From Dehalococcoidia bacterium (lineage in GTDB: Bacteria; Chloroflexota; Dehalococcoidia; Tepidiformales; Tepidiformaceae), in contig JADZEI010000065.1 in the NCBI GenBank assembly GCA_020850615.1, forward strand, positions 1 through 36,853: a stretch of 36,853 bases of DNA, in the 5' to 3' direction. The position numbers and the translations under genes were made by a program. Each line of letters starts with the position of its first letter. Positions within the stretch are counted from its first letter, which is position 1. The notes under the pieces were generated by a model, which was not told the DNA's origin, did no database searches, and saw only the letters and a program-made list of their open reading frames with translations. Below, in pieces: positions 1 to 36,853 of the stretch.

Positions 1-1
1 G

Positions 2-415
2 ATCAAGGAGACGGACGGCGACCCGCAGGTCAAGGCGGCGATCCGGCGGCGGCGGAACGCGCTGCTGAACCGGATGATCGCGTCGGTGCCCAAGGCGGAC
101 GTGGTGGTGACGAACCCGACGCACTTCGCGGTGGCGCTGAAGTACGACCCGGTGAGCATGGCGGCGCCGATGGTGGTGGCGAAGGGCCAGGACCTGCTGG
201 CGCAGCGCATCCGGGAGGTGGCGCGGAAGAACGGCGTGCCGGTGCTCGAAGAGCCGCCGCTGGCGCGGGCCCTCTACGGGGCGGTGCCGGTGGGGCAGTA
301 CGTGCCGGCGAACCTGTTCCACGCGGTGGCGGAAGTGCTGGCGTGGGTGTACGCGCTGCGGGCGAAGGCGAGCCGCGTGACGGGCAACCGCACGGCCCCG
401 CAGGGGGCGAACTAG
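2..415 (+). CDS. flhB: Flagellar export switch protein FlhB, 3' part
   Basis: This is the C-terminal part of FlhB, the inner-membrane export-apparatus protein that switches substrate class from rod/hook to filament proteins. The open frame enters from the left edge, so the N-terminal membrane domain lies outside the window. Visible are the linker helix region (DGDPQVKAAIRRRR) and the cytoplasmic FlhBC domain with the NPTH autocleavage motif at about 113-124; cleavage between Asn and Pro is known for the family. The stop at 413-415 directly abuts the flhA start, so the two are translationally adjacent. The flhB-flhA order is typical. The identification is secure; only the length is unknown. 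Confidence 0.96.
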   Translation: MKETDGDPQVKAAIRRRRNALLNRMIASVPKADVVVTNPTHFAVALKYDPVSMAAPMVVAKGQDLLAQRIREVARKNGVPVLEEPPLARALYGAVPVGQYVPANLFHAVAEVLAWVYALRAKASRVTGNRTAPQGAN

Positions 416-2524
416 ATGGCAGTGCAGACAGCTGGCAGCAGCGGGCTCCGCCGCATCCTGGGGCAATCCGACGTGCTCATGGCCGCGGGGATCATGGTCA
501 TCATCGGGATGCTCATCATCCCGCTGCCGGCGCCGCTGCTGGACATGCTGCTCACGGTGAACATCGCGACGTCGGTCATCATCGTGCTGGTCTCGATCTA
601 CAACGAAGACGCGATGAAGTTCTCGAGCTTCCCGTCACTGCTCCTGATCACGACGCTCTTCCGGCTGGCGCTGAACGTGTCGACGTCGCGCCTGATCCTG
701 CTGCACGGCGAGGCGGGGTCGGTGGTGCACTCGTTCGGGTCGTTCGTGGTCGGGGGGAACCTGGTCGTCGGCCTCGTGATCTTCTTCATCCTCGTGATCA
801 TCCAGTTCGTCGTGATTACGAACGGCGCGGGGCGCGTGGCGGAGGTGGCGGCGCGGTTCACGTTGGACGCGATGCCCGGCAAGCAGATGGCGATCGACGC
901 GGACCTGAACGCGGGGCTGATCGACGAGACGCAGGCGCGGCAGCGGCGGACGGCGATCTCCGAGGAAGCGGACTTCTACGGCGCGATGGACGGCGCGAGC
1001 AAGTTCGTGAAAGGCGATGCGATCGCGGGCATCATCATCATCATCGTCAACATCATCGGCGGGCTGACGATTGGCGTGATCCAGCAGGGGGTGGCGCCGG
1101 CGGAAGCGCTGCACAAGTACGCGCTGCTCACCATCGGCGACGGGCTGGTGTCGCAGGTGCCGGCGCTGCTGATCTCGACGGCGACGGGCATCGTGGTCAC
1201 GCGGTCGGCGGGGACGACGGACCTGGGGTCGCAGTTGTTCTCGCAGCTTTCGGGACAATCGAAGCCGCTGTACATCGCGGGCGGGACGCTGGCGGCGTTC
1301 GCGATGCTGCCGGGGCTGCCAAAGCTGCCGTTCTTCGTGGTTGCGGCGGTGGCGATTGGCGGCGGGTACCTGGTGAAGCGCCAGCACGACGCAGAGGCGT
1401 TCGCGGCCGCCCAGCCGCCGCCGGAACCGCCGCGCGAGGCGGAGCAGCTGGGGCCGCAGCAGGTCATCCAGATGATGGCGGTGGACCCGATCGAGGTGGA
1501 GGTCGGCTACGGGCTGATCCCGATCGTCGATGAGCAGTCGGGCGGAGGGCTGCTGCGCCGGATCACGATGATCCGGCGGCAGCTGGCGCTGGACCTGGGG
1601 CTCGTGCTGCCGACGGTGCGGGTGCGGGACAACCTGCAGCACGCACCCAACGCATACGTGGTGAAGCTGCGGGGCGTGGAGATCGCGCGGGGGACGCTGC
1701 AGCCCGGGCAGTTCCTGGCGATGGACCCGGGCACGGCGGAGGGGGATGTGCCGGGGACGGAGACGCACGAGCCCGCGTTCGGGCTGCCGGCGCGGTGGAT
1801 CATGCCGCAGCAGAAGGAGCGGGCGGAGCTGCTGGGCTACACGGTGGTGGACGCCGAATCGGTGCTGGCGACGCACCTGACGGAGCTGGTGAAGCGGTTC
1901 GCGCCGGACCTGTTGAGCCGACAGGACACGCAGAACCTGCTCGAGAACCTGCGGGGCGACTACCCGGCGCTGGTCGAGGACCTGGTGCCGAGCACGCTGA
2001 CGGTGGGCGAGGTGCAGGAAGTGCTGCAGAACCTGCTTTCGGAGCGCGTGAGCATCCGCGACCTGGTGACGATCTGCGAGGCGCTGGCGACGCATGGGCG
2101 GCTGACCCGGGACATCGACCTGCTGACCGAGTATGCACGGGCAGCGCTGGCGCGGCAGATCAGCCGGCAGCACGCCGACGAGAGCGGGACGATCCACACC
2201 ATCACGGTGGGCACGCGCACCGAGGACGAGATTGCGAGCGCGATCCAGCAGACGGAGCGCGGGAACACGATCGCGATGCCGCCGTGGCAGATGCAGCGGC
2301 TGCTCGGCGTGGTGAGCACGGAAGTCGAACGCGTGGCGGGCTTCGGGCGGGACCCGATCATCCTTTGTTCTTCGCGCATCCGGCTGGCGTTGCGGCGCCT
2401 GCTGGAGCGGCGGCTACCCAACGTAACGGTCCTCTCCTTCGCGGAGGTCACACCCCTGACCGCGGTCGAAGCGGTCGGCAACATCGAGGTGAACGTCGGT
2501 GGAAACGAAACGATTCATCGGTAA
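416..2524 (+). CDS. flhA: Flagellar export gate protein FlhA
   Basis: FlhA forms the nonameric export gate of the flagellar type III secretion system and docks chaperone-substrate complexes. At 702 aa it has normal family length. The N-terminal third carries about seven or eight hydrophobic segments, and the conserved stretch with NDDAMK-like NEDAMKFSSFPSLLL and the FHIPEP-region motifs (FTLDAMPGKQMAIDADLNAGLI) is present around residues 145-170. The soluble C-terminal domain follows from about residue 345. The ATG immediately follows the flhB stop. The end overlaps the next gene by 26 bp, consistent with one operon. Confidence 0.97.
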   Translation: MAVQTAGSSGLRRILGQSDVLMAAGIMVIIGMLIIPLPAPLLDMLLTVNIATSVIIVLVSIYNEDAMKFSSFPSLLLITTLFRLALNVSTSRLILLHGEAGSVVHSFGSFVVGGNLVVGLVIFFILVIIQFVVITNGAGRVAEVAARFTLDAMPGKQMAIDADLNAGLIDETQARQRRTAISEEADFYGAMDGASKFVKGDAIAGIIIIIVNIIGGLTIGVIQQGVAPAEALHKYALLTIGDGLVSQVPALLISTATGIVVTRSAGTTDLGSQLFSQLSGQSKPLYIAGGTLAAFAMLPGLPKLPFFVVAAVAIGGGYLVKRQHDAEAFAAAQPPPEPPREAEQLGPQQVIQMMAVDPIEVEVGYGLIPIVDEQSGGGLLRRITMIRRQLALDLGLVLPTVRVRDNLQHAPNAYVVKLRGVEIARGTLQPGQFLAMDPGTAEGDVPGTETHEPAFGLPARWIMPQQKERAELLGYTVVDAESVLATHLTELVKRFAPDLLSRQDTQNLLENLRGDYPALVEDLVPSTLTVGEVQEVLQNLLSERVSIRDLVTICEALATHGRLTRDIDLLTEYARAALARQISRQHADESGTIHTITVGTRTEDEIASAIQQTERGNTIAMPPWQMQRLLGVVSTEVERVAGFGRDPIILCSSRIRLALRRLLERRLPNVTVLSFAEVTPLTAVEAVGNIEVNVGGNETIHR

Positions 2525-3821
2525 CGACATGACGCGGCTGTACGACCGCGTGAAGAAGGAGTTCGGGCCCGATGCGATCATCGTGCGCACGCGAAGCCTG
2601 CTGCGGGAAGGCGCGGACCCGCTGATCGAGGTGATCGCGGCGCCGCCGGCGGCGGCACCGGAGCTGGCGCTCGACCTGCAGTGGAAGATGGTCGACGGGG
2701 CGCTGGGGCGTCTCCAGATCGCGCGGCCGCGGGCGACGATCGGCGACCTGGAGGACCTGGCCGTGCGCGAGGGGCCGGCGCCGGTGCGGGCGCAGCTGGC
2801 GGAGCCGATCGATGCGCAGCCGGCGCCCGAGTGGTTCGGCGGTTATGTGGACCAGGACGACGACGAGCCACCGCGGGCGCCACAGCGAGAGCCGGAAGTG
2901 ACGGAACCGCGGCGGCACGTGCGCTTCGGGGATTTGGACACGATCCCGGAGGTAGAGGCGCCGTCGCCAACGTGGGCGAGCCGGCCGCGGCCACACATGC
3001 CGCCGCGGCGCACGGCAGCCGAGCACCGGGGCGAGCCCGGCGTGGTGGAGATGCCCGCGCGGCGGGCGCGGGCGGCGACGGGTCTTGCCGGGACGCTGAC
3101 GGCGGCAGGGCTGAGCGAGCGGGCCGCGCGGGTGGTGGCCGACGCCGCGGGGGCGAACGCCGAGCCGGAGGCCGCACTGGCGGCGTACCTGGGTTCGCTG
3201 GACGTGCGCTACCCGGACGGCGACCACGCGGCCCTCGTGACGATCCAGGGGCCGGAAGGCGCGGGGCGGACGCTGGCACTGATGCGGATGGCGCTGGACT
3301 GCGCCGACGCCGGGCGGGAGGCGGTGCTCATCGCGGCGGACACGACGCGGGCGGCGGCGCGGGAGCAGGTGCACGCCTACGCGGAAGCGACGGCGCTGCC
3401 GGTGGCGGACGCGATGGAGCCGTCGCAGCTGGCGGGGCGGCTGGCGCGGGCGAAGCGCGGCGCGTGCCTCTTCGCGGATGTGCCGGCGGGGCCGTACACA
3501 GCGCCGCAGACGGCGGGCGAGCACCACTACGCCTACCTGGCGCTGCCTGCGCACTGGCAGGAGGGGGCGCTGCGGCGGGCGCTCGCGACGTTCGACCTGG
3601 AGCGGTTTTCGGGCGTGATCCTGACGTATGCCGACCTTTCCACCGACCTGTCACCAGCTCTCTCCGTGGCCATCGAGGCGGGGATGGGGGTTGCCTTCCT
3701 ATGCTCGAGTAGGGACATCAGCACTGGCATCGAATCCGTGGATCCGCCAGTGCTCGCATCAGGGATTCTCCGCGGAGTCACGGGGGTCACGACCGATGGG
3801 CTCGTCGTTGCCTCGGCGTGA
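2499..3821 (+). CDS. flhF: FlhF-like SRP-family GTPase homologue with degraded GTPase motifs
   Basis: The N-terminus (METKRFIGNDMTRLYDRVKKEFGPDAIIV) matches FlhF, the SRP-type GTPase that places flagella and sits after flhA in many genomes. The GTG start at 2499 has GAGGTG at 2486-2491 and overlaps flhA. A Pro/Arg-rich linker (about residues 100-200) precedes an NG-like domain. The G motifs are eroded: the P-loop at residues 251-258 reads GPEGAGRT with Arg257 for the invariant Lys, the DTAGR motif is replaced by DVPAG (327-331), and TKxD is replaced by TYAD (376-379). The DTTR element, like DTYR, is kept. GTP binding is therefore doubtful. No flhG partner follows. The family call is good; loss of activity is inference. 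Confidence 0.85.
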   Translation: METKRFIGNDMTRLYDRVKKEFGPDAIIVRTRSLLREGADPLIEVIAAPPAAAPELALDLQWKMVDGALGRLQIARPRATIGDLEDLAVREGPAPVRAQLAEPIDAQPAPEWFGGYVDQDDDEPPRAPQREPEVTEPRRHVRFGDLDTIPEVEAPSPTWASRPRPHMPPRRTAAEHRGEPGVVEMPARRARAATGLAGTLTAAGLSERAARVVADAAGANAEPEAALAAYLGSLDVRYPDGDHAALVTIQGPEGAGRTLALMRMALDCADAGREAVLIAADTTRAAAREQVHAYAEATALPVADAMEPSQLAGRLARAKRGACLFADVPAGPYTAPQTAGEHHYAYLALPAHWQEGALRRALATFDLERFSGVILTYADLSTDLSPALSVAIEAGMGVAFLCSSRDISTGIESVDPPVLASGILRGVTGVTTDGLVVASA

Positions 3822-4485
3822 GACTGAGTTGAAAGCACGGGGACTGGTCCCCGGGCTGATCATCCAGCTAGAAGTGCGGGTGGGGGATCGCGTGGAGACG
3901 TACTCGACACGAGTCGAGGATGTGACCGAGGAGCAGTTCGCGGTACTGGTGCCGATGCGTGGCCACCAGCACCGGCCGGTGCCCGCGGGCACGGGGCTGC
4001 GGATCCGGTATGGGCACGGCAACCAGCCGCTGACCTTCGTGACCACCTCGCTCGGTGCCAGCCCGGACGGCGAGCTGCTGTTCCTGGCTCCGCCGCGGCA
4101 CATCGAGCATTCGGACCGGCGGTCGGCGTTCCGGCTGCCGATGGCACTGCCGCTGATCGCGCTCTACCGGATGGTCATCGACGGCCAGTCGGAGGAGCCG
4201 GTCGACCTGAAGGCGACGATTGTCGACCTGAGCGAGGGCGGCGCCTGCCTGAGCACGCGCAACCCGATCGCGCTGCACGAGTGGCTCGGGATCGAGTTCG
4301 AGCTGCCCGGCGGCGGCCCGTTGCGGGCGCGGCTGCGGGTGGTGGGCGTCGAATCGCCGGGGTTCGGACGCGTGAACCTTCGGGTGCACTGCATGTTCGC
4401 GGACATCCGGCTGAGCGACCGTGACCGGATCGCGCGGTACCTGATGCGGCGGCAGATCGAGCTGCGGCGGAGGGGGCAGCTATGA
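3796..4485 (+). CDS. YcgR-type PilZ-domain flagellar brake protein
   Basis: A 229-aa protein with an N-terminal YcgR-like beta domain (about 15-100) and a C-terminal PilZ domain (about 105-225). The c-di-GMP-binding signatures are intact: RxxxR as R109-SAF-R113 and DxSxxG as D144-L-S-E-G-G149. YcgR proteins bind c-di-GMP and slow or stop the flagellar motor. I chose the ATG at 3796, which overlaps flhF by 26 bp and follows a G-rich stretch; an in-frame TTG at 3829 is possible. The position between flhF and sigma-28 resembles the ylxH/ycgR area of Gram-positive fla/che operons. The organism therefore probably tunes motility by c-di-GMP. Confidence 0.88.
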   Translation: MGSSLPRRETELKARGLVPGLIIQLEVRVGDRVETYSTRVEDVTEEQFAVLVPMRGHQHRPVPAGTGLRIRYGHGNQPLTFVTTSLGASPDGELLFLAPPRHIEHSDRRSAFRLPMALPLIALYRMVIDGQSEEPVDLKATIVDLSEGGACLSTRNPIALHEWLGIEFELPGGGPLRARLRVVGVESPGFGRVNLRVHCMFADIRLSDRDRIARYLMRRQIELRRRGQL

Positions 4486-4745
4486 GCCCGTCGCAATTCC
4501 CGCCGTACCTGGTGGCCCGCTGGGGGATGTATCTCGCGGTCGGCGTGGCGGTGCTGAGCGTCTGGCTCGGGCAGCGCGCGGGCGCGTCGCTGGACTACAG
4601 CCTGCTGCGAGCAGTGTTCATCTTCGTCATCTTCACAGCGCTGGGGCTCGGAGCGGAGGCGGTCCTCAACACGAATTTCGTCCCATCGGCAGCTGCCGAC
4701 CCACACGCCGAGCGGCCGGCCGAACCGGAGCAACACGATGAGTAA
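4482..4745 (+). CDS. Small two-helix membrane protein, unknown function
   Basis: This 87-aa protein has two predicted membrane helices (about residues 12-30 and 40-60) and a short acidic, Ala/Pro-rich tail. It starts at the ATG inside an ATGA overlap with the PilZ gene stop, so it is translationally coupled to it. I recognise no family. Its position inside the flagellar operon suggests a membrane-associated accessory role, perhaps tied to the PilZ brake or the export apparatus, but that is only context. Confidence 0.7.
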   Translation: MSPSQFPPYLVARWGMYLAVGVAVLSVWLGQRAGASLDYSLLRAVFIFVIFTALGLGAEAVLNTNFVPSAAADPHAERPAEPEQHDE

Positions 4746-4765
4746 CCGAATGAGGAGGTGTGCCG

Positions 4766-5503
4766 ATGGCCACCGCCGCTGAAGCCCGCACCTTCGGAGT
4801 CGACCGCGATGCGGCGATCCGGCAGTACGCGCCGCTGGTCAAGTACGTCGTCGGGCGGCTGGCGATCGGCCTGCCGGCGATCCTGGACTACGAGGACATC
4901 CTCAGCTACGGCACGATCGGCCTGATCGAGGCCCTGGACCGGTACGACGACTCGAAGGGCGTGAAGTTCGAGACGTATGCGATCAGCCGGATCCGGGGGG
5001 CGATCATCGATGCGCTGCGGTCGCTGGACCGGCTGCCGCGATCGGTGCGGCAGAAGGCGAAGCGGCTGGAGCAGGTGACCGTGGACCTGACGGCGTCGCT
5101 GGGGCGGGACCCGACTGACCAGGAGCTCGCCCAGGGCATGGGCATGACGCGCGAGCAGTACAACGGGATGCTCGTGGACTCGAGCTGGGTGACGGTTTCG
5201 CTCGACGGGCTGCTGGACCGGGACGACAACACGGACACGGGCCACACGGACATGCCGGCGGACCCGAACGAGGTGGACTTCACGGAGCGGCTCGAGAAGA
5301 AGCAGATGCTGGACGCGCTCTCGGGGGCGGTGAAGGGGCTGCCGGAGCGGGAGTGGCTGATCGTCAGCCTGTACTACAAGGACGAGATGACGATGAAGGA
5401 GATCGCCCAGATCCTCGACATCTCGGAATCGCGCGTGTGCCAGTTGCATGGCCGTGCGCTGAGCCGCCTGCGGGCCCGCCTGGCTCGCGAGAAGGCTGCG
5501 TAG
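4766..5503 (+). CDS. fliA: Flagellar sigma-28 factor FliA/SigD
   Basis: This sigma-70-family factor of the FliA class (245 aa) drives late flagellar and chemotaxis genes. Region 2 is clear (YAPLVKYVVGRLA, DYEDILSYGTIGLIEALDRYD, FETYAISRIRGAIID), followed by the FliA-typical DALRSLDRLPRSVRQKAK segment and a C-terminal region 4 helix-turn-helix (MKEIAQILDISESRVCQL). The ATG at 4766 lies 7 nt after a strong AGGAGG at 4753-4758; a GTG at 4760 is less likely. Its antagonist FlgM is encoded downstream in the same operon. Confidence 0.96.
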   Translation: MATAAEARTFGVDRDAAIRQYAPLVKYVVGRLAIGLPAILDYEDILSYGTIGLIEALDRYDDSKGVKFETYAISRIRGAIIDALRSLDRLPRSVRQKAKRLEQVTVDLTASLGRDPTDQELAQGMGMTREQYNGMLVDSSWVTVSLDGLLDRDDNTDTGHTDMPADPNEVDFTERLEKKQMLDALSGAVKGLPEREWLIVSLYYKDEMTMKEIAQILDISESRVCQLHGRALSRLRARLAREKAA

Positions 5504-5513
5504 GAGGACGGTG

Positions 5514-5837
5514 ATGAACGACGCGATTGCGTTGCTCGCGATTTCGCAGCTCGTGTGCCTGGGGGCGCTCGGGTACCTGTACATGGAGCTTTCCCGGATG
5601 CGGCGCGCGCGGCCCCGGCGCGAAGTGCGGGCCGAACGGCCGGCGCCGGCGGCTGCACGGCAGGCCGCGCAGCAGGCGTACGCCGCGCAGGGCGGCGGGC
5701 CGTTCGCGCGGGACGCGGGCAACATCGCCCAGCGGATGAACGACCTGGGAGTCGATGTCTCGACGCTGGCGCGGCGGATGGGCAAGAGCGAGGAAGAAGT
5801 GCGGCTGCTGCTGCGCCGCCAGGGCGTGGTGCGGTGA
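5514..5837 (+). CDS. SwrB/YlxL-like single-pass membrane protein
   Basis: A 107-aa protein with one N-terminal membrane helix (about residues 5-22), a basic Arg/Ala-rich linker and a small C-terminal helical module ending in a helix-turn-helix-like stretch (ARRMGKSEEEVRLLLRR). This layout and its place directly after sigma-28 match SwrB/YlxL of Bacillus, which follows sigD and promotes activation of the flagellar export apparatus. The ATG at 5514 follows AGGAGG at 5502-5507, which overlaps the fliA stop. Sequence similarity is too weak by eye to name it firmly, so the call rests on architecture and synteny. Confidence 0.72.
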   Translation: MNDAIALLAISQLVCLGALGYLYMELSRMRRARPRREVRAERPAPAAARQAAQQAYAAQGGGPFARDAGNIAQRMNDLGVDVSTLARRMGKSEEEVRLLLRRQGVVR

Positions 5838-6463
5838 TGTGGCGCCGCGTGCTCGCCGCCATCGCGTTTTGCGCGATCGCCGTTGGGGCCGTTGTTGGCG
5901 CCGGCGACGAAGCTGCGCGTGCGAACGGCGTGCCGCAGCTGGTGAAGCTGACCTACCTGGACGGGGTTTCGAACTTCGGGCCGACGGCGGCGGAAGGCGT
6001 GCTGGAGTTCAGCTTCGCCGAGGCGTACGCGCGGGTGGAAGTGAAGAACCTGCCCCCGCAGAGCGGCTACACGTACGAAGGCTGGATGGTGGCGCCGGAC
6101 GGCAGCGCCGTCTCGATCGGGACGATCGAGGTGCAGGAAAGCGGCGTGGGCACATACGAGACGAAGATCGAAGGGCTGGACCGGTACGACTACAGCCTCT
6201 TCCTCATCGCGGCGCGGAGCGCGAGCACGGCGGCGGACGCGGTGCCGGCGGAGCGGTCGATCGCGGGGCGGTTCACGATCATCGCGGACGGCACGGCCAC
6301 CGGCGGCGACGTGGGCAACGTGCGGCCGGCAACGCTGCCGGAGACGGGCGAGGCGGCACCGGGACGGGACTACAGCCGGTATGTGTGGACCGGGATCAGC
6401 ATGGCCGGGGCGGCCATCGTCATCTTCGGCGCGCGGCGCCAGCTCAGGCGGAGGCAGCCATGA
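5837..6463 (+). CDS. Secreted protein with LPETG sorting-type C-terminus, RskA-like domain
   Basis: A 208-aa protein whose ATG overlaps the preceding stop by one base. It has an N-terminal signal peptide (about 1-29, ending ARA-NG), an extracytoplasmic beta-rich domain whose GWMVAPDGSAVSIGTI stretch resembles the C-terminal domain of RskA-type anti-sigma factors, and a C-terminus with LPETG at residues 167-171 (6335-6349), a hydrophobic helix and an RRQLRRR tail. That tripartite end is the classic cell-wall sorting signal for sortases. No sortase is in the window, so it may simply be membrane-anchored. It overlaps the next rod gene, so it is co-expressed with flagellar genes. Its function is unknown. 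Confidence 0.8.
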   Translation: MWRRVLAAIAFCAIAVGAVVGAGDEAARANGVPQLVKLTYLDGVSNFGPTAAEGVLEFSFAEAYARVEVKNLPPQSGYTYEGWMVAPDGSAVSIGTIEVQESGVGTYETKIEGLDRYDYSLFLIAARSASTAADAVPAERSIAGRFTIIADGTATGGDVGNVRPATLPETGEAAPGRDYSRYVWTGISMAGAAIVIFGARRQLRRRQP

Positions 6464-7224
6464 TCAAGGGGCTCTATTCGGCGTTCTCGGCGATGGAATC
6501 GGCGTGGCAGTACCAGGACGTGCTGGCGAACAACATCGCGAACGCGACGACGGCCGGGTACAAGCGCGAAGTGGCCGCGCAGCAGTCGTTCTCGGACGTG
6601 CTGCTTTCGCAGCAATCCGGGCTGGTGGCGCCGCTGCCCGCGCGGATCCAGTCGGTCGTCGGGCAGATTGGGACAGGCAAGTTCGTTGCCGAGTTCGCGA
6701 CGGACTTCGCGAACGGCGCGTTCCAGCAGACCGGGCAGGAGCTCGACTTCGCGCTCGAAGGCGGGTTCTTCGCGGTGGAGAACGAGGCCGGCGAGCTGTT
6801 CTACACGCGCGACGGCCGGTTCGGGCGGGACGCGAACGGGGACCTGGTGACCAATCACGGCCACTACGTGCTGAACGACCAGGGTGGGCACATCAACCTG
6901 CCGGCGGAGCAGGTGACCGTGCTCGCGGACGGGACGATCACGGTGGGCGACGGGCAGTTCCTGGACCGGCTGCAGGTGGTGGACTTCACGGGCGGCGTGA
7001 TCGCGCGGTCCGGCGAGGCGTACTTCACCTCGACGGAGCCGGGGACGCCGATCGACGGGGGCGTGCGGCAGGGGTACATCGAGATGTCGAACTCTGTGCT
7101 CGTTGAGGAGATGACGACGCTGATCGCGGTGCAGCGGGCCTACCAGGCGAACCAGACGGTGCTCGCACGGCTCGACGGCACGCTCGAACAGGCGGCCGGC
7201 CAGATCGGGACGTTCGGGGTCTAA
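6460..7224 (+). CDS. Flagellar rod protein, FlgF/FlgG family (FlhO-like)
   Basis: A 254-aa basal-body rod protein. The N-terminal helix (MIKGLYSAFSAMESAWQYQDVLANNIANATTAGYKR) is the flagellar basal-body-rod signature, and the C-terminal helix (EMTTLIAVQRAYQANQTVLA) is the matching coiled-coil partner used in rod, hook and junction proteins. The middle part is a FlgF/FlgG-like D1 domain. GGAGG lies upstream of the ATG at 6460. Together with the next gene it resembles the flhO-flhP pair of Gram-positive bacteria, which builds the distal rod. Whether it is FlgF or FlgG cannot be settled by eye. Confidence 0.92.
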   Translation: MIKGLYSAFSAMESAWQYQDVLANNIANATTAGYKREVAAQQSFSDVLLSQQSGLVAPLPARIQSVVGQIGTGKFVAEFATDFANGAFQQTGQELDFALEGGFFAVENEAGELFYTRDGRFGRDANGDLVTNHGHYVLNDQGGHINLPAEQVTVLADGTITVGDGQFLDRLQVVDFTGGVIARSGEAYFTSTEPGTPIDGGVRQGYIEMSNSVLVEEMTTLIAVQRAYQANQTVLARLDGTLEQAAGQIGTFGV

Positions 7225-7226
7225 CG

Positions 7227-7970
7227 ATGACGACGATACTCGGCGCGGCGGCCAGCGGGATGATCCACAACGCGAGCGTGATGGACACGATCTCGCACAA
7301 CCTTTCGAACGCGAACACGTCGGCGTTCAAGAAGACGCTGGCGGGCGCGAGCGGGACGCCAATGGCGGACGTGGTGGAAGGGGCGGCGCGGTTGGGCGTC
7401 GCGCAGACAACCAGGCGGCAGCTGTTCGACGTGGGGGCGCCGCAGCGGTCGGAAGAACCGCTGCACTTCGCCATCACGGACGACACGTTCTTCCGGGTGA
7501 CGGACACCGAGGGCGCGGTGCGGTACACGCGGTACGGCGCGCTGCAGGTGGACACGGACGGGAACATCCTCGCCTTCGGGGGGCAGTTCCTGGAGCCGCC
7601 GGTGACGCTGCCGGCGGGGATGACGAACCCGAGCATCGGCCAGGACGGCGTGATCAGCGCCATGGACGAGAACGGCGAGCCGCAGGAGCTGGCGCAGATC
7701 ACGCTCGTGCGGTTCGTGAACCCGGCGGGGCTTATCTCGCTGGGCGACGGGCTGTACGGCGAAAGCGTGAACAGCGGTGCGTCCACCGAAGGGACCCCGG
7801 GTACCGACGGATTTGGCCCCCTGGCGACGGGTGCCGTCGAGGGTTCGAACGTCGATATTGCCCAGGAGTTCACCAACATGATCATCGCGCAGCGCGCCTA
7901 TGGCGTGGCTGCGAAGACCTTCATGGTCGGCGACCAGATGCTCGCCCAGGCCACGGACATCACGCAGTAG
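7227..7970 (+). CDS. Flagellar rod protein, FlgG family (FlhP-like)
   Basis: A second 247-aa rod protein, starting 2 bp after the previous stop. The N-terminal rod motif (MDTISHNLSNANTSAFKKTL) and C-terminal helix (EFTNMIIAQRAYGVAAKTFMVGDQMLAQATDI) are typical of FlgG, which forms the distal rod. The central domain keeps a YTRYGALQVDTDGNIL stretch. It is probably a paralogue of the gene before it. The pair is followed by flgM-flgN-flgK-flgL, a common block order. Confidence 0.93.
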   Translation: MTTILGAAASGMIHNASVMDTISHNLSNANTSAFKKTLAGASGTPMADVVEGAARLGVAQTTRRQLFDVGAPQRSEEPLHFAITDDTFFRVTDTEGAVRYTRYGALQVDTDGNILAFGGQFLEPPVTLPAGMTNPSIGQDGVISAMDENGEPQELAQITLVRFVNPAGLISLGDGLYGESVNSGASTEGTPGTDGFGPLATGAVEGSNVDIAQEFTNMIIAQRAYGVAAKTFMVGDQMLAQATDITQ

Positions 7971-7980
7971 GAGGCCCGGA

Positions 7981-8295
7981 ATGAACCGGATCGATGGCAT
8001 GAACCCCCTGAGCACGAGCCGCACGCAGCAGGGTGCGGGCGTTTCCGGGGTCGACGGGCAGAAGGGCCGTGGCCGCAGCGAGGGCGTGGACGCGAGCGGG
8101 GCGGGGCACGACAACCTGTCGCTTTCGAGCCGCGGGCGGGAAGTGGCCGATGCTGCGCGGGCGGTCGCGCAATCGCCGGACGTGCGGGCGGCGAAGGTGG
8201 CGGCGCTGAAGGCGGCGATCGCGGACGGGAGCTACACCTCCGACCCGCGGCAGATCGCGGCGCGGTTGCTTTCGACCGGGACCTTCGGGGAGTGA
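7981..8295 (+). CDS. flgM: Anti-sigma-28 factor FlgM
   Basis: A 104-aa protein. The disordered, Gly/Ser-rich N-terminal half is followed by the conserved C-terminal helices that grip sigma-28 (LSSRGREVADAAR and VAALKAAIADGSYTSDP, ending QIAARLL). FlgM holds FliA inactive until it is exported through the completed hook-basal body. An AGGAGG site that overlaps the preceding stop lies just upstream of the ATG at 7981. The fliA gene lies 3 kb upstream in the same operon. Confidence 0.93.
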   Translation: MNRIDGMNPLSTSRTQQGAGVSGVDGQKGRGRSEGVDASGAGHDNLSLSSRGREVADAARAVAQSPDVRAAKVAALKAAIADGSYTSDPRQIAARLLSTGTFGE

Positions 8296-8299
8296 CGCG

Positions 8300-8782
8300 A
8301 TGGCCGACGCACGGATCACCGACCTGGAGCAGTTGCTCGACCTCTTCGGGCGGCAGGAGACCGCGATCGCGGAGCTGGTGCACCTGGCGCTGCGGGAGCA
8401 GAAGGCGCTGATCCACAGCGACTACGCGGCCATCCACGAGATCAGCGACCAGATGCTGGCGGTGGCGGCGACGATCGACCGGCTGGACGGGGAGCGGGCG
8501 GAGCTGACTTCACGGCTTGGTAACCCGGAAAGCCTCGATGAACTGCTGCCACTGGCCGATAGTCTGGGCATCGAGGGTTTTGGCGAGGCCCGCGAGCGGC
8601 TGCTGAGCGAGGCGACGGACCTCCGTCGCGCGCAGGAGCAGAACGCATCGCTGATCCTCAATGCCGTGCGCCTGCGCGAGCGCTGGCTGGCGCTGGTGGC
8701 GGGGATGGCGGCGCCGACCTACGGGGCGGCCGGACAACAGGAACTCCACCGGGGCCGCGGGTTGATGTCCCGCAGCGCCTGA
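8300..8782 (+). CDS. flgN: Flagellar chaperone FlgN
   Basis: A 160-aa, almost wholly helical protein with long amphipathic coiled-coil segments (about residues 8-70 and 95-135) and the FlgN-like opening LEQLLDLFGRQETAIAELV. FlgN is the export chaperone of the hook-filament junction proteins FlgK and FlgL, which are the next two genes. It starts 4 bp after the flgM stop. The primary sequence of this family is poorly conserved, so length, helical character and position carry much of the call. Confidence 0.87.
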   Translation: MADARITDLEQLLDLFGRQETAIAELVHLALREQKALIHSDYAAIHEISDQMLAVAATIDRLDGERAELTSRLGNPESLDELLPLADSLGIEGFGEARERLLSEATDLRRAQEQNASLILNAVRLRERWLALVAGMAAPTYGAAGQQELHRGRGLMSRSA

Positions 8783-8791
8783 GGAGGGCAC

Positions 8792-10198
8792 ATGGGACTC
8801 TCAATCGGGCTCGACACGGCGGTCAAGGCGCTGCGTGCGCACCAGCTCGCGGTGGACGTGGCATCGCACAACATCGCGAACGCGAACACGCCGGGGTTCT
8901 CGCGGCAGCGCGTGCTGCTGCGCCCGATCGGGGTGGACGGCTCGGACCACTTTTCGCGCGATGCGCTGCTGGGGCGGGTGGGCTTCGGCGTCGACGCGAG
9001 CGACGTGAACCGGGTGCGGAACGTGTTCCTGGACTTCCAGCAGCGGTCGGCGCTGGGTTCGAAGTCGCAGTACACGGCGATGGCGAACGAGCTGGCGAAG
9101 ACGGAGATCATCTTCAACGACCCGAGCGACGACGGGATGTCGGCGCTGCTGGGGCAGTTCTGGAACGCCTGGCACGACGTGGTGAACGACCCGGAACTGA
9201 GCGCCGGGCGGACGACGCTGGTGCATTCGACGACGACGCTGACGACGCGGATCCAGGGCGCCTATAACAACCTGGTGGACCAGCGGAAGGAGCTGAACTT
9301 CGAGGTCGCGGTGATCGCGGACGAGATCAACGCGAAGGCCTCGGAGATCGCCTCGCTGAACTTTCAGATCAAGCAGGTCGAGCTTTCGGGCGACATGGCG
9401 AACGACCTGCGAGACCGGCGGGACCTGCTGCTGGACGAGCTCTCGGGGATCGCGCAGATCTCGTACGCGGAACAGCCGGACCGGTCGGTAGCCGTGTACA
9501 TGGGGAACCACGAGCTGGTGGTGCAGAACAGCATCCGCGAGGTCGCGGTGGTGGGCGATGCGCTCAACCCGGGGATGAACAAGCTCGTGTTCGCGGGCGA
9601 CAACGCCGACGTTCAAACGACGACGGGGCGGCTGCGCGGCATCCTGGACGTGCGGGACAACGACCTGCCGAAGCTGATCCAGAAGATGAACGACTTCGCT
9701 TCGCAGCTGATCACGTCGGTCAACGCGCTGCACACGACCGGGTATGGGCTCGACAACGCCACCGGGAACGCGTTCTTCACGGGCACGGACGCATCGAACA
9801 TCGCGATCAACGCGGTGCTGACGGCGAACCCGGAACGGATCGCGGTGTCTTCGGCGATGAACGCGCCGGGCGATGCCTCGATTGGCCTGCAGATCGCGGA
9901 CCTGGCGCAGGCGATGACGATGAGCGGCGGGACGGAGACGTTCGCGGACTACTACGGGAGCCTGGTCACGAACCTGGGCGCGGACATCAACCGGGCGAAG
10001 GGGCTGCAGTCTTCGGGCGAGCTGCTTTCGAACCACCTGGAAGCGATGCGGCAATCGACGCAGGGCGTGAACATCGACGAGGAAGTGACTCAGCTGAACA
10101 GCGCGCAGCACGCGTACCAGGCGGCGGCGCGGGTGATCACGACGATCGACGAGATGCTGGACACGCTGATCAACCGGACAGGGCTGGCGGGGAGGTAG
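8792..10198 (+). CDS. flgK: Hook-filament junction protein FlgK (HAP1)
   Basis: A 468-aa hook-associated protein. The N-terminal rod signature (LAVDVASHNIANANTPGFSRQRVLL) and the conserved C-terminal helix (GVNIDEEVTQLNSAQHAYQAAARVITTIDEMLDTLIN) are diagnostic of FlgK. The middle region includes FWNAWHDVVNDPE and the DLRDRRDLLLDEL stretch seen in the family. GGAGGG precedes the ATG. It connects hook and filament and is exported with the help of FlgN. Confidence 0.96.
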   Translation: MGLSIGLDTAVKALRAHQLAVDVASHNIANANTPGFSRQRVLLRPIGVDGSDHFSRDALLGRVGFGVDASDVNRVRNVFLDFQQRSALGSKSQYTAMANELAKTEIIFNDPSDDGMSALLGQFWNAWHDVVNDPELSAGRTTLVHSTTTLTTRIQGAYNNLVDQRKELNFEVAVIADEINAKASEIASLNFQIKQVELSGDMANDLRDRRDLLLDELSGIAQISYAEQPDRSVAVYMGNHELVVQNSIREVAVVGDALNPGMNKLVFAGDNADVQTTTGRLRGILDVRDNDLPKLIQKMNDFASQLITSVNALHTTGYGLDNATGNAFFTGTDASNIAINAVLTANPERIAVSSAMNAPGDASIGLQIADLAQAMTMSGGTETFADYYGSLVTNLGADINRAKGLQSSGELLSNHLEAMRQSTQGVNIDEEVTQLNSAQHAYQAAARVITTIDEMLDTLINRTGLAGR

Positions 10199-10201
10199 GC
10201 G

Positions 10202-11086
10202 ATGCGCGTCTCTGAACAGTCGCGACTGGCGTCGCGGATCGGCTACCTGCAGACGGTTTCGCAGCGGCTGGACAAGATCCAGCAGGAGCTCAGCACGGGA
10301 CGGAAGATCCAGCGTTCGAGCGACGACCCGGCGGGGGCATCGCTGGCGTTGAACCACCGGCAGAACCTGACGTTCGAAACGCAGCTGCGGCGGAACCTCT
10401 CGAGCGGCGTTTCGTTCATGAACGCGACGGAGGCGGCGCTGGGCGGCGCGACGGATGTGCTGCAGCGGGTGCGGGAGCTGACGATCCAGGCGTCGAACGA
10501 CACGCTTTCGCCTTCGGAGCGGACGGCGGCGGGTGCGGAGGTGAACCAGCTCATTGGGGAGATGGCGCAGCTGGCGAACACGAGCTTCGGCGGGGCGTAC
10601 ATCTTCGCGGGGCACCGGTCGGACGCGCCGGCATACCAGGTGACGGGGACGCCGCCGAGCGCGGTGACGTTCATGGGCGACACCGGGCAGCGGGTGCGGC
10701 GGATCTCGAAGCAGGACGCGGTGGCGATAAACGTGGCGGGGTCGAACGTGTTCGGCACGGTGTTCGACGACCTGATCACGCTGCGGAACCAGATGAACGG
10801 CTCGGCTTCGGGGACGACGATCAGCGGCAACCTGGGGGCGATCGACGATGCGCTCGGGCGGGTGCTGGACGCGCGGGCGGAGGTTGGCGCGCGGGTGAAC
10901 CGGTTCGAAGCGGCGCAGCGGGTCTCGGAACAGGCGGACACGGACCTGCAGAAGCTGCGGGCGGAGATCGAGGAGATCGACCTGAGCGAGACGATCGTGA
11001 AGTTCACGGCGCAGGAGACGGCGTACCAGGCGGCGCTGGCGGCGATGGGGAAGACGGCGAACATGACGCTGTTGAACTTCCTGTAG
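10202..11086 (+). CDS. flgL: Hook-filament junction protein FlgL (HAP3)
   Basis: A 294-aa protein with the flagellin-like N-terminal domain (LDKIQQELSTGRKIQRSSDDPAGASLAL) and a flagellin-like C-terminal helix (ETIVKFTAQETAYQAALAAMGKTANMTLLNFL). FlgL is the second junction protein between hook and filament. It begins 3 bp after flgK with a GAGGT site. It is the last gene of the operon in this window; flagellin, FliD and motor genes are not present here. No convincing intrinsic terminator follows; repeats begin at once. Confidence 0.95.
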   Translation: MRVSEQSRLASRIGYLQTVSQRLDKIQQELSTGRKIQRSSDDPAGASLALNHRQNLTFETQLRRNLSSGVSFMNATEAALGGATDVLQRVRELTIQASNDTLSPSERTAAGAEVNQLIGEMAQLANTSFGGAYIFAGHRSDAPAYQVTGTPPSAVTFMGDTGQRVRRISKQDAVAINVAGSNVFGTVFDDLITLRNQMNGSASGTTISGNLGAIDDALGRVLDARAEVGARVNRFEAAQRVSEQADTDLQKLRAEIEEIDLSETIVKFTAQETAYQAALAAMGKTANMTLLNFL

Positions 11087-11089
11087 GGA

Positions 11090-11103
11090 TTCACGGTTCA
11101 AGC
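11090..11103. repeat. Heptanucleotide repeat, TTCACGG/TTCAAGC (2 units)
   Basis: Two 7-bp units directly after flgL: TTCACGG and TTCAAGC. Alone it is weak, but the same pair of units opens and closes the four-unit tract at 13577-13604. Confidence 0.5.
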
Positions 11104-11106
11104 AAG

Positions 11107-11800
11107 GTGATGGTGTGGAGCGCTGTGCGGGCGCCTGCCCTCGCTCACGCGCGGGCTACTGATTGGCCGGTGAGGGGTGTCGAGCGCTGGCGCGGGGCGG
11201 GGTCGCTGAGGGCGCGCGGGCGCTCGCTCACGCGCGCGCTACTGATGGCGCGGCTGGGGTGGGCGGCCGGTGGGCTGCGCGGGGCGCCTGCCCTCGCTCA
11301 CGCGCGGGCTACTGATTGGCCGGTGGGAAGGGTCGAGCGCTGGCGCGGGGCGGGGTCGCTGGGGGTGTGCGCGGGCGCTCGCTCGGGCGGGCGCTACTGA
11401 TGTCGTGGCCCGGGTGGGCGGTGGGGAGTGCGCGGGGCGTTGGCCCTGGTGGCGCGCGGGCCTGGCGAGCGGGGTCGAATGCTGGCGCGGGGCGGGGTCG
11501 CTGGGGGCGCGCGGGCCTGGCGAGCGGGGTCGAGCGCTGGCGCGGGGCGGGTCGCTGGGGGTGTGCGCGGGCGCTCGCTCACGCGCGCGCTACTGATGGC
11601 GTGGCCGGGGTGGGCGGCCGGTGGGCTGCGCGGGGCGCCTGCCCTCGCTCACGCGCGGGCTACTGATTGGCCGGTGGGAGGGGTCGAGCGCTGGCGCGGG
11701 GCGGGGTCGCTCGGGGGCGCGCGGGCGTGGTGGGTGGGGCGCGCGGGCGCTCGCTCAGGCGGGCGCTACTGATGGCGTGCTACTGATGATGCGCGCTGCC
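11107..11800. repeat. Cluster of GTAG-headed hairpin repeats between flgL and the regulator gene
   Basis: This convergent gap of about 750 bp holds no credible gene. It contains at least seven hairpins, each ending in CTAC (GTAG on the other strand). Positions are 11138-11155, 11220-11239, 11291-11308, 11375-11394, 11571-11590, 11642-11659 and 11747-11766. Three have arms CCCtCGC/GCGcGGG and four have GCGCtCGC with GCGcGCGC or GCGgGCGC; loops are TCAC, TCGG or TCAG. The change CCC/GGG to CGC/GCG keeps pairing. Between hairpins a degenerate spacer (CTGGCGCGGGGCGGGGTCGC) recurs. The layout resembles REP elements. Confidence 0.85.
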
Positions 11801-11828
11801 GTCGGCTGATGATTGACGACTGATAACC
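11801..11828. repeat. Degenerate heptanucleotide tract
   Basis: Four 7-bp blocks (GTCGGCT, GATGATT, GACGACT, GATAACC) near the 3' end of the regulator gene. The last three share GAnnAnN. It is more degenerate than the other tracts, so it is listed with low confidence. Confidence 0.35.
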
Positions 11829-11838
11829 GGGGACCGGA

Positions 11839-13428
11839 CTAGCCGGAGTAGCGGGAGCCGACGCCCCAGACGGTCTGGATGGCTTCGGCCTGGGCGCCGA
11901 GCTTCTTGCGGAGGCGCTGGACGTGGGTGTCGACGGTGCGGTCCGTGATCTCGTAGTCGTTGCGCCAGATGCGGTCGAGGAGCTCGTCGCGGCTGAAGGG
12001 GCGGCCGGGGTTCTGGATGAGGAGGGCGAGGAGCTCGAACTCCTTCGGGGTGAGGTCGACTTCGGCGCCATCGACGGTGACGCGACGCATCACGATGTCG
12101 ACCGTGATGCCGCGGGGGGTGCCGGGATCGCCGGCGTGGTAGCTGACGGAGGGCGCGGGTTCGCCGGTGGGTTCGGACGGTGCGGCGAGGGGTGCGGGCG
12201 CGGGGCTCGGCGCTCCGGCTGGCGCGGTGGTGTCAACAGCCGTGGTGAGCTGCCCCGCCGGGGCGATGGCCGGCTGAGACGCGGGCGAGGCGGGGTGGGA
12301 GCGGCGCCAGCGCCCGTCGAGCGTGGCGTGGAGGAGCAGGAACGGGAGCCAGGGCGCGGCAATCCAGTAGAACCAGACGTTCGAGGAGTAGACGGCATCG
12401 ATGACGAAGAAGCCGAGGTTGATGGCGAGGTAGAACCCGGCGTGGGCCCCGAGCCAGCCGTAGACGACATAGCCCGCGTGGAGCGAGAGGGCGAAGGTGG
12501 AGGCCCAGACGACCCACAACGACCACCAGACGTCCGGGGTGGTCGGGCCGTTGAGGGTGACAAAGAAGAGGTCGACCAGGAGGACGACGGCGAGATGGCC
12601 GCCGAGGACGCGGAGCTGCGCCGTCTGGAGGCGGCGGGCGGCGGCCGGCATGTCGGGGTCGAGCGAGAGGCCGCGCCAGGCGGCGACGGTATCGAGTTGC
12701 TGCGAGATGCGGTCGCGTGAGTCCACGGAGTTGGCCCAGCCCAGGCAGGCTTGCGAAAGCTTACCGCTGAGGTAGGCAGCTGCGTTAACCAGGCGGAGCC
12801 CCAGCGGCAGGAGGAGGATGCCGGCCGGGGTGAACGGCAGGCCTTCGTACCAGGTGTTCACCTCCCAGACGACGTGCACATTGCCGCCGGTGGCCGCGGC
12901 GATGACGGGCACGGCGATCATGAAGGCGGGGAACACGACGACGAGGTTGAGGAGCACGAAGGCGGCCACGCCCTGCGGGAAGCGCAGGAAGAGGAAGAGG
13001 AGAGAGCGCCAGGTCATCGGGTTTTCGAGGCGGGTGCGGACGCGCGGCCAGACCCAGGGCACGCCGCTCTCGCGGTCGAAGCCGAGCGGACCGACCTGTG
13101 TGCGGAGGAGGCGGTTGGCGAGCCAGCGCTCCACTTCGGCGACCATGCACCAGCCGAACATGACGGCGACGAGCACCGGGAGACCGACGAGCGTGATCGC
13201 GAGGCCGCCGCCGGCGGAGATCAGCGTGACGAGGGCGACGAAGTAGGCGAGGCCCATGGGGAAGGAGAGCAGCAGGTAGAGGGCGTTCTTCCAGGTCTGG
13301 GGGTCGCGGAAGACGCTGAGATACCAGCGCAGGGGGGCGGGTGCGCGGCGGCCGGAGCGGCCGGCGGGGAGCTGGCCGTGGGTCTCGTGGTCGATGGCGG
13401 TGGGCCCTTCGCTCGTCATCAGTCGCAT
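11839..13428 (-). CDS. Membrane-bound one-component regulator: sensor + 2TM + C-terminal OmpR-type winged helix
   Basis: A 529-aa protein. The N-terminal two thirds has several hydrophobic segments in a layout like the putative-sensor domain of actinobacterial histidine kinases (two similar blocks, about 25-115 and 140-230). A 2TM-like domain follows (HAGFYLAINLGFFVID and WFYWIAAPWLPFLLLH). After a Pro/Ala-rich linker comes an OmpR/PhoB winged helix (about 435-529) with VDLTPKEFELLALLIQNPG, FSRDELLDRIW and RTVDTHVQRLRKKLG. No receiver or kinase domain is present. ToxR and CadC carry this winged helix at the N-terminus, so a C-terminal one after a multi-pass sensor is unusual. The ATG at 13428 has AAAGGTG 6 nt upstream. 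The ligand is unknown. Confidence 0.82.
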   Translation of the reverse strand: MRLMTSEGPTAIDHETHGQLPAGRSGRRAPAPLRWYLSVFRDPQTWKNALYLLLSFPMGLAYFVALVTLISAGGGLAITLVGLPVLVAVMFGWCMVAEVERWLANRLLRTQVGPLGFDRESGVPWVWPRVRTRLENPMTWRSLLFLFLRFPQGVAAFVLLNLVVVFPAFMIAVPVIAAATGGNVHVVWEVNTWYEGLPFTPAGILLLPLGLRLVNAAAYLSGKLSQACLGWANSVDSRDRISQQLDTVAAWRGLSLDPDMPAAARRLQTAQLRVLGGHLAVVLLVDLFFVTLNGPTTPDVWWSLWVVWASTFALSLHAGYVVYGWLGAHAGFYLAINLGFFVIDAVYSSNVWFYWIAAPWLPFLLLHATLDGRWRRSHPASPASQPAIAPAGQLTTAVDTTAPAGAPSPAPAPLAAPSEPTGEPAPSVSYHAGDPGTPRGITVDIVMRRVTVDGAEVDLTPKEFELLALLIQNPGRPFSRDELLDRIWRNDYEITDRTVDTHVQRLRKKLGAQAEAIQTVWGVGSRYSG

Positions 13429-13472
13429 TGTGCACCTTTGGCGCGGGGATGCTCGAAACGGTAGCGGCGGCG

Positions 13473-13511
13473 TGTCACCGGGGGCCCGCGAAGATGTCAC
13501 AAAAGTGTCAC
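13473..13511 (-). promoter_or_regulatory. Three phased TGTCAC boxes, probable operator of the regulator gene
   Basis: TGTCAC (GTGACA on the gene strand) occurs at 13473-13478, 13495-13500 and 13506-13511, with start-to-start distances of 22 and 11 bp. Direct repeats spaced by one helical turn are the usual binding pattern of OmpR/PhoB-type winged helices. The boxes lie 45-83 bp upstream of the start of a gene encoding such a domain, so autoregulation is a reasonable inference. Confidence 0.65.
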
Positions 13512-13576
13512 GGCGGGGGAGAGGGAGGGCTGGGGGCACGGGGCCGGCGGGGGAGGAGGCGGGATTGCGGTGTGGA

Positions 13577-13604
13577 TTCACGGTTTACGGTTCACGATTC
13601 AAGC
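13577..13604. repeat. Heptanucleotide repeat, TTCACGG family (4 units)
   Basis: Four consecutive 7-bp units: TTCACGG, TTTACGG, TTCACGA, TTCAAGC. The same unit appears in inverted orientation at 14384-14397 (GTGAATC twice), so the segment between carries this repeat at both ends in opposite orientation. Confidence 0.7.
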
Positions 13605-13745
13605 TGATTGGGGCTTTGTGTGGCTGCCCCTATGGCAGCGGGCGAGGGGGTGGCCGCGTGGTGGGCTTTACCCGGGGCGGTTGCGGGGCGGGTTTTGCAG
13701 CGACGAGACTGGGTGGAGGATCCAGGGGCCGGGACGGAGAGCGAG

Positions 13746-14111
13746 ATGTCACGAGCGAACCCGACTGCCTTGCACGCAGTAGCCAGCGAAGGTCGATCGG
13801 GCCGCCGGGCGCTCTCGATGGCCCTGTTGGCGGCCACACTCGTGCTGGTGGTTGCCGGCTGGCTCACGGCGGGCGTAGGGCCGGTCGCTGGGGTTGGGCT
13901 CGGCGGCTGGTTGTGGCTGGGTGCGGTCGTCACCCTCGTCATCGGTGCCGTGGTTGGGCGGCCATGGCCGAGTCGGGCGGTGTACTTCGCCATCGCGATC
14001 GTCGCGTTTGTCGTGTTGCCGCTCGTGGTGAACGCCGGCATTGCGGCCGGGGAGGCCGTGAGGATCATCGACCGAGACGAGGGTGGGTCGGAACCAGCGG
14101 TGCGGCGGTAG
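13746..14111 (+). CDS. Small membrane protein, unknown function
   Basis: A predicted 121-aa protein with three hydrophobic segments (about residues 22-42, 44-64 and 75-97) and a short charged tail. The ATG at 13746 is preceded by a GGAGAGCGAG stretch that could serve as ribosome binding site. It stands alone in a repeat-rich interval, upstream of convergent rsfS. I recognise no family. Base composition is like the surroundings. It could be a lineage-specific gene; coding status is moderately supported by the hydrophobic pattern and the purine-rich start context. Confidence 0.6.
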   Translation: MSRANPTALHAVASEGRSGRRALSMALLAATLVLVVAGWLTAGVGPVAGVGLGGWLWLGAVVTLVIGAVVGRPWPSRAVYFAIAIVAFVVLPLVVNAGIAAGEAVRIIDRDEGGSEPAVRR

Positions 14112-14154
14112 GGGACTTGCGTTCAGGATTCGCGCTGGGCCGGGCGTTGGGGCC

Positions 14155-14206
14155 CCCACCCCTCCCGACCTCCCTCTCCCGCTGCGGCGGGCGAGGGAGG
14201 GGTGGG
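14155..14206. repeat. Long intergenic palindrome (12-bp perfect arms)
   Basis: Arms CCCACCCCTCCC (14155-14166) and GGGAGGGGTGGG (14195-14206) are perfect complements. They enclose a second hairpin CCCGC-TGCG-GCGGG at 14178-14191. The element lies in the tail-to-tail gap between the small membrane gene and rsfS. A sequence resembling its left arm recurs beside the IS110 copy at 36517-36540. Confidence 0.7.
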
Positions 14207-14260
14207 CGTCGCTGTGGCAAGGGTGCGACCTGCCGCGGTGCATTCGTTGGGCTGGCGCCA

Positions 14261-14283
14261 GCGCCCACGAGGGGCGCGGCTAC
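14261..14283. repeat. GTAG-headed hairpin, arms GCGCCC/GGGCGC
   Basis: Hairpin GCGCCC-ACGAG-GGGCGC at 14261-14277, then GG and CTAC (14280-14283). It has the same loop and tail as the elements at 16.1-16.6 kb and 21.3-21.6 kb but different, still complementary, arms. Confidence 0.75.
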
Positions 14284-14320
14284 GTTGCACCGGGCTGCCG
14301 CGGGCATGACACGGACAATC

Positions 14321-14345
14321 CCGCGGAGCAATGCTCCGCGGCTAC
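14321..14345. repeat. GTAG-headed hairpin, arms CCGCGGAG/CTCCGCGG
   Basis: Perfect 8-bp arms at 14321-14328 and 14334-14341 with loop CAATG, followed at once by CTAC. It belongs to the same head-and-hairpin class as its neighbours. It lies downstream of rsfS (minus strand) and could also slow transcription, though no T-run follows. Confidence 0.7.
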
Positions 14346-14383
14346 GGCTTCGCCCCGGCGGCTGGCGACCGGTTCATGCAGGT

Positions 14384-14397
14384 GTGAATCGTGAATC
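14384..14397. repeat. Heptanucleotide repeat, GTGAATC (2 units)
   Basis: Two perfect copies of GTGAATC next to the 3' end of rsfS. The unit is the reverse complement of the GATTCAC class seen at 13577-13604. Confidence 0.55.
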
Positions 14398-14401
14398 GTG
14401 C

Positions 14402-14749
14402 TCAGCCGGTGAAGCGGACGACGGGGGTGGACCGGCCCCAGAGCTCTTCGAGGCGGTAGTACTCGCGCTTTTCGGGCGAGAAGATGTGGACGATCAGGTC
14501 GCCGAAGTCGAGGAGCATCCAGCCGCTGTCGGCTGAGCCTTCGCGGTGGCGCTGTTCGACGCCTTCGGCTTTGAGCTCCTTTTCCAGGTACTCATCGAGC
14601 GCCCTAAACTGGAGAGGAGACTGCGCGGTCGCGATCACGAAGTAGTCGGTGAACGACGCGGTCTTCGAAATGTCCAGCAGGGCGATGTCCATCGCCTGGT
14701 GGTCCGAGAGGATGTCGACGGCCCGTTGGGCCAGGGCTTCCGAATTCAG
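14402..14749 (-). CDS. rsfS: Ribosomal silencing factor RsfS (Iojap/YbeB)
   Basis: RsfS binds L14 on the 50S subunit and blocks subunit joining under starvation. The 115-aa product has the family's features: [81 protein letters not shown]. No in-frame ATG or GTG lies at the conserved N-terminus. A CTG at 14749 fits the family start (x-NSEAL) and has GGGAGA about 7 nt upstream. An in-frame TTG at 14809 would overlap the divergent mnmA start. I place the start at the CTG, with that uncertainty. The gene is divergent from mnmA. Confidence 0.88.
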
Positions 14750-14809
14750 ATAACGTCTCCCGGCGCCTCGCTCGATGGCGGGCGCCTGCCGGAAAGGATC
14801 GTACCCCAA

Positions 14810-15940
14810 ATGGCGCGCCCCCGCGTAGTGGTCGGCATGTCCGGCGGTGTTGATAGCTCGGTTGCGGCTGCCCTGCTCCTCGAACAGGGATACGACGTGG
14901 TGGGCGTGACGATGCGGCTGTGGACGGAAACGCGGCCGGAGGAGCTCTCGGGGCACCAGCAGTGCTGCAGCGTCGAGGACATCGACGACGCGCGGCGGGT
15001 GGCGAACCAGCTCGGCATCCGGCACTACGTGATGAACTTCGAAGAGGAGTTCCGGGCGCGCGTGGTGGAGCCGTTCGTGAGCGAGTATGCGGCCGGGCGG
15101 ACGCCAAACCCGTGCGTGCGCTGCAACGAGCACATCAAGTACCGGGCGCTGCTGGACCGGCTGCCCGGGCTGGAGGCGGAGTATGTGGCGACGGGGCACT
15201 ATGCGCGGGTCGAGGCCATTGACGATTGTCGATTGCCGATTGCCGATTGTGGGTCCGCGCGATACCGGTTGCTGCGGGGGGTGGATGCGGCCAAGGACCA
15301 GTCGTATGTGCTGTACATGCTGCAGCAGGAGCAGCTGGCGCGGTTGCTGCTGCCGATTGGCGGGCTGACGAAGGACGAGGTGCGGGCGCAGGCGGCGCGG
15401 CTTGGGCTCGAAGTGGCCGCGAAGCCGGATAGCGTCGAGATCTGCTTCGTGCCGGGCAACGACTACCGGGCGTTCGTCGAGCAGCGGCTGGCGCTGGAGC
15501 CGGGGGAGCTGCGCGACGGTGACGGGACGGTCGTGGGCGAACACCGGGGCGTGGCGGCGTACACGCTGGGGCAGCGGAAGGGGCTCGGGGTGGCGCTGGG
15601 CGAGCCGCGGTTCGTGACGGGCATCGACGCGGCGGCGAACGTGGTGACCATCGGGCCGGAGGAGGACCTGTTCTGCGACAGGGTCACGTTCGCGGAAGCG
15701 CGGTGGACGGCGGGCGTGGCGCCGGCGCCGGGGGCGGAGCTGGAGGCGAAGGCGCGGTACAAGGCGGAGCCGGCCGCAGCGACGCTGATCGCGGCGGAGG
15801 GCGAGCGGGTTACGCTGCGGTTCGCGAAGCGCCAGCGGGCGCTGACGCCGGGGCAGGCGATCTGCGTGTACCGGGGGGAAGAAGTTCTGGGCGGGGGGAC
15901 GATTGAGCGGGCGTGGCGAGCGGAAGGCGTAGAGGCGTAG
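14810..15940 (+). CDS. mnmA: tRNA-specific 2-thiouridylase MnmA
   Basis: MnmA thiolates U34 of Lys, Glu and Gln tRNAs. The 376-aa product has the PP-loop [12 protein letters not shown] near the start, NPCVRCN with the catalytic Cys, the ATGHYAR motif, [10 protein letters not shown] and the second catalytic Cys in VEICFV. The C-terminal beta-barrel domain is complete. The ATG at 14810 fits the family start. About ten residues after [10 protein letters not shown] ([10 protein letters not shown]) are encoded by a heptanucleotide tandem repeat (15223-15250), apparently an in-frame insertion in a variable loop before [13 protein letters not shown]. The stop codon lies in an 8-bp GAGGCGTA-type repeat. 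Confidence 0.96.
15223..15250. repeat. Heptanucleotide repeat inside mnmA, CGATTGY (4 units)
   Basis: Units CGATTGT, CGATTGC, CGATTGC, CGATTGT run without gaps inside the mnmA reading frame. Related CGATTGT units occur upstream of dapA at 18383-18417. Confidence 0.8.
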
Positions 15941-15957
15941 AGGCGTCAGAGGCGTGG
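15926..15957. repeat. Short GAGGCGTA-type tandem repeat at the mnmA stop
   Basis: AGGCGTAG occurs twice, followed by the variants AGGCGTCAG and AGGCGTGG. The mnmA stop codon is part of the repeat. Here the period is 8-9 bp, not 7. Confidence 0.5.
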
Positions 15958-15991
15958 AGTGGCGTCCGCCGCGAGAGGCGCGGGGCGTTCT

Positions 15992-16735
15992 GAGCGAGCC
16001 GGGCGGTCGCGGGGCTCCCGCCCTCGCAGCCCCGGGCGTTGGTGGACTGTCGGTGTGGCATGCGTGGGCTTCCGCTAAGGGCCCACGAGGGGCCCGGGCT
16101 ACACCCGTGAACGGCGTGAGGTGCCCAGGGGCGGGGACGCGGATGGCGGCGGGCGTGACAGTGTCCTGAGCGAGCCGGGCGGTCGCGGGGCTCCCGCCCT
16201 CGCAGCACCGGGCGTTGGTGGACTATCGGTGTGGCATGCGTGGGCTTCCGCTAAGGGCCCACGAGGGGCCCGGGCTACACCCGTGAACGGCGTGAGGTGC
16301 CCAGGGGCGGGGAAGCGGATGGCGGCGGGCGCGGGGCGTTCTGAGCGAGCCGGGCGGTCGCGGGGCTCCCGCCCTTGCGGCACCGGGCGTTGGTGGACTG
16401 TCGTGTGGCATGCGTGGGCTTCCGCTAAGGGCCCACGAGGGGCCCGGGCTACACCCGTGAACGGCGTGAGGTGCCCCGGGGCGGGAAGCAGGTGGCGGAG
16501 GGGGTGCGGGGCGTTCTGAGCGAGCCGGGCGGTCGCGGGGCTCCCGCCCTTGCGGCACCGGGCGTTGGTGGACTGTCGGTGTGGCATGCGTGGGCTTCCG
16601 CTAAGGGCCCACGAGGGGCCCGGGCTACACCCGTGAACGGCGTGAGGTGCCCAGGGGCGGGGACGCGGATGGCGGCGGACGTGACAGTGTCCTGAGCGAG
16701 CCGGGCGGTCGCGGGGCTCCCGCCCTCGCAGCATG
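15992..16735. repeat. Tandem array of a 175-176 bp unit, about 4.3 copies
   Basis: The landmark GAGCGAGCCGGGCGG starts at 15992, 16168, 16343, 16518 and 16693 (spacings 176, 175, 175, 175). Each full unit has two hairpins. One is built from GGGCGG/CCGCCC flanked by GCGA/TCGC. The other is GGGCCC-ACGAG-GGGCCC followed by GGG-CTAC (16079-16095, 16255-16271, 16429-16445, 16605-16621). Copies are nearly identical, so expansion is recent. The array fills the tail-to-tail gap between mnmA and the DUF2007-like gene. Because 175 is not a multiple of 3, open frames crossing several units read them in different frames, so the array is non-coding. Confidence 0.92.
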
Positions 16736-16778
16736 GGGGCGTGGTGGCCTATCGGTGGACATGCGTTGGGCTGGCGCG

Positions 16779-16804
16779 CCGCCGAGGCTGGGCTCGGCGG
16801 ACTA
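16779..16804. repeat. GTAG-headed hairpin, arms CCGCCGAG/CTCGGCGG
   Basis: Perfect 8-bp arms at 16779-16786 and 16793-16800, loop GCTGGG, then A and CTAC (16801-16804 region). It is preceded by the GTTGGGCTGGCGC stretch also found before the hairpins at 14261, 21260 and 21572. It terminates the 175-bp array. Confidence 0.7.
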
Positions 16805-16839
16805 CCGCTGCGCGGCGGTGCAACGGCGGGCGGGGCGGG

Positions 16840-17454
16840 TTAGCGGGTGAGGAGGGAGATGGCGGCGGCGGCGGTCAGGGCGAGGAGGGCGAGGGGGATG
16901 GCGACCTTGGCGATGCGCCAGTTCGCGGCGACGGGGTCGGTGGGGCCGTAGACGAGGTTGGCGTCTTCGCCGGTGGCGTCGAGGGCGTCGCGCGCGGCGG
17001 CGGCGTCCCGGGCGCGGACGATCACGGCCCAGGTGCCGCGCTGCCAGGCGTGGGGATACCCGCCACCGCCGATCTGTCGCGCGCCGACGGGGCGGGCATC
17101 GATGCCGCGGACGCGGAGGGCATCGGCGACGACCACGGCGGCAGCTTCGCCGTCGCCCTGCCAGACGGGCTCCCAGGCGGTGGTGGACTGGCGGCGTTCG
17201 CGTTCGCGGCGGAGCGCCTTGCGGGCTTTGCCGGCGCGCTCTTCGGGGACGGCGACAAACCAGCGGCGGCGCACGCCGGTGTCGGCGGGCGCGAGGATGC
17301 GGGCATCGAACTCGGCGCGGTCGAGGCGGCGTTCGGCGGCCTGGGCGGAGGTCTCGCTATCCGATTCGAAGACGACTTCGAACCAGCCGGCGTCGTCGTC
17401 GAACCAGCCGCGGGCAGGGTCGAACCGTCCGCTGCGGGTGCCGCTCCGCGTCAT
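16840..17454 (-). CDS. DUF2007-like protein with C-terminal membrane helix
   Basis: A 204-aa protein. The first half (about 20-95) is an alpha/beta module rich in Arg and Asp. The second (about 105-165: EAAAVVVADALRVRGIDARPV, GYPHAWQRGTWAVIVRARDAAAARDAL) resembles the DUF2007 putative signal-transducing fold, which has a ferredoxin-like shape. A single hydrophobic helix ends the protein (about 182-202). The gene starts 9 bp after the dapA stop on the same strand, so the two are probably co-transcribed. The function is unknown; the domain call is tentative. Confidence 0.75.
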   Translation of the reverse strand: MTRSGTRSGRFDPARGWFDDDAGWFEVVFESDSETSAQAAERRLDRAEFDARILAPADTGVRRRWFVAVPEERAGKARKALRRERERRQSTTAWEPVWQGDGEAAAVVVADALRVRGIDARPVGARQIGGGGYPHAWQRGTWAVIVRARDAAAARDALDATGEDANLVYGPTDPVAANWRIAKVAIPLALLALTAAAAISLLTR

Positions 17455-17463
17455 GGGGTGATG

Positions 17464-18357
17464 TTACACCCGGGCGGGCACGTCGAGGCGGTGCTGGAGG
17501 AGCTCGGCCATGACCTTCTGGCCGAGTGCTTCGGCGGGTTCGACGACCGGCAGGCGGGGTTCGCCGATGACGAAGCCGAGCTGGCGGAGGACGTAGCGGA
17601 TGGTGCTCGGGCTGCCGTTGGCGAAGCAGGCGTCGGTCACCTTCACCAGGCGGCGGTGGATGGCGGCGGCCTCGGGGAGCTCGCCGGCGAGGATGTGCTT
17701 CAGCATGCGGCGCTGTTCGCCAGCGACGATGTGGGACGTGACGCTGATCGCGCCCCAGGCGCCCATGCACCAGAGGTGGAAGTTGTCGTTGTCGTTGCCG
17801 GACCAGATCTTGAAGTCCGGCGCGGCTTCCATGACGAGGGCGGAATGGGCGAGATCGCCGTTTGCTTCCTTGTCGCCGACGATGTTCGGGATCTCGGCAC
17901 AGCGGAGGACCGTGTCGGTGGTCATGTTCACGCCGGTACGCCCGGGCACGTTGTAGACGATGACGGGCAGGCTGGTGCTCTCCGCGATGGCGCGGAAGTG
18001 CTGGAAGATGCCTTCCTGCGAGGGCTTCAGGTAGTAGGGGACGACGGCGAGGATCGCGTCGACGCCAGCGCGTTCGGCGCGCTTCGTGAGGTGGATGCTG
18101 TGGCGCGTGTCGTTCGTGCCCGAGCCGGCCACCACGGTGGCGCCGTCGCCGAGCTCCTGCTTGACCTCTTCCCAGAGCTTCGCCTTCTCGTCGTCCGTGA
18201 GCAGGGGGCTTTCGCCCGTCGTGCCGGTTACCACCACGCCGTCGTTGCCGTTGCGGACGAGGGTGGCGGCGAGCCGCCGGGCGTGGCTGTAGTCGACCTC
18301 GCCTTCGGGGGTGTACGGCGTAACCATCGCCGTCAGAAGCCGGCCGAGTTCAGTCAT
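17464..18357 (-). CDS. dapA: 4-hydroxy-tetrahydrodipicolinate synthase DapA
   Basis: DapA condenses pyruvate with aspartate semialdehyde in the lysine/diaminopimelate pathway. The 297-aa TIM-barrel protein has GTTGE at 45-49, Tyr135 in YNVPGRTGVN and the Schiff-base Lys163 in VGDKEANGD (usually GIKEASGD). The ATG at 18357 has GGAG about 9 nt upstream. Other members of the DHDPS/NAL family, such as keto-deoxy sugar aldolases, are similar, but the active-site set fits DapA well. A heptanucleotide tract lies just upstream. Confidence 0.92.
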   Translation of the reverse strand: MTELGRLLTAMVTPYTPEGEVDYSHARRLAATLVRNGNDGVVVTGTTGESPLLTDDEKAKLWEEVKQELGDGATVVAGSGTNDTRHSIHLTKRAERAGVDAILAVVPYYLKPSQEGIFQHFRAIAESTSLPVIVYNVPGRTGVNMTTDTVLRCAEIPNIVGDKEANGDLAHSALVMEAAPDFKIWSGNDNDNFHLWCMGAWGAISVTSHIVAGEQRRMLKHILAGELPEAAAIHRRLVKVTDACFANGSPSTIRYVLRQLGFVIGEPRLPVVEPAEALGQKVMAELLQHRLDVPARV

Positions 18358-18382
18358 GGGAGAGCTCCGGGGAAGGGTCTGG

Positions 18383-18417
18383 TTATTGTCGATTCTCGCC
18401 CTGCGATTGTCGATGCA
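18383..18417. repeat. Heptanucleotide repeat, CGATTGT family (5 units)
   Basis: Units TTATTGT, CGATTCT, CGCCCTG, CGATTGT, CGATGCA follow in phase 26 bp upstream of the dapA start. The units vary but the 7-bp register is constant. Confidence 0.55.
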
Positions 18418-18451
18418 GCGTCTTTCCGCGGGGCGCGCGGTCGGGAGTGAC

Positions 18452-18482
18452 GAAACGGAAAGGCCCCGGTGTCCCGGGGCCC
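18452..18482 (-). terminator. Intrinsic terminator of the four-helix membrane protein gene
   Basis: Read on the minus strand: arms GGCCCCGG and CCGGGGCC with a 4-nt loop (18462-18481), followed by TTTCCGTTT. It lies 28 bp after the stop at 18509 and separates that gene from dapA. Confidence 0.75.
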
Positions 18483-18508
18483 TGTCGGTCACGATGGTGG
18501 GCGGGACG

Positions 18509-19015
18509 TCAGGCCGCGGGCTCCGGGGGCTTCGTGGCGCGCTTCCATTCGCAGATGACGACGGCGACGACCGAATAGACCACGAGCAGGCCGAGCGTGA
18601 TGCCCGAGATGATGGCGAGGACGTCGCGGCCGGTGTCCTCGCCTTCGACGAGCTCGCCGCGCCAGATGTTCGACGCCACGAGGCCAATGAGGGCGACGAG
18701 GATAAGGAAGCCCGTGAAGAAGAGGTCCCACTGCTGGCGCCAGATGAGGTGGCCCAAGGCGACGCCGCCGATCGCGAGGAGCGGGGTGGTGACCGGCACG
18801 ACCCAGTCGCGGTGGGCCATCCAGGTGTCGCGGGTTTCGAAGGCGAGGCCCACGAGGACGAAGGCGAGGACGAGGCCGATGGCCAGCCCGCCGTACGGCT
18901 TCGCGATGGACTTCCAGTCGTCCGCGGGCGGGGAGGGGATGCGGGAGCGGTCGTGGAGGTAGGCGCCCGACTTTTCGGGTTCGGTTGGGGCAGCTGCGCT
19001 GAAGTTGGCGGCCAT
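18509..19015 (-). CDS. Four-helix membrane protein, unknown function
   Basis: A 168-aa protein with a polar N-terminus (about 1-40) and four hydrophobic segments (about 43-60, 70-92, 98-115 and 130-152). The tail is short and basic. The ATG at 19015 follows an AACGAGG site. It is divergent from the crotonase-fold gene across 93 bp. I recognise no named family. Confidence 0.8.
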   Translation of the reverse strand: MAANFSAAAPTEPEKSGAYLHDRSRIPSPPADDWKSIAKPYGGLAIGLVLAFVLVGLAFETRDTWMAHRDWVVPVTTPLLAIGGVALGHLIWRQQWDLFFTGFLILVALIGLVASNIWRGELVEGEDTGRDVLAIISGITLGLLVVYSVVAVVICEWKRATKPPEPAA

Positions 19016-19072
19016 TGGACCTCGTTGGCGCGGGATCGCGGCGGATTCCGCCCGATTCTCCCGTCTCGCCGG

Positions 19073-19101
19073 TTGGGCGGCAAGCCGGGACGCGGTAGCA
19101 T
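19073..19101 (+). promoter_or_regulatory. Candidate promoter of the crotonase-fold gene, leaderless geometry
   Basis: TTGGGC (19073-19078), 17-bp spacer, TAGCAT (19096-19101), then 7 nt to the ATG. A start about 7 nt after the -10 would place the 5' end at the start codon. No Shine-Dalgarno site is visible. Confidence 0.5.
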
Positions 19102-19108
19102 CGCGGCG

Positions 19109-19768
19109 ATGAAGGCGTTCGAGACTCGCGACCGGTATGCGTGGTTCGGGCCGGGCTGCGCGGAGCTGGGCCCCGTCGAGCTGATGGAGGCGCTGGACGC
19201 GGCCCGCGAGGCGGGGGCGCGCGTCGCGGTGTTCGAGCTCGCCGGGACGCCGGCGATGCAGTGGAACGACCGGGAGCTGCTCCGGTTCGAACGGCACCGG
19301 CTGCCGACGATGGCGGTAGTGACCGGCGAGGCCGGCGGCCACACGGCCGAGCTGGCCCTCGCCTGCGACCTGCGGGTGGCTGCGCCGGGGGCGGGGTTCG
19401 CGTTCGCGCGGGTGGGCACGCGGCGGATGATCCTGCTGCTCGGCACCGGCGGCGCCACGGAGGTGCTGGCGCGCGGAGGGCGTGTCGAGGCGGCGGCGGC
19501 GCTCGACCTCGGGCTGGTTTCGCACGTCGCGGGCGAAGGCGAGGGGGTCGGCGATTACGCGCGGGCGCTGGCGGCGACCATCGCCTCGCGGGGGCCGATC
19601 GCGACCGAACTGGCGAAGGAAGCGACCTGGCGGGGGCTGACGATCCCGTTCGAACAGGCGCTGCGGTTCGAGACGGACTTGACCATGTTGCTCCAGACCA
19701 CCACCGATCGCGCGGAGGGAGTGCGGGCCTTCCTCGAAAAGCGCCCGCCGCAATTCACAGGGAAGTAA
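19109..19768 (+). CDS. Enoyl-CoA hydratase/isomerase (crotonase) fold protein
   Basis: A 219-aa protein, shorter than the usual 255-265 aa. It has the crotonase core: a VAVFELAGTPAMQWNDRELL segment, VVTGEAGGHTAELALACDLRVAAPGAGFAFA (oxyanion-hole and first Glu region) and the GRVEAAAALDLGLVSHV segment. The N-terminal beta strands seem shortened, which accounts for the length. Substrate cannot be told; a CoA-ester hydratase or isomerase is likely. It is followed after 7 bp by the first of two small paralogues. Confidence 0.78.
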   Translation: MKAFETRDRYAWFGPGCAELGPVELMEALDAAREAGARVAVFELAGTPAMQWNDRELLRFERHRLPTMAVVTGEAGGHTAELALACDLRVAAPGAGFAFARVGTRRMILLLGTGGATEVLARGGRVEAAAALDLGLVSHVAGEGEGVGDYARALAATIASRGPIATELAKEATWRGLTIPFEQALRFETDLTMLLQTTTDRAEGVRAFLEKRPPQFTGK

Positions 19769-19775
19769 GCCAGAC

Positions 19776-20027
19776 ATGATTGTCCTGCTGGAAGAACCAG
19801 AGGCCTGGTCGCTCATGATGCTCGTGAGCGCGGTGGCCATCGATAACGCCGAGATCTCCGACGAGGGGAAGGAAGCGATCCGCCGCTGGCGGTCCGACCG
19901 GAACGAGAAGAGCCCCGAGCTGGGCGACCTCACCGAGAAGATCAACGCTGCCATGAACGAAATGCTCGACGCCAAGTTCCAGCGCCGGATCAAGAGCCGC
20001 AGCTGGTACGAGACCACGAAGAAGTAG
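19776..20027 (+). CDS. Small acidic helical protein, paralogue of the next gene
   Basis: An 83-aa, mostly helical and charged protein with no membrane segment. It shares a pattern with the next protein: I/LSD, then RWRS, a DL-x3-N helix, RR-x3-S and a terminal W. It starts 7 bp after the crotonase-fold gene, so probably belongs to the same transcript. I recognise no family. The shared pattern supports both being real genes that arose by tandem duplication. Confidence 0.7.
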   Translation: MIVLLEEPEAWSLMMLVSAVAIDNAEISDEGKEAIRRWRSDRNEKSPELGDLTEKINAAMNEMLDAKFQRRIKSRSWYETTKK

Positions 20028-20038
20028 GGGCCCGCGAC

Positions 20039-20281
20039 ATGGAAGTGAAGTTCACCGACGACGAACTCGCCGAGGCCCTCTCGATCATCGTGAGCTCGAT
20101 GGCTGACGAAGCGGGCCTTTCGGACAAGGACCGGGCGATGCTGAAGCGCTGGCGCTCTTCGGAGATGAAGCTGGGCAGCGACGACATGGACGACCTCGTG
20201 CGCAAGGCGAACGAGGACTTCGCGCGGATGATCCAGCGGCGCGAACGGAGCCAGATCCGGAAGCCGGACTGGGCGGACTAG
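20039..20281 (+). CDS. Small acidic helical protein, paralogue of the previous gene
   Basis: An 80-aa protein starting 11 bp after its paralogue. It has the same LSD/RWRS/DL-x3-N/W landmarks and is similarly charged. The stop codon at 20279-20281 abuts the heptanucleotide tract GTCCTTA. The function is unknown. Charge and small size would suit a regulatory or adaptor protein, but nothing in the sequence proves this. Confidence 0.7.
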   Translation: MEVKFTDDELAEALSIIVSSMADEAGLSDKDRAMLKRWRSSEMKLGSDDMDDLVRKANEDFARMIQRRERSQIRKPDWAD

Positions 20282-20336
20282 TCCTTAGTCCTTGGTCCTT
20301 AGTCCTTAGTCCTTAGTCCCGGGTCCTGAGTCCGCG
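20281..20336. repeat. Heptanucleotide repeat, GTCCTTA (8 units)
   Basis: Eight units in perfect 7-bp register: GTCCTTA, GTCCTTG, GTCCTTA three times, GTCCCGG, GTCCTGA, GTCCGCG. The array is clean on the left and decays to the right. It starts within the stop codon of the previous gene. Confidence 0.9.
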
Positions 20337-20394
20337 GTCGTTGTAGGGCGCGGAGTGGCGGTCTATGCTCCGGCGCATCGGCAGGAGGTGCGCC

Positions 20395-21201
20395 ATGTCC
20401 GTCATCGACCCCGCGGAGATCGCCGTCGAAGAGCCAGCTGCCTATGACTGGGCGGGGCTCGTCGATGAGCTGAACGGGCTGCTGCGGCTGAAGACGACGC
20501 CGATCGGGATGAAGCTTTTCGCGACGCGCGAGGAGATGGAGGCGATCCCGAAGGTGCGCCGCCCGACTGCGATCCACACCACGGACCAGGTGGTGGCACA
20601 GGCCGCGCGCCTGGGCTGGACGGTCGGGATCACGGCGGAGGACCTGGTTGGGCCGCAGTGCGGCGTCGTCATCGGGCTGCACGCGCGGGACGAGCAGTGG
20701 CTCAGCGGGAAGGGCATGGCCGGCGTCTGGTTCGAGACGGTGGCGGACTCCGCGGCGCACCAGGCGGCGATGGACCACGTGCCCTTCGGGCGATACACGG
20801 CGATGGCGGTGTCGCCGCTGGCCTCGGGGCGCCTGGACCCGCCGGACATCTGCCTGGTATACGCGACGCCGGGGCAGATGATGATCCTGATCAACGGGCT
20901 GCAGTGGTCGGGCTACCGGAAGCTGGACTGGGGCGTGGTCGGCGAGTCGGCCTGCGCGGATTCGTGGGGACGGGCGCTGGCGACAGGCGAGCCGAGCCTC
21001 GCGATCCCCTGCTTCGCGGAGCGCCGGTATGGCGGCGTGCTCGACGACGAGCTGCTGATGGCGATGCCGCCGAAGTACCTGCCGAAGGCCATCGCGGGGA
21101 TGAAGCGGCTGGCCGGGAACGGGCTGCGCTACCCCATCCCGCAGTACGGTATCCAGTCGGACGCGCGGGCGGGGCTCGCGGTCAGCTACGGGAACCGGTA
21201 G
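20395..21201 (+). CDS. DUF169-family protein
   Basis: A 268-aa protein of the DUF169 (COG2043-like) family, whose role is not established. Recognisable are LLRLKTTPIGMKLF near the N-terminus, the Cys in GPQCGVVIGL, LASGRLDPPDICLVYATPGQMMILING, ESACADSW and SLAIPCFAERRYGGVLDDELLMAMP. The Cys positions suggest possible metal or cofactor binding, which is inference. The ATG at 20395 follows AGGAGG at 20383-20388, and TATGCT at 20364-20369 may be the -10 element. The last 44 codons are duplicated downstream. Confidence 0.85.
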   Translation: MSVIDPAEIAVEEPAAYDWAGLVDELNGLLRLKTTPIGMKLFATREEMEAIPKVRRPTAIHTTDQVVAQAARLGWTVGITAEDLVGPQCGVVIGLHARDEQWLSGKGMAGVWFETVADSAAHQAAMDHVPFGRYTAMAVSPLASGRLDPPDICLVYATPGQMMILINGLQWSGYRKLDWGVVGESACADSWGRALATGEPSLAIPCFAERRYGGVLDDELLMAMPPKYLPKAIAGMKRLAGNGLRYPIPQYGIQSDARAGLAVSYGNR

Positions 21202-21699
21202 GCGGGACAGCGCGGGCACGGCACCGGAGAGCGGCGGGGCATGGGTTGGGCTGACGCTCGTGCCCACAAGGGGCACCGGCTACGCCTGTTGGTGCCAATG
21301 CCGGGAGATAGCACAACACGCGAGGTCCGCTCCCTCGCGTGTTGCGTGAGTCCCGGTTGGCGGGACGGGATTACATGGTGCCGAAGTTTCTGCCGAAGGC
21401 CATCGCGGGGATGAAGCGGCTGGCCGCGAACGGGCTGCGGTATCCCATCCCGCAGTACGGTATCCAGTCGGACGCGCGTGCGGGGCTCGCGGTCAGCTAC
21501 GGGAACCGGTAGGCGGGCGCCGCGCGGGCACGGCACCGGAGAGCGGCGGGGCATGGGTTGGGCTGGCGCGCGTGCCCACGAGGGGCACCGGCTACGCCTG
21601 TTGGTGCCAATGCCGGGAGATAGCACAACACGCGAGGTCCGCTCCCTCGCGTGTCGCGTGAGTCCCGGTTGGCGGGACGGGATTACATGGTGCCGAAGT
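21069..21699. repeat. Tandem segmental duplication, about 311 bp x 2
   Basis: The segment 21069-21380 is repeated at 21380-21691. The 8-bp word GCCGAAGT occurs at all three borders (21069, 21380, 21692), as expected for a microhomology-mediated duplication. Each copy holds the 3' end of the DUF169 gene, the convergent gap and the last codons of the acyl-CoA dehydrogenase. Each copy also has three hairpins: a GTAG-headed one (21260-21276; 21572-21588, arms GTGCCC/GGGCAC), a 12-bp one with arms CAACACGCGAGG/CCTCGCGTGTTG (one mismatch in copy 2) and GTCCCG-GTTGG-CGGGAC. The copies differ at a few bases only. Confidence 0.93.
21375..21512 (+). pseudogene. Duplicated 3' fragment of the DUF169 gene
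   Basis: This fragment repeats the C-terminal codons of the DUF169 protein (LPKAIAGMKRLA to SYGNR and the same stop) with two or three substitutions. The duplication junction supplies an accidental ATG, giving 45 codons. No ribosome binding site is evident. It is a remnant of the 311-bp duplication and not an independent gene. Confidence 0.85.
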
Positions 21700-22903
21700 C
21701 CCAGCTCTGGCCGGCGTGGTACGTCTTGAGGACGTTGCGGGCGATGAGGATGCGGTGCACTTCGTCCGGGCCGTCGGCGATGCGCAGGGTGCGGGCGCCG
21801 GTGTACATGCCGGCGAGCGGCGTGTCGCCGGAGACGCCCATGGCGCCGTGGACCTGGATGGCGCGGTCGACGACCCGCTCGTGGGCGGCGGGCACGAAGA
21901 CCTTGAGCGCCGAGATGTCGGTGCGGGCGTCGCCCATGCGGTCGATGACCTTTGCGGTGTTGATGGTCATCAGGCGGGCGGTCTGGATGTCGATGTAGCT
22001 ATCGGCGATGAAGCCCTGGATGAACTGCTTGGTCTCGAGCTTGCCACCATGGACTTCGCGCTCGATGGAGCGGCGGACCATGAGGTCGAATGCGCGCCAC
22101 ATCTGGCCGACACTGTTCATGCAGTGGAAGACGCGGCCGGCGCCGAGGCGGTCCTGGGCGGCCTGGTGGCCACTGCCGGTGCGGCCCAGCTGGTTCGTGA
22201 CCGGGACGCGGCAGTTCTTGTACTCGATCTCGCAGTGGTTGCCGTTGCGGCCCCAGACGGGGACGCTGCGGACGATGTTGAAGCCCGGCGTATCGGTCGG
22301 GACGATGATCTGGGTCATCTTGTCGCGGACACCGCCTTCGCCGTCGGCCTCTTCGGTGCGGCACATGACGATGGCGAAGGCAGCGCCGATGGCACCGGAG
22401 GTGAACCACTTGCGGCCGTTGATGACCCACTCGTCACCGTCGCGGACGGCGCGGGTCTGGATGGCGTAGGGGCTGGAACCCGGGGCATCCGGCTCGGTCA
22501 TCGAGAAGCAGGAGCGGATCTCGCCGCGGTTGAGCGGTTCGAGCCACTTCTTCTTCTGCTCGTCGGTGCCGTACTTGATGAGGATCGTCTGGTTGCCGCT
22601 ATCGGGAGCGACGACGCCGAAGATGGGGTTGGAATAGGGGCTCCAGGCGAGGACCTCGTTCATGTAGGCGTGCTTCATGAAGCCGATGCCCATGCCGCCG
22701 TATTCCTTGGGCAGGTGGGGGGCCCAGAGGCCGGCCTTTTTGACGTTTTCCTGGAGCTCGCGGAAGAGCCGGGCACGATCCTGGCCTTCCCAGTCACCAA
22801 GGGCTTCTTCGTTGGGGATGACGTAGCGGTTGACGAAGTTCGCGGTCGCTTCGCGGACCTGGTTGATCTCGGGATCGAGATCGGGGATGGGTGCAACCTG
22901 CAC
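21683..22903 (-). CDS. Acyl-CoA dehydrogenase (ACAD10/11-like)
   Basis: A flavin-dependent acyl-CoA dehydrogenase of 406 aa. Visible are the N-terminal helical domain with WAPHLPKEYGGMGIGFM, the FAD/acyl-binding CFSMTEPDAPGSSPYAIQTRA, WVINGRKWFTSGA, and the C-terminal helices with AIQVHGAMGVSGDTPLAGMYTGARTLRIADGPDEVHR. The pattern is closest to ACAD10/11-type enzymes. I place the start at a GTG (22903), which has GGAGG 5 nt upstream and gives the natural N-terminus VQVAPIPDLDPEINQ. It catalyses the first oxidation of a fatty-acyl or branched acyl-CoA; the chain length is not predictable. Its last codons are copied in the duplication. Confidence 0.93.
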   Translation of the reverse strand: MQVAPIPDLDPEINQVREATANFVNRYVIPNEEALGDWEGQDRARLFRELQENVKKAGLWAPHLPKEYGGMGIGFMKHAYMNEVLAWSPYSNPIFGVVAPDSGNQTILIKYGTDEQKKKWLEPLNRGEIRSCFSMTEPDAPGSSPYAIQTRAVRDGDEWVINGRKWFTSGAIGAAFAIVMCRTEEADGEGGVRDKMTQIIVPTDTPGFNIVRSVPVWGRNGNHCEIEYKNCRVPVTNQLGRTGSGHQAAQDRLGAGRVFHCMNSVGQMWRAFDLMVRRSIEREVHGGKLETKQFIQGFIADSYIDIQTARLMTINTAKVIDRMGDARTDISALKVFVPAAHERVVDRAIQVHGAMGVSGDTPLAGMYTGARTLRIADGPDEVHRILIARNVLKTYHAGQSWDFGTM

Positions 22904-22990
22904 GAGCGCCTCCGGGCGTAGATAAGATATGCGGCGGTGATGCCGCGTTTGGCGCGCGGATTGTAGCGTACGGCCGTTCGGAATGGATGG

Positions 22991-23011
22991 GGCCGATCGG
23001 CCGTTTTTCTT
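22991..23011 (+). terminator. Terminator-like hairpin with T-run, no matching gene
   Basis: The perfect palindrome GGCCGATCGGCC (22991-23002) is followed by GTTTTTCTT on the plus strand. No plus-strand gene lies upstream; it is antisense to the leader region of the acyl-CoA dehydrogenase gene. It may stop read-through from the convergent side, or may be unrelated to termination. Confidence 0.4.
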
Positions 23012-23070
23012 GACGTGCTGGCGCGGGGTGGGGTGGCGCGGCAATTCGCGAACCAGGTGGGCGGGCGAGC

Positions 23071-23119
23071 GCCCCGTGCCCCGTGCCCCGTGCCCCGTGC
23101 CCCGTGCCCCGTGCCCCGC
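23071..23119. repeat. Heptanucleotide repeat, GCCCCGT (7 units)
   Basis: Six identical GCCCCGT units are followed by GCCCCGC. This is the most homogeneous heptanucleotide tract in the window. It lies between the acyl-CoA dehydrogenase leader and a small minus-strand gene. Confidence 0.92.
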
Positions 23120-23123
23120 CGGA

Positions 23124-23300
23124 TTATCCCCGGGGGCGGCTGCGGCGGCACAAGAGGAAGCGGATGCCGGCGATGGGGAGCACGAGGAGCGCGGCGGTGG
23201 CGGCGATGGCTGCCAGCGGGAGCTGGGCGGCGACGACGAAGAGGTCGGGGGCGATGCCTGGCTCGCGCGGTTGGCGCGGGTCCTCGCCGGGGCGGTTCAC
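23124..23300 (-). CDS. Small single-pass membrane protein coupled to the Uma2 gene
   Basis: A 58-aa product starting at a GTG (23300) that overlaps the TGA of the Uma2-family gene (GTGA), a common sign of translational coupling. It has a polar N-terminus, one hydrophobic segment of about 25 residues (FVVAAQLPLAAIAATAALLV) and a basic Cys/Arg tail. I recognise no family. Its short length and lack of its own Shine-Dalgarno site leave real doubt. Confidence 0.5.
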   Translation of the reverse strand: MNRPGEDPRQPREPGIAPDLFVVAAQLPLAAIAATAALLVLPIAGIRFLLCRRSRPRG

Positions 23301-23980
23301 GGCGCGCCGGGGGCCGGCGGGAGGGGGCCGATCCTGACGACCTCTCGCAGGGCCTCGCGGAGGCTCGCGCCGCCATCGAGGAGCCACGACACCCGCACCC
23401 ACAGGCCGGACACGATGGCCGAGTGGTAGACGCCGTTCTCATCGGCGACCCGCCGCTCCAGGCGGCCTCCATCGCTCCGGGCGAAGAACTCGACCCGCTC
23501 GCTACCGGGGCGGGGGTCGACGACCCAGTACTCGGGGATGCCCGCCTGGTCGTACTCCTCGAGCTTCGTGACGCGGTCGCGGGCGGGGCTATCGGGCGAC
23601 ACGACTTCGATGACGAGGTCGGCGGGGCCTTCGAGGAGCCGGTCGGTGATGCGGGAGGCGTTGCCGGGCAGGACGTAGACGATGTCCGGTTCGCGGATGC
23701 GGCCGCCGGGGACGCAGCGCATCGCGGCGGGCCCGCTGAGGACGACGCCGCCGGCCCGGAATTCGGCGAGCGTCTCCAGGAGCGTCACCATGAACTGAAC
23801 GACGAGCTGATGCGGGGGCGTCACCATCGTGTACTTGTAGGCCCTCCCGTCGACCCACTCGGCGAAGCCGCCGTGGTCCCAGTCGAGGAACTCCTCGGCG
23901 GTCATCTCGTAGGCGGCTTCGTATTCGCCGACGTCAGGGTGGTACTTCGGGGCGGGGACTTCGACGGGCGTCCGTGGCAT
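23297..23980 (-). CDS. Uma2-family (DUF820) endonuclease-fold protein
   Basis: A 227-aa protein of the Uma2/DUF820 family, which has a PD-(D/E)XK restriction-endonuclease-like fold. Visible are YEMTAEEFLDWD, the REPDIVYVL strand (catalytic Asp), DLVIEVVSPDSPARDR (catalytic Glu), KLEEYDQAGIPEYWVVDP and the closing LWVRVSWLLDG. The family is numerous in Chloroflexota and Cyanobacteria; its role is unsettled. The ATG at 23980 has TATACT 6 nt upstream and no Shine-Dalgarno site, suggesting a leaderless mRNA. Confidence 0.88.
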   Translation of the reverse strand: MPRTPVEVPAPKYHPDVGEYEAAYEMTAEEFLDWDHGGFAEWVDGRAYKYTMVTPPHQLVVQFMVTLLETLAEFRAGGVVLSGPAAMRCVPGGRIREPDIVYVLPGNASRITDRLLEGPADLVIEVVSPDSPARDRVTKLEEYDQAGIPEYWVVDPRPGSERVEFFARSDGGRLERRVADENGVYHSAIVSGLWVRVSWLLDGGASLREALREVVRIGPLPPAPGAP

Positions 23981-24116
23981 GCCACAAGTATATGGCAGCG
24001 GCGGCGGGTTGCTTCCGTGGAACATGGGATGCCCGTAAGCTCGTTGAGTCAGTGTTCTTCGGCGGCGCGTGCCCGGTTCCCGGGCAAATCTATGCGACCG
24101 CATGTGGGAGGATCCC

Positions 24117-25001
24117 CTGGTTACCCCTGTCAGCATGAAGCAGCTCCTGGAGGCCGGCGTCCACTTCGGCCACCAGACCCGGCGCTGGAACCCGAAGATG
24201 CGGCAGTTCATCTTCACCGAGCGCAACGGCATCCACATCATCGACCTGCAGCAGACGGTCACCCGGCTCGACGACGCGATCAACTTCGTGCGCGATACGG
24301 TGGCGAGCGGCGGCGATGTGCTCATCATCGGGACCAAGAAGCAGGCGCGGGACACGGTCGAGACGGAATCGACGCGTGCCGGGCTGCCCTACGTGAACAA
24401 CCGCTGGCTTGGCGGCACGCTCACGAACTTCCGCACGATCCAGAGCCGGGTGCGCCACCTGCACACGCTCGAACAGAACGTGGCGCGGGGTGAGTACACC
24501 CGCCTGACGAAGAAGGAACAACTCGATATCAGCAACGAGATTGAGCGGCTGAACCGCTACTTCGGCGGCATCAAGAAGATGGAACGGCTGCCGTCGGCGG
24601 TGTTCATCATCGACACCGTGAAGGAAGGGATCGCAGTCAGCGAGTGCGACCGCCTGAGCATCCCGATCGTGTCGCTGGTGGACACGAACTGCGACCCGGA
24701 CCCGGTTTCGTACCCGATCCCGAGCAACGACGACGCGATCCGGGCGATCAAGCTGATCCTCGGCAAGATCGCGGATGCGGCGATCGAGGGCCGCGCCGCT
24801 CGCGAATCGGGCGCCGGCGCGGGTGTCCATGCGGACGACCTGGCGCGGGCGATGGAGGCCGAGGCAGGCGTGGCCGCGGGCTCGTTCACGGCGACGCCGG
24901 ACGAAACCCCTGAGGCGCCCTCGGGCGATACCTCCGTCACCGTCATCTCGACCGCCCAGCAGGCCACCGTGGCCGCTAGCGGCAACGCAGCGCAGGAGTA
25001 A
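24117..25001 (+). CDS. rpsB: 30S ribosomal protein S2
   Basis: S2 binds at the head-body junction of the small subunit. The sequence is unmistakable ([74 protein letters not shown]), with an Ala/Thr-rich C-terminal extension of about 60 residues. The start is debatable. GGAGG at 24107-24111 sits 5 nt before an in-frame CTG (24117), giving [18 protein letters not shown], the natural S2 N-terminus. The ATG at 24102 lies before that site and would need another signal; the ATG of MKQ at 24135 is too far from it. I favour CTG. Confidence 0.95.
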
Positions 25002-25011
25002 AGACAGAGCC

Positions 25012-25515
25012 GTGGAAATCACGACTGCAATGGTCAAGGAGCTTCGCGAGAAGAGCGGAGCTGGCGTCATGGAGGCCAAGCGGGCCCTCGAAGAGGCCGA
25101 AGGCGACATGAAGAAGGCCGCGGAGATCATCCGCGAGCGGGGCATCGCCGCTGCCGCCAAGCGCGCCGACCGCGCCGCCAACCAGGGCGTGGTGGAAGCC
25201 TACATCCACGCCGGGGGCCGGATTGGCGTCCTGGTCGAGGTGAACTGCGAGACGGACTTCGTCGCGAACACTGCGGACTTCCGGCAGCTGGCGCGGGACA
25301 TCGCGATGCAGATCGCGGCGATGAACCCGGCCGTCGTGGCGCCGGAAGACCGCACGCCGGAGCATGAAGGCACGGACGCGGAGATCTGCCTGCTCGCGCA
25401 GCCGTTCATCCGCGATTCGAGCAAGACGATCGGCGAGCTCGTCCGGGACGTGGTGGCCAAGACCGGCGAGAACGTCCGCATCAGCCGTTTCGACCGGTAC
25501 GAGCTCGGCCGCTAG
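25012..25515 (+). CDS. tsf: Elongation factor Ts (short form)
   Basis: EF-Ts recycles EF-Tu by nucleotide exchange. The 167-aa protein has the N-terminal UBA-like domain ([30 protein letters not shown]) and the key TDFVAN motif ([16 protein letters not shown]). It ends with a short C-terminal module and lacks the long second core subdomain of the E. coli protein, as in Thermus- and cyanobacteria-type short EF-Ts. The start is a GTG at 25012, 10 bp after rpsB. The order rpsB-tsf-pyrH-frr is classical. Confidence 0.95.
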
Positions 25516-25541
25516 GGCCGGGCACTGGGAGGGGTAGCATC

Positions 25542-26288
25542 GTGACCGGTCGATACCGGCGTGCCCTGGTGAAGCTGAGCGGCGAAGCGCTCATGGGCAC
25601 GCGGCCGTTCGGGATCGATGCTGCCACCGTGAACCTTATCGCCGGGCAGATCGCGCGGGCGGTGAGCGATGATATCGAAGTCGGGGTTGTCGTGGGCGGC
25701 GGCAACTTCTGGCGCGGCGCCCAGGTGGCGGAGACGGGCATGGACCGCGCCACCGCGGACTACGCGGGCATGCTCGCCACGGTGATGAACGGCCTGGCGC
25801 TGCAGGATGCGCTCGAGAAGCTCGGGATCGTGGTTCGGACGCAGACGGCGCTGGCGATGTCGTCCGTCGCGGAGCCGTACATCCGGCGGCGGGCGATCCG
25901 GCACCTCGAAAAGAAGCGCGTCGTCATCTTCGCGGCCGGGACCGGCAACCCCTACATGACGACGGATACGGCAGCGGCGCTGCGGGCGATCGAAGTGGAT
26001 TGCGAAGTGCTGCTGATGGCGAAGAACGGCGTCGACGGCGTGTACGACGCGGATCCGGCGAAGGACCCGAACGCCACGAAGTTCGAACACCTGACCTATC
26101 TCGATGCGTTGCAGCGGCGGCTGCAGGTGATGGACAGCACCGCGCTCAGCCTCTGCATGGAGAACCACCTGCCGATCGTCGTGTTCGATGTGCTCGCGCC
26201 GGACGGGATCCTTCGCGCGCTGCGGGGCGAGCGCATCGGGAGCGTGGTTTCGGCGGATGCGGCGGCCGCGCCGATCCGGACGCTGTAG
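25542..26288 (+). CDS. pyrH: UMP kinase PyrH
   Basis: PyrH converts UMP to UDP with ATP and is an amino-acid-kinase-fold hexamer. The 248-aa protein shows [62 protein letters not shown] and the [16 protein letters not shown] segment. The GTG start at 25542 has GGGAGGGG about 7 nt upstream. It belongs to the translation/cell-envelope operon. Confidence 0.96.
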
Positions 26289-26309
26289 ACTTTCCAGGAG
26301 GGACCACCC

Positions 26310-26876
26310 ATGGCAGACGACCCCGAAGAGATCCTGTTGGGCGCCGACGAGAAGATGGACGGCGCAGTCCAGGCCCTCCGCCGCGAGCTCAACGGCGTGC
26401 GCACCGGGCGCGCGCACCCGAGCCTGATCGAGACGCTGAACGTGGACTACTACGGCGCACCGACGCCGCTCAAGAACCTGGGCACGATCAATGCGCCGGA
26501 AGCCCGGCTGCTGACGATCCAGGTGTGGGACCGGTCGGCGGTGAACCCGATCGCGAAGGCGATCCAGGCTTCGGAGCTGGGGCTGAACCCGGCGATCGAC
26601 GGCCAGACCATCCGCCTGCCGATCCCGCCGCTCACGGAGCAGCGCCGCAAGGACATGGTGAAGCAGGTGCACACGAAAACGGAGGACGCGCGCGTCGCGG
26701 TCCGGAACGTCCGGCGGCACGCGCACGACGAACTGCGGAAGCTCGAAAAGGACGGCGGGATGTCCCAGGACGAGCTGAAGCGGCACGAGGAAGAGCTCCA
26801 GAAGATCACGGACCGACACATCGTCGTGGTGGATGGCGAAGGGAAGAAGAAGGAGGCCGACCTCCTTGAGGTCTAG
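26310..26876 (+). CDS. frr: Ribosome recycling factor
   Basis: The 188-aa protein splits post-termination ribosomes together with EF-G. Family landmarks are ELNGVRTGRAHPSLIETL, VDYYGAPTPL, GTINAPEARLLTIQVWD, LPIPPLTEQRRKDMVK and the long three-helix bundle. The ATG at 26310 follows AGGAGGG. Its 3' end overlaps the uppS start by 11 bp. Confidence 0.96.
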   Translation: MADDPEEILLGADEKMDGAVQALRRELNGVRTGRAHPSLIETLNVDYYGAPTPLKNLGTINAPEARLLTIQVWDRSAVNPIAKAIQASELGLNPAIDGQTIRLPIPPLTEQRRKDMVKQVHTKTEDARVAVRNVRRHAHDELRKLEKDGGMSQDELKRHEEELQKITDRHIVVVDGEGKKKEADLLEV

Positions 26877-27669
26877 GCAATCCGAGACCGCGGCTGCGTC
26901 CGCTGATCCCCCGGAGCCTGAAGGCCTCGGCGACCTCATTTCGCCGATCTCGGAGACGCGCGTGCCGCGGCACGTGGCGGTGATCATGGATGGCAACGGC
27001 CGCTGGGCCAGCCAGCGCGGCCTGCGCCGCGCGGCCGGGCACCGGGCCGGTGTCGAGAACATCCGGCGGGTGGTCGAGCGGTTCGCCGACCACGGCGTGC
27101 AACACCTGACCGTCTACGCGTTCAGCACGGAGAACTGGAAGCGCCCGCAACGGGAAGTGCGGGCGCTCATCCGGCTGCTGCGCTACTTCATCAAGCGGGA
27201 GCTGGAGAACCTGCACCGCAACGGCATCCGCCTGCAGTTGCTCGGGCACATCGAGACGCTGCCGGAGTGGCTCCAGCAGCAGGTGCTCGACGCGGTCGAG
27301 CTGACGCGGGAGAACGGGCGGATGGTGCTGAACATCTGCTTCAGCTACGGCGGGCGCGACGACATCGTGATGGCGGTGCGCGAGATCGTCGAGGCGGGCG
27401 TAGCGGCGGCGGACGTGACCGAGGAGCTGGTGGCGGAGCACCTGGCGACGCGCGGCCAGCCGGACCCGGACCTGGTCATCCGCACGGCGGGCGAGCAGCG
27501 AATCTCGAACTTCCTGCTGTGGCAGTCGGCGTACGCGGAGCTGTACTTCACGGACACCTTCTGGCCGGACTTCGGGCGGGAGGACATCGACATGGCGCTG
27601 GCGGAATACGGCCGGCGGAAGCGGAAGTTCGGCGGTCTCCTCCCCGAGGACATCCAGGCGCTGCACTGA
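26866..27669 (+). CDS. uppS: Undecaprenyl (polyprenyl) diphosphate synthase UppS
   Basis: This cis-prenyltransferase makes the lipid carrier for peptidoglycan. The protein of about 267 aa has MDGNGRWA with the catalytic Asp, GHRAGVENIRRVV, YAFSTENWKRP, ICFSYGGRDDIV and IRTAGEQRISNFLLWQSAYAELYF. I choose the TTG at 26866, which has AGGAGG at 26851-26856 and lies inside frr, giving a non-conserved N-terminal stretch of about 30 residues. The stop overlaps the cdsA start by one base. Confidence 0.94.
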   Translation: MRSRQSETAAASADPPEPEGLGDLISPISETRVPRHVAVIMDGNGRWASQRGLRRAAGHRAGVENIRRVVERFADHGVQHLTVYAFSTENWKRPQREVRALIRLLRYFIKRELENLHRNGIRLQLLGHIETLPEWLQQQVLDAVELTRENGRMVLNICFSYGGRDDIVMAVREIVEAGVAAADVTEELVAEHLATRGQPDPDLVIRTAGEQRISNFLLWQSAYAELYFTDTFWPDFGREDIDMALAEYGRRKRKFGGLLPEDIQALH

Positions 27670-28547
27670 TGGAGCAGGATGCGGGCCTCCCGGACCCGCG
27701 CCTCGCCGCGGCCCCGCCGCCGGCGACGAAGCCCGCGCGCTTTTCGAACCTGCAGCTCCGGCTGATGACGGCCTCGATCGGGCTGCCCCTGCTCGTGGCC
27801 GTGATCTGGGTCGGGGGGTGGCCCTTCGCCGTGGTGGCGGCGGCGATCGCGCTGCTGGCGGCGGCCGAGTTCACGCACGGCTGGCTCCTGCCCACGCTGC
27901 CGATCCGGTATGTGTTCGCGCAGGCACCGCTCTTCGGCGCATCGGGCCTGATGACGCTCGGGGCGCACGGCGACGAGCGGTACATCCTCGCCGGGCTGCT
28001 GCTGGCGGCGCTGGCGGCCGGCGCGGGCTACGCGCCGTCGAACATCTTCGGGCCGCGGAAACCGTGGCGCGTGCAGGCGTGGTCGCTGCTCTACGTGGGC
28101 GTGCCGATGGCGATGATCGTGCTCACCCGAGACGTGGAGCAGGGGCGGAAGTGGGTATTCCTGGGCATCCTCGCGACGTTTGCGGTGGACACGGGCGCGT
28201 ACGCGACCGGGCGGCTCTTCGGGCGCCACCTGCTCGCGCCGAAGGTGAGCCCCAAAAAGACGTGGGAGGGCGCGATTGGTGGTTATGTCGCGGGCGTGGC
28301 GGCGGCGTTCGCGCTGAACGCGCTGTTCGACACGGGTGTGCCGGCGAGCACGCTGGCGCACTTCGCGCTGGTGTTCCCGGTGCTCTCGCAGCTGGGCGAC
28401 CTGTTCGAGAGCTGGATGAAGCGGCGGATGGGGATCAAGGACTCGTCGGGGCTGCTGCCGGGGCACGGCGGGTTCCTCGACCGGCTGGATTCGGTGGTGG
28501 TGGTGCTGCCGTTCCTCTACCTGTTCCTGCAGGTGCGCGTGCTGTAG
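27669..28547 (+). CDS. cdsA: Phosphatidate cytidylyltransferase CdsA
   Basis: CdsA makes CDP-diacylglycerol from phosphatidate and CTP for phospholipid synthesis. The 292-aa membrane protein has about seven or eight hydrophobic segments and the signature near the C-terminus (KDSSGLLPGHGGFLDRLDSVV), along with VDTGAYATGRLFGRH and VSPKKTWEGAIGG. The start ATG overlaps the uppS stop (TGATG). The N-terminal 30 residues are Pro/Ala-rich and not conserved. Confidence 0.95.
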   Translation: MEQDAGLPDPRLAAAPPPATKPARFSNLQLRLMTASIGLPLLVAVIWVGGWPFAVVAAAIALLAAAEFTHGWLLPTLPIRYVFAQAPLFGASGLMTLGAHGDERYILAGLLLAALAAGAGYAPSNIFGPRKPWRVQAWSLLYVGVPMAMIVLTRDVEQGRKWVFLGILATFAVDTGAYATGRLFGRHLLAPKVSPKKTWEGAIGGYVAGVAAAFALNALFDTGVPASTLAHFALVFPVLSQLGDLFESWMKRRMGIKDSSGLLPGHGGFLDRLDSVVVVLPFLYLFLQVRVL

Positions 28548-28573
28548 GTTTGCGGACGGATTGGGAGGGCGGC

Positions 28574-28900
28574 ATGGACACCACGACGGCGTTCAGCCCG
28601 GGACAGCTCGTCCTGGTGGTGGTATGGAACGCGGTGTTCGCGGTGCCGCTGGTGGTCTTCGCAGCACGGCTCTACCGGCGGCGGGCAGCTGGTGCGCTCC
28701 TGATCCTCGCCTGCTATGCGGGGCTTCTGCTGGTGCTGCCGGGTTTCTTCGCCGCGTGGGTGGACTATGACGACGGCAGCGAAGCGATCTTCGAGCTCGT
28801 GGCCCTGTACTTCGCCGCGTGGCTCGTGGTGGCGCTCGCGGGAGGGCTGTTGCTGCTCCCGCTGGCATGGGCACTGCGGAGGGGGCGGGCGGGCACCTGA
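28574..28900 (+). CDS. Small membrane protein, unknown function
   Basis: A 108-aa protein with three hydrophobic segments (about 13-31, 38-58 and 72-100) and an acidic loop (DYDDGSE) between the second and third. The ATG at 28574 has a GGGAGGG site. It lies 26 bp after cdsA in the same direction and may be its last co-transcribed gene. I recognise no family. Confidence 0.7.
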   Translation: MDTTTAFSPGQLVLVVVWNAVFAVPLVVFAARLYRRRAAGALLILACYAGLLLVLPGFFAAWVDYDDGSEAIFELVALYFAAWLVVALAGGLLLLPLAWALRRGRAGT

Positions 28901-28951
28901 TCGGTGCGAACTGGCCCTGTGCGCGCACCCGCGGCGAGCTACGCTGGGTGC

Positions 28952-29158
28952 ATGGAAACGTTTCTCTGGGGCATCTGGAACGGGGTCACGGCCTGGCCGC
29001 TGCTCGTGCTGCACGTCTTCGACGTATGGGAGCGGTACCCGGTGTACAACGTCGGGCGGGACGGCGGGTGGTACCAGTTCGGGTTCCTGCTGGGGGCGGG
29101 GTCGCCGTTCCTGGGGCTGTTCGGGCGGCGGGGCAACGGGGGCGGCAGGGAGCGGTGA
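28952..29158 (+). CDS. Small conserved-looking membrane protein, unknown function
   Basis: A 68-aa protein with a hydrophobic N-terminal segment (FLWGIWNGVTAWPLLVLHVF), a Tyr/Asn-rich middle (ERYPVYNVGRDGGWYQFGFLLG) and a Gly/Arg tail. The GxWxG...YxVxNxG...WYxFGFLLG pattern is, as far as I recall, shared by short uncharacterised bacterial proteins. TACGCT at 28940-28945 lies 6 nt before the ATG and no Shine-Dalgarno site is seen, suggesting a leaderless transcript. Confidence 0.72.
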   Translation: METFLWGIWNGVTAWPLLVLHVFDVWERYPVYNVGRDGGWYQFGFLLGAGSPFLGLFGRRGNGGGRER

Positions 29159-29195
29159 GGATGGTGACGCGCCCGCCTGAGGTATGCTGTCGCGC

Positions 29196-30329
29196 ATGAC
29201 GGGGCGTTTGGACCGCGTGCGTGCTGCTATCGGCGAGGAGGGGCTCGATGCGCTCCTCGTGTCGGCGGCGGTGGAGGACATGTTCGGGCGGAACGCGGTC
29301 AACCGGCAGTGGCTCACGGGGTTCACCGGGTCGGTCGGGTATGCGGTCGTGACGCGGGAGCGGGCGCTGATCGCGCTGGATTCGCGCTACTGGGTGCAGG
29401 GCGAGGCGGAATGCGTGCCGCGCGGCTTCGAGGTGTGGAAGCGCGAGGGCAAGTGGGACGACTGGGTGCCCGGGCTGCTGCGGGAAGCGGAGCTCACCGG
29501 CGCGAAGATCGGCGTTTCGCGGGCCGACATGAACCTCGGGGAGTACCTGCGGTTCCAGGAGTCGGCGGGGAAGCTGCCGTGGGCGCTGCGCCCGCAGTGG
29601 GGCCCGGCCGGCAAGGTCATCGAGAAGCTGCGGACGAAGAAGGACGCGGACGAGCTGGCGGCGCTCCAGCGCGCCATCGACATCGCGGATGCGGCGTTCG
29701 AGCGGGCGGCGGCGGAGTTCGTAGCCGGCACGACGGAGCGGCAACTCGCGGCGCGCATCCGGGAGCTGGTGAAGGAGCTCGGCGCGGAGGACATCTCGTT
29801 CGACACGATCGTGGCGGCCGGCCCGAACGGCGCGATGCCGCACGCGAACCCGAGCGACATGGCCATCCCCGAGGGCGCACCGATCGTGGTCGACATGGGC
29901 GCGCAGTTCGAGGGCTACTGCAGTGACCTCACGCGCACGTTCGTCGCGGGGACTCCGGACGCGCAGTTCCGGGCCGTGTACGAGGTGGTGTTCGAAGCGC
30001 AGCAGCGGGCGATCGAGAAGGTGGAGCCGGGCATGACGAGCGTGCAGGCGCACGAGCTGGCGCACGGCGTGATCCGCGCGGCCGGGTTCGGCGAGCAGTT
30101 CGGACACGGGCTGGGGCACGGCGTCGGGCTCGAAGTGCATGAAGATCCATATCTCGGGCCGACTGGCGAGGATGTGCTTGAAGAGGGGATGGTGTTTACC
30201 ATCGAACCGGGCATCTATCTGCCGGGTGAGTTCGGGGTCCGCATCGAAGACGTCGTGGTGCTCGAAAACGGCAAGGCCCGCGTGCTCAGCCACGCACCCA
30301 AACTGACCCCCGCGGGAGCAATTACATGA
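29196..30329 (+). CDS. M24-family metallopeptidase (Xaa-Pro aminopeptidase type)
   Basis: A 377-aa two-domain peptidase. The N-terminal creatinase-like domain (about 1-130) contains YWVQGEAE. The C-terminal pita-bread domain has the five metal ligands: Asp in VVDMGAQFEGY, Asp in CSDLTRTF, His in GHGLGHGVGLEVHE, Glu in TIEPGIYL and Glu in RIEDVVVL. It likely removes N-terminal residues preceding proline. The ATG at 29196 lies 7 nt after TATGCT (29183-29188), fitting leaderless expression. An ATG at 29184 would leave no room. The end overlaps efp by 4 bp; a pepQ-efp pairing is common in bacteria. Confidence 0.93.
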   Translation: MTGRLDRVRAAIGEEGLDALLVSAAVEDMFGRNAVNRQWLTGFTGSVGYAVVTRERALIALDSRYWVQGEAECVPRGFEVWKREGKWDDWVPGLLREAELTGAKIGVSRADMNLGEYLRFQESAGKLPWALRPQWGPAGKVIEKLRTKKDADELAALQRAIDIADAAFERAAAEFVAGTTERQLAARIRELVKELGAEDISFDTIVAAGPNGAMPHANPSDMAIPEGAPIVVDMGAQFEGYCSDLTRTFVAGTPDAQFRAVYEVVFEAQQRAIEKVEPGMTSVQAHELAHGVIRAAGFGEQFGHGLGHGVGLEVHEDPYLGPTGEDVLEEGMVFTIEPGIYLPGEFGVRIEDVVVLENGKARVLSHAPKLTPAGAIT

Positions 30330-30886
30330 TCTCAACTGGCGATCTGAAGAAGGGCGCGACGATCGAGCTGGACGGGAAGCTGATGTCCATCCTCGACTAC
30401 TCGCACATCAAGATGGGCCGGGGCTCGGCGCAGGTCCGGATCAAGTTCCGGGACGTGCGGTCGGGCTCCATCACTGAGCAGACGTTCCAGGCGGGCACGA
30501 AGTGGCCGCGGGCGCGGGTGGAACGCCGCGAGATGCAGTACCTGTACAACGACGGCGAGTTCTACTACTTCATGAACACCGAGAGCTTCGAACAGATCCC
30601 GGTGACGGCGGACAAGATGGGCGACGCCAACCGCTACCTGAAGGAGAACGACAACTGCCAGCTCGTCCTCTACGGGGAGGAAGTGATCGGCATCGAGCTG
30701 CCGCTGACGGTGGAGCTGACGGTCACGGACACGGACCCGGGGTTCAAGGGCGACACGGCGACGGGCGGCACGAAGCCGGCGACGATGGAGACGGGCCTGG
30801 TGGTCAACGTGCCGCTGTTCGTGGAGCCGGGCACGCGGATCAAGGTGAACACGGACAGCGGGAGCTACATCGAGCGGGTTAGCTAG
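30326..30886 (+). CDS. efp: Elongation factor P
   Basis: EF-P relieves stalling at polyproline. The 186-aa, three-domain protein is complete (MISTGDLKKGATIELDGKL, TFQAGTKWPRARVERREMQYLYNDGEFYYFMN, SGSYIERVS). The functional tip reads KMGRGSA, with Arg32 where Lys or rhamnosylated Arg sits in other bacteria, and Met instead of the usual Pro at position 30. No earP, epmA or ymfI-like gene is in the window, so modification is unknown. The ATG overlaps the peptidase stop. Confidence 0.96.
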   Translation: MISTGDLKKGATIELDGKLMSILDYSHIKMGRGSAQVRIKFRDVRSGSITEQTFQAGTKWPRARVERREMQYLYNDGEFYYFMNTESFEQIPVTADKMGDANRYLKENDNCQLVLYGEEVIGIELPLTVELTVTDTDPGFKGDTATGGTKPATMETGLVVNVPLFVEPGTRIKVNTDSGSYIERVS

Positions 30887-30889
30887 GCT

Positions 30890-30917
30890 GTCGGCCGTCG
30901 GCTTTCGGCCGTCGGCT
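30890..30917. repeat. Heptanucleotide repeat, GTCGGCY (4 units)
   Basis: Units GTCGGCC, GTCGGCT, TTCGGCC, GTCGGCT lie between the efp stop and its terminator. It is another period-7 tract with its own unit. Confidence 0.75.
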
Positions 30918-30934
30918 CGTTGGTTCGAAGGTGA

Positions 30935-30968
30935 GAAGGGGCACTCGTTTAGGGTGCCCCTTCGTTTT
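30935..30968 (+). terminator. Intrinsic terminator after efp
   Basis: Perfect 10-bp arms GAAGGGGCAC (30935-30944) and GTGCCCCTTC (30954-30963), then GTTTT. It is the best terminator in the window and closes the translation operon. It lies tail-to-tail with the next minus-strand gene and may serve both. Confidence 0.9.
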
Positions 30969-30978
30969 GCGTGCGCGC

Positions 30979-31641
30979 TCAGGCCAGGGCGGGGAGCCAG
31001 GGGTGGGCGGGGGTGGCGGTGGCGATTGCGGTGTGGAGCCAGGCGCGGCGGTCCGGCGGGATGTGCGGGAGGAGCGCGTCGAAGTCGGCGCGGTCGTGGG
31101 GACGGGGGTAGTCGGGGAGGCCGTGGTAGGCGGTGGCCTTGTAGAAGAGCAGCACCTCGGGTGTAGCGACCGGGATGCCGGGGGCGAGCTCGCACACGGC
31201 TTCGGGCCAGGGGAGGGCGACGCGCGGGCCCTCGCGCAGGAGCCAGGTGGCACCTTCACGGGTGTTCAGGACGATGTCGAAGTCGAGGCCGTCGCGGGCG
31301 TTGGTGTGGGGCGGGGTGACCCAGCTGGCGAGGAGCGCGCGGTTCTCCTCGCCGGGCGGGCGGGCGTGGATGTGGGCGGGGAGGACGAGCTCGCGGCCGT
31401 CCCAGGGCTCGCGGCTTTCGGGCGTCACGGCGTCGTGCGGGACCATGTGCCAGTCGCGGAGGTGGGCGAAGAGCGCGAGCTGGTCGCCGGCGAAGATGGT
31501 GATGTCGACGTCGAGGTGGTCGCGTGACTGGCGGCCGAGCCAGGCATCGATGGCCCAGCCGCCGCAGATGGCCCACGGCGCGGGATAGGCGGACATGAAC
31601 GCGGCCGCGCGGGCCACGGTCGGGTGCAGGTGGTGAGACAA
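30979..31641 (-). CDS. Nucleotidyltransferase-fold protein (aminoglycoside adenylyltransferase-like)
   Basis: A 220-aa protein with the opening ICGGWAIDAWLGRQSRDHLDVDITIF, typical of the ANT(2'')-like/AadB-related nucleotidyltransferase superfamily: a G-G-W motif followed by a paired Asp (DVD). A later LDFDIVLN supplies the third acidic residue, and a VATPEVLLFYKATAYHGL stretch is also seen in that group. Such proteins transfer nucleotides to small molecules or act as toxin-like or house-cleaning enzymes; substrate cannot be told. A TTGACG-N16-TATGCT promoter lies about 210 bp upstream. Confidence 0.78.
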   Translation of the reverse strand: MSHHLHPTVARAAAFMSAYPAPWAICGGWAIDAWLGRQSRDHLDVDITIFAGDQLALFAHLRDWHMVPHDAVTPESREPWDGRELVLPAHIHARPPGEENRALLASWVTPPHTNARDGLDFDIVLNTREGATWLLREGPRVALPWPEAVCELAPGIPVATPEVLLFYKATAYHGLPDYPRPHDRADFDALLPHIPPDRRAWLHTAIATATPAHPWLPALA

Positions 31642-31849
31642 GGGTTTGTGGTACTCCGTGTGAACGGCGCGCGCAGGGCGCGGCGCGGCGAATCGGTGGG
31701 GATTCGCGGACCCGGATACCGGCGGACGTGCCTGCGCCGAGAGGCGGTCAGGCGTGCGCGAAACCGGGTGCCGGGGTCACGCGAGTGGGAGCGGTTCGTG
31801 CCATCTGGGTGCCTCCGGTGGTGGGTGACGCGGTAGTCGCGACTGGCGC

Positions 31850-31877
31850 AGCATATCCCGGCGCGGGCGCGCGTCAA
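31850..31877 (-). promoter_or_regulatory. Candidate sigma-70-type promoter with long leader
   Basis: On the minus strand, TTGACG (31872-31877), 16-bp spacer, TATGCT (31850-31855). It points at the nucleotidyltransferase-fold gene whose start is at 31641, implying a leader of about 200 nt. I see no known riboswitch in the leader (31642-31845), and nothing else in this gap. Confidence 0.5.
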
Positions 31878-31948
31878 GCCCGGGGTGACACAGGCCGTCG
31901 GAGGTCGCGGCGGGGCGTGGCAGGATGCGCGCCACGACGGAGGTTGGG

Positions 31949-32358
31949 ATGGCGATCCAGTCCGGGTTCCCGATCATCTACACGCGCGACATGGGGCGGT
32001 TGCGGGCGTTCTATGGCGGCGTGCTCGGGATCGAGGAGGCGTTCCGGTTCGACGGCGACGGCGGCGAGGCGGTGTTCGTGACGTACCGCTTCGGGCCCTC
32101 GGAGCTCGGGATCGCGCTGGTGGACCCGGCGCGACCGGGGATGCACGGGCAGCAGGTCGAGCCGTCTTCGGGCACCGGTTCGAGCTGTGTCTCTACACGG
32201 ACGATACGGACGAGGAGGTTGGACGGCTGCGGGCGGCCGGCGCGACGGTGGTGTACGAGCCGCAGGACCAGGTGTGGCAGGAGCGGCTGGCGTACGTGCT
32301 GGACCCGGACGGGAACATCCTGCACATCACGAGCACGAAGCTGCGGGGAGGAGGATGA
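31949..32358 (+). pseudogene. VOC/glyoxalase-family gene broken by a frameshift
   Basis: The first part (31949 to about 32160) reads MAIQSGFPIIYTRDMGRLRAFYGGVLG and GPSELGIALVDPARPG, a typical VOC-domain N-terminal half. From about 32165 the homology continues in the neighbouring frame: FGHRFELCLYTDDTDEEVGRLRAAGA, then YVLDPDGNILHITSTKL to the stop at 32356-32358. One missing base near 32155-32165 explains this. The start has a GGAGG site. It is either a recent pseudogene or a sequencing error; no slippery heptamer was seen that would suggest programmed frameshifting. Confidence 0.85.
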
Positions 32359-32381
32359 GCGACCGGGCGGCGCGGCCACCG

Positions 32382-32387
32382 TACACT
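32382..32387 (+). promoter_or_regulatory. Candidate -10 element upstream of xseA
   Basis: TACACT lies 34 bp upstream of the xseA ATG. No good -35 is apparent, so this is a weak call. Confidence 0.3.
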
Positions 32388-32421
32388 GGTTCGACCTTCG
32401 ACGTCCGGACATCGACGCATC

Positions 32422-33597
32422 ATGCAGGCGCTTCCCGTCTCCGCTGTCGTGAACTTCCTCCGGGAGGTGCTCGAATCGAACGAGCTGTTCTCGGACCTCT
32501 GGATCGTGGGGGAGGTTTCGAACTACACGCGGGCGTCTTCGGGGCACCGGTACTTCGCGATCAAGGACGCGTATTCGAGCCTGCGGACGGTGCTCTTCCG
32601 GGACACGATGCCGGGGATGCAGCTGAAGGTGGGCGACCGGATCCTCGCGCACGGGCGGCTGACGGTGTATCCGCAGCGGGGCGAGCTGCAGTTCGTGGCG
32701 GACTTCGCGCGGCCCGAGGGCGTGGGCATCATGGCGGCGCGCTTCGAAGAGCTGAAGCTGCGGCTCGGCGCGGAGGGGCTGTTTGACCCGGGCCGGAAGC
32801 GGGCGCTGCCACGGTTCCCCGCCCGGATCGGGATCGTCACGTCGCCGGTTGGGGCGGCGCTGCAGGACGTGAAGAACGTGCTGGCGCGGCGGTGGCCGCT
32901 GGCGACGCTGCTGGTGGCGCCGGCCACGGTGCAGGGCGAATACGCGCCCGGGGAGATCGTGGCGGCGTTGCGCCGGCTGGCGGCGGAACCGGGGCTCGAC
33001 CTGGCGATCGTGGCGCGCGGCGGCGGCAGCTCGGAAGACCTGGTCGCGTTCAACGACGAGCGGGTGGCGCGCGCGATCTTCGGGTTCCCGGTGCCGGTGG
33101 TCGCGGGGGTGGGCCACGAGACGGACGAGACGATCGCAGATCTCGTCGCGGACCTGCGGGCGCCGACGCCGAGCGCGGCGGCGGAGCGCGCGACTCCAGA
33201 CATCGCCGAGCTGCGTCGCAACGTGGCGGTGCTGGAACGCGCGATGTCCTCGGCGACGCGGGAGCGGATCGGCACGGGCGCGGCGGCGGTGGACGCGCTG
33301 GTCGCGCGGGCGCACCGGGGCGTGCCGAACCCGGGGCAGCTCGCGAAGGACGTGGATGCGTGCCTGCGCGACCTGGTTGCGGGGTTCGAACGGCGGTGCG
33401 CGACAGACCGGGCGCGGTTCGAAGGCGCAGCGGCGCGGATCGCCGGGCTGGACCCGCGGGCGACGCTCGCGCGGGGGTTCGCCATCGTGCAGGATGCGAA
33501 GACGCGCAAAGTCGTGAACACCGTGCGCAAGGTGAAGCCGGGTGCGCGCCTTTCGGTGGCGGTGAGCGACGGCGCGTTCTGGACCGAGGTGAGCTAG
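32422..33597 (+). CDS. xseA: Exodeoxyribonuclease VII large subunit
   Basis: XseA is the catalytic subunit of exonuclease VII, which degrades single-stranded DNA. The 391-aa protein has the N-terminal OB-fold (LWIVGEVSNYTRASSGHRYFAIKDAYSSLRTVLF), the catalytic domain with RIGIVTSPVGAALQDVKNVLARR, AIVARGGGSSEDLVAFNDERVARAI, PVVAGVGHETDETIADLVADLRAPTPSAAAE and the C-terminal coiled coil and ARGFAIV tail. The stop overlaps the xseB GTG by one base, so the subunits are translationally coupled. Confidence 0.96.
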   Translation: MQALPVSAVVNFLREVLESNELFSDLWIVGEVSNYTRASSGHRYFAIKDAYSSLRTVLFRDTMPGMQLKVGDRILAHGRLTVYPQRGELQFVADFARPEGVGIMAARFEELKLRLGAEGLFDPGRKRALPRFPARIGIVTSPVGAALQDVKNVLARRWPLATLLVAPATVQGEYAPGEIVAALRRLAAEPGLDLAIVARGGGSSEDLVAFNDERVARAIFGFPVPVVAGVGHETDETIADLVADLRAPTPSAAAERATPDIAELRRNVAVLERAMSSATRERIGTGAAAVDALVARAHRGVPNPGQLAKDVDACLRDLVAGFERRCATDRARFEGAAARIAGLDPRATLARGFAIVQDAKTRKVVNTVRKVKPGARLSVAVSDGAFWTEVS

Positions 33598-33848
33598 TGG
33601 CGAAGCAGCCCACGTTCGAGGAGCTGTACGCGGCGCTGGAAGAGAAGGCGCGGCGGCTGGAGCAGGGCAACCTGCCCCTCGAGGAGTCGCTGAAGCTGTA
33701 CGAAGAGGGCGTGGCGCTGGCGGACCGGCTGCGCGAGACGCTCGAAGCGGCCGAGCTGCGCGTGCGCACGCTGCAGGCGCGCGTCGACGAGGACCGGGCG
33801 CAGTTCCGCGAAGTCGAGGCAGAGTACGGCGTGGACATCGATGACTGA
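33597..33848 (+). CDS. xseB: Exodeoxyribonuclease VII small subunit
   Basis: An 83-aa helical hairpin that wraps the XseA coiled coil. The family core TFEELYAALEEKARRLEQGNLPLEESLKLYEEGVALA is clear. The start is the GTG at 33597, which shares its first base with the xseA stop. Its 3' end overlaps the next gene by 8 bp. Confidence 0.95.
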   Translation: MAKQPTFEELYAALEEKARRLEQGNLPLEESLKLYEEGVALADRLRETLEAAELRVRTLQARVDEDRAQFREVEAEYGVDIDD

Positions 33849-34623
33849 GCTGCGGGTGGCGTGGCTGACGACGGGGCGGGGCCCCGGTTCGTATGGGGCG
33901 CTGGAGTACGCGCTCGGGGCCATCGGGCGCGGGCTGCCGGTGAAGATCGCGGTCGTGTTCGTGAACCGCGACCCGGGCGAGGCGGGGCCCACGGACCGGC
34001 TGATGGCGATGGTGCGGGAGCACGGGATCGCGCTCGAGACGCTGTCGTCGGTGCGGTTTCGCAAGGCGCGCGGGGGCAGGCTTTCGAAGCCGGGCGAGCC
34101 GCTGCAGCCGTGGCGCAGGGAGTACGACGAGGTCGTGGCCGAGCGGCTGGCGAAGTACGACTTCGACCTGGGCGTGATGTTCGGGTACATGCTGATCGCG
34201 ACGGAGCCGCTGTACGCGCGCTACCGGTTCATCAACGACCACCCGGCGCTGCCGGATGGGCCCATCGGCACCTACCAGGAGGTCATCCGCGAGCTGATCG
34301 AGACGCGGGCGCGGGAGTCGGGCTGCATGATGAACGTGGTCACCGGGGACGTGGACCGCGGGCCGGCGATCAGCTACTGCCGCTTCGGGATCGCGGACGA
34401 GGGGAGCCGGGCGCTGTGGGAGACGTTCGAGCTGCCGCGGGAGTCGCCGCTGGCCGCGTTCGAAGCGACGCCGCTCTACCAGGAGATCCGCCGGCGGGGC
34501 GTCGAACGCGAGCGGCCGTTCCTGGTCGAGACGCTGCGTGCGGTGGCCGAGGGGCGGCTGGCGGTGCCGCCGCCCGAACCCGTGGACCTGACGGCGCAGG
34601 TCGAGCGCGCGCTTCGCGGCTGA
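33841..34623 (+). CDS. Formyltransferase-fold protein (PurN-related)
   Basis: A 260-aa protein with a formyltransferase-like catalytic core: N and H in INDHPALPDGPIGTYQEVI, and the Asp in MNVVTGDVDRGPAISYC, corresponding to the Asn-His-Asp triad of PurN and Fmt. The N-terminal part (LRVAWLTTGRGPGSYGAL) differs from the usual PurN GSGTNFQ motif, so it may not act on GAR. It is probably a folate-dependent hydroxymethyl- or formyltransferase of unknown substrate. It overlaps xseB and ends the xse operon. Confidence 0.78.
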   Translation: MTELRVAWLTTGRGPGSYGALEYALGAIGRGLPVKIAVVFVNRDPGEAGPTDRLMAMVREHGIALETLSSVRFRKARGGRLSKPGEPLQPWRREYDEVVAERLAKYDFDLGVMFGYMLIATEPLYARYRFINDHPALPDGPIGTYQEVIRELIETRARESGCMMNVVTGDVDRGPAISYCRFGIADEGSRALWETFELPRESPLAAFEATPLYQEIRRRGVERERPFLVETLRAVAEGRLAVPPPEPVDLTAQVERALRG

Positions 34624-34659
34624 CATTTACGGCGCATCGGCATTGGCGGCGCGAGCGGC

Positions 34660-34665
34660 TATACT
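34660..34665 (+). promoter_or_regulatory. TATACT -10 element of the zinc-ribbon gene, leaderless geometry
   Basis: TATACT ends 6 nt before the ATG at 34672. No Shine-Dalgarno site is seen and no clear -35 could be found. Confidence 0.5.
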
Positions 34666-34671
34666 CCGCGA

Positions 34672-35103
34672 ATGACGCAGCCAGACCTCCAGTGCCCGGA
34701 TTGCAGCACTGCGTACGAGCATGCCGACAACTACTGCCGCAAGTGCGGGATGTACCTCGCCGCGATGCGGCCCATCACGCCTGCGCCGGCCGAGCCGCGC
34801 GCCATCGAGCCCGTGCGGGCGTCGCTGCCCACGCCGGTGAAGCGTGCCGCGACGGCGCTGGCGATTGGCACGGCGCTGCAACTCGGCGTCGGGCTGGCGG
34901 GGAAGTACCTGGCGAGCCAGGCCGCGCGTTCGGCCGGCACGGCCGTGGCGAGCAACGCCGCGCGCCCCTCGCGCCGGCACCGCGATTCGAAGCGGACGGG
35001 CCGGGAGCTGCAGCAGGCGGAGGCGCCGGGCGACCCGCTCGCGAACGCGGCGGCGGTTAGCGAGACGGTGCTCATCCGGCGGGTGTGGATCCGGCGGGAC
35101 TGA
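34672..35103 (+). CDS. Zinc-ribbon protein with possible membrane segment
   Basis: A 143-aa protein. The N-terminus has a CPDC...CRKC zinc ribbon (Cys8, 11, 22, 25). A weakly hydrophobic Ala/Gly-rich stretch follows (about 60-85: AATALAIGTALQLGVGLAGKYL), then a basic Arg/Ser-rich region and a short C-terminus. Zinc-ribbon plus single-helix proteins are frequent and uncharacterised. No operon partner is evident, and the gene appears to have its own leaderless promoter. Confidence 0.75.
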   Translation: MTQPDLQCPDCSTAYEHADNYCRKCGMYLAAMRPITPAPAEPRAIEPVRASLPTPVKRAATALAIGTALQLGVGLAGKYLASQAARSAGTAVASNAARPSRRHRDSKRTGRELQQAEAPGDPLANAAAVSETVLIRRVWIRRD

Positions 35104-35113
35104 GCTCCGCGCA

Positions 35114-35143
35114 TTGACGCGGCGGGCGGCGGGCGGGAACAAT
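35114..35143 (+). promoter_or_regulatory. Promoter of the IscU/SufU-like gene, leaderless geometry
   Basis: TTGACG (35114-35119), 18-bp spacer, AACAAT (35138-35143), then 8 nt to the ATG at 35152. The -35 is one base from consensus. The expected start site coincides with the ATG. Confidence 0.6.
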
Positions 35144-35151
35144 CGCCGGGT

Positions 35152-35529
35152 ATGGCCGCGTATTCGCCCAAGGTCATTGAGCACTTCGAACACCCGCGGA
35201 ATGCGGGCGAGATGGACGCGCCGGACGGCGAGGCCACGACATCGAACCCGGTGTGCGGCGACCGCATGCGCGTGATGATCCGGGTCGACGGCGAGCGGCT
35301 GGCGGAGGTGCGATGGCAGACGCGCGGCTGCCCGCCGGCTATTGCCACGAGCTCGTTCGCCAGCGAGATGGTGGCGGGCTGGACGCTCGAGGAGGTCGAC
35401 GCGCTGACCCGGGACGCCATCGCCGAGGCGATCGGCGGGCTGCCGAAGGACAAGGTGCACTGCTCGGTGCTGGCCGCGGATGCGCTGCGCGCGGCGGTCG
35501 CGGACTACCGGCGCCGGGCGAGCGCGTAG
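35152..35529 (+). CDS. IscU/SufU/NifU-N-family iron-sulfur scaffold-like protein
   Basis: A 125-aa protein with the scaffold fold: YSPKVIEHFEHPRNAGEM, then Cys35 in NPVCGDRM with Asp37, Cys60 in TRGCPPAIATSSFASEM, and Cys104 in KVHCSVLAADALR. All three ligand cysteines and the conserved Asp are present. The spacing fits IscU/NifU-N; no SufU-type insertion is evident. No cysteine desulfurase is adjacent, so it may work with a distant one. Confidence 0.88.
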   Translation: MAAYSPKVIEHFEHPRNAGEMDAPDGEATTSNPVCGDRMRVMIRVDGERLAEVRWQTRGCPPAIATSSFASEMVAGWTLEEVDALTRDAIAEAIGGLPKDKVHCSVLAADALRAAVADYRRRASA

Positions 35530-35550
35530 ACCGGAGCGGGCGGCGCTCGG

Positions 35551-35556
35551 TATCGT
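35551..35556 (+). promoter_or_regulatory. TATCGT -10 element of the lipid kinase gene, leaderless geometry
   Basis: TATCGT ends 6 nt before the ATG at 35563. TAGACC at 35527-35532 (18-bp spacer) could be the -35. No Shine-Dalgarno site is seen. Confidence 0.45.
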
Positions 35557-35562
35557 TCGCCG

Positions 35563-36513
35563 ATGACCGGCACTTCGGCACCCTTCTTCATCGTGAACCC
35601 CATGTCGGGCGGCGGGCGCACGGAGCGCCGCATCCCGAAGCTCCTCGCCGCCATGGAACGGGCGGGGTTCGCACCCGACGCGGTGCAGACGGAGCACCAG
35701 TGGCACGGCTACGAGCTGGCCCGGAAGGCGATCGAAGACGGGCGCGAGACGCTCGTGGCGTGCGGCGGCGATGGTACGGTCTACGAGCTGGCGAACGCGA
35801 TCATCGACCTCGGCGCGGCCGACCGGGTGCGGCTGGGGACGGTGCCGATGGGGACCGGGAAGGACGTGGCGAAGTGCCTGGGCATCGGCCGGCCGGCGCT
35901 GGCGCTACAGGCGCTGCGGCACGGGACGGAACGGCGCATCGACGCGGGGCGGATCGAATGCTTCGACCCGGACGGCGCGCCGATCGTGCGGCACTTCCTG
36001 CTGGCGGCGTCGGCGGGGTGGATCCCCGAGATCTCGCATTCGGTGCCGACACCGCTGAAACGGCTCGGGGACACGTCGCCGTACGTGATTATGGCGTTCG
36101 TGAAGATGGTGGGCCCGATGAACCGCGGCTTCGAGGTTGGCATCGACGGCGAGGAGCTGCACGGGAGCTACAACTCGATCAGCGTGCACAACATGGAGCT
36201 CTGGGGCGGCGACCTTTTGGTCGCGCCGGGGGCTGCGCCGGACGACGGGCAGCTCGACGTGGTGCGCTGGGGGCCGCTGGCGCGGCCGGCTGTGCTGAAG
36301 GCAATCCAGGGGCAGCGGGCCGGCGGCGCCCACCTCGAGATGGAGGGCATCGACCGGCACGCGGCGACGCGGGTGGTGCTCGCCGCCGACCGGCCGACGC
36401 AGGTGGACCTCGACGGCGAGGACGGCGCCTACCTGCCGGGCACGATCACGGTCGTCCCGGGCGCGATCCGGTTCATCGCGCCGCTGCCGGGCCCGGGGGG
36501 ATTGGATACGTAG
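35563..36513 (+). CDS. Diacylglycerol kinase-family lipid kinase (YegS/DgkB-like)
   Basis: A 316-aa protein with the DAGK catalytic domain: FFIVNPMSGGGRTERR, the nucleotide-binding GGDGT at 68-72 (CGGDGTVYELANAI) and GTVPMGTGKDVAK, where GTGND is usual. The C-terminal beta domain includes NSISVHNMELWGGDLLVAPGAAPDDGQLDVV and VDLDGE. It likely phosphorylates diacylglycerol or a related lipid. Lys for Asn in GTGKD is a mild deviation. The ATG has TATCGT 6 nt upstream. Confidence 0.9.
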   Translation: MTGTSAPFFIVNPMSGGGRTERRIPKLLAAMERAGFAPDAVQTEHQWHGYELARKAIEDGRETLVACGGDGTVYELANAIIDLGAADRVRLGTVPMGTGKDVAKCLGIGRPALALQALRHGTERRIDAGRIECFDPDGAPIVRHFLLAASAGWIPEISHSVPTPLKRLGDTSPYVIMAFVKMVGPMNRGFEVGIDGEELHGSYNSISVHNMELWGGDLLVAPGAAPDDGQLDVVRWGPLARPAVLKAIQGQRAGGAHLEMEGIDRHAATRVVLAADRPTQVDLDGEDGAYLPGTITVVPGAIRFIAPLPGPGGLDT

Positions 36514-36516
36514 GGG

Positions 36517-36540
36517 CCCTCACCCCCCGCCCCTCTCCGC
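36517..36540. repeat. Left-arm remnant of an intergenic palindrome next to the IS110 gene
   Basis: The C-rich stretch here (CCCTCACC then CCCCTCTCCGC) resembles the left arm of the intact palindrome at 14155-14206. No complementary G-rich arm follows before the transposase stop at 36564, as if the element were split by the insertion. Confidence 0.5.
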
Positions 36541-36563
36541 TCTGAAAATAGCCCCGCGGAGGT

Positions 36564-36851
36564 TCAGGCGGCCTCAGTGATCGTCACGTCGAAGCCGAGC
36601 TTCTCCAGGCTGCGCTGGTGGCGCCTGGCCTGTCGCAGCCGGTCGCCCCGCCGCTCGAAATAGTCCTCGCCGAGGTCGTCGTACGGCTTTCTCCGGGTCA
36701 GCAGGTACCAGGCGATCCGGAGGATCGCGTGGGCGACCGCGATCGCTGCCTTCGCCGCCCCGACCCGCGCCCTCAACCGGCGATACAGGGCGCCCAGGTA
36801 GGTCTTCCCATGGGCAGCTGCGTGCGCCGCCTGGACGAGCCCCGTCCTCAG
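36564..36851 (-). mobile_element. IS110-family transposase, C-terminal part (runs off right edge)
   Basis: The frame stays open to the right edge, giving about 95 C-terminal residues. Reading with the gene: RTGLVQAAHAAAHGKTYLG, RVGAAKAAIAVAHAILRIAW and YDDLGEDYFERR, then a helical tail RRHQRSLEKLGFDVTITEAA. This matches the end of IS110/IS1111-type transposases (the transposase_20 domain with its helical C-terminus). The catalytic Ser and the DEDD domain lie outside. Only about 24 bp separate the stop from the C-rich arm, so the near IS end is short, as in the IS110 subgroup. Confidence 0.88.
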
Positions 36852-36853
36852 CC

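Follow-up and report, generated by a model that had tools for sequence, protein, structure and literature searches.

The flhF-like gene in the window (the whole stretch of 36,853 nucleotides analysed here, from a genome of 4.17 Mb that is 95% complete) encodes an ortholog of FlhF, as is seen from its sequence, gene order and fold. The preferred reading, to which a probability of roughly 0.6 is given, is that this ortholog has turned into a pseudo-GTPase across one flagellated family of Chloroflexota, in which it would work as an adaptor of FliG without an FlhG-driven hydrolysis cycle. That the protein has given up GTP hydrolysis and the FlhG-driven cycle is well supported by the sequences, since the G1 lysine, the G3 glycine, the G4 lysine and the helix following G3 have disappeared throughout the family and there is no FlhG. 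We infer the adaptor function, and the FliG interaction that it involves is carried over by analogy from another phylum.

The flhF locus and the predicted fold of its product

The features of the locus are listed in Table 1. The gene lies directly after flhA in a flagellar operon, which is the position expected of flhF, and its GTG start is backed by conservation across the family from residue 1 onwards (METKRFIGND). The TIGR03499 profile of FlhF matches the ORF at 2499-3821 over residues 1-320 with an E value of 4e-22 and a score of 79 bits, which lies below the curated equivalog cut-off of 174 bits; the SRP54 profile matches the same ORF with an E value of 1e-13.

Table 1 Features of the flhF locus; residues are numbered along the FlhF-like protein
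Feature	Position	Strand	Remarks
flhA	416..2524	+	TIGR01398, E 4e-261; upstream, overlaps the start of flhF
flhF-like gene	2499..3821	+	440 amino acids; GTG start; degenerate SRP-type GTPase by TIGR03499 and SRP54 profiles and fold
N-terminal domain of the FliG-interaction type	2499..2642	+	Residues 1-48; in the model strand 4-8, helix 11-22, strands 27-34 and 42-48
Linker	2643..3077	+	Residues about 49-193; poorly conserved; mostly low pLDDT except helices 58-75 and 81-91
Shortened N domain	3078..3227	+	Helices 195-202, 207-217 and 223-233 in the model
G1/P-loop GPEGAGRTL	3249..3275	+	Residues 251-259; Arg257 in place of Lys
G2/insertion box ADTTRAAAREQ	3336..3368	+	Residues 280-290; kept in the window protein, eroded in relatives
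G3 DVPAG	3477..3491	+	Residues 327-331; followed by a deletion of 8-10 residues
G4 TYAD	3624..3635	+	Residues 376-379; Lys gone, Asp retained
PilZ/YcgR-like gene	3796..4485	+	PilZ, E 4e-12; PilZNR, E 2e-8; start placed at 3796 on the basis of the domain limits
Small membrane protein gene	4482..4745	+	87 amino acids; open frame; between the PilZ gene and fliA
fliA (sigma factor)	4760..5503	+	TIGR02479, E 6e-74

Short ORFs comparable to the one at 4482-4745 are present at the equivalent position in the genomes G038, G039, G040, G043 and G058. The PilZ/YcgR-like gene also adjoins flhA in G038 and G040, two genomes in which this position yielded no flhF, and so it may be the older neighbour in the operon. 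After fliA, the ORF at 5511-5837 (108 amino acids) gives a weak DUF2802-like match (E 0.007) and probably encodes a small protein of the flagellar operon.

An AlphaFold2 model of the window protein was built from an alignment of 19 rows, and its pLDDT was mostly above 90 for residues 201-400. The best match to the model in VIA-align was the FlhF of Shewanella putrefaciens (8r9r; Z 23.3, 237 residues, 3.2 A), and the top matches in Foldseek were the NG domains of FlhF and of Ffh/FtsY; the predicted structure thus has an SRP-type NG fold. Residues 4-48 are modelled as strand-helix-strand-strand, which corresponds to the layout reported for the FliG-interaction domain (FID) in S. putrefaciens FlhF (PMC11236974). 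As a control, the intact FlhF of G043, a genome of the same class, was modelled identically. This control has five helices in the N domain as against three in the window protein, and it has a helix after G3 (residues 277-288) that the window model lacks. It had been claimed originally that the N-terminus and the overall NG fold are kept; this holds for the N-terminal domain and for the outline of the fold, but the N domain has become shorter and the post-G3 helix has been lost. On comparison with the solved FlhFs of S. putrefaciens and Bacillus subtilis (8r9r, 2px0/2px3), the window protein shares the N-terminal domain, the linker, the NG domain and the position after flhA, whereas it lacks the G1 lysine, the G3 glycine, the G4 lysine and the post-G3 helix, has the shorter N domain and is unaccompanied by FlhG.

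The nucleotide site in the family and in other Chloroflexota

Alignment to 8r9r and 2px0 placed Arg257 (codon CGG at 3267-3269) at the P-loop lysine, DVPAG at the G3 sequence DTAG and TYAD at TKID/TKLD. The same three replacements had been named in the original prediction, whose residue numbering proved to be exact. The G1 consensus GxxGxGK[T/S] is represented by GPEGAGRT, the G3 consensus D-T/S-A/P-G by DVPAG, in which the aspartate is kept, and the G4 consensus TKxD by TYAD. The window protein retains several residues of the nucleotide site, among them G251, G256, T258, D281, D327 and D379.

The same positions were compared across 19 family members and 17 FlhFs of other Chloroflexota, which were aligned jointly, and the substitutions were found to be shared by the relatives. 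The G1 lysine is replaced by arginine in 17 of the 19 family members and is kept in two (G017 and G023), while all 17 outgroups have lysine. At the position of the G3 glycine every family member has Ala, Pro or Ser and every outgroup has Gly. The G4 lysine is lost in 19/19 family members, its place being taken by Phe, His, Gly, Ala or Tyr; among the outgroups it is Lys in 16/17 and Arg in 1/17. Between the G3 aspartate and the strand that follows lie 18-19 residues in the family as compared with 27-28 in the outgroups, and the deletion of 8-10 residues after G3, by which the helix is removed, is present in all 19 aligned relatives. The other Chloroflexota proteins, although homologous to the window FlhF (and, in the case of G043, likewise encoded after flhA), keep GKT, D[TS][AP]G and T/S-K/R-x-D in 17/17. 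As the degenerate state is found in 19/19 aligned relatives and in 0/17 outgroups, it is far beyond chance. In the FlhF tree the family has a long stem branch of 2.45 changes per column. A constraint placing the 18 Arg genomes in one clade was not rejected (p-AU 0.26), and the lysine of G017 and G023 may be either ancestral or regained.

Every family member has the same residue at five positions (G251, G256, D327, T376 and D379), and T258 and D281 (18/19) are nearly invariant; the catalytic arginine and glutamine of G2 are found less often (R284 in 11/19, Q290 in 15/19). Because G251, G256, D327 and D379 are invariant and two members keep the P-loop lysine, it is possible that the family proteins still bind a nucleotide or even hydrolyse it slowly. 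The original prediction of a nucleotide-independent scaffold therefore survives in part: a scaffold fits and the loss of hydrolysis is supported, but independence of nucleotide is too strong a statement.

A possible, if somewhat doubtful, alternative is that GTP, GDP or another nucleotide is held permanently as a structural ligand, hydrolysis and switching having been lost. The seven invariant or nearly invariant residues and the strong constraint that acts between G1 and the insertion box, as measured by dN/dS of close pairs, are consistent with such a role, and a precedent is given by the septin pseudo-GTPases that stay GTP-bound (PMC10731463). Against this stand the exchange of both lysines, in G1 and in G4, and the fact that the retained residues may serve folding alone. 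The septins are also of interest for the adaptor reading, since their pseudo-GTPases derive from GTPases, gave up hydrolysis on several occasions and have a part in assembly (PMC10731463), as is proposed for this FlhF; they belong to another class of GTPases with another function, and the comparison is an analogy only.

It is decidedly improbable that the changed site belongs to a new active enzyme which hydrolyses GTP or another nucleotide through different residues. The motif set of the family is altered yet conserved (GRTTAL, D-x-P-A-G, T-F-T-D, S-G-R-D), and SpoIVA, a relative of the GTPases that hydrolyses ATP, shows that such a change has a precedent (PMC10731463); however, the G3 glycine and the following helix are absent and the Arg and Gln of G2 are not conserved.

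Retention of flhF, selection and the absence of FlhG

The FlhF-like protein was found in 22/22 family genomes with flhA and in 0/15 without it, 37 genomes having been searched. Among the 22, the gene is cut by a contig end in one and frameshifted in two, and its frame is intact in 19. The two frameshift-split copies belong to G021 (L019) and G032 (L026/L128), which are both members of genus g14. Sequencing errors are suggested for G032 by the fact that its flhA is split as well; G021 has an intact flhA, and its split flhF may reflect real decay.

Selection was estimated from four close pairs by the Nei-Gojobori dN/dS, a simple method that, with the modest dS of some pairs, gives rough values. 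These were about 0.04-0.12 for the N-terminal domain (residues 1-50), about 0.09-0.18 for the NG domain and 0.15-0.34 for the linker (segment used, residues 51-190), the last being above the neighbouring regions in most pairs. All regions are well under 1, and the gene is maintained by purifying selection that is strongest on the N-terminal domain.

These values and the conservation across the family led to the rejection of the idea that the window gene is a pseudogene. A second intact flhF, with the present copy as a pseudogene, was looked for in the same genome and was not found; the remaining SRP54-class matches were MeaB and two strong ones, which are read as FtsY and Ffh. More generally, a pseudogene, an assembly error or a misread frame is highly improbable as the source of the altered motifs: the sub-cut-off TIGR03499 score and the frameshifted copies of genus g14 could be taken that way, but the frame is open in 19 genomes and under purifying selection.

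FlhG was searched for with a profile made from six FlhGs that adjoin flhF in other Chloroflexota, against which genuine FlhGs not used in building it score 278-356 bits. Neither the window nor the 95% complete genome yielded an flhG, the best match in the genome being a CpaE/TadZ-like protein with 71 bits; in the relatives the best scored match was below 100 bits. Candidates in the window's own genome proved to be ParA, Mrp, CpaE-like, cobyrinic acid synthase and kinase-like matches and were rejected as FlhG. The reported absence of flhG thus extends from the window to the genome. As an argument about FlhF the missing partner weighs less than it seems, as G043 (L080:4810-5985) has intact FlhF motifs and FlhG was not found in its genome either; the loss of flhG alone therefore need not bring about that of the motifs. 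In G160 and G426, too, an intact flhF locus has no FlhG adjoining flhF.

In another family of the same class, G058 carries an FlhF-like gene (L124:7803-8828) that resembles the one in the window in being degenerate at G1, G3 and G4 and in lying between flhA and fliA. Its P-loop is GPPGAGSTT and its G4 is TQAD, so that the lysine is replaced by serine and other residues differ from those of the window family. Judging from these differences, the degeneration of G058 is probably a separate loss, although its placement in the FlhF tree is unsure owing to long branches. The interval from flhA to fliA yielded no flhF in G038, G039 and G040, genomes that were searched with the window protein only and may hold a distant copy elsewhere; flhA and FliG are present in all three. 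At L125 (G039), L126 (G040) and L127 (G038), only the small membrane protein gene, with or without the PilZ gene, parts flhA from fliA. In the rest of the class, then, FlhF has kept its motifs, has degenerated separately or was not found next to flhA, and its degeneration or loss has probably occurred more than once in the class.

Such a pattern also bears on the view that FlhF became purposeless after the loss of FlhG and is drifting towards loss with a weak function left, which is considered unlikely. The state of G058, the three genomes without flhF between flhA and fliA and the long stem branch are in its favour, but the dN/dS of the close pairs, which stays well under 1 in all regions, and the retention of flhF in all flhA-bearing genomes of the family speak against it. 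The family FlhF may nevertheless matter little, given that flhA and FliG persist in families of the same class where flhF was not found next to flhA.

Proposed role and significance

According to the adaptor reading, FlhF would no longer hydrolyse GTP or run the FlhF-FlhG cycle. Its N-terminal domain would hold FliG, and its NG-type domain would touch another partner, which may be the membrane, a landmark or FlhF itself. In this way the protein would act as an adaptor or chaperone that helps to place or stabilise FliG/FliF in an early step of flagellar assembly, and release, which elsewhere takes place through FlhG-stimulated hydrolysis, would be spontaneous or otherwise driven. In Shewanella, the N-terminal domain of FlhF binds FliG (PMC11236974). 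A scaffold role fits the present family because the N-terminal domain of the FliG-binding type is the best conserved part of the protein and because FliG is present, both in the window's own genome (C22:62960-63283) and in most flhA-bearing relatives.

The FlhF family as such is already known, and what is new is a functional variant that extends over a whole family. No pseudo-GTPase FlhF was found in the open-access literature, and the terms 'degenerate' and 'Chloroflex' do not occur in a recent review of the FlhF/FlhG switch. The broader proposition, that a family-wide FlhF places or builds flagella without the GTPase cycle and FlhG, that a switch has thereby become a fixed adaptor and that a second degeneration took place independently in G058, has about an even chance of being right.

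The need of FlhF for GTP has long been debated, and mutants of different species disagree (PMC12713375, PMC12826062). A natural lineage that is devoid of the GTPase motifs and of FlhG, and in which selection still maintains the protein, makes it possible to test directly which portion of FlhF cannot be spared. The family is probably Tepidiformales, in line with a GC content near 70% in its genus g14 (69.4-71.1% is reported for two Tepidiforma species) and with the way flagella are distributed according to PMC10284905. Cultured Tepidiforma is motile by flagella, and no Chloroflexota outside the Tepidiformales are reported to have been observed with flagella (PMC10284905); if the family studied here corresponds to the Tepidiformales, members with observed flagella are included and the test would be possible in cultured bacteria. 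If the fixed adaptor is real, the core job of FlhF would be to hold FliG, and the GTPase cycle would be an optional layer of control.

Follow-up and report, generated by a model that had tools for sequence, protein, structure and literature searches.

Introduction

Sortase substrates of the LPXTG type carry an N-terminal Sec signal, a C-terminal LPxTG motif, a hydrophobic stretch and a basic tail, and a sortase is encoded in the same genome; the protein described here, X, has the same layout. Some LPXTG substrates are served by dedicated sortases, of which the class C sortases of pili are an example. As in the case reported here, signal peptide, sorting signal and sortase then belong to the same functional gene set. 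Unlike in those systems, the partner is a rotary flagellum, the substrate and the sortase are encoded in separate flagellar operons, and X is a single small beta domain. The operon around X contains the same kinds of genes as sigD-swrB, flhO-flhP and flgM-flgN-flgK-flgL of Bacillus subtilis, in which, to our knowledge, no LPxTG gene stands at the operon place of X.

How the rod is held in the wall in flagella without P- and L-rings is an unsettled question. The P-ring protein FlgI, part of the LP-ring bushing, is Sec-exported and fixed to the peptidoglycan near the FlgF/FlgG rod, as is proposed for X, and in Bacillus the role of the bushing is believed to fall to the thick peptidoglycan (both according to passages of PMC11673145). 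X differs from FlgI in being non-homologous and in its predicted covalent anchoring, as opposed to ring association. The available passages of the Thermomicrobium roseum genome paper state that P- and L-rings are missing and that flagellar attachment "remains ambiguous", and mention neither sortase nor LPXTG (PMC2615216). Sortase is likewise not mentioned in the passages available from a paper on Chloroflexota archaella and flagella (PMC12488501) or in the main text of PMC10284905, and the Actinoplanes papers concern spore surfaces in the parts available (PMC13251363, PMC13293333). In searches of open-licence PMC text, no paper was found that presents a sortase or LPxTG protein as a flagellar component.

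Genomes and sequence sets

The window is the whole stretch of DNA analysed, 36,853 nucleotides of contig JADZEI010000065.1 (Dehalococcoidia bacterium, family Tepidiformaceae, assembly GCA_020850615.1). Its genome (G000, hereafter the own genome) is a draft bin, 95% complete with 3.6% contamination. The relatives' set had 61 genomes, the own genome and 60 relatives. Sampling the phylum evenly for 400 genomes gave 51 FlhA matches, 46 of them above the cut-off. The wider set of 40 flagellated genomes was made up of 39 of these, from outside the family and with a clear FlhA match, together with G039.

The full-length X set contained 46 copies from 14 families (23 from relatives and 23 from the wider phylum). 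Left out were L029/L034 (Tepidiforma flava, frameshifts), L032 (contig end), L114 (E 0.0097), and L033 and L035, which gave weak partial matches without flagellar neighbours.

The names FlhF, PilZ-like, FliA and SwrB-like were assigned by reading the sequences, and FlgF to FlgL by profile matches. The structure of X was modelled with AlphaFold2 on an alignment of 23 homologues. The screen for C-terminal sorting signals took in 517 called genes: those of the window and the flagellar loci, and those in about 95 kb surrounding the remaining sortases of the own genome. The sortase tree was built from 56 sequences, one per locus, few of them non-flagellar, with L124 (truncated) and L001 (a duplicate of L046) dropped. 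The overlapping loci L005 and L007 yielded one and the same protein, and L006 yielded none.

The gene and its operon

The gene order in the window was FlhA, FlhF, PilZ-like, a small membrane gene, FliA, SwrB-like, X, FlgF, FlgG, FlgM, FlgN, FlgK and FlgL. X is the 208-aa translation of a stop-free reading frame, and its parts follow one another as signal peptide, RskA_C-type beta domain, linker, LPETG, hydrophobic helix and basic tail. The features, with positions in the window, are as follows:

4760..5503, + strand: FliA (sigma-28), two genes upstream of X, a conserved neighbour
5511..5837, + strand: SwrB-like small membrane gene directly upstream of X; DUF2802 match sub-threshold only
5837..6463, + strand: X (208 aa), a secreted LPxTG protein encoded in the flagellar operon
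5837..5923, + strand: predicted Sec signal peptide of X, residues 1-29, cleavage between ARA and NG; AxA-type site in 46/46 copies, helix 2-21 in the model
5924..6286, + strand: RskA_C-type ectodomain of X, residues 30-150, a Greek-key barrel resembling SOD1 but with no metal ligands (PF10099, model)
6287..6334, + strand: variable, disordered linker of X, residues 151-166; pLDDT <50 at 152-163
6335..6349, + strand: LPETG sorting motif of X, residues 167-171; L, P, T and G invariant in 46/46 copies
6350..6460, + strand: hydrophobic helix and basic tail of X, residues 172-208; helix 179-206 in the model, sorting-signal screen
6460..7224, + strand: FlgF-type rod protein (PF22692, PF06429, PF00460; TIGR03506, 168.7 bits)
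7227..7970, + strand: FlgG-type rod protein (profile matches)
7981..11086, + strand: FlgM, FlgN, FlgK and FlgL, the remaining operon; start of FlgM uncertain

A sequence-only reading of this DNA had proposed an LPETG protein with a signal peptide, an RskA-like domain and a helix/basic tail between the SwrB-like gene and the rod genes. Every part that it listed was present. X overlaps its neighbours on both sides: the start of X overlaps the stop of the SwrB-like gene (TGATG), and its stop overlaps the start of FlgF (ATGA).

Downstream of FlgL (11107-11809), overlapping reading frames repeat GC-rich phrases and look like a repeat array, not genes; a similar pattern was seen on the minus strand near 16099-16734.

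Ectodomain fold

PF10099 (RskA_C) matched X above its cut-off (E 2.3e-8, 34.8 bits against 29.4), and matched 14 of 23 X family members at E<=0.01; PDB sequence searches with X gave nothing convincing. In the model (mean pLDDT 86.1), the N-terminal helix is followed by a beta domain that spans roughly 34-146 with pLDDT mostly >90, by a disordered stretch at 152-163 and by a C-terminal helix at 179-206. The domain superposed on the Cu,Zn superoxide dismutase barrel of 6flh (VIA-align Z 10.9, rmsd 2.9 over 107 residues), while the best Foldseek E value was only 2e-3. The Greek-key beta barrel is thus shared with Cu,Zn superoxide dismutase, but the histidines that bind Cu and Zn are not: the X domain of the window contains no His or Cys, and no His column is conserved in the 46 copies. 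Superoxide dismutase activity was therefore rejected.

X shares with the anti-sigma-K factor RskA the family of the C-terminal ectodomain (PF10099); it differs in having no cytoplasmic anti-sigma domain and in carrying a sorting signal. The PF10099 match, a weak match to an NCBIfam anti-sigma model (25.7 bits against a cut-off of 100) and the position two genes after fliA might suggest that X senses assembly or regulates FliA in the manner of an anti-sigma factor. We regard this role as very unlikely. A cytoplasmic anti-sigma domain gave no match in X and would have no room, the N-terminus being taken up by the signal peptide, whose AxA-type cleavage site stands in the same alignment column in 46/46 copies (pattern [AVSGILT]xA, ending at residue 29 between ARA and NGVPQ in the window). 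This speaks against X acting purely as a sensor or anti-sigma factor. Moreover, the operon already has the anti-sigma-28 factor FlgM, and an LPxTG motif would be pointless in a membrane-spanning regulator. No sigma-K partner for X was seen.

The sorting signal

L, P, T and G of the LPxTG motif were conserved at 100% in the 46 full-length copies, and x was any of seven residues (D, N, Q, E, R, K or Y). Most columns flanking the motif were conserved at <=50%, with P at -3 reaching 93%, and the stretch from residue 146 to residue 167 varied between 11 and 51 aa (median 17). Four fixed positions and a free x within a fast-changing tail are what would be predicted for a sortase site. In the window, the basic tail reads RRQLRRRQ. 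The sorting-signal screen was passed by 22/23 rows of alignment A2, the one miss having a long extra tail, and odd tails occurred in some of the 23 copies from the wider phylum.

That the LPETG is incidental, and the C-terminal helix a plain membrane anchor, appears barely credible. It would fit with the general LPXTG-anchor models PF00746 and TIGR01167, neither of which matched the X tail at E<=1. X was also not listed in a TIGR01167 search of the own genome, but the same 34-position model matched all 14 control genomes, so that this search discriminates poorly. The conservation of LPxTG in 46/46 homologues from 14 families, within a variable surround, argues against chance, and sortases were found in all X-bearing genomes (see below).

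Among the 517 genes screened, only the X copies and one beta-helix protein of T. roseum passed, and the stretches of the own genome covered by the screen yielded no LPxTG protein besides X.

Distribution of X

X matched 26/61 genomes of the relatives' set, and 25 when G015 was set aside, in which the match was partial, weak (E 1.3e-4) and without flagellar neighbours. FlhA was present in 27/61 genomes and X in 25 of these 27, the exceptions being G030 (78% complete) and G039; besides the weak partial match in G015, X was found in 0/34 relatives without FlhA. FliA before and FlgF after X were seen in 24/25 relatives, and the last locus runs off its contig.

In the wider set, the profile search found X in 23/40 flagellated genomes. 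FlgF followed it in 23/23 and FliA preceded it in 22/23, the exception lying 93 bases from the contig start. Conservation of the gene in the same operon slot, which the sequence-only reading had put forward as a check, was observed in the relatives: FlgF stood directly after X in 46/46 full-length copies and FliA before it in 45/46 (the exception being the copy at a contig start). The homologues for which names were available came from Dehalococcoidia and other Chloroflexota, Tepidiforma included.

The slot region was examined in ten FlhA-bearing genomes without X. In L167, L170 and L171 the region does not cover the whole slot. The seven that show both FliA and FlgF have no X, and FlgF is either the next gene downstream of FliA or separated from it by one or two small genes. 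X is therefore not needed for every such flagellum, as relatives without it keep the order FliA-(SwrB-like)-FlgF, also without FlgI.

In the complete genome of Tepidiforma flava (CP115149; L069/L029/L034), X, FlhA, FliA and FlgF all appear frameshifted. The strain is reported to be flagellated, which suggests assembly errors. G039 (L129, L167) belongs to the class and is flagellated, yet has neither X nor a sortase linked to FliS, which makes it a natural contrast for comparative work.

A flagellum-linked sortase

Seven sortase domains (PF04203) were found in the own genome, so that the absence of sortases, part of a condition that the sequence-only reading had named as evidence against itself, was not observed. 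The best of them (G000:C29, 82.4 bits) lies in a run of flagellin, flagellin, FlaG-like, FliD, FliS, FliT-like, sortase, FlgM and a winged-helix regulator. Pfam confirmed the flagellins, FliD, FliS, FlgM and the sortase; the FlaG-like and FliT-like genes had no Pfam match above the cut-off and were named by place. The models for sortase classes C, D, E and F all scored below their cut-offs on the linked sortase, and only TIGR01076 passed. X and this sortase are encoded in different operons, and the contig C29 is joined to the window by inference from the relatives, the own genome being a draft bin.

The genome holds two FlgM genes, one in the rod operon (window, about 7981-8295) and the other downstream of the flagellar sortase. 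In that second place (G000:C29; L046, 7976-9132), the gene after FlgM encodes a regulator with a Trans_reg_C domain and no receiver-domain match.

A sortase on the same strand and within about 1.3 kb of FliS was found in 23/26 FliS-bearing genomes of the relatives' set. With G024, where the locus is cut by a contig end, the count becomes 24/26, and the exceptions are G039, which also has no X, and G040. Among the 40 flagellated genomes, a linked sortase was present in 16/23 with X versus 1/17 without (Fisher p 6e-5, descent ignored); by family, with the relatives added, the counts were 11/15 versus 0/11 (p 2e-4, descent ignored). The catalytic residues H129, C193 and R200 were present in 41/41 linked sortases. 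In the tree, the 41 linked sequences and one other (G023) fell on one side of a branch with support 90/78, and the linked and unlinked labels required 2 changes, compared with 13.4 in shuffles (0/500 as low). The linked sortases nearly form one clade.

In six linked sortases (L135, L136, L141, L142, L147, L148), a lipobox-like motif replaces the plain N-terminal membrane helix.

No linked sortase was seen in four X-bearing families (f5, f79, f80 and f85), so that X and a linked sortase are not strictly paired. In f79 and f80 the best sortase lay in another place, next to apparently non-flagellar genes, and in several X families without a linked sortase it lay among housekeeping genes. In G185 (f85), FliS was not found and the contig begins too close for a linkage call. 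A sortase was nevertheless present in every X-bearing genome searched.

These four families would also fit with X as a general surface protein or adhesin that is merely co-expressed with the flagellum, the linked sortase serving other substrates; so would the second sortase and the LPATG beta-helix protein that adjoin FlgE in T. roseum (described below). We consider this improbable, since a single slot and domain are kept throughout the phylum and tied to the presence of FlhA, a lone domain of some 120 residues, tethered by a short linker, would have little reach, and the 517 genes screened showed the signal only in X copies and the one T. roseum protein. The sequence comparisons give strong support to X as a genuine sortase substrate with a tie to the flagellum, and the flagellum-linked sortase is a partner that the sequence-only reading had not foreseen.

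Thermomicrobium roseum

On the T. roseum megaplasmid NC_011961, X is WP_012642757.1, annotated "hypothetical protein", with the motif LPQTG. It lies between TRD_RS09465, the gene in the FliA place (annotated FliA/WhiG), and a hook-basal body protein, and the sortase WP_012642972.1 comes after FlaG, FliD, FliS and FliT. A tblastn search of plasmids with the X protein of the window gave no match; the DNA of a closer homologue did find T. roseum.

Directly downstream of FlgE, on the same strand, T. roseum encodes another sortase, annotated as class F, and a beta-helix protein of 899 aa with a C-terminal LPATG signal (L177, 20858-24223; record positions 630857-634222). They are possibly a second sortase-substrate pair of the flagellar set.

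The flagellar clusters of T. roseum include a peptidoglycan endopeptidase beside FlgB, and also MotA/MotB. These neighbours are compatible with X being sortase-anchored and flagellar in a role other than a collar: it could hold stators or motor parts, or shield the wall and the rod from lytic enzymes while the rod grows. Anchoring and the link to flagella are supported for this alternative by the same evidence as for the collar; we consider it unlikely but worth keeping in view. Against it, the X gene stands beside rod genes, not beside MotA/MotB, in the loci read, and nothing positive was found for any of the named roles.

Discussion

We favour, with some reserve, the reading of X as a wall protein dedicated to the flagellum, anchored by a sortase at the basal body and perhaps forming a collar for the rod. 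The sequence-only reading had suggested that it might anchor or guide the rod at the envelope, or sense assembly. X would be exported by Sec, and a sortase, usually the flagellar one and elsewhere a general one, would cut it between T and G and join it to the peptidoglycan at the basal body. Less certainly, the barrel, held near the wall on its short linker, may line or brace the hole in the peptidoglycan crossed by the FlgF/FlgG rod. The setting would be monoderm cells without a P-ring, X being fixed to the wall and not homologous to FlgI.

FlgI (P-ring, PF02119) was found in 0/61 genomes of the relatives' set and in 0/40 flagellated genomes, and X itself had no PF02119 match. The flagellated genomes without X also have no FlgI, which weakens X as a simple alternative to FlgI; for the same reason, X cannot be a universal replacement of the P-ring. 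A collar or brace fixed to the wall is still the most economical guess for the role of X, given the place beside the rod genes, the predicted Sec export, the short linker and the missing P-ring. The wall anchoring is a prediction that we hold firmly, and the collar role one that we hold loosely. In its fullest form, the sortase encoded with the filament genes would stitch X to the peptidoglycan around the rod as a covalent bushing, an unrelated stand-in for the P-ring in monoderm, S-layered cells; this version is offered as a tentative and rather doubtful proposal.

Sortase-substrate pairs and flagella are each known, and their union is new as far as could be seen in the open-licence literature. 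A conserved sortase substrate, together with a flagellar sortase, provides a concrete and testable candidate for how the rod is held, and one that is available in cultured, motile Tepidiforma strains. The sequence comparisons suggest that, in many flagellated Chloroflexota, the flagellum has a component that is bonded to the cell wall.
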